A DNA stretch of 45,911 bases, from contig JACNHV010000249.1 of NCBI GenBank assembly GCA_014383445.1, forward strand, positions 1 to 45,911, given 5' to 3'. How positions within the stretch are numbered: position 1 is the stretch's first letter; each line of letters opens with the position of its first letter. A model generated the notes under the pieces. The model was not told where the DNA came from. It ran no database searches and saw nothing but the letters and a program-made list of their open reading frames with translations. Both the position numbers and the translations under genes were made by a program. This document shows, piece by piece, positions 1 to 45,911 of the stretch. This DNA is from Candidatus Desulfobacula maris. Its GTDB lineage: Bacteria; Desulfobacterota; Desulfobacteria; Desulfobacterales; Desulfobacteraceae.

Positions 1-1299
1 CATGCCAATACTCCTGCCATCAACATCTTTCAAGGCTGTATTGTACCAGTCACATATAATTCGCCTGCCGTCTTTAGTTATATTCTCGTTTATACTATGT
101 GAATCACCGTCTTTCCCGGTTAACATATCCTGGAAAATGCCCTCAACCAATTCCTTTATATCTTCAGGAAGAATAAGTTCAGTAATATGTTTGCCGATAA
201 CCTCTTCTCTGTTATAACCAAATATATTTTCGGCAGCAGGGTTCCATTCAACAGTTTTAAAATTCAAGTCCCAGGAAATTGCTCCAATCGGTGTGTTTTG
301 AAGGTGGGTTGCAAGTGCTTTTTCAACTTTTTTCCGTTTTGCTGCTTCACGGACAATCCCCCATGCTTTCATACCAGAATAGGAAAAGAGGAAACTGACG
401 AACAAGAGCAAACAGACAATCATAATAAGCTTATTCTTGAGACTTATTAAACTCGCCAATATCTCATTCTCGCTTGAGACAACAACAATGGTCCAAAAGC
501 TGTCAGCAATTTTAACGGGCAGATACACAGCATGATGCTTTGCCATTTCTCGTTGCTGATCCCTGATCCTAATAGACATGTAGCTGGCAACCCCTTCTTC
601 TCCTTCCACCATAAGGTTTGCCATGGAAAGGATACCTGGGAACTCCTTACTGTTTTCAAAAACAGCTTTGCCTGTATGTCCAGGAACAGGACAATAGATT
701 TCGATTCCTTCTTTGCTGGTCATCCACGAATAACCGCTTTCACCAATTTGGATGTCCTGGAGAAATCGTTTTGGAATGGTTGAAAAATTAATCAGAATTG
801 CACGGGTCCCATGAAATTCATTGCCGCTGAATACCGGCACATGCAGAGCAATGGCACGATAACCCTGAACAGCAGTAAAGACATCACTGATTACGGGTTT
901 TCGAGTTCTCAGAATTTTTTTGACATGCTTCTGACTGGAGATATCCTGACCGATAACAGCTGCATTATAGGGTATGGTGAAGGTAATCCTGCCTTTTTTA
1001 TCAACACGTGTAATTGCTGTTATTGCCTCTGGGTAGAGGTTTAAAGCAAAACCCAGTTCATTTATTCCCTGCTCGTCAAGATTGATGATATGATTTGAAC
1101 TGGAAACTTTTGTCAGATATGTAATTAAATCGCTGAAAAGATATTCAATCCCGCTCTTTGCCTGTTTGGCATGAATACTCTGCCTATTGTTCAGTTCAGC
1201 GATAGCATTTTCTTTTGCCCCGGAATAAATCATATAAAATAGATAGAGGCAGAGACCCAGCAGACACAAAAGAAATACCATTAAATACTTGGGTTTCAT
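1..1299 (-). CDS. Cache-PAS membrane sensor protein, N-terminal part (runs off the left edge)
   Basis: An open reading frame starts with ATG at 1299 and continues without a stop to base 1 (433 codons), so the C-terminal output domain is outside the window. The protein has a short N-terminal anchor (about residues 5-25), a long extracytoplasmic region (about 30-285) and a second membrane segment near 288-308. The outer region has double-Cache character (VITAI-like strands, NAAVIGQDISSQ, a GESGYSWM motif near the membrane-distal end). A PAS domain (NTPIGAISWD, WNPAAENIFGY, EEVIGKH, KDGRRI) fills 322-433. Such proteins sense small ligands outside the membrane and end in a histidine kinase or GGDEF/EAL domain; which one cannot be told here. 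The gene lies downstream of nadB on the same strand after about 275 bases, so it probably has its own promoter. Confidence 0.8.
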   Translation of the reverse strand, partial: MKPKYLMVFLLCLLGLCLYLFYMIYSGAKENAIAELNNRQSIHAKQAKSGIEYLFSDLITYLTKVSSSNHIINLDEQGINELGFALNLYPEAITAITRVDKKGRITFTIPYNAAVIGQDISSQKHVKKILRTRKPVISDVFTAVQGYRAIALHVPVFSGNEFHGTRAILINFSTIPKRFLQDIQIGESGYSWMTSKEGIEIYCPVPGHTGKAVFENSKEFPGILSMANLMVEGEEGVASYMSIRIRDQQREMAKHHAVYLPVKIADSFWTIVVVSSENEILASLISLKNKLIMIVCLLLFVSFLFSYSGMKAWGIVREAAKRKKVEKALATHLQNTPIGAISWDLNFKTVEWNPAAENIFGYNREEVIGKHITELILPEDIKELVEGIFQDMLTGKDGDSHSINENITKDGRRIICDWYNTALKDVDGRSIGM

Positions 1300-1387
1300 T
1301 ATTTTCTCAAGACAATTTTGTAGGAGGTCTAATAGCGCCTCCGAATTTCAACCCAGGGCAATCATCCGATCAATCTAAATAAAAGTC

Positions 1388-1404
1388 ACAATAATCTATA
1401 TTGT
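1388..1404. promoter_or_regulatory. Small inverted repeat upstream of the Cache-PAS sensor
   Basis: A perfect 6-bp inverted repeat, ACAATA-N5-TATTGT, sits about 90 bases upstream of the sensor start. On the minus strand it overlaps a weak promoter-like stretch (TTGCTT and TATTGT about 17 bases apart). It could be an operator, but short AT-rich dyads are common by chance. The rest of 1300-1575 shows no gene or clear terminator. Confidence 0.2.
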
Positions 1405-1575
1405 ACTGCAAAGCAAATAAATTTTCACGAATTAAATTCATCTGTATGGGAAAAAACAGGTTGCTGCTGACTATTACCAAAAGGCTGCTGCTTTTGCCAA
1501 AACAATGCCTGGATTTGATCAAGAAAGCTTTGAATATTACCTGCCGTCAAATACATGGGATCTTTGCCCGGTTCT

Positions 1576-3195
1576 TCAAAAGCATTTTTTAAGGATGGTT
1601 GGTTTCAGCCAGTTTTTATCATCTTTTTGCGGGTATCCAATATTATAATGGAGCCCCCGGCTTTCCTTTCTCATTAAAGCGGATTCAATGATCAATTCCG
1701 CCACCGTAGCAAGATTTCGAAGCTCAATTAAATCAGCTGTCACTTTAAAATTCCAATAATACTCATTAATTTCTCTCTGGATATTCTGGATTCTTCTTTG
1801 AGCCCGTTGCAGGCGTTTGTCTGATCGGACAATACCGACATAATTCCACATCAAACGTCTGATCTCATCCCAGTTATGGGTCACAACAATTGCCTCATCA
1901 CTGTCTATTGTATCAGCTTCATCCCAAAGTTCAAGAGTGGTGTTCATTTTATTTTCAATCGCCTTAAACTCTTCAATAGATGCTTGATAGGCCCTGTGGG
2001 AATAAACCAATGCTTCCAAAAGGGAATTTGATGCCAGCCTGTTAGCACCATGAAATCCTGTGCATGCGGTTTCCCCGACAGCATAAAGGCGTTGAATATC
2101 GGTTTTCCCATTCAAATCCGTTGCCACTCCGCCGCACATATAATGGGCAGCCGGAACAACGGGAATAGGCTCTTTTGTCATGTCGATCCCATACACAAGA
2201 CATTTAGAATAAATATTAGGAAATCTTTTCTTGATAAAATCAGAATCTTTATGTGTGATATCCAGAAAGACTGAGTCTGCACCTGTTTTCTTCAATTCAG
2301 TGTCAATGGCCCTTGCGACGATGTCTCTACAGGCAAGGTCCTTGTCCGGGGAATATTTTCCCATAAACCGCTGGCCTTCAGAGTCTATTAAAACAGCACC
2401 TTCGCCTCTTACTGCTTCTGAAATAAGGAAATTTTTTGCTTCAGGATGATACAGGCAGGTGGGATGAAATTGTACAAACTCAAGATTTGCAACAGAGGCG
2501 CCTGCCCGATATGCCATGGCAATTCCATCACCCGTTGCTATATCCGGATTGGAGGTATAAAGATACACTTTGCTTGCTCCACCCGTTGCAAGGATAGTAA
2601 TTCCCGCATAAAAAGTTTCAATTTCTCCGGATTTATTATTTAAAACATAGGCTCCGCAACAGCTATTTTCATGCTGGGTGGCAATAAGCCCACTTCTGAT
2701 ACTGCTGGAAAACGTAATTAAATTTACGGCAATATGATCTTCTAAAATAGTGATATTTTTATTCTGCTCAACATTTTTTACCAGGGTGTCTTCAATCTCT
2801 TTACCCGTCAAATCATGGGCATATACAATTCTTTTGGCAGAATGTCCTCCTTCTTGACCCAATGAAAAATCATACTCACCATTGCCGTCTTTATTAAAAT
2901 TTGCCCCCTGTTTTACAAGTTCTTTAATTCTTTCGGGTCCGTCTTTCACTATCATCTTTGCAACTTCCTTGTCGCAAAGCCCATCCCCTGCATCCAGCGT
3001 ATCTTTGATATGAAGGTCAAATGAATCGATTTTACCGAATACGGCTGCCACTCCACCCTGGGCCAGGGCTGTGTTTGTTTTCTGGATCTGTTTTTTGGTA
3101 ATGATGGTGACTTTACCCGATTTTGCCACTTTAAGGGCATAGCTTAGCCCGGCAATACCGCTTCCAATAACTAAAAAATCAGTTCTTTTAATCAT
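1576..3195 (-). CDS. nadB: L-aspartate oxidase NadB
   Basis: FAD-dependent oxidase that converts L-aspartate to iminoaspartate, the first step of NAD synthesis from aspartate; anaerobes use fumarate as acceptor. At 539 residues it has the usual family length. The N-terminal dinucleotide fold is clear ([17 protein letters not shown], about 6-22), followed by the [12 protein letters not shown] segment, a flavoprotein [16 protein letters not shown] motif, HPTC and the active-site-region [10 protein letters not shown]. The helical C-terminal domain ends in [12 protein letters not shown], typical of NadB rather than SdhA/FrdA. Start ATG at 3195 overlaps the stop of the upstream SH3 protein by 4 bases, so the two are probably co-transcribed and translationally coupled. 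No nadA or nadC is visible nearby. Confidence 0.95.
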
Positions 3196-3839
3196 AGCAA
3201 GCCGCTTCTTTTCTTTTTACGGGTACTTAAACCTAAAAGCAGGCCAAAAATAAAAACACCGGCACCGATTAGAAACCAAAATTTTTGTTCCTGGTTTAAA
3301 TTATTTTCCAATGTCTTAATCTGTCCTTTCTTGGCCTCAAACTCTTCCATTATTTTTTTATAATTTGCCTCGAGTGTTAAAAAATCACCAGATTCCTGTT
3401 TCAGTTTATTATATTTTTCTTCGATTAGGACCAATGCTGCATTTTTACCTGCAAGTATCTTATTTTCCTCTTCAAGAGCACCAAATTTCGAAATCAACTC
3501 CTGATTATCTTTCTTCAAATTGTCAATCAGCTCCTGATTATCTTTCTTTAATTTTTCAATCAAAAAAGCTTCTGGAATATCCTGGGTTAAAAACCTTGAC
3601 AAAACCCATCCTATCCTTCCCTTATCTGTCTTTACCTGGCTCCAGTCCTTTTGATATTCAACCATTTCAAGTTTGTCACCGGTCGTTAATATGTCAATGA
3701 TTTTATGTTCAATTCCCGGCCCGGTCCGCATGGTAACTTTTGTAATCCCTGCCACATATATGTCTTCAGCAAATAAAGGAGAAACAAAAAATACCATCCA
3801 TAAAAACATGATCAACAGGTATTTATATTTTTTTTTCAT
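3192..3839 (-). CDS. SH3 domain / coiled-coil membrane-anchored protein (TIGR04211-like)
   Basis: A 215-residue exported protein. It has a signal peptide (hydrophobic 5-22, cleavage likely after LFAED), a bacterial SH3 domain (about 25-87; [29 protein letters not shown]), a long charged coiled coil (about 90-180) and a C-terminal membrane segment ([17 protein letters not shown]) followed by basic residues. This is the layout of the SH3-and-anchor family, whose precise function is unknown; a role at the cell wall or envelope is inferred. A good ribosome binding site (GAGGAG) precedes the ATG. The coiled coil holds a short DNA-level tandem repeat (see separate entry). It is upstream of nadB, overlapping by 4 bases. 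Confidence 0.8.
3492..3557 (-). repeat. 33-bp tandem duplication inside the coiled coil
   Basis: Two adjacent 33-base units with a few substitutions encode [11 protein letters not shown] and [11 protein letters not shown] in the SH3/coiled-coil protein. The 11-residue period suits a coiled coil, so the repeat lengthens the rod without breaking it. It looks like a recent slip duplication. Confidence 0.75.
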
Positions 3840-3946
3840 ACTATTCTCATCTCCTCTTCATTCCGAGATTATTTAGCGATTATTTTTTATCTCATCACTT
3901 ATCATTGCATCCTATCTTTATCAATATGAAAAATTATCTGGATTTC

Positions 3947-3965
3947 TTATATCGTTTTGATATAA
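3947..3965. promoter_or_regulatory. Candidate operator upstream of the acyl-CoA ligase
   Basis: A perfect 19-base palindrome, TTATATC-N5-GATATAA, lies in the divergent region between the SH3/nadB genes and the acyl-CoA ligase, about 90 bases before the ligase start. Its symmetry and spacing fit a dimeric repressor such as a TetR- or GntR-type fatty-acid regulator. No such regulator is adjacent, so the assignment is inference. Confidence 0.35.
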
Positions 3966-4056
3966 ACAAATAAACACTGTTCAATTAACCAAATCACGAA
4001 TTAGGACAGGCAGAATTTATCCCTGGCAGGGCAACCTAAACAAAAGGAGAAAACAA

Positions 4057-5796
4057 ATGACGGAGCAAGTATGGAAAACCCCTTTCTGGCCGGAAGGCGT
4101 AGCACACGATGTAACTAATTATCACTACCCTCTTACTCAAATCCTTGACAACACCGCTAAAAAGTATCCTGATAATGTGTATACCATTTTTAACGATGCA
4201 TTCAGGACCTATGCCCAGGTAAAGGATACTGCGGATAGAATTGCAACCTTTCTTGCAGGCAAAGGGATTAAAAAAGGAGACAAGGTTGCTATCTTTCTTC
4301 CCAACATACCCCACTTTCCTGAAGTTCTTTTTGGCATCCTTAAATCCGGTGCTGTGGCCGTGAACTGCAATCCCTCGTACACACCTTCAGAACTGAATTA
4401 CCAGCTCAAGGATTCTGAAGCAAAAATGGTCTTTTGCATGGATCACCCTCTGCTTTATCCAAACACGGTTAAGGCCATAAAAGGCACACAAATTGAAACA
4501 GTTATTGTCTGCAATATCAAATCCTATCTTCCAAAAATAAAAGCCTTTATTGGTGGGCTTTTAGGTAAAATTCCCAAAGCTGAAAAACACGAACCAGGCC
4601 ATCTTATGTTTGACGACATTGTTGCCTCATCCAGCCCGAATCCGCCTTCCCTTGATATCAATCCTGATGAAGATACTGCTGTCATGCTCTATACTGGCGG
4701 CACAACAGGTGTCCCCAAGGGGGCGGAACTGACCCATTCCAATTTCACCTACAACCTGGAAGCGTGTGAAGAATATTTCAGACTGGTACATGAAAAGGGG
4801 GGTAAGGCTGAAAAATTGAGGCATGGTGGATATCATACATTTCTTGGCGTTTTACCCTGGTATCACAGTTTTGGTATCACAAGCGCTCTGCTTTTAGGAG
4901 CAAAGATAGGCAGCCGTCTGATCTGCGTTCCGGATCCCAGGGCAGGCAAACCGCCTTTTACTGTAGTTCTGGAAGCGGTACAAAAATACAAACCTACTTT
5001 TATAACTGCTGTACCAACCATATTTGTTGCCTTTACAAATCATGTTAACCTGGAAAAATATGATATTTCCTCAATTATGGGATGTCTTTCAGGCGGAGCA
5101 CCGCTTCCGCCGGAAGTGTGCAGACAATTTGAAGAAAAAACCGGTTCTATTATTTTCGAGGCTTATGGGCTGACGGAAACCGCGCCTGCTACCAGCATCA
5201 ATCCCTCATTTAAAGAAACCAGGAAAATAGGTTCCATTGGATTTCCTTTGCCAGGAACAGATGTTAAAATTCTTGATTTAAATGATGACACAAAAGAACT
5301 TGCCCAGGGGGAAGATGGAGAACTTGCCATTTGCGGTCCCCAGGTCATGAAGGGATACTGGAAAAGACCGGATGCCAATGAAGAGGTTTTCAGACAGATT
5401 AACGGCAAACGGTATTTTCTCACAGGAGATATCGGGAACATCGATGAAAACGGATATATCACTATCACAGACCGTAAAAAGGACATGATCATTGTTGGCG
5501 GCTTTAATGTTTATCCAAGGGATGTAGAAGATATTCTTTATACCCATCCCAAAGTTGAACTGGTGGCTGTAGTAGGCGTGCCTGACGAAAAAAGTGGAGA
5601 AAAAGTAAAGGCCTTTATTAAATTCAAACAAGGACAAACAGCAACAATAGAGGAAATAACCGAATTCTGTAAAGAAAACATGGCCGGTTATAAACGGCCC
5701 AAATTTATTGAATTCAGGGATGAAATTCCCCTGTCAAATATCGGGAAAGTCCTCAGGCGTGTTCTCAGGGATGAAGAGACTAAGGATTCTGCCTGA
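4057..5796 (+). CDS. AMP-forming acyl-CoA ligase (long/medium-chain fatty-acid type)
   Basis: A 579-residue adenylate-forming enzyme that activates a carboxylic acid with ATP to acyl-AMP and then to acyl-CoA. Visible motifs are the AMP-binding loop MLYTGGTTGVPKGAELTHSN (about 210-229), the YGLTETAP motif, the hinge region YFLTGDIGNIDENGYITITDRKKDMI, and the C-terminal GKVLRR lysine segment. Length and motif set match FadD-like long-chain ligases; the exact chain length or aromatic substrate cannot be read from sequence. A strong ribosome binding site (AAAAGGAGAAAAC) decides the ATG. It is monocistronic, preceded by a palindrome, and converges on tcdA, overlapping its 3' end by 17 bases. In a sulfate reducer it would feed fatty or aromatic acids into beta-oxidation. 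Confidence 0.9.
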   Translation: MTEQVWKTPFWPEGVAHDVTNYHYPLTQILDNTAKKYPDNVYTIFNDAFRTYAQVKDTADRIATFLAGKGIKKGDKVAIFLPNIPHFPEVLFGILKSGAVAVNCNPSYTPSELNYQLKDSEAKMVFCMDHPLLYPNTVKAIKGTQIETVIVCNIKSYLPKIKAFIGGLLGKIPKAEKHEPGHLMFDDIVASSSPNPPSLDINPDEDTAVMLYTGGTTGVPKGAELTHSNFTYNLEACEEYFRLVHEKGGKAEKLRHGGYHTFLGVLPWYHSFGITSALLLGAKIGSRLICVPDPRAGKPPFTVVLEAVQKYKPTFITAVPTIFVAFTNHVNLEKYDISSIMGCLSGGAPLPPEVCRQFEEKTGSIIFEAYGLTETAPATSINPSFKETRKIGSIGFPLPGTDVKILDLNDDTKELAQGEDGELAICGPQVMKGYWKRPDANEEVFRQINGKRYFLTGDIGNIDENGYITITDRKKDMIIVGGFNVYPRDVEDILYTHPKVELVAVVGVPDEKSGEKVKAFIKFKQGQTATIEEITEFCKENMAGYKRPKFIEFRDEIPLSNIGKVLRRVLRDEETKDSA

Positions 5797-6517
5797 TAAT
5801 ATTTACCACCTCACTTGCAATGGTGAGACCAAAAACGCCAGGGATCCAGGATACAGTTCCAATAGGGGGGCGAGAGCGGCCATGGTCCGACAGTGCATCC
5901 TGTGCATCTTCAGTTCTATAGGGCTGTTTGTTTAATGGTTTTTCAATTGAATAAACAGCCCTTACCCCTTTGTAAAGCCCTCTCCTGTGAAGTCTCTGCC
6001 TGACAACCCTTGCCAGAGGACAAACGCAAGTCTCGCTGATATCTCCTGTTCTTATCATGGAGATATCAATTCTGCCTGCCGCACCCATGCTGGAAACCAC
6101 AGAAAGGTTCATCTGCCTTGCGCCAATAATCAGATTTATCTTTGAATTAAGGCCATCTATGGCATCCACCACTACATCAATATCTTTGGATAGAAGATCT
6201 TCAAGGCTCTGGGCATTAACAAATGACTTGTGGATATCCACGTTGCATCGCGGGTTAATATCTTTTACACGTTCATAGGCAAGATCGGCTTTCCCCCTGC
6301 CAATGGTAGAATTTAATGCGAGCAGTTGCCGGTTGATATTAGAGGCATCCACCGTGTCAAAATCAATAAGGTGCAAGCTTCCAACCCCTGTGCGGGCAAG
6401 GGCTTCAATTGCAAATGACCCCACGGCCCCCAGACCAAAAACAGCCACTGTTGCCTTTTTTATCTTTTCCATACTCTTAGTTCCAAGCAGCTGCTCTGTC
6501 CTTACAAACTGATTCAT
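5780..6517 (-). CDS. tcdA: tRNA threonylcarbamoyladenosine dehydratase TcdA (ThiF/E1 family)
   Basis: E1-like ATP-dependent enzyme that cyclises t6A37 of tRNAs to ct6A. The 245-residue protein opens with RTEQLLG, then the nucleotide-binding VAVFGLGAVGSFAIEALARTG, the DFDTVDASNINRQ motif that contacts ATP, and the DVVVDAID segment. The late SHGRSRPPIGTVSWIPGVFGL stretch is typical of YgdL/TcdA and separates it from MoeB and ThiF. A Cys-rich patch (ETCVCPLARVV) lies in the middle. The start overlaps the tatD stop by 4 bases, so the pair is translationally coupled. Confidence 0.9.
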   Translation of the reverse strand: MNQFVRTEQLLGTKSMEKIKKATVAVFGLGAVGSFAIEALARTGVGSLHLIDFDTVDASNINRQLLALNSTIGRGKADLAYERVKDINPRCNVDIHKSFVNAQSLEDLLSKDIDVVVDAIDGLNSKINLIIGARQMNLSVVSSMGAAGRIDISMIRTGDISETCVCPLARVVRQRLHRRGLYKGVRAVYSIEKPLNKQPYRTEDAQDALSDHGRSRPPIGTVSWIPGVFGLTIASEVVNIIRQNP

Positions 6518-7326
6518 TTTTGATTTTTTTTTGCCTCCAGAACAGGATGAAATACTTTTAAACTATTCTCATAGGCATGGTTTGAAAATTCTTCAAATGC
6601 CATGCCAATTCTATTGGATGCAATCTGGGCTATTGCTGGCAGATTTTTGGGTTCATTGAGTCGGGATGCTACTGGTTCCAGTAGATGTTCTGGCAAACAG
6701 GGGTAGATATCAGGAGTATCTGTTTCCAGGACAAAGCGATCGCAAGAAATCATTTTCAATGCATTCACAACTTTTTTAGCCCTGGGGTTTGTCACTGATC
6801 CTGAAAAAGAAATATACAGGCCATATTTTTCAAACAATGGAATCATGTCTGCTGAACCAGAATAAGAATGTATCAATCCTGGAACTTTTAATTTTCCTGT
6901 TTTCTTTAAAATATGTATAAAAGTATCCCAGGCGTTTCTCACATGGATATTAATGGGACGTTCAAGTTCTCTTGCAAGCATGAGATGATGCAAAAATACC
7001 TTAATCTGTGCCTCCCGGTCACAGGTTTTATCTGTAAAATCAATCCCTGTCTCACCAATCCCGGAAGGATAGGTTAAAAGATAGTGTTCCAGCCTTTCTT
7101 TCCATTGACGGGATATACTGCCCACAAACCAGGGATGAATCCCGAAACAGGGTAGAATAGAGGGAAAATCCTTTGACAACTGAGCCGTTAATTCAAAATT
7201 ATCTTCCATGGTGGCGCAGGACACCATGTACTGAACATTTGCTATCTGTGCACGGTCCTCTATCCATGGGATATCTGAAATTATCCTTGAATCATGCAGA
7301 TGGCAATGGGAGTCAATAAAATTCAT
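6514..7326 (-). CDS. tatD: TatD-family metal-dependent hydrolase
   Basis: A 270-residue TIM-barrel metal-dependent hydrolase; family members have DNase activity. Metal-site motifs are present in order: DSHCHLHD (5-12), the FGIHPWF loop, GETGID, INIHVRNAW, a GLIHSYSGS motif and VLETDTPDIYP near 200. The barrel is complete and the length is normal. It is followed, with a 4-base overlap, by tcdA. The exact physiological substrate is unknown. The common TatD LR/LET.DSP motif is present here as LETDTP. Confidence 0.88.
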   Translation of the reverse strand: MNFIDSHCHLHDSRIISDIPWIEDRAQIANVQYMVSCATMEDNFELTAQLSKDFPSILPCFGIHPWFVGSISRQWKERLEHYLLTYPSGIGETGIDFTDKTCDREAQIKVFLHHLMLARELERPINIHVRNAWDTFIHILKKTGKLKVPGLIHSYSGSADMIPLFEKYGLYISFSGSVTNPRAKKVVNALKMISCDRFVLETDTPDIYPCLPEHLLEPVASRLNEPKNLPAIAQIASNRIGMAFEEFSNHAYENSLKVFHPVLEAKKNQK

Positions 7327-7362
7327 TTTTTAACAAATATATCATTAAAATAATAAGTTAAA

Positions 7363-7435
7363 TAGTGCCGAACAAAAACCACAAATTCCCTTCTCAACTT
7401 TCGGAATTGCCAGATTTTAGTGGGGTTGGGCACTA
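7363..7435. repeat. 73-bp MITE-like inverted-repeat element at the end of mqnB
   Basis: The ends read TAGTGCCGAAC and, on the other strand, TAGTGCCCAAC (10 of 11 identical). A shared CCAC follows, and an inner AATTCC/GGAATT pair (7384-7389 and 7403-7408) makes the whole unit an imperfect palindrome. It starts and ends at TA, as expected for Tc1/mariner or IS630-type miniature elements. Its right end supplies the TAG stop of mqnB. It could instead be only a transcription-terminating hairpin. No second copy was noticed in this window. Confidence 0.4.
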
Positions 7436-8152
7436 AATGGCAGCACACACCCATCCCAATTGTTTAGCAGCCAGATCAATATCCCATTTTGATTTATCCC
7501 TTTCACCAACAAAGTTGGAACCTGATCTGACCTCTATCATAGGGATGTCATAGAGCCTGGCAATATGGGCGCAGGCCGCTCCTTCCATGGCTTCCATCAC
7601 AGGGGAAAAAGTCGAATAAAGGCTGTCTGCCTGTTTAAAGGAAGATGTGATGGAAGAGACTGTGATAAAAGGGCCTTTGATTATATTGATCTTATTTGAT
7701 AAAACGGATCGGGACAAAATTCCATGGTAATGATCCACCCTGTCCTGTTCAAACAGATAAATCCCTTTTCTGGTTAAAGGATCTGTATCAATCAAATCAA
7801 AAGGCAGGGGATCATTTTCTATAGAATCTGTTTGAATCCCTGTATGGATATATTGTTCCCGGGTGGCAATTGCCACATCCCCTATATTACATCCTGTTTG
7901 CTTAAAAACACCTGCAATACCCGCATGTAATACCAGAGAAGGGGATGATTTCTCAAGATACACGGTTAATGCATGGGCAGCATTGAACACTCCTGGACCT
8001 GTAATCAGAAGATCATATGTTTTATGGCCGACTTTGCCGGATAAGATTGTCAGCCCGGTTTTGCTAAACTGTTTTGAATCACCAGGGCACAGAGTTAAAA
8101 AATGAGATATCTCAAAATGTGTTGCAGCTAAAATAAGAAGATCAGGATTCAT
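7433..8152 (-). CDS. mqnB: Futalosine hydrolase MqnB
   Basis: Nucleosidase that splits futalosine into dehypoxanthine futalosine and hypoxanthine in the chorismate-derived alternative menaquinone pathway. The 239-residue protein has the nucleoside phosphorylase fold: LILAATHFEI at the start, the GPGVFNAAHAL loop, HAGIAGVF, the VMEAMEGAACAHIA active-site segment with its conserved Glu-Met-Glu, and VRSGSNFVGERDKSKWDI, which is typical of futalosine hydrolases rather than MTA/SAH nucleosidases. The start overlaps the end of aroQ by 11 bases, linking it to shikimate-pathway supply of chorismate. The TAG stop coincides with one end of an inverted-repeat element, so the last residues may have been altered by an insertion. 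Confidence 0.88.
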   Translation of the reverse strand: MNPDLLILAATHFEISHFLTLCPGDSKQFSKTGLTILSGKVGHKTYDLLITGPGVFNAAHALTVYLEKSSPSLVLHAGIAGVFKQTGCNIGDVAIATREQYIHTGIQTDSIENDPLPFDLIDTDPLTRKGIYLFEQDRVDHYHGILSRSVLSNKINIIKGPFITVSSITSSFKQADSLYSTFSPVMEAMEGAACAHIARLYDIPMIEVRSGSNFVGERDKSKWDIDLAAKQLGWVCAAI

Positions 8153-8585
8153 TGATCATATTAGCGATAGCATTTAATGCCATTTCATACCCATAATGGC
8201 CGAATCCTGTGATCCGGCCAGTGACAATATCAGCCAGCATTGATTTATGGCGAAAGGCTTCTCTCTTGTAAACATTGGACAAATGGATCTCAACCATGGG
8301 GCAGGACATCATAGCCAAAGCATCTCTGAGCACAACACTGGTATGGGTTAACGCCCCAGGATTAATTATAATACCATCAATATTTTCATTAAAATTCTCG
8401 TGAACTTTATCAGCGATTGCCCCTTCATGGTTGGACTGGAAAAAAACAAGTTCCAATCCCAGTGATTCAGAGAGTTGTGCAAGATCTGTATTGATCTGAT
8501 CCAGGGTAAGATATCCATATATTTCAGGCTCTCGTTTTCCCAGCATATTGAGGTTTGGACCGTTAATTATTTGAATCTTTTTCAT
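8142..8585 (-). CDS. aroQ: 3-dehydroquinate dehydratase, type II
   Basis: Converts 3-dehydroquinate to 3-dehydroshikimate. At 147 residues it has the standard length of dodecameric type II enzymes. Motifs are INGPNLNMLGKREPEIYG with the catalytic Arg-Tyr lid, FQSNHEGAIADKVHE, INPGALTHTSVVLRDAL with the substrate-binding Asn and catalytic His region, and EIHLSNVYKREAFRHKS. The ATG at 8585 has a GAGGT ribosome binding site. It sits between iorB and mqnB on the same strand, so the cluster joins the chorismate route and the menaquinone branch that uses it. Confidence 0.95.
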   Translation of the reverse strand: MKKIQIINGPNLNMLGKREPEIYGYLTLDQINTDLAQLSESLGLELVFFQSNHEGAIADKVHENFNENIDGIIINPGALTHTSVVLRDALAMMSCPMVEIHLSNVYKREAFRHKSMLADIVTGRITGFGHYGYEMALNAIANMINES

Positions 8586-8610
8586 TTTTTACCTCATTTT
8601 TTTCCGGCTC

Positions 8611-9210
8611 TTAACTGCTATAATTCTGTGCGGCCACAAAACCCAGCTCAAAAGCATTCAGATTCTTGTCCAGAAAAGCCTTTTTTGTCCTTCTTTTAAT
8701 AGCTTCTATCACATTTTCTTTTGTAAATCCAAGACTCCCGGACTGAATTAAAGCGCCCAGAAGAACAATATTCACACTCATCGGACTTCCAGCTTCTTTG
8801 GCAAGTTTCATAGCATCAATGGCAACAAGGCTGGCACATTTTTCTTTGAGAAGTTCCTTAATGTTTTCAACTTCTGGGTAAACACCCTTGCCGATGGATA
8901 CTGTAAAAGGTGGCAGGGTTGCCGTATTTGTAATAACCTTTGTATCCTTGTTGCATCTGTTTAAAGCCCTTAATGTTTCAGCAGGCTCAAATCCCAGAAG
9001 AATATCTGCCTCACCATCTGAAATAATAGAACTTGTTGCTTTGCCAAAAACGATGGCAGACTCGACAACGCCACCACGCTGAGCCATTCCGTGTATTTCA
9101 CTCATCCGAACCTGCACACCTGAAATCAGTGCAGCTTCGCCCAGAACCTTGGACGCCAGAAGATTGCCCTGGCCTCCCACAGCTACCATGATTAGTCTGG
9201 TTGTTTCCAT
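8611..9210 (-). CDS. iorB: Indolepyruvate:ferredoxin oxidoreductase, beta subunit
   Basis: The gamma-like subunit of the 2-oxoacid:ferredoxin oxidoreductase superfamily. It pairs with IorA to decarboxylate aryl pyruvates oxidatively to aryl-acetyl-CoA with reduction of ferredoxin. At 199 residues it carries VAVGGQGNLLASKVLGEAAL, EIHGMAQRGGVVESAIVFG and DILLGFEPAETLRAL, the hallmarks of IorB. GAGGATG precedes the ATG. It is 25 bases downstream of iorA on the same strand, giving a two-subunit operon. Confidence 0.93.
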   Translation of the reverse strand: METTRLIMVAVGGQGNLLASKVLGEAALISGVQVRMSEIHGMAQRGGVVESAIVFGKATSSIISDGEADILLGFEPAETLRALNRCNKDTKVITNTATLPPFTVSIGKGVYPEVENIKELLKEKCASLVAIDAMKLAKEAGSPMSVNIVLLGALIQSGSLGFTKENVIEAIKRRTKKAFLDKNLNAFELGFVAAQNYSS

Positions 9211-9235
9211 TATTATATCATCCTCTTTTTAAAGG

Positions 9236-11086
9236 TTATTTTTTTAACGGTGTGATCGCATTTTCAGGGCATATCTGTGCACATACGGCACACCCTACAC
9301 ATGTATCTGCATCAATTTTAACTTTTCCGTCTTCAATATAGAAAGATGGGCAGGCAATAGAGTTAACACAATCCTTGTGATCAACACACTTGTCAGACAC
9401 TTTAAATGCTCTTGGCTTCAATATTTTCAGGCTCTTTGCATACAAGGCACAAGGCTCCTGGGACAGGATAACGGAAACACCTTTGTATTCCAGAGCTTGT
9501 CTGATCGTCTCAATGCTCTTTTTAACCTTAAACGGTTTAATAACGGAAACATGTTCCACCCCTAAGGCTCTGACAAGGTTTTCAATATTTATACGGCCAA
9601 AGCCATCCAGGCCCAGTCTTTCCATATCCACTCCCGGATGAGGCTGATGTCCGGTCATGGCAGTGGTGCCATTCTCAAGAATGACCAGGGTAAAATTATG
9701 GTTGTTAAATACTGCATTAACCAGTCCTGTGATACCTGAATGGAAAAAAGTAGAATCTCCGATAAAGGAGATCACTTTCTGGTCTGTGGCCTGCCCGAAT
9801 CCGCAGGAAGAACTGACTGAAGATCCCATACAGATTACAAAGTCACCCATATTTAAAGGGGGAAGAAAACCCAGAGTATAACAACCAATATCAGTGGGGC
9901 AGATGATATCCATATCGCGGGCAGCCTGCTTCACTTCATAAAAGGTTGCCCTGTGAGAGCACCCGGAACAAAGATTTGGCGGTCGCATTGGGATTGGGGG
10001 AACATTATCAGCAGACAATTTTTCTTTGGGTGTATACTCAATCCCAAAATACGCTGCTATTTTTTCTCTTACCATGGCAGGATCATATTCAGAAAGACGG
10101 GAAAAAAGTTCTTCTGATTTACCATTTATGGGAATCATTAATCCGGCTTCCTGGGCAAATGCTTTTACAGCTTCTTCCATAAAAGCTTCGCCTTCTTCAA
10201 TCACCAGTACTTTTTCACAATCCTTTAAAAAATTCTTGATCAATTTTTTTGGCATGGGATTTGAAAATCCCAGCCGCAAAATTTTTGTATCCCCTTTAAT
10301 GCCCAGATCTTTTACCGCATCCAGTGCATAATGGAAACTGACACCATTGACGATGATACCAAACTTTCCCGATCCTATTACCGAATTAAAGCTGGATTCT
10401 TCACAGATCCCTCTGGCCTTTTTCATTTTTTCAAGCAGTTTGACATGTAGCTGTCTTGAAACAGCAGGGACTGTGACACATCTTAAAGGTTCATGGATAA
10501 ATTTTCCTTTAGTCTGTCTTGGTTTCATGTCACCAAAGGTCACAAAGGCATTGGAGTGATTAATCCTTGTGGTGGTTCGAACCAGAACCGGCTGATTCAG
10601 TTCTTCTGAAAGATCAAAGGCATATCTCATCATTTCTTTGGCTTCAGGCACTGAAGAAGGCTCCAGCATGGGCAGATTACCGAATTTGGCATAATACCGG
10701 TTGTCCTGTTCATTCTGGCTTGAAAACATGGATGGATCATCTGCTGAAAGAATTACCATGCCACCTGTAACCCCTACATAGGCCAAGGTCATGAAAGGGT
10801 CTGCCGCAACATTCAACCCGACATGTTTCATCATACAGAATGTACGAAGCCCTGAGTTAGCAGCTGCCGCCGCCACTTCCAGCGCAACTTTTTCATTGGT
10901 GCTGTATTCAAAATAAAGATCTGATTCCTGGGACATCTGGAAAAGATTCAGCGATATTTCAGAAGAAGGCGTGCCGGGATAGGTTGTGGCAAATGCTACA
11001 CCCGCCTCAATCGCACCTCTTGCAATGGCTTCATTCCCCAGAAGCATAATTTGTTTACCAGGACTGTCGTTTAATAATTTGTGCAT
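9236..11086 (-). CDS. iorA: Indolepyruvate:ferredoxin oxidoreductase, alpha subunit
   Basis: TPP- and iron-sulfur-containing catalytic subunit (616 residues) acting on indolepyruvate and related aryl pyruvates. Motifs in order are LLGNEAIARGAIEAGV, TTYPGTPSSEI, the central PNLCSGCSHRATF and DIGCYTLGFLPP, the TPP/Mg segment GDSTFFHSGITGLVNAVFNNH with LENGTTAMTGHQPHPG, and a C-terminal ferredoxin domain. The last cluster is canonical (Cys 596, 599, 602 and 606-Pro). The first has Cys 567, His 570, Cys 573 and Cys 579-Pro, so one expected Cys is His. A strong ribosome binding site (AGAAGGAGAT) precedes the ATG. It forms an operon with iorB and probably the 38-residue ORF upstream. Confidence 0.93.
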   Translation of the reverse strand: MHKLLNDSPGKQIMLLGNEAIARGAIEAGVAFATTYPGTPSSEISLNLFQMSQESDLYFEYSTNEKVALEVAAAAANSGLRTFCMMKHVGLNVAADPFMTLAYVGVTGGMVILSADDPSMFSSQNEQDNRYYAKFGNLPMLEPSSVPEAKEMMRYAFDLSEELNQPVLVRTTTRINHSNAFVTFGDMKPRQTKGKFIHEPLRCVTVPAVSRQLHVKLLEKMKKARGICEESSFNSVIGSGKFGIIVNGVSFHYALDAVKDLGIKGDTKILRLGFSNPMPKKLIKNFLKDCEKVLVIEEGEAFMEEAVKAFAQEAGLMIPINGKSEELFSRLSEYDPAMVREKIAAYFGIEYTPKEKLSADNVPPIPMRPPNLCSGCSHRATFYEVKQAARDMDIICPTDIGCYTLGFLPPLNMGDFVICMGSSVSSSCGFGQATDQKVISFIGDSTFFHSGITGLVNAVFNNHNFTLVILENGTTAMTGHQPHPGVDMERLGLDGFGRINIENLVRALGVEHVSVIKPFKVKKSIETIRQALEYKGVSVILSQEPCALYAKSLKILKPRAFKVSDKCVDHKDCVNSIACPSFYIEDGKVKIDADTCVGCAVCAQICPENAITPLKK

Positions 11087-11120
11087 CTAATCTCCTTCTC
11101 TTAATGGCAATTTACTGGCG

Positions 11121-11237
11121 TTATGAATATAATTTTTCTGCATCCTCCAGGGATGCGACATATCCTTTCATTCCGTCAACATCTTCAAAGATATTATGTT
11201 CGATCCCATATGGAATACTTAGCTTTATTATAGCCAT
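11121..11237 (-). CDS. Small ORF at the head of the iorAB transcript (38 residues)
   Basis: An ATG at 11237 opens a 38-codon frame ending TAA at 11121, 34 bases before iorA. The peptide has ordinary protein composition (IPYGIEHNIFEDVDGMKGY, then a Glu/Asp/Lys/Leu-rich end), unlike a random AT-rich frame. It begins about 20 bases after the predicted start point of the promoter at 11264-11291. The ribosome binding site is weak (only TAAG). It shows no run of aromatic codons, so a simple attenuation leader is unlikely. I do not recognise the family. It may be a small conserved protein or a chance frame. Confidence 0.4.
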   Translation of the reverse strand: MAIIKLSIPYGIEHNIFEDVDGMKGYVASLEDAEKLYS

Positions 11238-11263
11238 CTTATGGCTGTACTGCACTATGTGTA

Positions 11264-11291
11264 TTTATAATATATCTTCAAATTATTGCAA
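11264..11291 (-). promoter_or_regulatory. Predicted sigma-70 promoter of the small ORF and iorAB
   Basis: On the minus strand, TTGCAA (11286-11291) and TATAAA (11264-11269) are 16 bases apart, placing the start near 11257. The remainder of the 11087-11392 gap, back to the end of hslO, is AT-rich with no further gene that I can support. Confidence 0.45.
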
Positions 11292-11392
11292 GAAAAACTA
11301 TTATTTTTATTCATATATTCTTTTTAAGACCCACTTTGATCAAACACAGGGTTTTCGGTCAAGCACTATCAATATTGATGGGCACAAATGAA

Positions 11393-12319
11393 TTATTTCC
11401 CAAGCGCCCTTAACTCATCTTTATTGAAATGGTAGACTGAATTGCAATAGTGACAGCGCACTTCCACAGGGAAAGGACCATTTTTTATCATATCTTTTTT
11501 TTCTTTTCCGGCCAGATTTTTTAAATACCCTTCCATTCTGTCTTTTGAACATCGACAAAAAAATTCCACCCGGCTATTGTTCAAAAACTGCGGTTCAAGG
11601 CTTGAAAAAGCCTCATGGATAATCTCTTCTGGCGAATGCCCTTTAGCAAACAATTCACCCAATGAATCAATGCCCTGAATCATTTTTTCAGCTTCAAAAA
11701 CCTTTTTTCGGTCTGCGCCCGGAAGTGCCTGGAGGAAAATCCCTCCTGCTCCTTTAACCGATTCCTGGTCATCAAAAAAAATACTTAATTTAAAGCCCGT
11801 GGGAATCTGTTCTGATATTAAAAAATAATTGGCCAGATCTTCTGCAATGGATCCATGTTCAAGGGCCACCTGCCCGGAATAAGGTGTATGGGCATTATCC
11901 AGATATTTTGTAATCGTAAGAAACCCTGCACCATAAAGTGTTGACAAATATTTGATCTTTTCAGTATTTTTTACTTCTATCTGTTGAGTTTTAAGACATC
12001 CTTTGACTTCTCCAAACATATTTGATTCAACATCCAGTCCTTTTATTGGCCCTGAACATTGAATATTCATACTAACCCTGTCATTTTTATCTTTAAGGGT
12101 CGAACAAAGAAGACCTGCTGCAATATATCCTTGTCCCAGTATCAGGGTTTCCAAAGGCCCTAAATCATGGTTTGCCCTCATTTCATTCACCATCCGGGTG
12201 GAATGAACAATTGCGCCTCTGATCATCTTATCCGCCATGATAAACCTGAAAACCCTGTCCTTTGCAGACGCTTTAAATTGTTCTTTTAAATTCTTATTAA
12301 AAATATCTTTTTTAATCAT
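11393..12319 (-). CDS. hslO: Redox-regulated chaperone Hsp33
   Basis: Cytoplasmic holdase chaperone activated by oxidation. The 308-residue protein has the N-terminal Hsp33 core (IRGAIVHSTRMVNEMRANH, GQGYIAAGLL, GPIKGLDVE, GAGFLTITKY, YFLISEQIPT) and the C-terminal redox switch with four Cys as FFCRCS (C-x-C) and RCHYCN (C-x2-C), which bind zinc when reduced. The length is a little above the usual 290 or so. In an anaerobe it would protect against oxygen or hypochlorite shock. It is on the same strand as comM, separated from it by 136 bases that include an inverted repeat, so it may have its own promoter. Confidence 0.92.
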   Translation of the reverse strand: MIKKDIFNKNLKEQFKASAKDRVFRFIMADKMIRGAIVHSTRMVNEMRANHDLGPLETLILGQGYIAAGLLCSTLKDKNDRVSMNIQCSGPIKGLDVESNMFGEVKGCLKTQQIEVKNTEKIKYLSTLYGAGFLTITKYLDNAHTPYSGQVALEHGSIAEDLANYFLISEQIPTGFKLSIFFDDQESVKGAGGIFLQALPGADRKKVFEAEKMIQGIDSLGELFAKGHSPEEIIHEAFSSLEPQFLNNSRVEFFCRCSKDRMEGYLKNLAGKEKKDMIKNGPFPVEVRCHYCNSVYHFNKDELRALGK

Positions 12320-12355
12320 ATTTCATCTTCTTTCCATATTTTTATATTAAAGTAC

Positions 12356-12414
12356 TGAGATATGAGTTTTGAGTAGTGAGAAAAAACTTTCTGCTTAGCT
12401 TCCCTCGCATCTCA
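12356..12414. repeat. Imperfect inverted repeat between hslO and comM
   Basis: Arms TGAGATATGAG (12356-12366) and CTCGCATCTCA (12404-12414) match at 9 of 11 positions. The loop contains further TGAG/GAGTAGTGAG-like words. It could be a dispersed palindromic repeat or a weak terminator of comM. No run of T follows on the minus strand. Confidence 0.3.
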
Positions 12415-12455
12415 CATCTCTTTCATAATTTATTGTGCCCTCAATTGCATGGGCT

Positions 12456-13988
12456 TTATTGTGTGATTCTCCTGTCAAAACTTCGAAGCTGGATGGCTTC
12501 GGCAAGATGGTGCCGCTCAATTTCAGGTGCATTTTCGAGATCTGCAATGGTTCTTCCCACCCTCATGGCAGAATGGCAGGCCCTGGCAGAAAATCCTAAA
12601 ACATCAACTGCCTGTTTAAGGATGTGTTCGCATTCATCAGTCAGGTTACAAAACTTTTTCAAGTGGCGGCTGTGCATCCTGGCATTATTGAATATAACTT
12701 TTTTTTTGAATCTTTTTTCCTGTATCTTTCTGGCGTTATTTACCCTTTTTCTTATCTGGGAAGAAACTTCACCCCTGTTTTTAGGGGCAAGATCTTTATA
12801 CTCAACCCTGGGGACTTCAATCTGAATATCAATTCTGTCCAAAAGCGGTCCTGAAATCTTTGATCTGTATTTTTGAATCTGGGGTTGGGTGCAGCTGCAC
12901 TTGCCCAGGGGATCAGACAAATATCCGCATGGGCATGGGTTCATGGCAGCCACCAGCATAAATTGGGATGGAAAGGTTGCCTGCATACTGGCCCTTGCAA
13001 TGGAAACCTTGCCATCTTCAAGGGGTTGTCTTAAAACCTCCAGGACATTTTTTTTAAATTCAGGTAACTCATCAAGAAAAAGTACGCCATTGTGGGCCAG
13101 GCTGATTTCTCCAGGAGCTGGCTTTGATCCGCCACCCACAAGACCTGCCTCGGAAATTGTATGATGGGGAGAGCGAAATGGTCTTATTGAACTATTTACT
13201 GTTGTATCTTCAATTAATCCCAGAACTGAATAAATTCTCATGACTTCGACTATTTCTTCAAAGGCCATCTTTGGCAGGATGGTTGGAAGCCGTTTTGCCA
13301 GCATACTTTTCCCGGATCCCGGCGGTCCTGTCATAAGAACATTGTGAAATCCTGCCGCAGCAATTTCCAGAGCTCTTTTAGCATGGTACTGGCCCCCAAC
13401 TTCGGAAAAATCCATTCCATAGTTATCCTGAAAACGTGTTCGAGATTTTGGATCTATTTGAAACTTTTTAATTTCAACAAAACCTGAAAAAAAATCTACA
13501 ATTTGCGACAGATTTTTTACAGGCAACACATCAATACCCTCCACCATTGCTGCTTCATCAGCATTTTCAAAAGGGAGGATAATTCCTTTGTATCCCTTTT
13601 CTTTTGCAGCTAATGCATAGGGAAGTACAGCCTTGACAGGTTTTATCTTTCCGTCAAGAGAAAGCTCTCCTGAAATAAGATAGGAATTAATCTTATCTGC
13701 CGGGATGACTTCAGAGGCGACCAGTATACCAATGGCCACGGGCAAATCAAAACCTGTTCCTTCCTTTTTAACATCGGCAGGAGCAAGATTGACCACAATT
13801 CTTTCCATGGGAAATGTATACCCGGAATTTTTTATGGCAGTTTTAACCCGGTCTTTGCTCTCTCGAACGGAGACTTCCGGCAACCCGACAATATTAAAGA
13901 CGGGGAGTCCATAGGAAATATCAACTTCAACCGCAACAATAAATCCATCAATCCCTGTTACTGAACAAGAGTCTACTTTTGCAAGCAA
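12456..13988 (-). CDS. comM: YifB/ComM-family Mg-chelatase-like AAA+ ATPase
   Basis: A 510-residue hexameric AAA+ helicase-like protein. ComM promotes branch migration during natural transformation in Haemophilus and Vibrio; the role in other bacteria is unclear. An N-terminal Lon-protease-like fold (AKVDSCSVTGIDGFIVAVEVDIS, NIVGLPEVSVRESKDRV, SGELSLDGKIKPV) precedes the ATPase with Walker A MTGPPGSGKSMLAKRLP, a Walker B FLDELPEF, FRSPHHTISEAGLVGGG and a C-terminal RACHSAMRVGRTIADL. The start is TTG: AAGGAG lies 5 bases before it, and the first residues LAKV match the family start. A good promoter lies upstream (14024-14053). Confidence 0.92.
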   Translation of the reverse strand: MLAKVDSCSVTGIDGFIVAVEVDISYGLPVFNIVGLPEVSVRESKDRVKTAIKNSGYTFPMERIVVNLAPADVKKEGTGFDLPVAIGILVASEVIPADKINSYLISGELSLDGKIKPVKAVLPYALAAKEKGYKGIILPFENADEAAMVEGIDVLPVKNLSQIVDFFSGFVEIKKFQIDPKSRTRFQDNYGMDFSEVGGQYHAKRALEIAAAGFHNVLMTGPPGSGKSMLAKRLPTILPKMAFEEIVEVMRIYSVLGLIEDTTVNSSIRPFRSPHHTISEAGLVGGGSKPAPGEISLAHNGVLFLDELPEFKKNVLEVLRQPLEDGKVSIARASMQATFPSQFMLVAAMNPCPCGYLSDPLGKCSCTQPQIQKYRSKISGPLLDRIDIQIEVPRVEYKDLAPKNRGEVSSQIRKRVNNARKIQEKRFKKKVIFNNARMHSRHLKKFCNLTDECEHILKQAVDVLGFSARACHSAMRVGRTIADLENAPEIERHHLAEAIQLRSFDRRITQ

Positions 13989-14023
13989 CTTAGCTCCTTT
14001 TCAAATTGTTTAAATCTGATGGT

Positions 14024-14053
14024 ATTATAATTCTTTACACTATTTGATGTTAA
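14024..14053 (-). promoter_or_regulatory. Predicted sigma-70 promoter of comM
   Basis: On the minus strand TTAACA (14048-14053) and a perfect TATAAT (14024-14029) are 18 bases apart, about 35-65 bases before the comM start. The remaining divergent space to lpxC is very AT-rich, and I see no convincing lpxC promoter in it. Confidence 0.55.
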
Positions 14054-14175
14054 TTTTCTCTATCAAAACAATCAGGTCCAAAGAAATTTTTCATTTGTTT
14101 TGCTTTGTGTATTAAAATTAGATATATATAGCAAACAAATTTTTAGGCATACAATAAATGATATATATATAATTT

Positions 14176-15048
14176 ATGACCAGATATTTTTTGCAAAGAA
14201 CACTCTCACAAAGCGTCTCTGTTTCAGGAACCGGGGTTCATTCCGGGAAACAGACCCACCTGAAAATACACCCTGCACCGGAAAACCATGGTATAAAATT
14301 TCGACGGGTTGATCTGCCCGGCACCCAGGATATCCAGGCGCTTTTCAAGTTGGTGGTAGACACAAGCCTTGCAACAGTCATAGGGAACAATGGTGCCATT
14401 ATTTCAACCATTGAACATCTAATGGCCAGTTTTGCAGGCCTTGGCATTGATAATGCCCTGGTGGAGGTGGATGATTATGAAATCCCGATTATGGATGGTA
14501 GTGCCAGGGTTTTCACCCAACTCTTTGAGAATGCCGGCATTGTGAAACAAGCTGCTCCAAAACATTTTTTTATCGTAAAAAAACCGATTAAAGTAGCTGA
14601 TAATGATAAATCTGTTATGATCTTTCCGGAACCCTGTTTCAAAATAACCTGCCAAATTGATTTTCAACACCCTTTGATCGGAAAACAGGAAATTACCTTT
14701 GACAGGGCTAAAAACAATTTTGAAAAAGAAATCAGCCGGGCCAGAACATTCGGATTTATCCAGGATCTGGAACTTTTAAAAAAATTCAGCCTTGGCAAGG
14801 GTGGAAGTCTTGACAATGCCATCATTATTGATAAAGATAGAATTTTAAATGAAGAAGGGTTAAGATACCCTGATGAATTTGTCAGGCATAAACTTTTAGA
14901 CAGCCTTGGAGATTTTTCCCTCCTTGGCATGCCAATCCAGGGACATATAATTACCTGCAAATCAGGGCACACCCTGAACCATTTATTCATTAAAAATTTT
15001 TTAGATAACAAAAATGCCTGGGAAACAGGGCCGGCAAAAATGGAATAA
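14176..15048 (+). CDS. lpxC: UDP-3-O-acyl-N-acetylglucosamine deacetylase LpxC
   Basis: Zinc enzyme of the committed step of lipid A synthesis. The 290-residue protein shows TLSQSVSVSGTGVHSG, IEHLMASFAGLGIDN with zinc ligand His81, ISRARTFGF, DEFVRHKLLDSLGD with ligands His238 and Asp242, and SGHTLNH with catalytic His265. These positions agree with the E. coli numbering, or nearly so. It shows that the host makes lipopolysaccharide. It is the first gene of the cluster leading to DUF4390, NtrY/NtrX, RsmD and CoaD, with 11 bases to the preferred start of the next gene. Confidence 0.95.
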   Translation: MTRYFLQRTLSQSVSVSGTGVHSGKQTHLKIHPAPENHGIKFRRVDLPGTQDIQALFKLVVDTSLATVIGNNGAIISTIEHLMASFAGLGIDNALVEVDDYEIPIMDGSARVFTQLFENAGIVKQAAPKHFFIVKKPIKVADNDKSVMIFPEPCFKITCQIDFQHPLIGKQEITFDRAKNNFEKEISRARTFGFIQDLELLKKFSLGKGGSLDNAIIIDKDRILNEEGLRYPDEFVRHKLLDSLGDFSLLGMPIQGHIITCKSGHTLNHLFIKNFLDNKNAWETGPAKME

Positions 15049-15058
15049 TATTTTTATA

Positions 15059-15643
15059 ATGATGATACGATCCGCCTTTCATAGAAAAATGATTACGCTT
15101 GTTTTGAGTGTCCTGCTCTGCCTTTTTTTTCCTTTAATTGCTTTTGCAGAAGAGAATGCTGCCATTGAAAATATCAAACTTGCGAATACACGAGATGATC
15201 TTTTAGTATATTTTGATGTGAAACAAGCATTTACAGAAAAAATGAATCAGGCTGTACTCAATGGTATTCCAACTGCTTTTTCATTTTATATTACCTTATA
15301 TAAAACTGATGGCTCATGGTTTGACAAAAAAATATCTGACATCCAGATTAAATCCACTTTAAAGTATAATTCCTTAAAAAAAGAATTTTCTATTTTACGG
15401 CCCTGGAAAAATGAAAAGGCCGATGTCACACAATCCTTTATAGAAGCAAAATCTTTTATGGCCGAAATTGACAATTTAAAAATCATCCCATTGAATCAAC
15501 TTGTCAAAGGGGACAAATACCAGCTAAGGATCAAGGCCAAGCTTGATAAAGTCACCCTACCCTTATCACTTCACAATGTTTTCTTTTTTGTCTCTTTTTG
15601 GGATTTTGAAACAAATTGGTATTTAATCAATTTTACCTACTAG
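15059..15643 (+). CDS. DUF4390 exported protein
   Basis: A protein of about 194 residues with an N-terminal signal peptide (hydrophobic MITLVLSVLLCLFFPL, cleavage after AFA before EEN) and a single beta-rich domain (DDLLVYFDVKQAFT, NGIPTAFSFYITLYK, SFYLRIKA-like strands, ending NWYLINFTY). This fits DUF4390, which is found next to NtrY-like kinases in proteobacteria; function unknown. Upstream in-frame starts exist at 15014 (overlapping lpxC) and 15062. I chose 15059 because it gives a normal signal peptide and avoids a long overlap. A periplasmic role partnered with the adjacent sensor kinase is inference from position. Confidence 0.75.
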   Translation: MMIRSAFHRKMITLVLSVLLCLFFPLIAFAEENAAIENIKLANTRDDLLVYFDVKQAFTEKMNQAVLNGIPTAFSFYITLYKTDGSWFDKKISDIQIKSTLKYNSLKKEFSILRPWKNEKADVTQSFIEAKSFMAEIDNLKIIPLNQLVKGDKYQLRIKAKLDKVTLPLSLHNVFFFVSFWDFETNWYLINFTY

Positions 15644-15680
15644 TGTTCACAACGTCTTAATCTTGCCTGAAATTAAACAT

Positions 15681-17891
15681 ATGGCTGAACCAAAACATAT
15701 AAAAGATGAACAGACCAGGAAAAAAAAAGAAGGCTTTTTAATCCTCTTCATCCTGATTGCGGTCGGGGTCCTGACATTTATTGAAACCCGCATCACCGAT
15801 TTCGGCAGTGATTTCCCCATGTCCAGTACTGTATTGATGTTTATCCTGATAAACACGAATTTGCTGCTGCTACTGGCTTTGCTTTTATTGGTCTTTAGAA
15901 ATCTTGCAAAGCTCTACTATGAAAAAAAGAATAATATTTTTGGATCTAAACTCAAAACCCGTTTGATCTCTGCATTTATTGTACTTGCTCTTTTGCCGAC
16001 AACTGTTCTCTTCTTTTTTTCCATTCAGTTTATTTCCACCAGCGTTGCCTTCTGGTTTAATGCTCCTGTTGAGCAGACCCTGGAGAGTTCATTGTCTGTT
16101 GGCCAGAAACTTTATGAATATATTGAAGAAACAAATGAATTCTATGCCAAAAGAGCCACTTTTCAAATAGACTCCCGAAAGCTTTTAGACAAAGGGAATA
16201 AAGAAAAACTGACCCGTCATTCCCAGGTCATACAACGCGCATTTAACCGTCATGCTGTTGAAATTTATACCTCTGATGGCAAGCGTGTCAGCCTGTCTTT
16301 GGCAAATGAACTGGAAAACCTTCATTTCGGCCTTTTAACCAGTAATGAATTAACCGGTATTCCTGAAGGTTCGAACACCCACACTATTTCCCAAGATATC
16401 CAAGAAGGAGAATTGTTAAGAACAATAGCAGCCATACCTTTTGGTACTGATCCGAAAAAAGCCCACGCGTTCATTGTTATCTCCACTCTGATATCACCGG
16501 ATTTGTCTGAAAACCTGCAAGCCATTTTAAAAGGTATTGAGGAGTATCATCAGCTTAAGCTGGCCAAAAAACCCGCACAGATAACCTATTATATTGCGCT
16601 GTCGATTGTTGCCCTTCTTGTTGTTTTCTGTGCTATCTGGTTTGGGTTTCAGCTGGCAAAATCCATCACAATTCCCATAATGAAATTCGCCGAAGGAACC
16701 AAAAGGGTTGCAGATGGAGATTTGAACTATCAAATTGACTTCCAAACGGATGATGAAATCGGAACCCTTATTAAATCATTTAATTTAATGACCAGAGAAC
16801 TTGCCTCAGGAAGAGAACAAATTGCACTTACCGGTGAAATGCTCAAACAACAGAATGCCGAGCTTGAAAAAAGTCGTCAATACATTGAAATTGTTTTAAA
16901 AAATATTTCTGCGGGTGTGATATCTATTGATAATAAAGGAACCATTACAACCATCAACAAGGCAGCCGAATCCATGCTGGATATTGACAGCCATGATATT
17001 TTAAACCAGAATTTCAAAGATGTTTTAAAAAACGACTATTTACAAATTGCCAATAAAATTTATGACCAGGTTGCCCAGGGCCAGAAGACACTTGAAATTC
17101 CACTTTCCGCAACTATTTCAGGAACCCCCAAACATTTTTCTTTAAATTTCAATACTCTAAAAAATGACTTGAATCAAGATGTGGGTGCTGTGTTGGTTTT
17201 TGACGATGTCACTGAACTTGAAAAGGCCCAGCGAATTACTGCCTGGCGAGAGGTTGCCAGAAGAATTGCCCATGAAGTGAAAAATCCTTTAACACCGATA
17301 AAATTGTCAGCTCAACGGTTAAAGCGTAAATATGGAAAACAAATCAATGACGAAATTTTTACAAATTGTGCTGACACCATTGTGGAACATGTGGACCTGA
17401 TCAGAAATCTTGTCAACCAGTTTGCAGCGTTTGCCAAATTCCCGGATGCAAACGTTACCAAATGCAGAATTGAAAATATTGTTCTTGAAACCATTGCTCT
17501 GTACAGGGAAGGTCTTGAACGAGTAGATATCAGATCCCGGTTTGCCCCCAATATCCCAGTGTTGAAACTGGATCACCAGCATATGAAACAGGCATTTATA
17601 AACCTGGTTGACAATGCAGTCTATGCGATGAATAAAGAGGGACAGATTATGCTTGATGTCTCTTTTGATGAAATTTTAAAAATTGTAAGAATCGAAATTG
17701 CTGATAATGGTAAAGGCATATCAGATATAGAAAAAACCAAATTGTTTGAACCTTATTTTTCCACCAAGAAATCAGGCATGGGACTGGGACTTGCCATTGT
17801 CACTTCTATTATTTCCGATCATAATGGTGTAATAAGGGTTCAGGATAATAAGCCCAAAGGTGCAAAATTTATTATTGAACTTCCGGCTTGA
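15681..17891 (+). CDS. ntrY: NtrY-like sensor histidine kinase
   Basis: A membrane histidine kinase of about 736 residues. Membrane segments lie near the N-terminus (FLILFILIAVGVLTFI; FILINTNLLLLLALLLLVF; LISAFIVLALLPTTVLFFF). They are followed by an extracytoplasmic part, another membrane helix (ITYYIALSIVALLVVFCAIW), a HAMP domain, a PAS domain (VLKNISAGVISIDNKGTI) and the kinase core with H-box RRIAHEVKNPLTPIKLSAQRLKR, N-box LVDNAVYAM, DNGKGI and GMGLGLAIV. This is the NtrY architecture. An alternative TTG start lies at 15663; neither start has a clear ribosome binding site. It phosphorylates the NtrX-like regulator encoded 29 bases downstream. Its place after lpxC suggests envelope sensing; this is inference. 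Confidence 0.88.
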   Translation: MAEPKHIKDEQTRKKKEGFLILFILIAVGVLTFIETRITDFGSDFPMSSTVLMFILINTNLLLLLALLLLVFRNLAKLYYEKKNNIFGSKLKTRLISAFIVLALLPTTVLFFFSIQFISTSVAFWFNAPVEQTLESSLSVGQKLYEYIEETNEFYAKRATFQIDSRKLLDKGNKEKLTRHSQVIQRAFNRHAVEIYTSDGKRVSLSLANELENLHFGLLTSNELTGIPEGSNTHTISQDIQEGELLRTIAAIPFGTDPKKAHAFIVISTLISPDLSENLQAILKGIEEYHQLKLAKKPAQITYYIALSIVALLVVFCAIWFGFQLAKSITIPIMKFAEGTKRVADGDLNYQIDFQTDDEIGTLIKSFNLMTRELASGREQIALTGEMLKQQNAELEKSRQYIEIVLKNISAGVISIDNKGTITTINKAAESMLDIDSHDILNQNFKDVLKNDYLQIANKIYDQVAQGQKTLEIPLSATISGTPKHFSLNFNTLKNDLNQDVGAVLVFDDVTELEKAQRITAWREVARRIAHEVKNPLTPIKLSAQRLKRKYGKQINDEIFTNCADTIVEHVDLIRNLVNQFAAFAKFPDANVTKCRIENIVLETIALYREGLERVDIRSRFAPNIPVLKLDHQHMKQAFINLVDNAVYAMNKEGQIMLDVSFDEILKIVRIEIADNGKGISDIEKTKLFEPYFSTKKSGMGLGLAIVTSIISDHNGVIRVQDNKPKGAKFIIELPA

Positions 17892-17920
17892 TAACTAAAC
17901 ATATTACAGGAGAAAAAAGC

Positions 17921-19285
17921 ATGTATCCTGCAGTGTTAATTGTTGATGATGAGGCAACCATCATAGAGTCCCTTGAAGGCATTCTTTCAGACGATGGATT
18001 TGAAGTCATACATGCCTTTAACGGGTATGAAGCATTAAAAAAAATTGAAATCGAATCCCCGGACATTGTTCTGCTTGATATCTGGATGCCTGGGATGGAC
18101 GGGATTGAAACCTTAAAAGAAATAAAAAAAATAGCCCCCAATCTTCCAGTGGTTATGATCACAGGCCACGGGACCATTGAATCTGCGGTTGATGCTACAA
18201 AATCAGGAGCTTATGATTTCCTTGAAAAGCCATTATCCATTGACAAGGTCATGGTTACCATCAATAATGCCCTGAACTTTAGAAAACTTGAAGAAGAAAA
18301 TCTCTACCTGCGGAAAAAAAGTATTGAGAAAAACTCCATTACGGGAACCAGTCCTGCCGTCCAAAAGCTGTATGGAGAAATCATGAGCGCTGCGCCTTCA
18401 GATGCTTCTATTCTGATTACTGGAGAAAATGGGACCGGCAAAGAAATGGTTGCCAGAACCATCCATCAGCTCAGCTTAAGACCTGAACAACCCTTTATCA
18501 TCATCAATTGTGCAGCCATCCCCAAAGAAAATCTTGACAGTGAACTCTTTGGCCATGAAAAAGGTGCTTTTGAAGAGGCTACATCAAAGAACAAAGGTAA
18601 ATTTGAGCTTGCCTCGGACGGAACTCTCTTTCTTGATGAAATCGGTGATATGAATATCAATACCCAGGCAAAAATCTTAAGATCCCTTGAATCAAAGACA
18701 TTCCAGAGAATCGGAGGTGGAAGAACCCTTCACATGGATGTCCGCCTTATTGCTTCATCAAATAAAAATCTTGAAAAAGAAATTGAAGCCGGTAATTTCA
18801 GGAAGGATCTTTATTTCAGACTTAACGTGATACCCATTATTGTACCGCCATTAAGGGATAGGAAAGAAGACATTCCAATGCTTGTGGACACGTTCCTTGA
18901 AAGATTATCCAACCAGTCTTCAGAAAAGAAAAAAACTATATCTGAAGATGCCTTGAACCTTCTTGTTGATTATGAATGGCCTGGCAATGTAAGGGAGTTG
19001 AAAAACCTTTTGGAACGGCTTTCAATTATGGTTGAAAAGGAGCATATTGATATGGGGGATATCCCCCAGCCCTATAACCCTGGATGCAAGCCTGTCAAAC
19101 CGGCTGAAAAAGGGCTCCCCCTTTATGGAGACGATTTATCCCTGGCTAAAAAACAATTTGAAAAAAACTTTATAAAACAAAAGCTTGATCTTGAAGGCGG
19201 TGATTTGATATCTGCGGCTAAAAAACTTGGGACATCTGTAAAATATATAAAAAAAATAATTCATAAACTTAATGAGAATCATTAG
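17921..19285 (+). CDS. ntrX: NtrX-like response regulator with altered GAFTGA loop
   Basis: A 454-residue regulator. The receiver domain (VLIVDDEATIIESLEG, phospho-acceptor Asp53 in LLDIWMPG, Lys in LEKPLS) precedes an AAA+ domain with Walker A GENGTGKE (168-175) and Walker B LFLDEIGD (236-243), then a C-terminal helix-turn-helix (SAAKKLGTSVKYIKKI). The sigma-54-contacting GAFTGA loop reads GAFEEA (215-220), so direct sigma-54 activation is doubtful; some NtrX proteins likewise lack the motif. ATG at 17921 is set by ACAGGAG 9 bases upstream. The frame can be opened further upstream from TTG, but that lacks support. The 3' end overlaps rsmD by 14 bases. Confidence 0.88.
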   Translation: MYPAVLIVDDEATIIESLEGILSDDGFEVIHAFNGYEALKKIEIESPDIVLLDIWMPGMDGIETLKEIKKIAPNLPVVMITGHGTIESAVDATKSGAYDFLEKPLSIDKVMVTINNALNFRKLEEENLYLRKKSIEKNSITGTSPAVQKLYGEIMSAAPSDASILITGENGTGKEMVARTIHQLSLRPEQPFIIINCAAIPKENLDSELFGHEKGAFEEATSKNKGKFELASDGTLFLDEIGDMNINTQAKILRSLESKTFQRIGGGRTLHMDVRLIASSNKNLEKEIEAGNFRKDLYFRLNVIPIIVPPLRDRKEDIPMLVDTFLERLSNQSSEKKKTISEDALNLLVDYEWPGNVRELKNLLERLSIMVEKEHIDMGDIPQPYNPGCKPVKPAEKGLPLYGDDLSLAKKQFEKNFIKQKLDLEGGDLISAAKKLGTSVKYIKKIIHKLNENH

Positions 19286-19814
19286 CGGCAATTGCAAAGG
19301 CAGAAAACTCGTAAACCTTCCGGGTCAGCAAATCCGCCCCACATCTGATCGAACCCGGGAGGCTATTTTTAACATCCTGGGTCAAAAAGTAAAAAAGGCA
19401 AAGGTGCTGGATCTTTTTGCCGGAACTGGTGCGTTAGGCATAGAAGCCTTAAGCCGGGGGGCCTTCCATGCCACCTTTATTGATCTGTTTTGTGATATCA
19501 TCCACAAAAACCTTGAACTTTGCCGTTTTAAAGAAAACGCCAGGGTGATCTGTTGTGATATCGTTAAGGAGGGCATGACTGAAAGCCTTAATGGAAAGCT
19601 GTTTGACCTTGTGTTCATTGATCCGCCTTATGGTAAAGGGCATATTGAAGTAACTCTTGAAAAAGAGTCATTTACTGACCTGCTGGATGATAATTGTATC
19701 ATCATTGCTGAGCAATCCTGCAAAGAAAATCTGGAAATTAAATTTCCAGGCCTTGACATTTACAGACAAAAAAAATACTCAAAAACAAATATTTATTTTA
19801 TAAAAAAAACTTAA
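19272..19814 (+). CDS. rsmD: 16S rRNA (guanine966-N2)-methyltransferase RsmD
   Basis: SAM-dependent methyltransferase of 180 residues that modifies G966 of 16S rRNA. Family signatures are MRIISGNCKGRKL, RPTSDRTREAIFNIL, the SAM-binding VLDLFAGTGALGIEALSRGA and the catalytic DPPY motif in FIDPPYGKG. It overlaps the end of ntrX by 14 bases and is followed 24 bases later by coaD, an order common in bacteria. Confidence 0.94.
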   Translation: MRIISGNCKGRKLVNLPGQQIRPTSDRTREAIFNILGQKVKKAKVLDLFAGTGALGIEALSRGAFHATFIDLFCDIIHKNLELCRFKENARVICCDIVKEGMTESLNGKLFDLVFIDPPYGKGHIEVTLEKESFTDLLDDNCIIIAEQSCKENLEIKFPGLDIYRQKKYSKTNIYFIKKT

Positions 19815-19838
19815 AACTTAAAAAAGGATAACTCCTCA

Positions 19839-20333
19839 ATGACTGACAAAAAAAAAACAGCCATCTACCCCGGTTCTTTTGATCCATTAACAAACGGCCA
19901 TATTGATATTATTGAAAGGGCTCTTGATATTTTTGACGAAGTTATTATTGCAGTGCTGCATAATCCTTCCAAAAAAGCATTGTTTGCCATGGATGAAAGA
20001 GTGAAAATGATCAAACAAAGCTTTAACGGCAGAAAATCCGTTATGGTAGATTCTTTTGGCGGTCTTCTTGTGGATTATGCAAAAATGAAAAATGCTGTGG
20101 CCATTATCCGGGGGATGCGGGCCCTATCTGATTTTGAAAGTGAATTTCAGATGGCATTGATGAATCGAAAACTGAACAAGGAGGTGCAATCTGTATTCTT
20201 AATGACCGGATTCAGATGGATATTTACCAGTTCATCCATTATCAAGGAAGCTGCGCAATTTGGAGGAGACATCAGTGATATGGTCCCGGAAGCAGTCCAT
20301 ATAAAAATGATGGAAAAATACCCAAAGAAATAA
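19839..20333 (+). CDS. coaD: Phosphopantetheine adenylyltransferase
   Basis: Penultimate enzyme of coenzyme A synthesis, adding AMP to 4'-phosphopantetheine. At 164 residues it has the usual length. The nucleotidyltransferase signature YPGSFDPLTNGHIDII (with T/HxGH) is at the N-terminus, IIRGMRALSDFESEFQMALMNR in the middle, and the SSSIIKEAA motif near 130-140. It is preceded by rsmD and followed by the LysR gene after 8 bases. Confidence 0.96.
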   Translation: MTDKKKTAIYPGSFDPLTNGHIDIIERALDIFDEVIIAVLHNPSKKALFAMDERVKMIKQSFNGRKSVMVDSFGGLLVDYAKMKNAVAIIRGMRALSDFESEFQMALMNRKLNKEVQSVFLMTGFRWIFTSSSIIKEAAQFGGDISDMVPEAVHIKMMEKYPKK

Positions 20334-20341
20334 AAATAAAA

Positions 20342-21232
20342 ATGGACTTATGGCAGCTTCATATCTTTATTTCGGTTGTTGAAAATAAAAGCTTTTCAAA
20401 GGCATCTTTTGCCATTAATCTTTCCCAGCCCACGGTAAGCCTTCATATTAAAGAACTTGAAGCACATTTTCAATGCCGCCTTCTAGACCGGTTAGGAAAA
20501 ATAACAGAACCCACAAAAGCAGGTGAACTCCTGTATCAATACGCAAAAAGGCTCTTGAGCCTAAGAGATCAGACAGAATCTGCCCTGCAGGAGTTTTTAG
20601 GAAACGCCAAAGGAACTCTTTTCATCGGTGGCAGCACTATTCCTTCCGGATATATTATCCCCAGACTCATTGGACCTTTTTTAAAACAATTTCCTGATAT
20701 TTCAATTGAATTGACCGCTGGCGACACCATGCAAATTGTTCAACAAATCAAAAAAGGAAAAATAGAAATCGGCATTGTCGGTGCAAAAATAGATGACCCC
20801 CAGATCAAACAGGAAAAACTGATGAGCGATGAAATGAAACTGATTGTTCCCGCAAACCACAAGTGGGCAAAAAGAACATCTATTGACAGCTCAAAACTCT
20901 TTGAAGAAACTTTTATTGCAAGGGAAAAAGGTTCAGGGACATGGCAATCCATCCTTAAAGCCCTGGACGATGAAGGGTTTAACTCAAAAAATCTTAAAAC
21001 CGGTATTACCATGGGAAACACAATCTCTGTAATTCAAAGCATCTTAAATCATGCCGGGATATCCATCCTTTCAACCATTGCCGTCCAGAATGAAATCAAT
21101 AACGGCTATTTAAAGGCCTTATCAGTAAAAGGCATGAACCTCAGCCGTTTTTTTTACCTTACCCTGTCAAAAAAAAGAACATTATCTCCGATTTGTAAAA
21201 AATTCATTAACTTTGCAAGACAAGCCCTTTAA
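20342..21232 (+). CDS. LysR-type transcriptional regulator (CysB/CysL-like, selenium-metabolism-type subfamily)
   Basis: A 296-residue LysR regulator. It has an N-terminal winged helix-turn-helix (HIFISVVENKSFSKASFAINLSQPTVSLHIKELE) and an effector domain (GTLFIGGSTIPSGYIIPRLIG to the C-terminus). The opening MDLWQLHIF and the GGSTIPSGYIIPRLIG, MKLIVPANHKWA and GISILSTIAV segments look to me like the LysR subfamily that NCBI labels selenium-metabolism-associated. That match is from memory and no sel gene is visible here, so the specific role is uncertain. It ends the lpxC-coaD cluster. Confidence 0.82.
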   Translation: MDLWQLHIFISVVENKSFSKASFAINLSQPTVSLHIKELEAHFQCRLLDRLGKITEPTKAGELLYQYAKRLLSLRDQTESALQEFLGNAKGTLFIGGSTIPSGYIIPRLIGPFLKQFPDISIELTAGDTMQIVQQIKKGKIEIGIVGAKIDDPQIKQEKLMSDEMKLIVPANHKWAKRTSIDSSKLFEETFIAREKGSGTWQSILKALDDEGFNSKNLKTGITMGNTISVIQSILNHAGISILSTIAVQNEINNGYLKALSVKGMNLSRFFYLTLSKKRTLSPICKKFINFARQAL

Positions 21233-21236
21233 CAGA

Positions 21237-21395
21237 TTATTCACGTTTCCCAGAGAACAACTCTGTTTCGTCCGGTTTCTTTTGCCTTATAAAGGCAATC
21301 ATCACTGCGTTTGAGCATTTTTTCCATGTTGTCGTTCGAGTCCAGCAATTTCGAGACACCGAAGTGAGAAATTCCGAAAAAACAATACCTTTCAT
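21237..21395 (-). pseudogene. Remnant of a GGDEF (diguanylate cyclase) gene, C-terminal tail, frameshifted
   Basis: On the minus strand, 21241-21384 encodes the end of a GGDEF domain: FGISHFGVSKLLDS, then MLKRSDDCLYKAKETGRNRV and a stop. The catalytic GG[D/E]EF part is absent. A perfect ribosome binding site (AAGGAG, 5 bases spacing) leads into ATG at 21395, but the frame runs out of phase and gives an unrelated 52-residue peptide ending at 21237. One extra T in the T6 run at about 21379-21384 would join the ATG to the GGDEF tail. It therefore looks like an internally deleted, decayed cyclase gene. Confidence 0.7.
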
Positions 21396-21513
21396 AATAT
21401 CTCCTTCATTGAGCTTCTCAAAAATTTTAATGGTAACTGACTATATAAATAAATCTGATTCAAGAATTTAGTAACAATATTTCAGAAATCAGTAAAGATA
21501 TTTTAAAAATTGC

Positions 21514-22236
21514 CTATCCTTCAATAAAAAGGTTCAAGGAGTCAATTTGTTCTTTGTCATCTGTCTCCATGACCCTGATAATATCCTTGTGCATCCTTTT
21601 TTTCAGTTCGCCGAAAATCCCTCTTTTTTTAATGAATGTCCTGGCGAATGCCAGGGTATCCTCCATAAGTTCTTCCTTGTTTTCACAGGCTTTTACAATC
21701 ACATGGTTATCTGCAAGCTCCTGGGCACCAAACCGTTTTCCTGAAAGGATCATCTCATTGAATTTATATTCAGGAACTGCCTTTCTGACAAAGGCAATCA
21801 TACCCGGAAGAAAGGGGATGCTGATATCCACTTCCGGAAAACAAAAAAAACCTTTGTCTTTTTTCATAAATCTGAAATCGCAGGTACAGGCCAGCATGGC
21901 ACCATTCCCAAAAGCATGGCCGTTAATTGCGGCAATTACGGGGACAGGCATGAATAAAATTCTTTTAAAGATTGTGTTCATGCCATACATAAATGATTTT
22001 ATGCTGTCAAAATCCTTTTCATTCATTTTCCGGCCCAGCCATTCAACATCAATCCCCTGAGAAAAATTCTTTTCATCTGCAGAGGTTAAAACAATTGAAA
22101 AAACCTCTTTATTTTCCAGTATTTCATCAAAGCATTGATTCATCTGCCTCACAAAATCAAGGTTCTGTTTATTCGGACCATTACACATATTAATGATTGC
22201 CACAGACTCATTTTTTTCCCATTCAATGATTGCCAT
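21514..22236 (-). CDS. Enoyl-CoA hydratase/isomerase family protein (delta3-delta2 isomerase-like)
   Basis: A 240-residue crotonase-fold protein. Oxyanion-hole motifs are present (NFSQGIDVEWL and NGHAFGNGAMLACTCDFRFM). At the position of the first hydratase Glu (GGGCEL in classical enzymes) it has Met (GNGAML). The second acid is kept in DKGFFCFPEVDI. A single-Glu site and the GFFCFPEVDI stretch resemble delta3,delta2-enoyl-CoA isomerases, which move double bonds during beta-oxidation of unsaturated acids, more than hydratases. Its mRNA leader can fold to hide the ribosome binding site (22242-22285). It is divergent from the hyuA-HDAC-epmA set. Confidence 0.8.
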   Translation of the reverse strand: MAIIEWEKNESVAIINMCNGPNKQNLDFVRQMNQCFDEILENKEVFSIVLTSADEKNFSQGIDVEWLGRKMNEKDFDSIKSFMYGMNTIFKRILFMPVPVIAAINGHAFGNGAMLACTCDFRFMKKDKGFFCFPEVDISIPFLPGMIAFVRKAVPEYKFNEMILSGKRFGAQELADNHVIVKACENKEELMEDTLAFARTFIKKRGIFGELKKRMHKDIIRVMETDDKEQIDSLNLFIEG

Positions 22237-22241
22237 TGATA

Positions 22242-22285
22242 ACCCCTTGTAAAATCGGATTTATTCTTAAAAATAACCAAGGGGT
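22242..22285 (-). promoter_or_regulatory. Leader hairpin that would sequester the ribosome binding site of the enoyl-CoA isomerase
   Basis: The arms ACCCCTTG (22242-22249) and CAAGGGGT (22278-22285) are a perfect 8-bp inverted repeat with a 28-base loop. On the minus strand the start-proximal arm contains AAGGGG, the ribosome binding site of the ATG at 22236. Pairing in the mRNA would block translation. No known riboswitch class is recognised. Confidence 0.45.
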
Positions 22286-22317
22286 ATTAATAAATTAAAA
22301 AATTGAATACTTCAAGT

Positions 22318-22334
22318 TTAAAACCAGGTTTTAA
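22318..22334. promoter_or_regulatory. Perfect 17-bp palindrome in the divergent isomerase/hyuA region
   Basis: TTAAAACC-A-GGTTTTAA is fully symmetric and lies between the two divergent genes, suggesting the operator of a dimeric regulator. The sequence also holds two copies of TGACAAGC about 20 bases apart near 22370-22400, which may be part of the hyuA promoter region. Confidence 0.4.
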
Positions 22335-22457
22335 GACATATATCAGATGAATTTCAAAAGAGAATCTGATTGACAAGCCTTTTGTTTTCTGACAAGCTCC
22401 GCTATGGTAAAAATAATATAATTTGGTCTGTAATATATTAAAATTCAGGAACACTCC

Positions 22458-24131
22458 ATGATTATTGGAATTGATGTTGGCGGCACAAACACTGATGCTG
22501 TACTTTTAAGCAGCAGCAGAATTGAAAAAAAGGTTAAAGTACCCACTGACTCTGCAGATCTTTTCAATACGATTCTTTCATGCTTTACACGGCTTCTGGA
22601 TAATATCGATCCAAAAAAAATTAAAAGGGTTGTCATCTCAACAACACTGACAACCAATGCCATTGTCCAGCAAAATATGAACCCGGTCGGAATGTTTGTT
22701 TCAGCTGGGCCCGGGATTGATCCTATTGCTTTCAGCACGGGGGAACACTACTATTGTGTATCTGGATCAATCAATCACAGGGGAAGAGAAAAAGCTCCGG
22801 TAAACACGATGGAGATCGAAGATATTGCCAAAAAGCTGAAAAAGACCGGCATTGAATATATTGGAATTGTCAGCAAATTCTGCGTTCGAAATCCCAGCCA
22901 TGAAATTCTTATCAAACGAATTTTGAATAAACATTTCAAAAAAATATTTATGGGCCACCATGTCTCGGGAAATCTTAATTTCCCCCGGAGAATTGCCACG
23001 ACCCATTTAAATGCTGCTGTATTTTCCCTTCATAAATCATTTTTTGAGGCAGTAAAACTTTCCCTTAAGGAAAAGGGGCTTGCAGTTCCCATTCAAATAC
23101 TGAAAGCAGATGGCGGAACCATGTCCCTTGAATCTTCAATGGCTTTTCCAGGTCAGACAGTTCTTTCAGGACCGGCCGCAAGTATTATGGGAGCGATTCC
23201 CTATGCCTCCAAAAAACAGGATGCCATTGTGCTTGATGTCGGGGGCACCACAACTGATATTGCCTTTCTGGTTGACAAAGCACCATTATTAGAGCCCCTG
23301 GGAATCCAGAGAGGGCGGTATAAAAGCCTGATCAGATCTTTACAAACCGATTCAATAGGAATTGGGGGAGACAGCATAGTCAGACTAAAAAACAAGGAAC
23401 TGATCATCGGCCCTGACCGCAAGGGACCTGCCATGGCATTTGGAGGACCCGAGCCAACACCTACAGATGCCCTGTTTGTACTGGGACTTATGAAGGATGG
23501 AGATAAAGAAAATGCCCAGAAAGGGATTCACAAAATTGCCAAGGAACTGAGCCTGACAGATATTGAGGCAGCTGATCAAATATTTAAAAAATGTTGTTCC
23601 ATCATTTTGAAAAAAACCTTTGAAATGATTGATAAACTCAATTCCAAACCTGTTTATACTGTGCATGAATTTCTTGAAGGGTATAAAATCAGCCCTCAAA
23701 AAATACTATTGCTTGGGGGTCCTGCTCCATATTTTGCTAAAAAAATAGAAGAACTTTATCATATAAAAACCATTGCAGTGCCTGAGTCTTCAGTGGCAAA
23801 TGCCATTGGCGCGGCTCTTGCCAGAACCACCTGTGAAGTTTCTCTAAATGCCGATACAGAACAGGGTATTGTAAGTGCCCATGAAGAAGGTTTTGCAGAG
23901 CCCATTTCCAAAACATATTCTAAGGATGATTTAATTGAAACCGCACTCACGCTTTTAAAAGAAAAAGCAATTAATTTGGGTGCAGATCAGGACAATATAG
24001 ATGAAATGGAAGTGGTTGAATTTCAACAATTCAATATTGTTCGAAATTTTTCACCCAGGGGTAAAATATTAAGAATAAAAATGCAGATCAAACCAGGTAT
24101 GATCAAAGGATTTGAAAAAATTTTGCTATAA
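22458..24131 (+). CDS. Hydantoinase/oxoprolinase-family (HyuA-type) ASKHA ATPase
   Basis: A 557-residue protein of the HyuA/oxoprolinase A family. Two phosphate loops of the ASKHA fold are clear: GIDVGGTNTDAV (4-15) and LDVGGTTTDIA (259-269), followed by GIGGDS (301-306). The family couples ATP hydrolysis to opening or carboxylation of small cyclic or carbonyl compounds, usually with a HyuB subunit, but no hyuB is nearby. The partners here are a deacetylase-fold protein 15 bases downstream and an EpmA-like ligase, so the substrate may be unusual. AGGA precedes the ATG. Function beyond the fold is unknown. Confidence 0.82.
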   Translation: MIIGIDVGGTNTDAVLLSSSRIEKKVKVPTDSADLFNTILSCFTRLLDNIDPKKIKRVVISTTLTTNAIVQQNMNPVGMFVSAGPGIDPIAFSTGEHYYCVSGSINHRGREKAPVNTMEIEDIAKKLKKTGIEYIGIVSKFCVRNPSHEILIKRILNKHFKKIFMGHHVSGNLNFPRRIATTHLNAAVFSLHKSFFEAVKLSLKEKGLAVPIQILKADGGTMSLESSMAFPGQTVLSGPAASIMGAIPYASKKQDAIVLDVGGTTTDIAFLVDKAPLLEPLGIQRGRYKSLIRSLQTDSIGIGGDSIVRLKNKELIIGPDRKGPAMAFGGPEPTPTDALFVLGLMKDGDKENAQKGIHKIAKELSLTDIEAADQIFKKCCSIILKKTFEMIDKLNSKPVYTVHEFLEGYKISPQKILLLGGPAPYFAKKIEELYHIKTIAVPESSVANAIGAALARTTCEVSLNADTEQGIVSAHEEGFAEPISKTYSKDDLIETALTLLKEKAINLGADQDNIDEMEVVEFQQFNIVRNFSPRGKILRIKMQIKPGMIKGFEKILL

Positions 24132-24146
24132 TTTAAAGAGGGTATA

Positions 24147-25457
24147 ATGTTAAAGGCATTGCATAAAACAGGTCTTGTGTTCTTCCCTGCGTTTGACTGG
24201 GCCATTGATCCCACTCATCCTGAAAGAGAAGAACGTCTCTTGTATACTCAGGATCAGGTTACAGAGGAAGGCATTTTTGATATCAACGGAATTATTGAGT
24301 ATAAACCTGATCTTGTTACTTTTCAGGATATCCAGCGGGCCCATTTTTGCGTTCCTGATGAAAAAACCATTACCACCCAATCCCATCTGATCAGTGCAGG
24401 AGGTGCCAAAGCCATTGCCGATGCAGTTCTAAATAAAGAGGTAAAAAATGGATTTGCCCTGGTACGTCCGCCCGGGCATCATTCCATGAGAGTTTCCCAT
24501 GGCGGCCGGGGATTTTGCCACATCAACATGGAAGCCATCATGGTGGAATATATCAGATCCCAATACGGCATTAAAAAAATAGCTATTATTGATACTGATT
24601 GCCATCATGGGGATGGTACCAATGACATTTTCTGGCATGATCCTGATGTATTGTTCATTTCCCTTCACCAGGATGGAAGAACCCTGTATCCAGGTTCAGG
24701 CTTTCCTGAAGAGTTAGGAGGCCCCAATGCCAAAGGATCTAATCTGAACATTCCGCTGCCACCGGGTACATCCACGGAAGGATATCTTTATGTCATCAGA
24801 AATTGTGTATTACCTGCCATAGAAGAATTCAAACCAGATATTATTGTCAACTCTGCGGGACAGGATAACCATTATACTGATCCTTTAACCAATATGAATT
24901 TTTCAGCCCAGGGGTATGCAGAACTGACCACCCTTCTTAAACCAGATATTGCTGTTCTTGAAGGGGGATATTCCATTGAAGGTGCCCTTCCCTATGTGAA
25001 TCTGGGTATAATCCTTGCCATGGCAGGCCTTGATTATTCAGGGGTTGTTGAACCGGATTTTAATCCTGAACAGCTGAAACAATCCGTTAGTGTCACTGAT
25101 AAAATCAAAAAGACCACGGATCTTGTTAATTCCTATTGGCATCAAAAAGATGCGTTAAGACAAAGATCAGGAACACCCGGAGATATTGTGACCAGACATC
25201 GGGAAATATTTTATGATACAGCCAATATCTTTGAACGACAAAAAGAAAAAGTGAGAATCTGCCAGGACTGTGGCGGTTGCTTTGAAATAGATTCCACAGC
25301 CAGTCCAGGTCACCATATTCTTGCCATACATATCCCTATCAATGCCTGTAAAGCCTGTATTGAAACCGGATATCAATTCTTTGATCAAGCGGATAAAAAC
25401 AAATTTGATATTGTTTTTTTACAGGACAGGCCAAAAGACCTCTATGAAATAAAGTGA
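24147..25457 (+). CDS. Histone-deacetylase-fold amidohydrolase with Cys-rich C-terminal domain
   Basis: A 436-residue protein. The HDAC/acetylpolyamine amidohydrolase domain (about 1-300) has the catalytic His pair RPPGHH (111-112), zinc ligands in DTDCHHGDG (Asp151, His153) and Asp240 in SAGQDNHYTDPL, and the Tyr of EGGYS (275). It should be active on an acylated amine or lysine. The usual SAGFDAH reads SAGQDNH. A tail of about 65 residues adds Cys 372, 375 and 378, then Cys 401 and 404, which look like a zinc- or iron-binding knuckle not usual in AcuC-type enzymes. GAGGG precedes the ATG. It overlaps epmA by 4 bases, so the products are made together. Confidence 0.88.
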   Translation: MLKALHKTGLVFFPAFDWAIDPTHPEREERLLYTQDQVTEEGIFDINGIIEYKPDLVTFQDIQRAHFCVPDEKTITTQSHLISAGGAKAIADAVLNKEVKNGFALVRPPGHHSMRVSHGGRGFCHINMEAIMVEYIRSQYGIKKIAIIDTDCHHGDGTNDIFWHDPDVLFISLHQDGRTLYPGSGFPEELGGPNAKGSNLNIPLPPGTSTEGYLYVIRNCVLPAIEEFKPDIIVNSAGQDNHYTDPLTNMNFSAQGYAELTTLLKPDIAVLEGGYSIEGALPYVNLGIILAMAGLDYSGVVEPDFNPEQLKQSVSVTDKIKKTTDLVNSYWHQKDALRQRSGTPGDIVTRHREIFYDTANIFERQKEKVRICQDCGGCFEIDSTASPGHHILAIHIPINACKACIETGYQFFDQADKNKFDIVFLQDRPKDLYEIK

Positions 25458-26368
25458 CATTGGATACAAAAAAATACAGACATCTGGAAATAAGGTCCCT
25501 TGTGGTTCAAGCCATAAGGGATTTTTTTACAGGCAAGCTTTATCTTGAAGTAGAAACTCCCATTCTTTGTCCCTGTATTATTCCAGAAGCTCATATTGAT
25601 CCTGTAACTTCTGAAGACCAGTATCTTCAAGCTTCTCCTGAACTATGCATGAAAAGGCTTCTATCAAAAGGCTTTAATAAAATTTTTCAAATCTGTAAAT
25701 GTTTCAGGAAAAATGAAAGAGGGTCACACCATTTGTCAGAATTGACTATGCTGGAATGGTATGCCAAAAATGATACCTATCTTGATTTAATGAATCAATG
25801 CCAGGGCCTGATAAAATTTATAGCAGCAAGGCTCAACCTTGAAAACCAGATCAAATATCAGGATAAAATCATCAGCTTAATCGGACCTTGGCAAAAGCTT
25901 ACCGTTCAGAGTGCCTTTGACCTGTATTCAGACAAATCCTTAAGCGCCGCACTGGCAGATGGCAGTTTTGATGAAATCATAAGCTTTCAGATAGAGCCCC
26001 TTCTTGGCAATACAAGTCCTTGTTTTCTATATGATTATCCGGCAAGCATGGCATCCCTGGCTAAACTTTTACCAGGCAATCCTGATCATGCCCAGAGATT
26101 TGAATTTTACATAGCGGGAATTGAGCTTGCCAATGGGTTTACCGAATTGACTGATCCTGTTGAGCAAAAATTAAGATTTGAAAAAGAAAACATGATCCGG
26201 AGTTCTCAAAAAAAAACCACGACCCCCATGCCTTATAAATTCCTGGCAGATCTTGAAAAAATGCCGGAAGCTGCAGGAATTGCATTAGGGGTTGACCGGC
26301 TTGTCATGATTTTTAGTAATGCCTTATCCATTGACGATGTAGTGACTTTTACACCGGAAGATGTATAA
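25454..26368 (+). CDS. epmA: EpmA-like lysyl ligase (EF-P beta-lysylation; class II LysRS paralogue)
   Basis: A 304-residue catalytic core of class II lysyl-tRNA synthetase without the anticodon-binding domain, as in EpmA/PoxA/GenX, which attaches (R)-beta-lysine to a lysine of elongation factor P. Landmarks are VETPIL, the SPELCMKRLL segment, motif 2 ICKCFRKNERGSHHLSELTMLEWY, GIELANGFTELTD and motif 3 GIALGVDRLVMIF. The GTG start overlaps the HDAC stop (GTGA); a TTG two codons later is an alternative. No efp or epmB (lysine 2,3-aminomutase) is in the window, so they must lie elsewhere or the target differs. Confidence 0.88.
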   Translation: MTLDTKKYRHLEIRSLVVQAIRDFFTGKLYLEVETPILCPCIIPEAHIDPVTSEDQYLQASPELCMKRLLSKGFNKIFQICKCFRKNERGSHHLSELTMLEWYAKNDTYLDLMNQCQGLIKFIAARLNLENQIKYQDKIISLIGPWQKLTVQSAFDLYSDKSLSAALADGSFDEIISFQIEPLLGNTSPCFLYDYPASMASLAKLLPGNPDHAQRFEFYIAGIELANGFTELTDPVEQKLRFEKENMIRSSQKKTTTPMPYKFLADLEKMPEAAGIALGVDRLVMIFSNALSIDDVVTFTPEDV

Positions 26369-26380
26369 AACTACTTCACC

Positions 26381-27493
26381 TTACTTGCGAAATTCTTTTC
26401 CAATAAAAAAAGACATGATAATGCACCCTATAATAAAGGACCCCAGTGAAAATAATAATTGGCTTTCAATCTGCGGAATTTCATTTATATTTGTGTAAAT
26501 CCTCATATTTTGGGCAATACAAATCACACCATCTTTTTTGATATATTGCTGTGCCATGATAATGCTTTTTTTGAACGGCCACAACGCATATAAAGATCCG
26601 ACCATCAGTCCCATAAGAAATGCCATGGTGGCGTTATAATATCTTTTCAAAACAGCAGTAATAAGTTTTGTAAATAAAAGACCACCGACAATAATGCCAA
26701 TGAAAAAACACCCTAAAAAGGCCAGGTTATCCCAATTCAATGTCTTTAATCCTGAGATGGCGGAAATCACTTCAAAATAAGCTCCCATCAGGATCAGAAC
26801 CAAAGATCCGCTTATCCCGGGAAGAACCATTGCTGAAATTGCAACTGCCCCGCAAATCAAAGCATAACCATATTCATCAAGGGTATATTTTCCTGTGAAT
26901 GAAAATGCTGTAACCCCTTGCTTTTCTTTTTCAAAATTCTGGTTATTCAAAAACTGGACTTCATAAATTTCTGATTTCTTTTTTATTTTTTCATAGGGAT
27001 TAACTGCATAAGTCACATATATTGTACAAACAGCTCCTAAAATAACAAACAAAATCAGATAAGCTTTTCTTTCCTTCAGCATTTTCACAGGGATAATGAT
27101 CGACATCAGAATCAATCCGAAAAATAAAGCATAAGTAACGCTATAATGATAAACGATTAAATATTTCATCAAACTTGAAAGAGAAATAATGGCTACCACG
27201 GCACCCACAATTAATTTAAAAAGAAAAATGAAATCATTATTTCTTAAAAACTCAATAAAAATATTCAATGAGTCTGCTTTCTTTGCTTTAAAAACAATTT
27301 TGAAGATACATGATGAAAAATATAGGATATTGACTGGATTAATTTTGTTCAGAATAGAGAAGACACGTTCATAAATTTTAAAAATCAAAAGGAATGTACC
27401 GCCGGAAACCCCGGGGATAATGTTTGCCGTTCCCAGACAAAACCCCATTAGAAGCTCTTTGATGAACGAGGATTCTTTGGTATTGTTTCTCAT
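26381..27493 (-). CDS. DUF368 integral membrane protein
   Basis: A polytopic membrane protein (about 370 residues from this start) with the DUF368 signature GFCLGTANIIPGVSGGTFLLI near the N-terminus and a second inverted copy, GAVAISAMVLPGISGSLVLILMGAY. This indicates two repeated halves. DUF368 proteins have been linked to undecaprenyl-phosphate translocation; that assignment is from family knowledge only. Between the halves lies a hydrophilic insertion (ending FTGKYTLDEYGY), making it longer than many members. The start is uncertain: ATGs at 27517 and 27526 (overlapping pcm) are also possible and none has a good ribosome binding site. Confidence 0.8.
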   Translation of the reverse strand: MRNNTKESSFIKELLMGFCLGTANIIPGVSGGTFLLIFKIYERVFSILNKINPVNILYFSSCIFKIVFKAKKADSLNIFIEFLRNNDFIFLFKLIVGAVVAIISLSSLMKYLIVYHYSVTYALFFGLILMSIIIPVKMLKERKAYLILFVILGAVCTIYVTYAVNPYEKIKKKSEIYEVQFLNNQNFEKEKQGVTAFSFTGKYTLDEYGYALICGAVAISAMVLPGISGSLVLILMGAYFEVISAISGLKTLNWDNLAFLGCFFIGIIVGGLLFTKLITAVLKRYYNATMAFLMGLMVGSLYALWPFKKSIIMAQQYIKKDGVICIAQNMRIYTNINEIPQIESQLLFSLGSFIIGCIIMSFFIGKEFRK

Positions 27494-27509
27494 AGGTTTT
27501 CTTAAAGAA

Positions 27510-28166
27510 CTACTCATCCCACCCATGTTGACCAATCAATTTTACAAATCTGCATGCGCCGAGGTTTGTTGATTTTATACCATCTTCGGTCTTTTCAAGC
27601 CGTATCAACTCCTGGGAAAAATTATCCCCTACTGGCATTACAAGCCGTCCTCCGATTGAAAGCTGTTCAATCAGGGGTAAAGGAATCTTTTGTCCGCCTG
27701 CTGTGACGATAATGGCATCAAAAGGACCCTCCTGATTCCAGCCCTGTGTCCCGTCTGAATACCTGGTGACAATATTATGATAATTAAGTTTGTCAAAAAG
27801 CTTTCGCGTCTGTAAAAACAAGGCGTTATTCCTTTCGATGGTATATACTTTATAGACGATCTGGGCCAGGACAGCTGCCTGATATCCTGATCCCGTACCA
27901 ATCTCTAGCACTCTTTCGTGACCTTTTAGTGCAAGGCTTTGAGTCATCTCTGCAATAATATAGGGTTGGGAAATGGTCTGACCCTCTCCAATGGGTAAAG
28001 GGAAATCTCCATGAGCACTGTCAGCAAGGGCCTCACTGACAAATAAATGCCGGGGCACGGTACTCATTGCCGCAATAACCAAAGGATCCGTTACCCCCCT
28101 TGAAACGATCTGTTTTTCAACCATTTCACGACGGCGACTGGCAAATTTTTTAAGTTCATTTTTCAT
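27510..28166 (-). CDS. pcm: Protein-L-isoaspartate O-methyltransferase
   Basis: SAM-dependent repair enzyme of damaged Asp/Asn residues. It is about 218 residues from the ATG at 28166, which has AGGTGG just before it; a TTG at 28202 in the same frame is less likely. Motifs are MVEKQIVSRGV, VPRHLFV, the PIGEGQTISQPYIIAEMT signature, SAM loop VLEIGTGSGYQAAVL and PFDAIIVTAGG. Upstream of DUF368 on the same strand. Confidence 0.93.
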   Translation of the reverse strand: MKNELKKFASRRREMVEKQIVSRGVTDPLVIAAMSTVPRHLFVSEALADSAHGDFPLPIGEGQTISQPYIIAEMTQSLALKGHERVLEIGTGSGYQAAVLAQIVYKVYTIERNNALFLQTRKLFDKLNYHNIVTRYSDGTQGWNQEGPFDAIIVTAGGQKIPLPLIEQLSIGGRLVMPVGDNFSQELIRLEKTEDGIKSTNLGACRFVKLIGQHGWDE

Positions 28167-28273
28167 GTCCACCTTAATACCAGCAACCACTACCCTCGTC
28201 AAGAAGATACAGTCCTTTTGTTTCTGGTATTCTTACCTTGATTTTTATCCTTGATTTCAGTATTTATACCCTC

Positions 28274-29281
28274 ATGAACAGGCTTCGACAAATAATCAGG
28301 GCAGTTTTCATGTCCGGGATTCTTTTTTTCATTAGTGTGATGGGATATATGATGATTGAAAAATGGAATTTCCTTGATTCAGTATATATGACTGCCATTA
28401 CAGTTACTACTGCAGGGTTTATGGAGGTTCATGAATTAAGCTCAGCCGGAAGAATATTTACCAGCATAGTCCTGGTTGCAGGTGTTGGCTATTTCTTTTA
28501 TATTGCCGGGCTTATCGTACAATCCATAGTTGAAGGAGAAATAAAAGCAATTTTGGGGAGGAAAAGGTTGGATAAAAAAATCAATAAATTGAAAAACCAT
28601 TATATTGTCTGTGGATACGGCCGTATTGGAAGAGTATTGTCTCAGCTGATAAAAGAAGAAACAAATGACATTGTTGTAGTTGATAATGACGATGGCCTTG
28701 TAGACACATTGGGCAAAGATAAAATGCATTATATTCAGGGGGATGCATCTGATGAAGAGATCCTTGAAAAAGCCGGCATTAAAAATGCGTCATTTCTGAT
28801 TGCTGCACTTGGAACGGATACTGCCAATGTTTTCCTTGTATTAACTGCAAGGCAGCTAAATCCTGATATTTATATTATGGCCCGGGCCAGTGGTACTGAT
28901 GTTAAGAATAAACTTATGATTGCCGGGGCCAATCGGGTTGAATCTCCCTATGATACCGGTGCCATGTCCATGGGATTAAAGCTGTTAAGACCCAGTGTAA
29001 GCAGTTTTCTTGATATTGCATTATCCAGAAAAAGTGAGGCTATTCAAATTGAAGAGCTTTTTGTACCAAAAAGCTCCAAGTATACTAATGTTGTACTTAA
29101 GGATTCCGGAATCCGACAGGATTTCAATCTCATTATTATATCCATAAAAAAAACGTCTGGAGAAATGCTTTTTAATCCCCATTTTGAAACCTTGATTGAA
29201 CCAGGGGATACTGTCATTGTTATGGGAAAAACACCAGACTTAAAAAAATTCGCAAAAGCCATCAATCCTGAGGAAAATTAA
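28274..29281 (+). CDS. Two-TM ion channel with RCK (TrkA-N/TrkA-C) domains and degenerate selectivity filter
   Basis: A protein of about 335 residues: two membrane helices around a pore loop (about 10-28 and 60-85), then a cytoplasmic RCK Rossmann domain (HYIVCGYGRIGRVL, VVDNDD, GDASDEEIL) and a TrkA-C domain (from about 250). The layout is that of MthK-type potassium channels. The pore motif, canonically TVGYGD, reads TTAGFMEV (45-52), with Met in place of the second Gly. Ion selectivity is therefore uncertain. ATG at 28274 is preferred over a TTG at 28238 by the length of the first helix; no ribosome binding site is clear. Divergent from pcm. Confidence 0.85.
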   Translation: MNRLRQIIRAVFMSGILFFISVMGYMMIEKWNFLDSVYMTAITVTTAGFMEVHELSSAGRIFTSIVLVAGVGYFFYIAGLIVQSIVEGEIKAILGRKRLDKKINKLKNHYIVCGYGRIGRVLSQLIKEETNDIVVVDNDDGLVDTLGKDKMHYIQGDASDEEILEKAGIKNASFLIAALGTDTANVFLVLTARQLNPDIYIMARASGTDVKNKLMIAGANRVESPYDTGAMSMGLKLLRPSVSSFLDIALSRKSEAIQIEELFVPKSSKYTNVVLKDSGIRQDFNLIIISIKKTSGEMLFNPHFETLIEPGDTVIVMGKTPDLKKFAKAINPEEN

Positions 29282-29286
29282 AAGAA

Positions 29287-29874
29287 CTATATTTTATAAA
29301 TTATCCGCTCATCAGTAATAATAATATCAACTGTAAATTTTCTTGATTCCATCTGGATCTGATCAACAATCTGTTCTTCATAGGCAAGGGATACTTTTCT
29401 GCATGTTTCAGGCAGTTTTGTTATCAGCTTATTATAAAAATTATTGCCAAACCCTATTCTTCCACCTTTATCATCAAATGCAAGCCCCGGGATAATAGCA
29501 ATGTCAATATCTTCCAATGGTATCTTTTTGCATTTTTCAATATCCGGTTCAAGGATATCATTGGCGTTTGCGACAAGATCATTGTCATAATTATTGATTT
29601 TATAAAGGTTAATGGCATTTTTTGCATAGGCAAAGACGGGTAAGGCAATTCCCTTTTCTATCTGCAATGCTTTTTTAATAATTCTTTCTGTGGGAATTTC
29701 ATTAGAGATTGGCGAATACAAAAAAACCAGATGTGCTTCCATGAAATTTGCAAACTCAAAAAGCTTATCTTCAATCTTTTTATATTTCTCAAAAAGCTCT
29801 TCTTTTGCAAAATTCTCCAAACGATTTGCCACCAATGCCAAATTATTTATTTTCCCATTCTTTATTTCATCCAT
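29287..29874 (-). CDS. 5-formyltetrahydrofolate cyclo-ligase family protein
   Basis: A 195-residue protein converting 5-formyl-THF to 5,10-methenyl-THF with ATP. The best evidence is the C-terminal signature IIPGLAFDDKGGRIGFGNNFYNKL (the family's PG.AFD..G.R.G.G.G.YD motif), preceded by ALPVFAYAKN. One usual Gly of the GxGxGxYD part is Asn (GFGNNFYNK) and the Asp is Asn, a mild divergence. Basic helices at the N-terminus match the family. It converges with the channel gene, 5 bases apart. Confidence 0.82.
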   Translation of the reverse strand: MDEIKNGKINNLALVANRLENFAKEELFEKYKKIEDKLFEFANFMEAHLVFLYSPISNEIPTERIIKKALQIEKGIALPVFAYAKNAINLYKINNYDNDLVANANDILEPDIEKCKKIPLEDIDIAIIPGLAFDDKGGRIGFGNNFYNKLITKLPETCRKVSLAYEEQIVDQIQMESRKFTVDIIITDERIIYKI

Positions 29875-29915
29875 CTATTTTGTCCTTTTTATCACAAAAA
29901 AAGTTTTTAGAGAAA

Positions 29916-29943
29916 ATATTATACACCTTTGCAAGATTGTCAA
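29916..29943 (-). promoter_or_regulatory. Predicted sigma-70 promoter of the 5-formyl-THF cyclo-ligase gene
   Basis: On the minus strand, a perfect TTGACA (29938-29943) is 16 bases from TAATAT (29916-29921); an overlapping TATAAT at 29918-29923 has a shorter, 14-base spacing. The start point would be about 30-35 bases before the ATG. Confidence 0.5.
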
Positions 29944-29956
29944 CCTGCAATAATCA

Positions 29957-29985
29957 TTGACTGTTTACACACCTCGTGTTATCAG
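29957..29985 (+). promoter_or_regulatory. Possible sigma-70 promoter of serS
   Basis: TTGACT (29957-29962) and TATCAG (29980-29985) are 17 bases apart, about 70 bases before serS. The -10 box is poor, so this is tentative. Confidence 0.3.
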
Positions 29986-30055
29986 ATTACAATTGTCGAA
30001 GAATCTTTTAAAATAAGAACTTAAAGCGTTGTGGAAGAGGTAAAATAACAAACAA

Positions 30056-31345
30056 ATGTTGGATTTAAAATATATAAAAAACAATCTGGAAGCTGTTAAA
30101 AGCGGCATGGAAAAAAGAAGGGCTAAAATAGACTTTGCCTTGCTTTTAAAGAATGATGATAAAAGAAAAACCTTGCTTTTGGAAATAGAAACACTCAGAC
30201 ATAAAAGAAATGTCGTTTCCGATGATATCGCAAAAATGAAAAAAGCAGGGGAGAACTCCACCTCTTTTATTGAACAAATGAGGGCCGTTTCTGAAAAAAT
30301 AAAAAAACTGGATAAAGAGCTTTCAACCATAGAAGAAACCATACATGATTTTCTTATTTCTCTGCCGAATATTCCCCACGAAGATGTCCCTGTTGGTAAA
30401 GATGATACTGAAAACAGGCTTGAGAAAACCCATGGCAAACCAAAGAAATTTGATTTTAAAGTAAAACCCCATTGGGAAATTGGTGAAGGCCTGGGTATTC
30501 TTGATTTTACAAGGGCGGCAAAACTGGCAGGAGCCAGATTTCCCCTCTATCTTGGAAATGGCGCCAGGCTTGAAAGAGCACTCATCAATTTTATGCTTGA
30601 CACCCATATTTCTCACCATGGCTACACTGAGACCCTGCCTCCCTTTATTGTAAACAAAGCCACCATGACCGGAACGGGCCAATTACCCAAGTTTGAAGAA
30701 GACCTTTTTAAACTTGAAGGGTTGGATTACTACTTGATACCCACGTCTGAAGTCCCCATGACCAATATTTATGCCAATGAAATTATTGATGAATCAATGC
30801 TTCCCTGCAAGTTTACAGCTTATACTCCCTGTTTCAGGTCTGAAGCCGGCTCATACGGCAGGGACACCAAAGGTTTAATTCGCCAGCATCAATTTAACAA
30901 GGTGGAACTGGTAAAATTAACAACACCGGAAACCTCTTTTGATGAGCTTGCATCACTGCTCTCCAATGCTGAAAAGATCCTTCAGCTCCTTGATCTGCCC
31001 TACCATGTTGTCACGCTTTGCACGGGAGATTTGGGTTTTTCAGCAACAAAAACCTATGATATTGAAGTCTGGATGCCGGGCCAGGATGATGGTGGCCTAT
31101 ATAGAGAAATCTCCTCCTGCAGTAATTGTCTGGATTTCCAGGCCAGGCGGGCAGGCATACGATTTCGAAGAAAGGATACAAAAAAACCAGAGTATGTGCA
31201 CACCTTAAATGGTTCCGGACTGGCAGTAGGAAGGACATTTGCAGCCATATTAGAGAACTATCAACAGGCTGATGGATCTGTTATTATCCCTGATATATTG
31301 GTGTCCTACATGGGTGGCCAAAAGGTGATTCATCATGATGCTTGA
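30056..31345 (+). CDS. serS: Seryl-tRNA synthetase
   Basis: Class II synthetase of 429 residues charging tRNA-Ser (and tRNA-Sec where present). The N-terminal coiled-coil arm spans about 25-105. The catalytic core has [34 protein letters not shown], motif 2 [41 protein letters not shown] and motif 3 [20 protein letters not shown]. The length is standard. It overlaps thrC by 11 bases, so serS heads a four-gene transcript. Confidence 0.96.
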
Positions 31346-32840
31346 TTTCTTCCCAGATGATATAAAACCCCATATCATACCAAAGGTTCGGGGGGATCTG
31401 TATTATAAATGCCTGGGATGTTCTGCTGAATATTCAATAGAAAAATTATTATATGTATGCCCTGAGTGTAATCAGGTCCTGCTCATTGAGGATCGAAATG
31501 CCAAGTTGCTGCAAAAAATTCCCGGCAAGGTCTGGCAGAAAATATTTGATTTCAGAAAAATGTTGAAAATACCTGCTCTCAAGGGGATATACCGGTATCA
31601 CGAATTTATCGGGCCCAGCATTCCTCTGGAATCCATCATTTATCTTGGTGAAGGCCACACCCCGGTTATTGAAGCCAGTGAAAACCTGAAGGCAAAGATT
31701 GGGCTTTCATTTTTCTATAAAAATGACGGACAAAATCCCAGCGCATCTTTTAAAGATCGTGGTATGGCAAGTGCCATGTCCAGTATCAAATATCTCATCG
31801 ATAAACACCTTGTATCAGATGTCATCGCAATCTGTGCCTCCACTGGTGATACGTCTGCTGCAGCCGCTCTTTATGCATCTTATCTAGGATCTTCAATAAA
31901 ATCTGCTGTTCTTTTACCCCATAAAAAAGTAACCAGTCAACAACTTTCGCAACCTCTGGGAAGCGGTGCACAGGTATTTGAAATTCCAGGTGTTTTTGAC
32001 GATTGCATGAAAATAGTAGAGCACTTGTCAACAAAATATTCCGTTGTGCTCTTAAATTCAAAAAATGCCTGGCGAATTCTTGGTCAGGAATCCTATTCCT
32101 ATGAAATTGCCCAGGATTTTGACTGGGATATGAAAGACAAAGTTGTTGTTGTCCCCATTGGAAATGCCGGGAATATCTCAGCCATTATGAATGGATTTAT
32201 TAAATTTTATGAAGCCAATATCATTAATTGTCTGCCAAAAATAATTGGTGCTCAGTCAGAACATGCTGACCCTGTCTATCAATACTATCTTGAGCCTGAC
32301 CAAGCCAAAAGAAAATTTGTACCTGTGGACACAAAACCAAGTGTGGCCCAGGCTGCAATGATAGGCAATCCGGTTTCAATGCCCCGGGTTATACAGATTA
32401 CAAAAAAATATAATGCCCTTGCCCGTCACCAGCAGGTATTCTTTGTCCAGGTAACAGAGCAGTCCATCATGGATTGCCAGCTTTTAGCCAATAGAAACGG
32501 TCATATTGCATGTACCCAGGGAGGCGAATGCCTTGCAGGGCTTGTGGAGGCATTTAAAAAAAATATTGTTACAAACAAAGAGACTGCCATACTTGATGCA
32601 ACTGCACATGCCATTAAATTTTCAGAATTTCAAGACCTCTATTTTAAATCAGAGATACCTGCAGACTATAAAATTGATCCTGATTTAAACAACATCAACC
32701 AGCCCTGTCTGATACTGCCGGATGATCCCATGATAATTCCATCACAAAAAAAACGCCTGGGAGAAAAAGATTTTAAAAAATTTGTTAATGATATTTCCGA
32801 TAAAATAGCCAAACGATTGGATTTGACAACATCTTTATGA
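31335..32840 (+). CDS. thrC: Threonine synthase
   Basis: PLP enzyme converting O-phosphohomoserine to threonine. The 501-residue protein begins with a four-Cys zinc-ribbon-like segment ([20 protein letters not shown]), followed by [11 protein letters not shown], the PLP lysine loop [41 protein letters not shown] and a C-terminal [13 protein letters not shown] region. It is longer than plant-type enzymes, with an extra tail of about 60 residues. AAGGTGA precedes the ATG (31335; a second ATG at 31338 is equivalent). It overlaps serS and, by 4 bases, the LysM gene. Confidence 0.9.
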
Positions 32841-34345
32841 TTCATACAAAATTTAATTTTTTTAAACTATTCATTTTCACCACTTTATCCATCTATATTT
32901 TTACTACGTCCCCCTTTTTGTCCCATACTGAAGCCAAAACCAAAATGGTTAAGACTTCTTATAAACGATATTCAATTTTTAAATATAAAAATGAGGATAT
33001 CCTTTGTGAACCTTATATTATCAAGAAAAATGACTGGTTATATAAAATTTTCAAGAAAAAAGGAGAACTCTCAAAAAAAAGTTTCTCCAATTTCCTAATC
33101 CTCTTTAAAGAAATCAATCCAAAAATCAGCAACATTGATGCAATTAAGCCGGGTATCCGCATTCTTATTCCGTTAAACAAGATAGGAAAAGGAGAATATG
33201 ATCAGAGGACACCGGGTAATATTGATGTCCCTGTCATTGAATTTTCAACCATGCCGGAAGACCTGAATCTGGCGCCATTCATAAAAAAACATAAGATTAA
33301 AAAAGGGGAAACTGTTTCTGGCATGATGGATAGAGCTTTTTTAAAAAAAGGGGGCGGCATATCAAAGGAAGGACTAAAGGCTTTACAACTGGTCAACCCC
33401 AATATAAAAAATATCCATATTATTTATGAAGGTGCTGATATTTACCTGCCTCACCCTTCCATAAAATCACAGCCATGGTTTAAGCTTCTTGTCTCAGGGA
33501 AAGCCATACAAAATCAAACTGAAATAAAAGAGCAGGATGAAAAACAATTAAAATTAGAAGCCTACAAACTGATACAATTAAAAAAGTATTCTTCACTCAT
33601 TGGTGGTACCCTTTTAAGCCGCGGCAAAATGTATTTTCCTGGGAAAAACAATTCAAGCCAGGTTATTGATCTATCATCAACCCCCATTATTGATACCAAA
33701 GATGGTTCCAAAATACTTATCCTATCGGGTGATATTGTGAGTGATGCCCTGTTAAAGAATATACAGGCCCATTGGAAGGACCTGAAAACTCAATTAATAT
33801 CAGAAATCATTGATAAATTAAAAAATGCTGATGAAAATAAATCACAGCAAAAAATCAATACCGTCACTGACTATAAAAAAATTATTGAAACACTTCTTTT
33901 GCAAACAAATTATCACTACATCCCAGATGCAAAAATACCGTTTATGCTCTATAATATTAATCTTGAAGCATCCTTCGGCCGGGTTACACGGAAAGACACA
34001 AACGACTTGTTGATTAATTTTGGAATAGTTTATGGATCTGCTTTAGAAATCCTTGAAAAACAAAAGTTTAAAATTATTTCCATATCCCCGGAATTGACCC
34101 TGCTTGAGCTGGGTGAAAAATTATTCTCACATCTTGGATATGCAACATGGAGGAACCCATCTTTTCCTAGTGAGAAAACTATTAAAAGCTTAAATGGGCT
34201 TTATGCTACTAAAGGGCAGGATAAATTGTTTATTCCTGTTATGCAGTTAAGCATAGATGCTTCAACATATCTTAAAAAAGAGGGGATAAAAATTTTATCC
34301 CTTGAAAGAAAACACAATAATGGAAATACAATCCAAACCCAATAA
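32837..34345 (+). CDS. Exported LysM-like protein of unknown function
   Basis: A 502-residue protein with an N-terminal signal or anchor (hydrophobic about 10-28, ending before THTEAK-like residues). It has at least two LysM-like segments: YIIKKNDWLYKIFKK to RILIPL (about 60-112) and HKIKKGETVSGMMDRAF to ADIYLP (about 152-207). A third, weaker one lies near the C-terminus (ELTLLELGEKLF to KLFIPV). LysM domains bind peptidoglycan; the middle 230 residues I cannot assign. It shares a transcript with thrC (4-base overlap) and a TPR lipoprotein, and lies next to the convergent pil operon, which may hint at a role in envelope or pilus assembly. Confidence 0.7.
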   Translation: MIHTKFNFFKLFIFTTLSIYIFTTSPFLSHTEAKTKMVKTSYKRYSIFKYKNEDILCEPYIIKKNDWLYKIFKKKGELSKKSFSNFLILFKEINPKISNIDAIKPGIRILIPLNKIGKGEYDQRTPGNIDVPVIEFSTMPEDLNLAPFIKKHKIKKGETVSGMMDRAFLKKGGGISKEGLKALQLVNPNIKNIHIIYEGADIYLPHPSIKSQPWFKLLVSGKAIQNQTEIKEQDEKQLKLEAYKLIQLKKYSSLIGGTLLSRGKMYFPGKNNSSQVIDLSSTPIIDTKDGSKILILSGDIVSDALLKNIQAHWKDLKTQLISEIIDKLKNADENKSQQKINTVTDYKKIIETLLLQTNYHYIPDAKIPFMLYNINLEASFGRVTRKDTNDLLINFGIVYGSALEILEKQKFKIISISPELTLLELGEKLFSHLGYATWRNPSFPSEKTIKSLNGLYATKGQDKLFIPVMQLSIDASTYLKKEGIKILSLERKHNNGNTIQTQ

Positions 34346-34360
34346 AAGGGAAATATACAT

Positions 34361-35116
34361 ATGAAAAATATTATTTTTCTATTTTTTGTCTTCCTTTTTC
34401 TTGTATCCTGCTCGTCTAAAAACATGGATATGGAAAATAAAAAAGAGAACGCAATTGACATCCAGAGGATTGGTGAGGCCCACTATAATTCCGGCAAATA
34501 TACTGCTGCATTACAAAGCCTTCTTGAAGCCCATCAAATAATCCCTAATGATCCTTATCTTAATAATAGTCTGGGACTTGTGTATTTGGCCAAGGAGAGA
34601 TATGATCTTGCGGAAAATAGTTTCAAAAAAGCATTGGAACTTAAATCAGACTATATTCACGCAAAAAATCATCTTGGGGTGGTATATCTTAAGCAGAAAA
34701 AATGGGATCTTGCAATTGGGTGTTTTAAAGAGGTTTCAGATAATCTTTTATATGCCACTCCTGAAATATCTTTTTCAAATCTTGGATGGGCATATTTTCA
34801 TCAAAAAAAGTACATCACTGCTAAAAATTATTTTATTAAATCCTTAGAAATAAGACCCAATTTTTTAAATGCCATCCATGGGCTTGCATCAATTTACATT
34901 GAGACAGGCAACCACAACCAGGCCATTGACTTTCTCCATCATGCCCTGGAAACAAATCCTGGAGCTGCAATTATTCACTCTGATATGGCAAAAGTTTATG
35001 AAGCTTTAAAAAATTTTGATAAAGCCAGAAAATCCTGGAATATTGTTCTTAAATTAGAACCTGCAACATCACCCCTTGCAAGGGAAGCACTAAAAAGGCT
35101 TTTTGAACTCAATTAA
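34361..35116 (+). CDS. TPR-repeat lipoprotein (PilW/PilF pilotin-like)
   Basis: A 251-residue lipoprotein with lipobox FLVSC (Cys about 17), so probably anchored to the outer membrane, followed by about six tetratricopeptide repeats (for example NNSLGLVYLAKERYDLAENSFKKALEL). The fold and length match PilF/PilW, the pilotin that helps the PilQ secretin assemble in type IV pili. Its convergent neighbour is pilQ (stops overlap by 4 bases), which supports that role, but it is not in the pil operon itself and generic TPR lipoproteins look alike. Confidence 0.72.
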   Translation: MKNIIFLFFVFLFLVSCSSKNMDMENKKENAIDIQRIGEAHYNSGKYTAALQSLLEAHQIIPNDPYLNNSLGLVYLAKERYDLAENSFKKALELKSDYIHAKNHLGVVYLKQKKWDLAIGCFKEVSDNLLYATPEISFSNLGWAYFHQKKYITAKNYFIKSLEIRPNFLNAIHGLASIYIETGNHNQAIDFLHHALETNPGAAIIHSDMAKVYEALKNFDKARKSWNIVLKLEPATSPLAREALKRLFELN

Positions 35117-37467
35117 TCTGATGTTGTGAAAGTATTTCTTTTTTGTTCAAGCTGAACAATCGATGGGGTTATAAATATTAATAGTTCATTTCTTTTATCT
35201 TTACCAATATCTGTTCTGAAAAGTCTTCCTAAATAAGGAATTCCTGAAAGAAAAGGCATTCCTGAACTGCTCTTGTTATCTGTTGTTTTTACAATTCCGC
35301 CAATGACAATGGTATCGTTATTATTTACCAGAAGCTCTGTCTCTGCCTCATTGGTTGAAAGGGTTGGAACCCCACTGGTAACAGAGTCAATATCATTTTT
35401 AGTCAAATAGACCTTCATTGCAATTCTTTTATCCGGTGTCACATGGGGTGTGACTTCCAGCAGCAAATCAATATTTTTAAATTTAACAGATGATCCCCCC
35501 GCATCATCCCGTTCAAGGTATGCATATTCAAGGCCTTGTTTTATTTTTGCACTTTTGTTGTCAAGGGTAAGAATCCGGGGCGAAGAAACAACTTTAACAT
35601 CACCCTTTGTCTCAGACGCTGCTATTTGTGCATTCATACTTAAAAAATTGGAACCCAAAATTCTATAAAAATTAAATGAGCCGGCATTGACTGGTGCTGC
35701 AACCGGACTATTTAAAGCGATGGTGAAGTCCCCTGATCTTCCTGTGTATTCAGTTTGGCTATTTGTAAAGCTTAAACCAAGCCCAAGCTCTCTTGAAAAA
35801 TCCTTTGTCACTTCAACCACTTTTGCCTCGATCATGATTTGTGGGGTAACTTTATCCAATCGAAAAATAATTTCCCGGGCCTGATCAACTTTTGCCTGAG
35901 TATCAGTGATAATTATCATATTGGTACGTTTATCAACACTTATTCTACCCCTGTCTTTTGTTAGAATCTGGTCTATATGGGGTTTAATATCTGTAGATGC
36001 ATCGGAATAATTTACAGGGATATATTCTGTCATCAATAGCTCTAAGCTCTTTTTTTGTTCCAGAGATTTCTGCCTGGTAACAATAGTTTCCTGCATCATT
36101 TTTTCTTCCTTGTTCAATGTCTCTATGGTTGCAATCCGTATAACATTTCCTTCTTTTTTCATTCCAAGGTTATTCATCCTTAAAACAAGGTCCAGCACCT
36201 GATCCCATGGAACCGGATTTTCAAGGGTTAAGGTCACTTTCCCTTGAACATCCCTGTCGATTGCAAAATTAAGCTTTCCAACACTTCGAAGGATCCTGAA
36301 TACATTCTTAATATCAGTTTCATAAAAATCCAGTTTGATTTTTTCACCCGTATATTTTTTTTGCGATCCAAAGATTGCTTCTTCCACTGTTTGCTTTTTA
36401 GTGGTTTGTTTTTTATCTGCGATTAATAAGGGTTCTTCAGGCATGTCTGTGTTCTGTCTTCCAGCCTCAATTATTTGGGTTTGAGATCCTTTGAATACTT
36501 TTCTCGTGGCTTTACTAAATACAGGAGAGGATAGCGCAGATGCCTCAAAAAATAATGAAATAATATTTTGAACCTGAACAATCCGGTAGGGTACTTGCTC
36601 CCTAATTTTTATCTCAATTTTTGAATTCTTTTTTTCCCCGGGAATCTGAATCGGCATTAACTCTTCAACCGCAGATTTGAAATATTGAGTTAAAAGCGGA
36701 CGTTTATGATACTCCGGGATTATTGTATTATAAAGATTTAAAAACAGTTTATTATTGCTACTTTCCTGGGTGATGTCATACTTTACAGGATGGTCTGTTT
36801 GAACAACTATGTCGGATTTCCCATCCTCCATAGTATTAAATTCAATATGGGTCATTGTTGCTGTTCTATCGGGAATAATAATGGTTTCTTCAGATACTGG
36901 TTCTTTCTGGGAGTTCTTATCCTTCGCCATGGCTGACGACTCCGGCACCTTCTTGGCACTAGTCTGATTTTCCATCATATTGCCGGAAAGTGTTATCGTT
37001 AAATTATGATCATTTTCAGTCACTTCATAATTAAGATCCTCTTTTAACAAGATTTCAACTTTTGCAGTTGTCTTCTCTTCATCCACATAGGTTACTATCA
37101 GATCACCAATGCTGTTGTTTTCCGGGACAGCCATCTTAAAATCTTCAGCAATTCCGGTTTCAGGAAAATAAATGGCAATGCCAAAAGGAAAGGATTGTTT
37201 TATGGAGGTATAGACTAATTTTTGGTTCCCTTGAATTTTAATCTCAATGGGTTGTTTCGCTAAATCAACACTGACAGCACTTATCTGTCTATCCTTCGGA
37301 ATAATGGCAGTTTTATCTAATATTCCTGAACTGGTTTGTATTTGTTCAGCTTTTTTAATTGTTTCAGTTTTGGGGGCAATACACCCGGCAACAATGAACA
37401 CAGCCAAAAAAAAGCCAAGTATTTTATTCATCGTATTCATTCTTGTTTTAATCTGGGGAAAAGGCAT
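35113..37467 (-). CDS. pilQ: Type IV pilus secretin PilQ
   Basis: Outer-membrane secretin (784 residues) through which the type IV pilus emerges. A lipobox-like signal (FFLAVFIVAGC) is followed by two AMIN-type domains (about 40-160 and 215-330) that bind peptidoglycan. Next come an STN/N0 domain (KIKLDFYETDIKNVFRILRSVGKLNFAID), an N1/NolW domain (TNMIIITDTQAKVDQAREII) and the secretin pore (VVSSPRILTLDN, PHVTPDKRI, VIGGIV, VPFLSGIPYLGRLFR-like and ELLIFITPSIV). ATG at 37467 is chosen because GAGGA lies 5 bases before it, inside the end of pilP; the frame can be opened at 37485 but without support. Confidence 0.95.
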   Translation of the reverse strand: MPFPQIKTRMNTMNKILGFFLAVFIVAGCIAPKTETIKKAEQIQTSSGILDKTAIIPKDRQISAVSVDLAKQPIEIKIQGNQKLVYTSIKQSFPFGIAIYFPETGIAEDFKMAVPENNSIGDLIVTYVDEEKTTAKVEILLKEDLNYEVTENDHNLTITLSGNMMENQTSAKKVPESSAMAKDKNSQKEPVSEETIIIPDRTATMTHIEFNTMEDGKSDIVVQTDHPVKYDITQESSNNKLFLNLYNTIIPEYHKRPLLTQYFKSAVEELMPIQIPGEKKNSKIEIKIREQVPYRIVQVQNIISLFFEASALSSPVFSKATRKVFKGSQTQIIEAGRQNTDMPEEPLLIADKKQTTKKQTVEEAIFGSQKKYTGEKIKLDFYETDIKNVFRILRSVGKLNFAIDRDVQGKVTLTLENPVPWDQVLDLVLRMNNLGMKKEGNVIRIATIETLNKEEKMMQETIVTRQKSLEQKKSLELLMTEYIPVNYSDASTDIKPHIDQILTKDRGRISVDKRTNMIIITDTQAKVDQAREIIFRLDKVTPQIMIEAKVVEVTKDFSRELGLGLSFTNSQTEYTGRSGDFTIALNSPVAAPVNAGSFNFYRILGSNFLSMNAQIAASETKGDVKVVSSPRILTLDNKSAKIKQGLEYAYLERDDAGGSSVKFKNIDLLLEVTPHVTPDKRIAMKVYLTKNDIDSVTSGVPTLSTNEAETELLVNNNDTIVIGGIVKTTDNKSSSGMPFLSGIPYLGRLFRTDIGKDKRNELLIFITPSIVQLEQKRNTFTTSD

Positions 37468-37468
37468 A

Positions 37469-38086
37469 TTAATCCTCATTATCAATTTTATGAAGTTTTA
37501 TTTCCTGAACACGCTCTTTGAGCTTTCCTTTATAATCTTTAAACGACTCCTTGATCACAATGCTGCTATCTTTAATTTCAGATACTTTTCCCTGATTTTT
37601 TCCAATATAAGTACCGATACCCACCTCATACCCTTTGCCACTGGCTTCCTCCACCATTGCAATCTGTCTGTTTTTCATAATAATGACGGCCACCAGACGA
37701 ATTTGACTTAAATCAATTTTTTCAAGGGGGGTTAAAATTCTTTTTGGGCGCTCATCAATCAGGGGCTGACTTTCTTCTACTTTTTCCTGAATCAGCGATT
37801 CAAATGGATCAATTTTGCCAAGGGAATCATAATGCTCTGGCTCTTGTTTATCCTCTTTTTGTTCTGAAACCTGAAGAGTGTTTTCTAAGACTGGAGTTTT
37901 ATTGTTTTTTAAATTTAATTCATCTTTTTCAAATTTATCTTGAACAATGGGTTGGAAGGATATTTTACCGGAAATCACACTCGGGGCTGATTTATTTACT
38001 GCAGGTGGCTTATCATCACAGGCAGATATTAAAAAAATAAATCCAAATACAAGTGCTGATAAAATTATCTTAGATGCCGGTATCAT
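37469..38086 (-). CDS. pilP: Type IV pilus alignment lipoprotein PilP
   Basis: A 205-residue lipoprotein (lipobox LISAC, Cys about 23) with a disordered, charged middle and a C-terminal beta domain (LSQIRLVAVIIMKNRQIAMVEEASGKGYEVGIGTYIGKN) typical of PilP. It links the inner-membrane PilN/PilO complex to PilQ across the periplasm. Position between pilO and pilQ confirms the call; it ends 1 base before the pilQ start. Confidence 0.9.
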   Translation of the reverse strand: MIPASKIILSALVFGFIFLISACDDKPPAVNKSAPSVISGKISFQPIVQDKFEKDELNLKNNKTPVLENTLQVSEQKEDKQEPEHYDSLGKIDPFESLIQEKVEESQPLIDERPKRILTPLEKIDLSQIRLVAVIIMKNRQIAMVEEASGKGYEVGIGTYIGKNQGKVSEIKDSSIVIKESFKDYKGKLKERVQEIKLHKIDNED

Positions 38087-38108
38087 TGTGAATTCTTTTT
38101 ATCGATTC

Positions 38109-38747
38109 CTATTTCTTTTTTATTTTTTGATTCTTTTTATCTATTGATTCTTTTTTTTCAACAAACATATAGGTAACAGCAGTGCAGCTCATTTCCAATA
38201 GTTCACCCTTGCTTTTCACCTCAACATTATTGATATTCACAATCCTGTTAAGCCTTGTAATTTGATAGAAAAAATCCGTAATTTGATGGTATCGACCCTG
38301 GACCTTTATGGAAACAGGAATTTCTTTAAAAAACTCCTTATTGACTTCGTTGCCAGGTTCAAACAGGTGAAATGCCAGCCCTGCATAGCTTCCTGCCTTG
38401 GAAATACCTGTCAACAGTGATGGGAGCTCACGTTTATCAGGAAGGGCTTTCATTGCTATATTAAATTCCTCGGTTTTTTGGGCCATTAATGTTTCATATT
38501 TTAAAATCTCGGAAGCCCTTTTCTTAAATGTTGAAAGCGTGGCAACCTGGTTTTTATAATTATTTTGTTCTTTTTTCAATTCATCGTGCTTTGACATAAA
38601 CACAAAATAATAATAGGCGCCTCCGATGACAGCGAATGTTATAAGGTAGACAAGCAGCCGTTGTACTTTTGTAAGTGTAGCGACTTTTTGAAAAAAAACG
38701 TCCAGGGTTTTTTTTGTTTCATTAATTTTACTTTTTCCCTTGCTCAT
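38109..38747 (-). CDS. pilO: Type IV pilus alignment protein PilO
   Basis: Inner-membrane protein of about 212 residues. It has a short cytoplasmic basic start, one membrane helix (LLVYLITFAVIGGAYYYFVF), a periplasmic coiled coil (HDELKKEQNNYKNQVATLS) and a ferredoxin-like fold (SLLTGISKAGSYAGLAFHLFEPG, PVSIKVQGRYHQITDFFYQITRL) that pairs with PilN. AAGG before the ATG at 38747 decides this start, overlapping pilN only at codon ends; a longer frame from 38813 would overlap pilN by about 60 bases. Confidence 0.9.
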   Translation of the reverse strand: MSKGKSKINETKKTLDVFFQKVATLTKVQRLLVYLITFAVIGGAYYYFVFMSKHDELKKEQNNYKNQVATLSTFKKRASEILKYETLMAQKTEEFNIAMKALPDKRELPSLLTGISKAGSYAGLAFHLFEPGNEVNKEFFKEIPVSIKVQGRYHQITDFFYQITRLNRIVNINNVEVKSKGELLEMSCTAVTYMFVEKKESIDKKNQKIKKK

Positions 38748-38754
38748 TCTGCCC

Positions 38755-39330
38755 TTATTTTGAATTTTCTTGTTTCTCTTCTTTTGATTTTGCTTTGCTG
38801 CAAAGCAATTCAAATGATTTTAACATAATACCATCTTTAAAATTTTTCATTTTAGCTGTTTTTAAATCAACCTTGTCAAAGATTGAAGAATTTTCAAGTT
38901 TATCCATAAAATCAGCAATTGTAGGGTTGTCAAATGCAATCCCTTTAATGATAACACTATTTTCATCTGTTTTAAAACTTTCAAGCCACATTCGCTGGGG
39001 AACAATAAGGTCATTCATTGCATCAAACAAAATCAGCTGTTCTCCCCTCTGTTTCTTCAACGAAGAGACGATTTCAAGCTTTTCTTCAAGGACTTTCAAA
39101 TCTTTTTTAATTTGGGCTACCCGGTCGGCTTTTTTTTTATATTTTAAAATTTGATGATTGACCTGTTTTGTTTTTTCTTTAACTTCCAGAATTTGTTTAT
39201 TCATACTCATTGTGTACCAGACAAGTGCCACAATGGTTAAAAAAATCAACAATAAAAAGATAGATATCTGCTTTCTGATATTCTCTTTTTTTCTGGCAAC
39301 TCTAAATGGTAAAAGATTAATTTTTATCAT
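38755..39330 (-). CDS. pilN: Type IV pilus assembly protein PilN
   Basis: A 191-residue bitopic protein. It starts with the conserved KINLLPFR motif, which docks onto PilM in the cytoplasm, followed by a membrane helix (ISIFLLLIFLTIVALVWYT), a coiled coil and a periplasmic ferredoxin-like domain (WLESFKTDENSVIIKGIAFDNPTIADFMDKLE). The ATG overlaps the pilM stop by 4 bases. Confidence 0.93.
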   Translation of the reverse strand: MIKINLLPFRVARKKENIRKQISIFLLLIFLTIVALVWYTMSMNKQILEVKEKTKQVNHQILKYKKKADRVAQIKKDLKVLEEKLEIVSSLKKQRGEQLILFDAMNDLIVPQRMWLESFKTDENSVIIKGIAFDNPTIADFMDKLENSSIFDKVDLKTAKMKNFKDGIMLKSFELLCSKAKSKEEKQENSK

Positions 39331-40385
39331 TTATCATCCACTCTTCTTAATGCAAGTCCTATGGCTATCGGTGCCAGGGGGCCGGTTTTGGTTATAAAAG
39401 AGTCTGGAAATTTCTTTTCATTTACAATCAGGGCTTCAAAGGGATTAATGATTGATATATCTGCATCTATCTCAGATAAAAGACTATCTTTAAAGCCTTT
39501 AATAAAAACACCGCCGCCACTCAATACAATTTTTTCAATTTTCTCATAATTGGAAGAGGTTTGATACGTGTTCACAACTTCACAAATTTCAGAACACCAG
39601 GATAAAGAGATATTCCTGCAGATCTCCTGAATGCTATCCTGGCTGATAACGTCATTTGCCTGACCATTCAATATTTGTTCTGCTTCATCCACGGTTACAT
39701 CAAATTGATGGACAATCTCTTCTACGATCTGATTTGTTCCAGATACAGTATCCCTCATCATTAACGATGCTTTTTCCTTTAATATGTTCAAAGATGTTTT
39801 TGATGCCCCTATATCAATCAACAAGGTTATTTTTTCATGGTTTTCAGAGGGCAGTATGTCATGGGCGTTTTGAAGAGCAAAGGTATCAACATCAATTATT
39901 TTCGGATAAAGCCCGGCCAGATGAATCAAATCAATATACTCAGCCACCAGATCTTTTTTAACTGCAACCACCAGCACACTCATGTGACCATGGGAAAATT
40001 CGCTTTCACCCAGGATTTGATAATCGATATTGACATCATCAATGTCATAGGGAATATATTGTTCTGCCTCAGAATATATTGTATCGTGGAGCTGTTTGTC
40101 AGGTCTGGTTGATATATTAATTGTTTTTATTACCACTGAATGTCCACCCGTTGAGATGGCAACATTTTTCTCACGAATTTTCTGGGATTTAAAAAGCGTT
40201 CGGATATCGCTTGCAAGACCATTCATATCAGCAATCCGGCCTTCAACAATGGTGCCGGGTGCAATTCGGGCCATCCCGAATTTATGCAGGACAATCCCTT
40301 TCCCGGTTACTTTTAGCTCAGCAACCTTAATAAACGAAGAGCCGATATCCAGACCGACAAGATGATCTTTTTTCCCAAATATCAT
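39327..40385 (-). CDS. pilM: Type IV pilus assembly ATPase-like protein PilM
   Basis: Actin-like cytoplasmic protein (352 residues), first gene of the pilMNOPQ operon. ASKHA motifs are LVGLDIGSSFIKVAEL (9-24), ITLLIDIGASKTSLNI and KIVLSGGGVFIKGF; EQYIPYDIDDVNIDYQI is typical of PilM. It binds the PilN N-terminus and links the motor to the alignment complex. The pilB/T/C/D motor genes and pilins are not in the window. Two promoter candidates and a dyad lie upstream. Confidence 0.94.
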   Translation of the reverse strand: MIFGKKDHLVGLDIGSSFIKVAELKVTGKGIVLHKFGMARIAPGTIVEGRIADMNGLASDIRTLFKSQKIREKNVAISTGGHSVVIKTINISTRPDKQLHDTIYSEAEQYIPYDIDDVNIDYQILGESEFSHGHMSVLVVAVKKDLVAEYIDLIHLAGLYPKIIDVDTFALQNAHDILPSENHEKITLLIDIGASKTSLNILKEKASLMMRDTVSGTNQIVEEIVHQFDVTVDEAEQILNGQANDVISQDSIQEICRNISLSWCSEICEVVNTYQTSSNYEKIEKIVLSGGGVFIKGFKDSLLSEIDADISIINPFEALIVNEKKFPDSFITKTGPLAPIAIGLALRRVDDK

Positions 40386-40448
40386 ACACTTTCACAATTT
40401 TTAAGGTAAAGCCAATGCCACTTAGATAAATCCAGTTTGCAATTTTTT

Positions 40449-40471
40449 ATATTGATTCCTACTATCAATAT
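40449..40471. promoter_or_regulatory. Operator-like dyad at the pilM promoter
   Basis: A perfect 8-bp inverted repeat, ATATTGAT-N7-ATCAATAT, covers the start point predicted for the promoter at 40473-40501, a position typical of repressor binding. It would also fold as a hairpin at the 5' end of the mRNA. Confidence 0.4.
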
Positions 40472-40472
40472 G

Positions 40473-40501
40473 ACTATACTTTGATCCGATATTGCTGTAA
40501 A
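40473..40501 (-). promoter_or_regulatory. Predicted sigma-70 promoter of pilMNOPQ (proximal)
   Basis: On the minus strand TTTACA (40496-40501) and TATAGT (40473-40478) are 17 bases apart, each one mismatch from consensus. The start point would be near 40466, giving a leader of about 80 bases. Confidence 0.5.
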
Positions 40502-40529
40502 GTCAAGTCCTATAGAGCCTTTTACTAAA

Positions 40530-40559
40530 TTAATAGCAAAGGATAAATAGGTTTGTCAA
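40530..40559 (-). promoter_or_regulatory. Predicted sigma-70 promoter of pilMNOPQ (distal)
   Basis: On the minus strand a perfect TTGACA (40554-40559) and TATTAA (40530-40535) are 18 bases apart, about 140 bases before pilM. It would run alongside the proximal promoter. Confidence 0.4.
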
Positions 40560-40587
40560 ACTTAACTATTAAAAAATTGTGGAATAA

Positions 40588-42003
40588 ATGTTGCAAAAAC
40601 TAGATGATTTACAGGGCATAAAATCTTTCAGGTTGGTCAAATTTTTCACCTTCTCCTCCCTTGTGATAATGTTTGCGGCAACCATTACCATCTCAGCTTT
40701 AAATGCCCACTGGGTAAGAAATATTCTTCTGGAAAAAAGTAAAGAATATGCCTCACTCCTTGTTGAGAATCTCAACCATCAGATCATTTCCAGGTTTATG
40801 CTCCCTGTATTAGTACGATACAGAGAGATCCGGCTGCGGGAAAAGGAACAATTCCTTCTTATGGACAAAGTTGTCCGATCGACCCTGCATAGTTTTAATG
40901 TTGAAATGGTCACCTTTTATGATGAAAACAACATCATCTCCTATAGCTTTGATCAGACTAGAATAGGGCAAAAAAATGCAGGTGGTGTCCATTATGAAAA
41001 AGCAATGAAACAAGAAGCAACGTCAAGGCTCCTACAGCAGGGCAGCTTTCTGGAGTTATTATTCTGGTTTCCCCAGGAAACAAAAATCATTACCTTTGCT
41101 CCCTTAAGGGCTGACAAACAGATATCACCTGATCTGGCAGACCGGGTACTGGGTGTTGTTGAAATTGTCCGGGATGTTTCTGATGATTATAAAAAAGTAT
41201 TTAAGCTTCAAGGGCTTATTGTTGGGTCATGCTTTATTATTATGGGAATACTTTTCATAGTACTTCGGTTTGTGGTTAAGCATGGAGAAAAAATTCTAGA
41301 GAAAAGAGCTGATGAAAGACTTAAGCTTGAAGAAAAACTGCGCCAGGCCGAGCACTTGTCAGCCATTGGTGAAATGACAGCAGGTGTATCACATGAAATC
41401 AGAAATCCTCTGGGGATTATAAAAAGCAGTGCCCAATTATTGAAGAAGAAGATGGCAAAACTGGATGCCACAAGCACTATCCCTGATATTATTGTCGAAG
41501 AGTCTGCCAGGCTTGATAATATTATTACAGATTTTCTGGATTTTGCCAAACCTAAAATCCCGGATCTTCATCCCTGCCGGATTGAGGAGATTATAGAAAA
41601 AAATATTGCCTATCTTTCTCCCCGGATAGAAGATCATAATTTCAACATCATCAAAGAGATATCAGAACGATTACCTGAAATAATGGCTGACAGTGCCATG
41701 CTGCACCAGGCGTTTTTAAATATTTTCATTAATGCATTCCAGTCCTTAAAAAATAATGGCTGTCTTACCATCCGAATCAAATATGATTCAGGCAGTATTA
41801 TTATTAATTTTATTGATAACGGGGAGGGTATCCCAGAACAGGTCTTAAAAAAAATATGGACCCCCTTTTTTACAACAAAAGATACTGGAACTGGATTAGG
41901 TCTTGGCATCGTAAAAAATATGATTGAAGCCCACAACGGAACAATTGCAATTACAAACACAGAAACAAGGGGCGCAAACGTGGAAATTAGGCTTCCAGCT
42001 TAG
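40588..42003 (+). CDS. Membrane sensor histidine kinase (NtrB/AtoS-like)
   Basis: A 471-residue kinase. Two membrane helices (about 20-42, LVIMFAATITISALNAHWV reversed in part, and 207-228, LIVGSCFIIMGILFIVLRFV) bracket a periplasmic sensor of about 160 residues (DNNIISYSFDQTRIG is Cache-like). The kinase core has H-box IGEMTAGVSHEIRNPLGIIKSSAQLL, N-box FLNIFINAFQSL, DNGEGIP and GTGLGLGIVKNMI. There is no PAS or clear HAMP domain. It is followed 12 bases later by its NtrC-type regulator. Lying next to pilMNOPQ, it could be a PilS-like pair, but it lacks PilS's six helices, so I leave it unnamed. Confidence 0.9.
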   Translation: MLQKLDDLQGIKSFRLVKFFTFSSLVIMFAATITISALNAHWVRNILLEKSKEYASLLVENLNHQIISRFMLPVLVRYREIRLREKEQFLLMDKVVRSTLHSFNVEMVTFYDENNIISYSFDQTRIGQKNAGGVHYEKAMKQEATSRLLQQGSFLELLFWFPQETKIITFAPLRADKQISPDLADRVLGVVEIVRDVSDDYKKVFKLQGLIVGSCFIIMGILFIVLRFVVKHGEKILEKRADERLKLEEKLRQAEHLSAIGEMTAGVSHEIRNPLGIIKSSAQLLKKKMAKLDATSTIPDIIVEESARLDNIITDFLDFAKPKIPDLHPCRIEEIIEKNIAYLSPRIEDHNFNIIKEISERLPEIMADSAMLHQAFLNIFINAFQSLKNNGCLTIRIKYDSGSIIINFIDNGEGIPEQVLKKIWTPFFTTKDTGTGLGLGIVKNMIEAHNGTIAITNTETRGANVEIRLPA

Positions 42004-42015
42004 GAGACAGATGGC

Positions 42016-43386
42016 ATGGAAAATATTCTGATTGTTGATGATGAAAAAAATTACCCCACGATAATAGGAGAAATCCTTCAGGAAGAAGGCTATACATCCT
42101 TAACCGCTTCCAGTGGAATGGAGGCCCTGGATATTCTAAAAAACGAACTCATAGACCTGGTTTTGACGGATGTAAAAATGCCCGGGATGAGCGGTATCCA
42201 ATTACTTGAAAAAATTAAAGAAATCAAGCCGGATATCCCTGTCATCATCATGACGGCCTATGGCAGTGTAGAAAAAGCTGTGGAAGCAATGCACAAGGGC
42301 GCATACACATTTATTCTCAAACCTTTTGAGAACCAGGCACTTATTGCCCATATTGCCAAAGCAATCTCGGTTTACAGGATTGTTCAGGAGAACAGCATCC
42401 TCAGGGCGGCAATCAGTTCACGGTACAGCTTTGATAATATTATCGGAAAAAGCAAACCCATGCAGGAGCTTTATGAACTTATTAAAAAAGTGGCACCTTC
42501 CAATGCCAGCGTTCTTATAGAAGGGGAAAGCGGTACTGGCAAAGAGCTGGTCGCAAAATCAATCCATTATAACAGCCTGAGAAAAACCAAACCTTTAATT
42601 GCTGTAAACTGCTCGGCATTTGCTGAAACGCTTTTGGAAAGTGAGTTGTTTGGTCATGAAAAAGGAGCCTTTACAGGGGCAATCGCCATGAAAAAAGGGC
42701 GGTTTGAAATGTCTGACAAAGGGACTCTATTTCTTGATGAAATTGGTGAACTGCCCATTTCACTCCAGGTAAAATTACTCAGGGTTCTTCAGGAAAAAAT
42801 AATTGAACGGGTTGGGGGGACAATGTCTATCCCTGTTGATTTTCGCCTCATTGCAGCCACTAACAAAAACCTTGAAGATGAGGTAAAAAATGGGCATTTC
42901 AGAGAAGATCTCTATTACAGGCTCAATGTTGTCAAGGCGCTTATCCCTCCCCTTAGAGATAGATCCGAGGACATTCCTTTGTTAATCAAACATTTTATAG
43001 ACAAATATACCAATGTGCAGCCCTCAACGGGCAATGTATCAGGGATCAAGCTGGAAACTGTCAAAATTTTATGTGATTATCAATGGAAAGGCAATGTAAG
43101 GGAACTTGAAAACATTATAGAACGCTGTGTTATCCTCTGCCGCAGCGACACGATTACCCCTTCCGACCTTCCATTACAGGTCAGACAGAATATGTCTTTC
43201 ACACTTGATCTGAATGGGATTCCTGAGGATGTGGGACTTGCGGAAACTCTGGCAGCCGTCGAGAAAAGGATGATACAAAGAGCGATGAAACTTTCAGGCG
43301 ATGTACAGACAAAAGCAGCCGAGCTTCTGGGAATAGGAAAAAGCGGCTTGAATCAGAAGCTTAAAAAATTTAATCTGGAAAAATAG
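42016..43386 (+). CDS. NtrC-type sigma-54-activating response regulator
   Basis: A 456-residue regulator. The receiver has phospho-acceptor Asp52 (LVLTDVKMPGMSG) and Lys in LKPFE. The AAA+ domain has Walker A GESGTGKE (169-176), an intact GAFTGA loop (217-222), Walker B LFLDEIGE and the arginine-finger region REDLYYRLNV. A Fis-type helix-turn-helix ends the protein (TKAAELLGIGKSGLNQKLKKF). It should therefore activate sigma-54 promoters when phosphorylated by the adjacent kinase. AGGAGAC precedes the ATG. A near-consensus sigma-54 promoter with candidate upstream sites lies 100-270 bases downstream of its stop and is an obvious possible target. Confidence 0.93.
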   Translation: MENILIVDDEKNYPTIIGEILQEEGYTSLTASSGMEALDILKNELIDLVLTDVKMPGMSGIQLLEKIKEIKPDIPVIIMTAYGSVEKAVEAMHKGAYTFILKPFENQALIAHIAKAISVYRIVQENSILRAAISSRYSFDNIIGKSKPMQELYELIKKVAPSNASVLIEGESGTGKELVAKSIHYNSLRKTKPLIAVNCSAFAETLLESELFGHEKGAFTGAIAMKKGRFEMSDKGTLFLDEIGELPISLQVKLLRVLQEKIIERVGGTMSIPVDFRLIAATNKNLEDEVKNGHFREDLYYRLNVVKALIPPLRDRSEDIPLLIKHFIDKYTNVQPSTGNVSGIKLETVKILCDYQWKGNVRELENIIERCVILCRSDTITPSDLPLQVRQNMSFTLDLNGIPEDVGLAETLAAVEKRMIQRAMKLSGDVQTKAAELLGIGKSGLNQKLKKFNLEK

Positions 43387-43399
43387 CTTATAAAAATAA

Positions 43400-43427
43400 T
43401 AGGTCGTTCAAAATTATAAACTATTTT
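43400..43427. promoter_or_regulatory. Candidate upstream activator site 1 for the sigma-54 promoter
   Basis: Contains GTTCAAAATT (43406-43415), the same 10 bases that occur inverted in the 36-bp dyad downstream (43503-43512). Its flanking half (TTATAAACTATTTTAA) resembles the other half of that dyad at most positions. It lies about 230-250 bases before the sigma-54 element. Confidence 0.4.
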
Positions 43428-43486
43428 AAAATTCATAATTTTTAGTTGTATTTTTAAGTGATTAGAGACACAATTCAATAAATCAT

Positions 43487-43522
43487 ATTAAAACAAATTT
43501 AAAATTTTGAACTTGTTTTAAT
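43487..43522. promoter_or_regulatory. 36-bp near-perfect palindrome, candidate upstream activator site 2
   Basis: Two 18-base arms meeting without a spacer match at 16 of 18 positions; the inner arm reads AAAACAAATTTAAAA against AAAACAAGTTCAAAA. A gapless dyad cannot fold well as RNA, so a protein-binding site is likelier than a terminator. The centre is about 140-150 bases upstream of the -24 element, normal for NtrC-type enhancer sites. Confidence 0.55.
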
Positions 43523-43639
43523 CCTTTTTAAATTTATCTGGGACAAACGAAGAACCTCAAATTTTATTCAATAATAAAAATGACATAATTTCAGGTAGTT
43601 AAAAAAAATTTAAAAGGGCAGCGGTTAATTTTCATATTA

Positions 43640-43655
43640 TGGCAGGGAAATTGCA
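43640..43655 (+). promoter_or_regulatory. Sigma-54 (-24/-12) promoter
   Basis: TGGCAGGGAAATTGCA matches the consensus TGGCACG-N4-TTGC[A/T] at every fixed position except the C after TGGCA. The spacing between GG and GC is exact. The start point is predicted near 43666-43667. No gene lies downstream on this strand before the terminator at 43710-43747. Confidence 0.7.
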
Positions 43656-43666
43656 ATATTTGTTTT

Positions 43667-43750
43667 ATACTAACAGAATGTTAGTTTTTTCATCTTTTTT
43701 TCCTTTTCTAAAAAAGGCTGCTTGAGCAACACAAAGCAGCCTTTTTTAGT
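43667..43750 (+). ncRNA. Predicted sigma-54-dependent small RNA of about 80 nt
   Basis: The predicted transcript begins at the sigma-54 start point and ends at the intrinsic terminator. It would have a 5' hairpin (ACTAACA-GAA-TGTTAGT, 43669-43685, perfect 7 bp), then a pyrimidine-rich single-stranded stretch (about 43686-43708, with UUUUUCCUUUUC), then a 14-bp terminator stem. The pyrimidine stretch is complementary to purine-rich ribosome binding sites. There is no ORF. The architecture resembles Qrr RNAs beside LuxO. The rest of the gap 43387-43755 is AT-rich and holds only the sites listed. Confidence 0.55.
43710..43747 (+). terminator. Strong bidirectional intrinsic terminator
   Basis: A perfect 14-bp stem (AAAAAAGGCTGCTT with AAGCAGCCTTTTTT) and a 10-base loop end in a run of T on the plus strand. 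Read on the minus strand it also serves the feoB-SH3-TPR operon, whose last gene stops at 43756. Confidence 0.9.
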
Positions 43751-43755
43751 TTAGA

Positions 43756-44445
43756 TCACTTTATTTCATCCATCTTACTCTGGGCGATTGGCCCGTACAT
43801 TGAAGTTTCATATTCCGTAACAATTTTCTCGTAAAGTTTTTTGCTCTCACCCACTTTATCATCGATTTCATGCAACATGGCCAGGGCAAATTTTGCTTCA
43901 TCCTTTAATAGATCTGTTTTGCCTTGCTCAATTTGAAGAAAATATTTTTCAGCCTCTTCAAATTCTTTTCTGGCAAGGCTTACATTCCCCAAAGAGGCCA
44001 GAAGAAAATTTTCCATCTGAACGTCATTTTTCAATATCTCAAGGGATTCTTTATAGTATTGATAACTTAGATCAAATTTTGAAGCATCATAACATATTTT
44101 GGCAAATTTAACCTTTGCCAGCTTACCGGCTATGGTATTGGCATACTCCTTAAAAATATTTTGAAAGGCATCTCTGGTTTCCAGATACCCTTTGTCGGGA
44201 TCATTGATTGTTGCATATTGGTTTAGCGCTTGACTTACAAGCAGAGCAGCAGTATTTTCAGCTTTTTGAAAATTGTACATAATTCCTGAAAAAACCACAG
44301 CCACCAAAACAATGGCACCTGCGATCAAAATCAATTGTTTTTTATATTCCTTTGCATAGGCCATTGCCTTTAAAAGGCTTTCTTGAAAAGGATCTATTTG
44401 CTCAAGTTCCTTTCTTCTTTCATTTGACACTCTCTGCTCTGCCAT
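43756..44445 (-). CDS. YfgM/TPR_21-like membrane-anchored tetratricopeptide protein
   Basis: A 229-residue protein with a cytoplasmic N-terminal tail, one membrane helix (LILIAGAIVLVAVVFSGIMY, about 38-58) and a periplasmic domain of helical repeats (TPR_21-like; KFAKICYDASKFDLSYQYYKESLEIL, FEEAEKYFLQIEQGKTDLLKDEAKFALA). YfgM of E. coli, of similar layout, works with SecYEG and periplasmic chaperones. The assignment by fold is reasonable but the role here is not proven. AAGGTGG precedes the ATG. It follows the SH3 gene by 40 bases and is the last gene of the minus-strand operon. Confidence 0.75.
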   Translation of the reverse strand: MAEQRVSNERRKELEQIDPFQESLLKAMAYAKEYKKQLILIAGAIVLVAVVFSGIMYNFQKAENTAALLVSQALNQYATINDPDKGYLETRDAFQNIFKEYANTIAGKLAKVKFAKICYDASKFDLSYQYYKESLEILKNDVQMENFLLASLGNVSLARKEFEEAEKYFLQIEQGKTDLLKDEAKFALAMLHEIDDKVGESKKLYEKIVTEYETSMYGPIAQSKMDEIK

Positions 44446-44485
44446 TCTTTCATTCCACCTTAAAAAATATATTAATAATTAAAAG

Positions 44486-44953
44486 TTACCACACAAGTGT
44501 TTTATAAATCCAACCCACATCACCATCAGCATGTTCAATTTTAATCCAGTTTTCTTTTCTTTCAAGAACCTTAAACGGCACGCCTTTTTCAACTGTAAAC
44601 AAAACCTGGCTTTTGGTACCTGGCTTGGATCTGATATTGCATTTGTCTTTTATTGTAATCACACCTTCTATCTTGCCTAAAAGGGATTTATTAAGCCAGG
44701 CTACATCATTTTCAAAATCCTTGATTTTATACCAATCCTCTTTCTTTTCGATAATTATAAAGGGATGATATTGTTCGACCTGCCACAGAACATCGTATTC
44801 CGTTCCAGGGCCTGATCGAATATTGGCGATACCAGCCGTTAAAGAAAGTCTTTCCTGTGCAAAAACAACCCCGGGGAAAATCAATAAAACTAAAGTAATG
44901 GCCAGCATAGCTTTAATATTTTTAATGCTGACTTCTATATTTAACCGCTTCAT
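44486..44953 (-). CDS. Exported protein with two bacterial SH3 domains
   Basis: About 155 residues: a signal peptide (AMLAITLVLLIFPGVVFA, cleaved before QERL) and two SH3b domains, LTAGIANIRSGPGTEYDVLWQV to NKSLL, and ITIKDKCNIRSKPGTKSQVLFTV to IYKTLVW. SH3b domains bind cell-wall peptides, so a periplasmic envelope role is inferred. ATG at 44953 is set by GGAGG 7 bases upstream; a longer frame from 44983 would overlap feoB and has no ribosome binding site. It is 22 bases downstream of feoB. Confidence 0.82.
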   Translation of the reverse strand: MKRLNIEVSIKNIKAMLAITLVLLIFPGVVFAQERLSLTAGIANIRSGPGTEYDVLWQVEQYHPFIIIEKKEDWYKIKDFENDVAWLNKSLLGKIEGVITIKDKCNIRSKPGTKSQVLFTVEKGVPFKVLERKENWIKIEHADGDVGWIYKTLVW

Positions 44954-44975
44954 AAAAGGCCTCCATAGTATTCTT

Positions 44976-45911
44976 TTAACCAAAACCTAAAACCATTCCT
45001 GTCTTGTATACCAAAAAAGACATGACCCATGCAACCATAGTTGTATATATCAGGTTAAAACCTGCCCATTTTGCTGAAGTCTCCTTGTAAATGGTTACAA
45101 TAGTTGCAAAACAAGGGATATATAATAAAACAAAAATCATCATTGAAAGTGCGGAAAGAGCTGTCATACCGGACTTTTTTAGCGCTTTTTCCAGTGCATC
45201 ACCTTCATCATTGCCAACACCATATAGCACACCCATGGTACTGACAACAACCTCTTTGGCAACAAAACCTGTAACAAGTGCGACACTGGCCTGCCAGCCT
45301 ATTCCAATAGGCTCAAAAAAAACCCCTAACGCTTTTCCAATCTTCCCAATATATGATTTCGACACCCGTTCCTGCTCTTTTGTGTTCTCTATATTTTTTA
45401 TATTTAAATTTAACTGGCGCTTTAACTCTTCTGCTTCTTGAGCATCCGTTGCGGCAATCCTCTGGGAATAATCAGATTTCAGTGCATTGATTTTTCCATC
45501 ATAATCTGCAGAATAGGAAATTATTCTTGGAAAACTTGAAAGCACCCAAATAATAATTGAACCGATAAGAATAACCCCGCCCATTTTTTTTAAAAACATT
45601 TTGCTTCTTTCCCACATGTGGATCAAAAGACTTTTCAACATTGGCATTCTGTACGGAGGCAATTCCATAATAAAAGGTGCATCTTCTCCTTTAAACAAAA
45701 TCGCTCTTAAGAACCTGCCGGATAAAATAGCGATGACAATACCTGTGAGATACAGCATAAAAATAACAGTTCCTGCCTTTTCTGCAAAAAAGCTGCCTGC
45801 CAGTACAATATAAACCGGAAGCCTTGCCGAACAGGACATAAAAGGTGTCATAAGGATGGTTAAAATCCTGTCTTTATCATTCTCCAGAGTTCGTGTGGCC
45901 ATAATCGCAGG
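44976..45911 (-). CDS. feoB: Ferrous iron transport protein FeoB, C-terminal part (cut by the right edge)
   Basis: The frame stays open to the last base; the visible product begins PAIMATRTLENDKDRILTIL, a hallmark of FeoB, followed by PFMSCSARLPVYIVLAGSFF (gate motif with its Cys) and several membrane helices (IIWVLSSFP, ASVALVTGFVAKEVVVSTMGVLYG, FVLLYIPCFATIVTIYKE). The GTPase and first membrane half are outside the window. FeoB imports Fe(II), the main iron form for an anaerobe. A charged loop of about 60 residues (ALKSDYSQRIAATDAQEAEELKRQ) separates helices. It probably forms an operon with the SH3 and TPR genes. Confidence 0.95.
   Translation of the reverse strand, partial: PAIMATRTLENDKDRILTILMTPFMSCSARLPVYIVLAGSFFAEKAGTVIFMLYLTGIVIAILSGRFLRAILFKGEDAPFIMELPPYRMPMLKSLLIHMWERSKMFLKKMGGVILIGSIIIWVLSSFPRIISYSADYDGKINALKSDYSQRIAATDAQEAEELKRQLNLNIKNIENTKEQERVSKSYIGKIGKALGVFFEPIGIGWQASVALVTGFVAKEVVVSTMGVLYGVGNDEGDALEKALKKSGMTALSALSMMIFVLLYIPCFATIVTIYKETSAKWAGFNLIYTTMVAWVMSFLVYKTGMVLGFG

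Follow-up and report, generated by a model that had tools for sequence, protein, structure and literature searches.

A predicted sigma-54-driven small RNA conserved across Desulfobacteraceae, with complementarity to porin translation starts

The locus and its promoter

The window (the whole 45,911-nt stretch of Candidatus Desulfobacula maris DNA analysed here) contains a two-component gene pair followed by a short intergenic region. The first gene (40588-42003, plus strand) encodes a sensor histidine kinase of AtoS/ZraS-like type with HisKA and HATPase_c domains (Pfam) and two transmembrane segments read from the sequence; its best NCBIfam models are AtoS and ZraS, both below cut-off. The second (42016-43386, plus strand) encodes an NtrC-type response regulator with a GAFTGA motif and Response_reg, Sigma54_activat and HTH_8 domains, for which AtoC, NtrC and ZraR are the nearest NCBIfam families, none of them above cut-off. 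A pilus role for the pair is suggested by the adjoining pilM and related genes alone. Regulators of this kind number dozens per genome in this class of bacteria (PMC12316311). Beyond the intergenic region lies the convergent gene for a TPR-like membrane protein (43756-44445, minus strand; ORF list and domain search), which flanks the small RNA (sRNA) in the conserved locus. No ORF of at least 50 aa is present on the plus strand at 43640-43749, and the lone ATG inside the predicted RNA reads M-L-stop. A sequence-only reading of this DNA had already described the kinase/regulator neighbour, the lack of an ORF on the RNA strand and the opposite orientation of the next gene, all as found here, and had proposed that a sigma-54 promoter drives an RNA of about 80 nt.

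The proposed -24/-12 element TGGCAGGGAAATTGCA (43640-43655, plus strand), defined by motif scan and by conservation in exact-core loci, has one mismatch to TGGCAC-N5-TTGCW, as the earlier reading stated, and is the single match of that quality in the window. By itself this match proves nothing, because 1.81 such matches are expected per window by chance and 82 of 100 shuffles contain at least one. Comparison between genomes is decisive. Upstream of the 22-nt core of the RNA, TGGCA-N6-TTGCW is perfect at 48 of 54 family loci and has one or two mismatches at 5 of 54, so that the promoter is kept at 53 of the 54 exact-core loci, with L066 the sole one lacking it; the motif is absent at all three chance core matches outside Desulfobacteraceae (0/3). 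It is this comparative evidence, and not the match in the window, that confirms the element at 43640-43749. With position -12 assigned to the C of the -12 GC, transcription would start at about 43666.

RNA structure, copies and upstream sites

The predicted RNA, for which promoter geometry sets the start and the terminator the end, covers 43666-43749 (plus strand; ~84 nt), and its fold is more stable than those of shuffled sequences (z = -6.4). Near the start, the single-sequence fold contains the 5' hairpin of the earlier reading, ACTAACA-GAA-TGTTAGT (43669-43685, plus strand); it occurs as ACTAAC..GTTAGT in regulator-linked copies and is weaker or absent in ahcY-linked copies, and some 5' pairing is found in the folds of 48 of 54 copies. 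The bases between the two hairpins are the most conserved part of the RNA and comprise an invariant, mainly single-stranded seed, TTTCATCTTTTTTTCCTTTTCT (43688-43709, plus strand), the complement of a Shine-Dalgarno (SD) sequence, spacer, AUG and AAA codon. The RNA ends in an intrinsic terminator hairpin with a U tail (43708-43749, plus strand), identified by fold and covariation, whose stem-loop is bidirectional and common to the RNA and the convergent minus-strand gene. Compensatory changes affect 11 of its 14 pairs, and 98.3% of cells are paired (equalled by 0/500 shuffles). The earlier reading rightly placed an intrinsic terminator here but gave it 14 bp, where the single-sequence fold has a 16-bp stem (43708-43723 with 43734-43749); its distance of about 55 bases agrees with the 53 nt from the last promoter base, but not with the ~42 nt from the predicted +1 from which it had been counted. 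No Rfam family reaches its gathering threshold for this RNA (the best, rseX, scores 25.7 bits against 50 required), none is found in the other copies, and the open-access literature searched holds no prior account of it. The RNA family is previously undescribed and absent from Rfam.

The RNA is not a singleton. A DNA search of this genome returned another copy (contig C383), located after metK-ahcY and 88% identical over the RNA, with the sigma-54 element TGGCATGCCAATTGCT at identical spacing and otherwise different surrounding sequence; the two copies share promoter, seed and terminator in unrelated contexts. Relatives mostly carry one to three copies. The RNA was detected in 83 of 86 Desulfobacteraceae genomes by DNA similarity and also by a covariance model (R1), including all 42 of the 42 good genomes. 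When 84,980 species were scanned with the 22-base core as query, without promoter or terminator, 57 loci were returned, 54 of them in Desulfobacteraceae (the genera Desulfobacula, Desulfobacter, Desulfotignum and Desulfospira, plus relatives with less precise names) and 3 outside it, at all of which the covariance model fails. Promoter, seed and terminator move jointly to unrelated positions that follow ahcY or a MetF-like gene, and do so across genera. The joint conservation of promoter and terminator in relatives, which the sequence-only reading had put forward as its own test, is thus observed, together with covariation, and its interpretation of the locus as an sRNA is supported.

Where a copy has no link to the regulator, its neighbours are often methyl-cycle genes: metK and ahcY (L004, L042, L045, L088, L090) or, in Desulfotignum (L037, L061, L062, L064), a MetF-like gene. 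Beyond the family, an order-level search recovered the same locus in five genomes from three other families. There the gene order regulator-sRNA-TPR persists, the regulator is 57-67% identical where its gene falls within the locus, the terminator stems differ, and the promoter, the CAUCU core and related palindromes are kept. A phylum-wide model search, which scored few candidates in each genome and so sets no limit on the range, returned the own genome alone. Within the family, other genera (L332-L335, L337, L339) have CCUCCUUU as the anti-SD half of the seed and retain CAUCUUUUU, and this altered seed complements AAAGGAGG-N-AUG starts.

Two elements were absent from the earlier reading: upstream activator palindromes, one or two per copy, and outer-membrane porins as predicted targets. 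In the window, the predicted activator sites are GTTCAAAATTATAAAC (distal, 43406-43421), whose position relative to the promoter, about -234, is conserved, and ATTTAAAATTTTGAAC (proximal, 43497-43512), at about -143; they match the consensus GTTCAAAATTTTGAAC only with two mismatches. Such GTTCAAAATTTTGAAC palindromes are found upstream of nearly every copy in all locus types, including the second copy of the own genome and those of other families; often there are two, spaced by ~75-90 bp, one at about -125 to -145 relative to the promoter and the other at about -200 to -235. In its exact form the palindrome is present in 46 of 86 family genomes (reversed control, 0/86) and leads to an sRNA promoter and seed at 29 of 30 loci examined; two exact palindromes away from any sRNA look like chance. 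In the own genome, only the sRNA copies join such a palindrome with promoter and seed. The geometry and uniqueness of the sites point to one dedicated enhancer-binding protein. Since in ~30 genomes the sRNA immediately follows the NtrC-type regulator gene, the product of that gene is the likely activator. A tentative IHF-like site, TTTCAGGTAGTTAA (43589-43602, plus strand), is located between the activator sites and the promoter, and the IHF consensus (at most one mismatch) is present in 21 of 29 regulator-linked copies against 6.1 expected. Both parts of a sigma-54 transcription unit, the -24/-12 element and upstream enhancer sites, are thus predicted at the locus.

Predicted targets and alternative readings

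The earlier reading had also noted a pyrimidine-rich region able to pair with AAGGA-type ribosome binding sites, which corresponds to the seed. Its invariant core complements both the SD sequence and the start codon (AAAAGGAAAAAAAG-AUG-AAAAAA), and the reverse complement of the seed, GAAAAGGAAAAAAAGATGAAAAAA, reads as a ribosome binding site, a start codon and two lysine codons. Apart from the sRNAs themselves, the places where the core matches DNA are starts of genes, with outer-membrane beta-barrel proteins encoded by nearly all of them. The target pattern has matches in 73 of 86 family genomes (sRNA copies included), compared with one match in 86 genomes for the reversed control. Signal peptides are present in 51 of the 53 distinct predicted targets inspected, and 40 of the 44 complete ones, which belong to several paralogous families and are not independent, have a signal peptide together with a C-terminal beta-barrel aromatic signature. 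One target, modelled from its alignment, is predicted with moderate confidence to form a porin-like beta-barrel, and its best solved relatives are porins and channels such as Campylobacter MOMP, AlgE and Omp32. The porin start of the own genome (contig C96), missed in a first alignment search and found with a closer porin query, pairs with the sRNA over 27 bp at -33 kcal/mol; the duplexes of the own porin and DctP starts are unbroken over about 26-27 bases, with energies of -31 to -34 kcal/mol, a level reached by 0/500 shuffles. The extended complementarity to porin starts looked for in a porin-repressing sRNA is present as predicted duplexes. Within the own genome, the target pattern has just one other exact match, the DctP start, which belongs to a TRAP-transporter binding protein (L119/L172, contig C46, 4783-4805) and suggests that the targets may include uptake genes beyond porins.

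Genome-wide ranking was done on 1866 gene starts in 2 Mb, half of the genome of one complete relative. Porins are two of the top three (p = 1.8e-4), a result matched by 1 of 60 shuffled seeds, and duplexes at or below -22 kcal/mol involve 8 of the 1866 genes versus 1.1 for shuffles. Porin enrichment over all genes is weak (AUC 0.57), with only the top of the list enriched, and the target claim is therefore limited to the few best targets. What the seed complements is a ribosome binding site of a strong, generic kind followed by Lys-Lys codons, and part of the enrichment could come from strong starts of this type that are common to highly expressed exported proteins. A real sigma-54 sRNA might on these grounds be a broad anti-SD damper of many mRNAs, or a ribosome competitor: the seed is anti-SD plus anti-start, distant genera have the generic anti-SD CCUCCUUU, non-porin starts such as DctP pair strongly too, and the mean duplex energy over the 1866 genes is slightly below the shuffle mean. 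However, such a broad role is unlikely, given that strong pairing is restricted to those 8 genes, that porins predominate among the highest-ranked genes and among the matches across genomes, and that the CAU anti-start triplet and its spacing, needless for general anti-SD activity, are kept.

Many predicted targets have a further element in their 5' leaders. In 36 of the 53, across several porin families, a hairpin with the near-constant loop UUUAAAAGGA and a freely covarying stem is present, mostly ~50-75 nt before the start codon (e.g., L125, L126, L133, L135, L166, L180, L187; L196 on contig C96 in the own genome). The loop repeats AAAAGGA, the mean stem length is 9.7 bp versus 5.0 with the arms swapped, and there is no Rfam match. 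Possible roles for the hairpin are as a CsrA-type site, as a standby site or as a second contact for the sRNA. Its covariation, and the repeated AAAAGGA in its loop, would also suit an sRNA that raises target expression, e.g., by opening this hairpin, but the longest complementarity spans the SD sequence and the start codon, a geometry that represses in known sRNAs of the MicA/RybB class, and activation is very improbable.

Two readings dispense with the sRNA, and both fare worse. The conserved block could be a small minus-strand gene, as its complement, GAAAAGGAAAAAAAGATGAAAAAACTAAC, would serve well to start translation (a ribosome binding site and then ATG AAA AAA, like the start of a leader or exported peptide) and some copies stay open for at least a dozen codons; yet this frame reaches a stop after 2 to ~19 codons, no peptide is conserved (MK*, MKKLTFC*, MKKLTLG*), and the sigma-54 promoter and activator sites face the opposite way. 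This reading was dropped for want of a conserved frame and has hardly any likelihood left. That the stem-loop is merely a terminator common to two convergent genes, beside a chance sigma-54 match, was plausible on the window alone, where the terminator also ends the minus-strand gene and a one-mismatch -24/-12 element is expected 1.8 times, but the joint travel of promoter, seed and terminator to unrelated sites and across genera, with the inter-hairpin bases the most conserved of all, rules out a chance match and leaves this the least credible reading.

Proposed circuit and known systems

The locus is most probably a ~84-nt sigma-54 sRNA, one of two siblings, driven by the adjacent regulator and blocking porin translation at start sites. 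In the proposed mechanism, the AtoS/ZraS-like membrane sensor kinase, perhaps in response to an envelope or nutrient signal, would phosphorylate the NtrC-type regulator, which would bind GTTCAAAATTTTGAAC-type sites that precede the RNA start by ~160 and ~250 bp and, probably by IHF-assisted looping, activate sigma-54 polymerase at both copies. The exposed invariant 22-nt seed would then pair with the SD sequence (AAAAGGA/G), AUG and AAA AAA of porin mRNAs, and this pairing would block 30S binding and lower porin synthesis. Conserved DNA supports the first half of this chain, complementarity the target step, and analogy with sRNAs that act at start sites the outcome.

Pairing may proceed without Hfq. 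A search for Hfq gave matches above cut-off in 0 of 86 family genomes, the same search being positive in 5 of 14 known genomes used as control, and 84 of the 86 had no match at E <= 0.001. Sub-threshold partial matches were seen in two genomes (L327, L328). An Hfq-free mode would fit the long continuous duplexes, and a diverged Hfq is possible. We lean towards a wider proposal, held less firmly than the sRNA itself: an envelope circuit of Desulfobacterales in which the sites of the kinase/regulator pair are essentially all at sibling sRNAs, porins are silenced without Hfq, and the UUUAAAAGGA leader hairpin is joined to the same control.

Several known systems resemble parts of this arrangement. 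The Qrr/LuxO system of Vibrio, to which the sequence-only reading had likened the locus, shares the circuit logic: a sigma-54 promoter, an NtrC-type response regulator beside one copy, several siblings served by a single activator (here two copies, with the same palindrome), activator sites essentially dedicated to sRNAs, and pairing near ribosome binding sites. The likeness goes no further, as the Rfam Qrr model does not match the RNA even at E up to 10 and the regulator scores 372 bits against the NCBIfam LuxO cut-off of 800; Qrr membership is therefore rejected. Qrr RNAs also differ in their use of Hfq, none being detected here, in their predicted targets, which here are porins, and in phylum. 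MicA, RybB and other omp-repressing sRNAs of Enterobacteria (PMC1804206) are likewise short, act at the starts of outer-membrane mRNAs and have several targets per RNA, but they are sigma-E-driven and Hfq-dependent, whereas here sigma-54 and a two-component regulator are predicted and no Hfq was found; Rfam gives no sequence similarity to them. The RNA thus resembles Qrr in its drive and MicA/RybB in its targets and is a member of neither. NcS25 of Burkholderia (PMC10117139) is another porin-targeting sRNA with a bidirectional terminator common with a convergent gene, but has no sigma-54 motif upstream according to that paper and differs in sequence and context.

Closer in phylogeny are the ncRNAs of Desulfovibrio vulgaris, in the same phylum, where the NtrC-type regulators DVU0653 and DVU0679 have ncRNAs just downstream of their own genes as targets (PMC3333781, PMC4641369). 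In the available portions of these papers, expression of the ncRNA after DVU0679 is seen on tiling arrays and its function is reported as unknown, both RNAs are described only in terms of post-transcriptional regulation or unknown function, and no GTTCAAAATTTTGAAC site, porin-start seed or Desulfobacteraceae member appears; the likeness drawn here is one of arrangement.

Desulfobacteraceae are major sulfate reducers of marine sediments, and to our knowledge almost nothing is known of their regulation by sRNAs. The present analysis proposes a specific regulon that can be put to the test, with its promoter, activator sites, sibling RNAs and targets, across almost all genomes of the family. It points to a way in which an sRNA may control porins without recognisable Hfq, through ~20-27 continuous base pairs, and to a role that the unexplained sigma-54 ncRNAs beside NtrC-type regulators in Desulfovibrio might have. 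If true, the envelope circuit would parallel the sigma-E/RybB-MicA system, using sigma-54 in place of sigma-E and no Hfq, and would have a second riboregulatory element in its targets.
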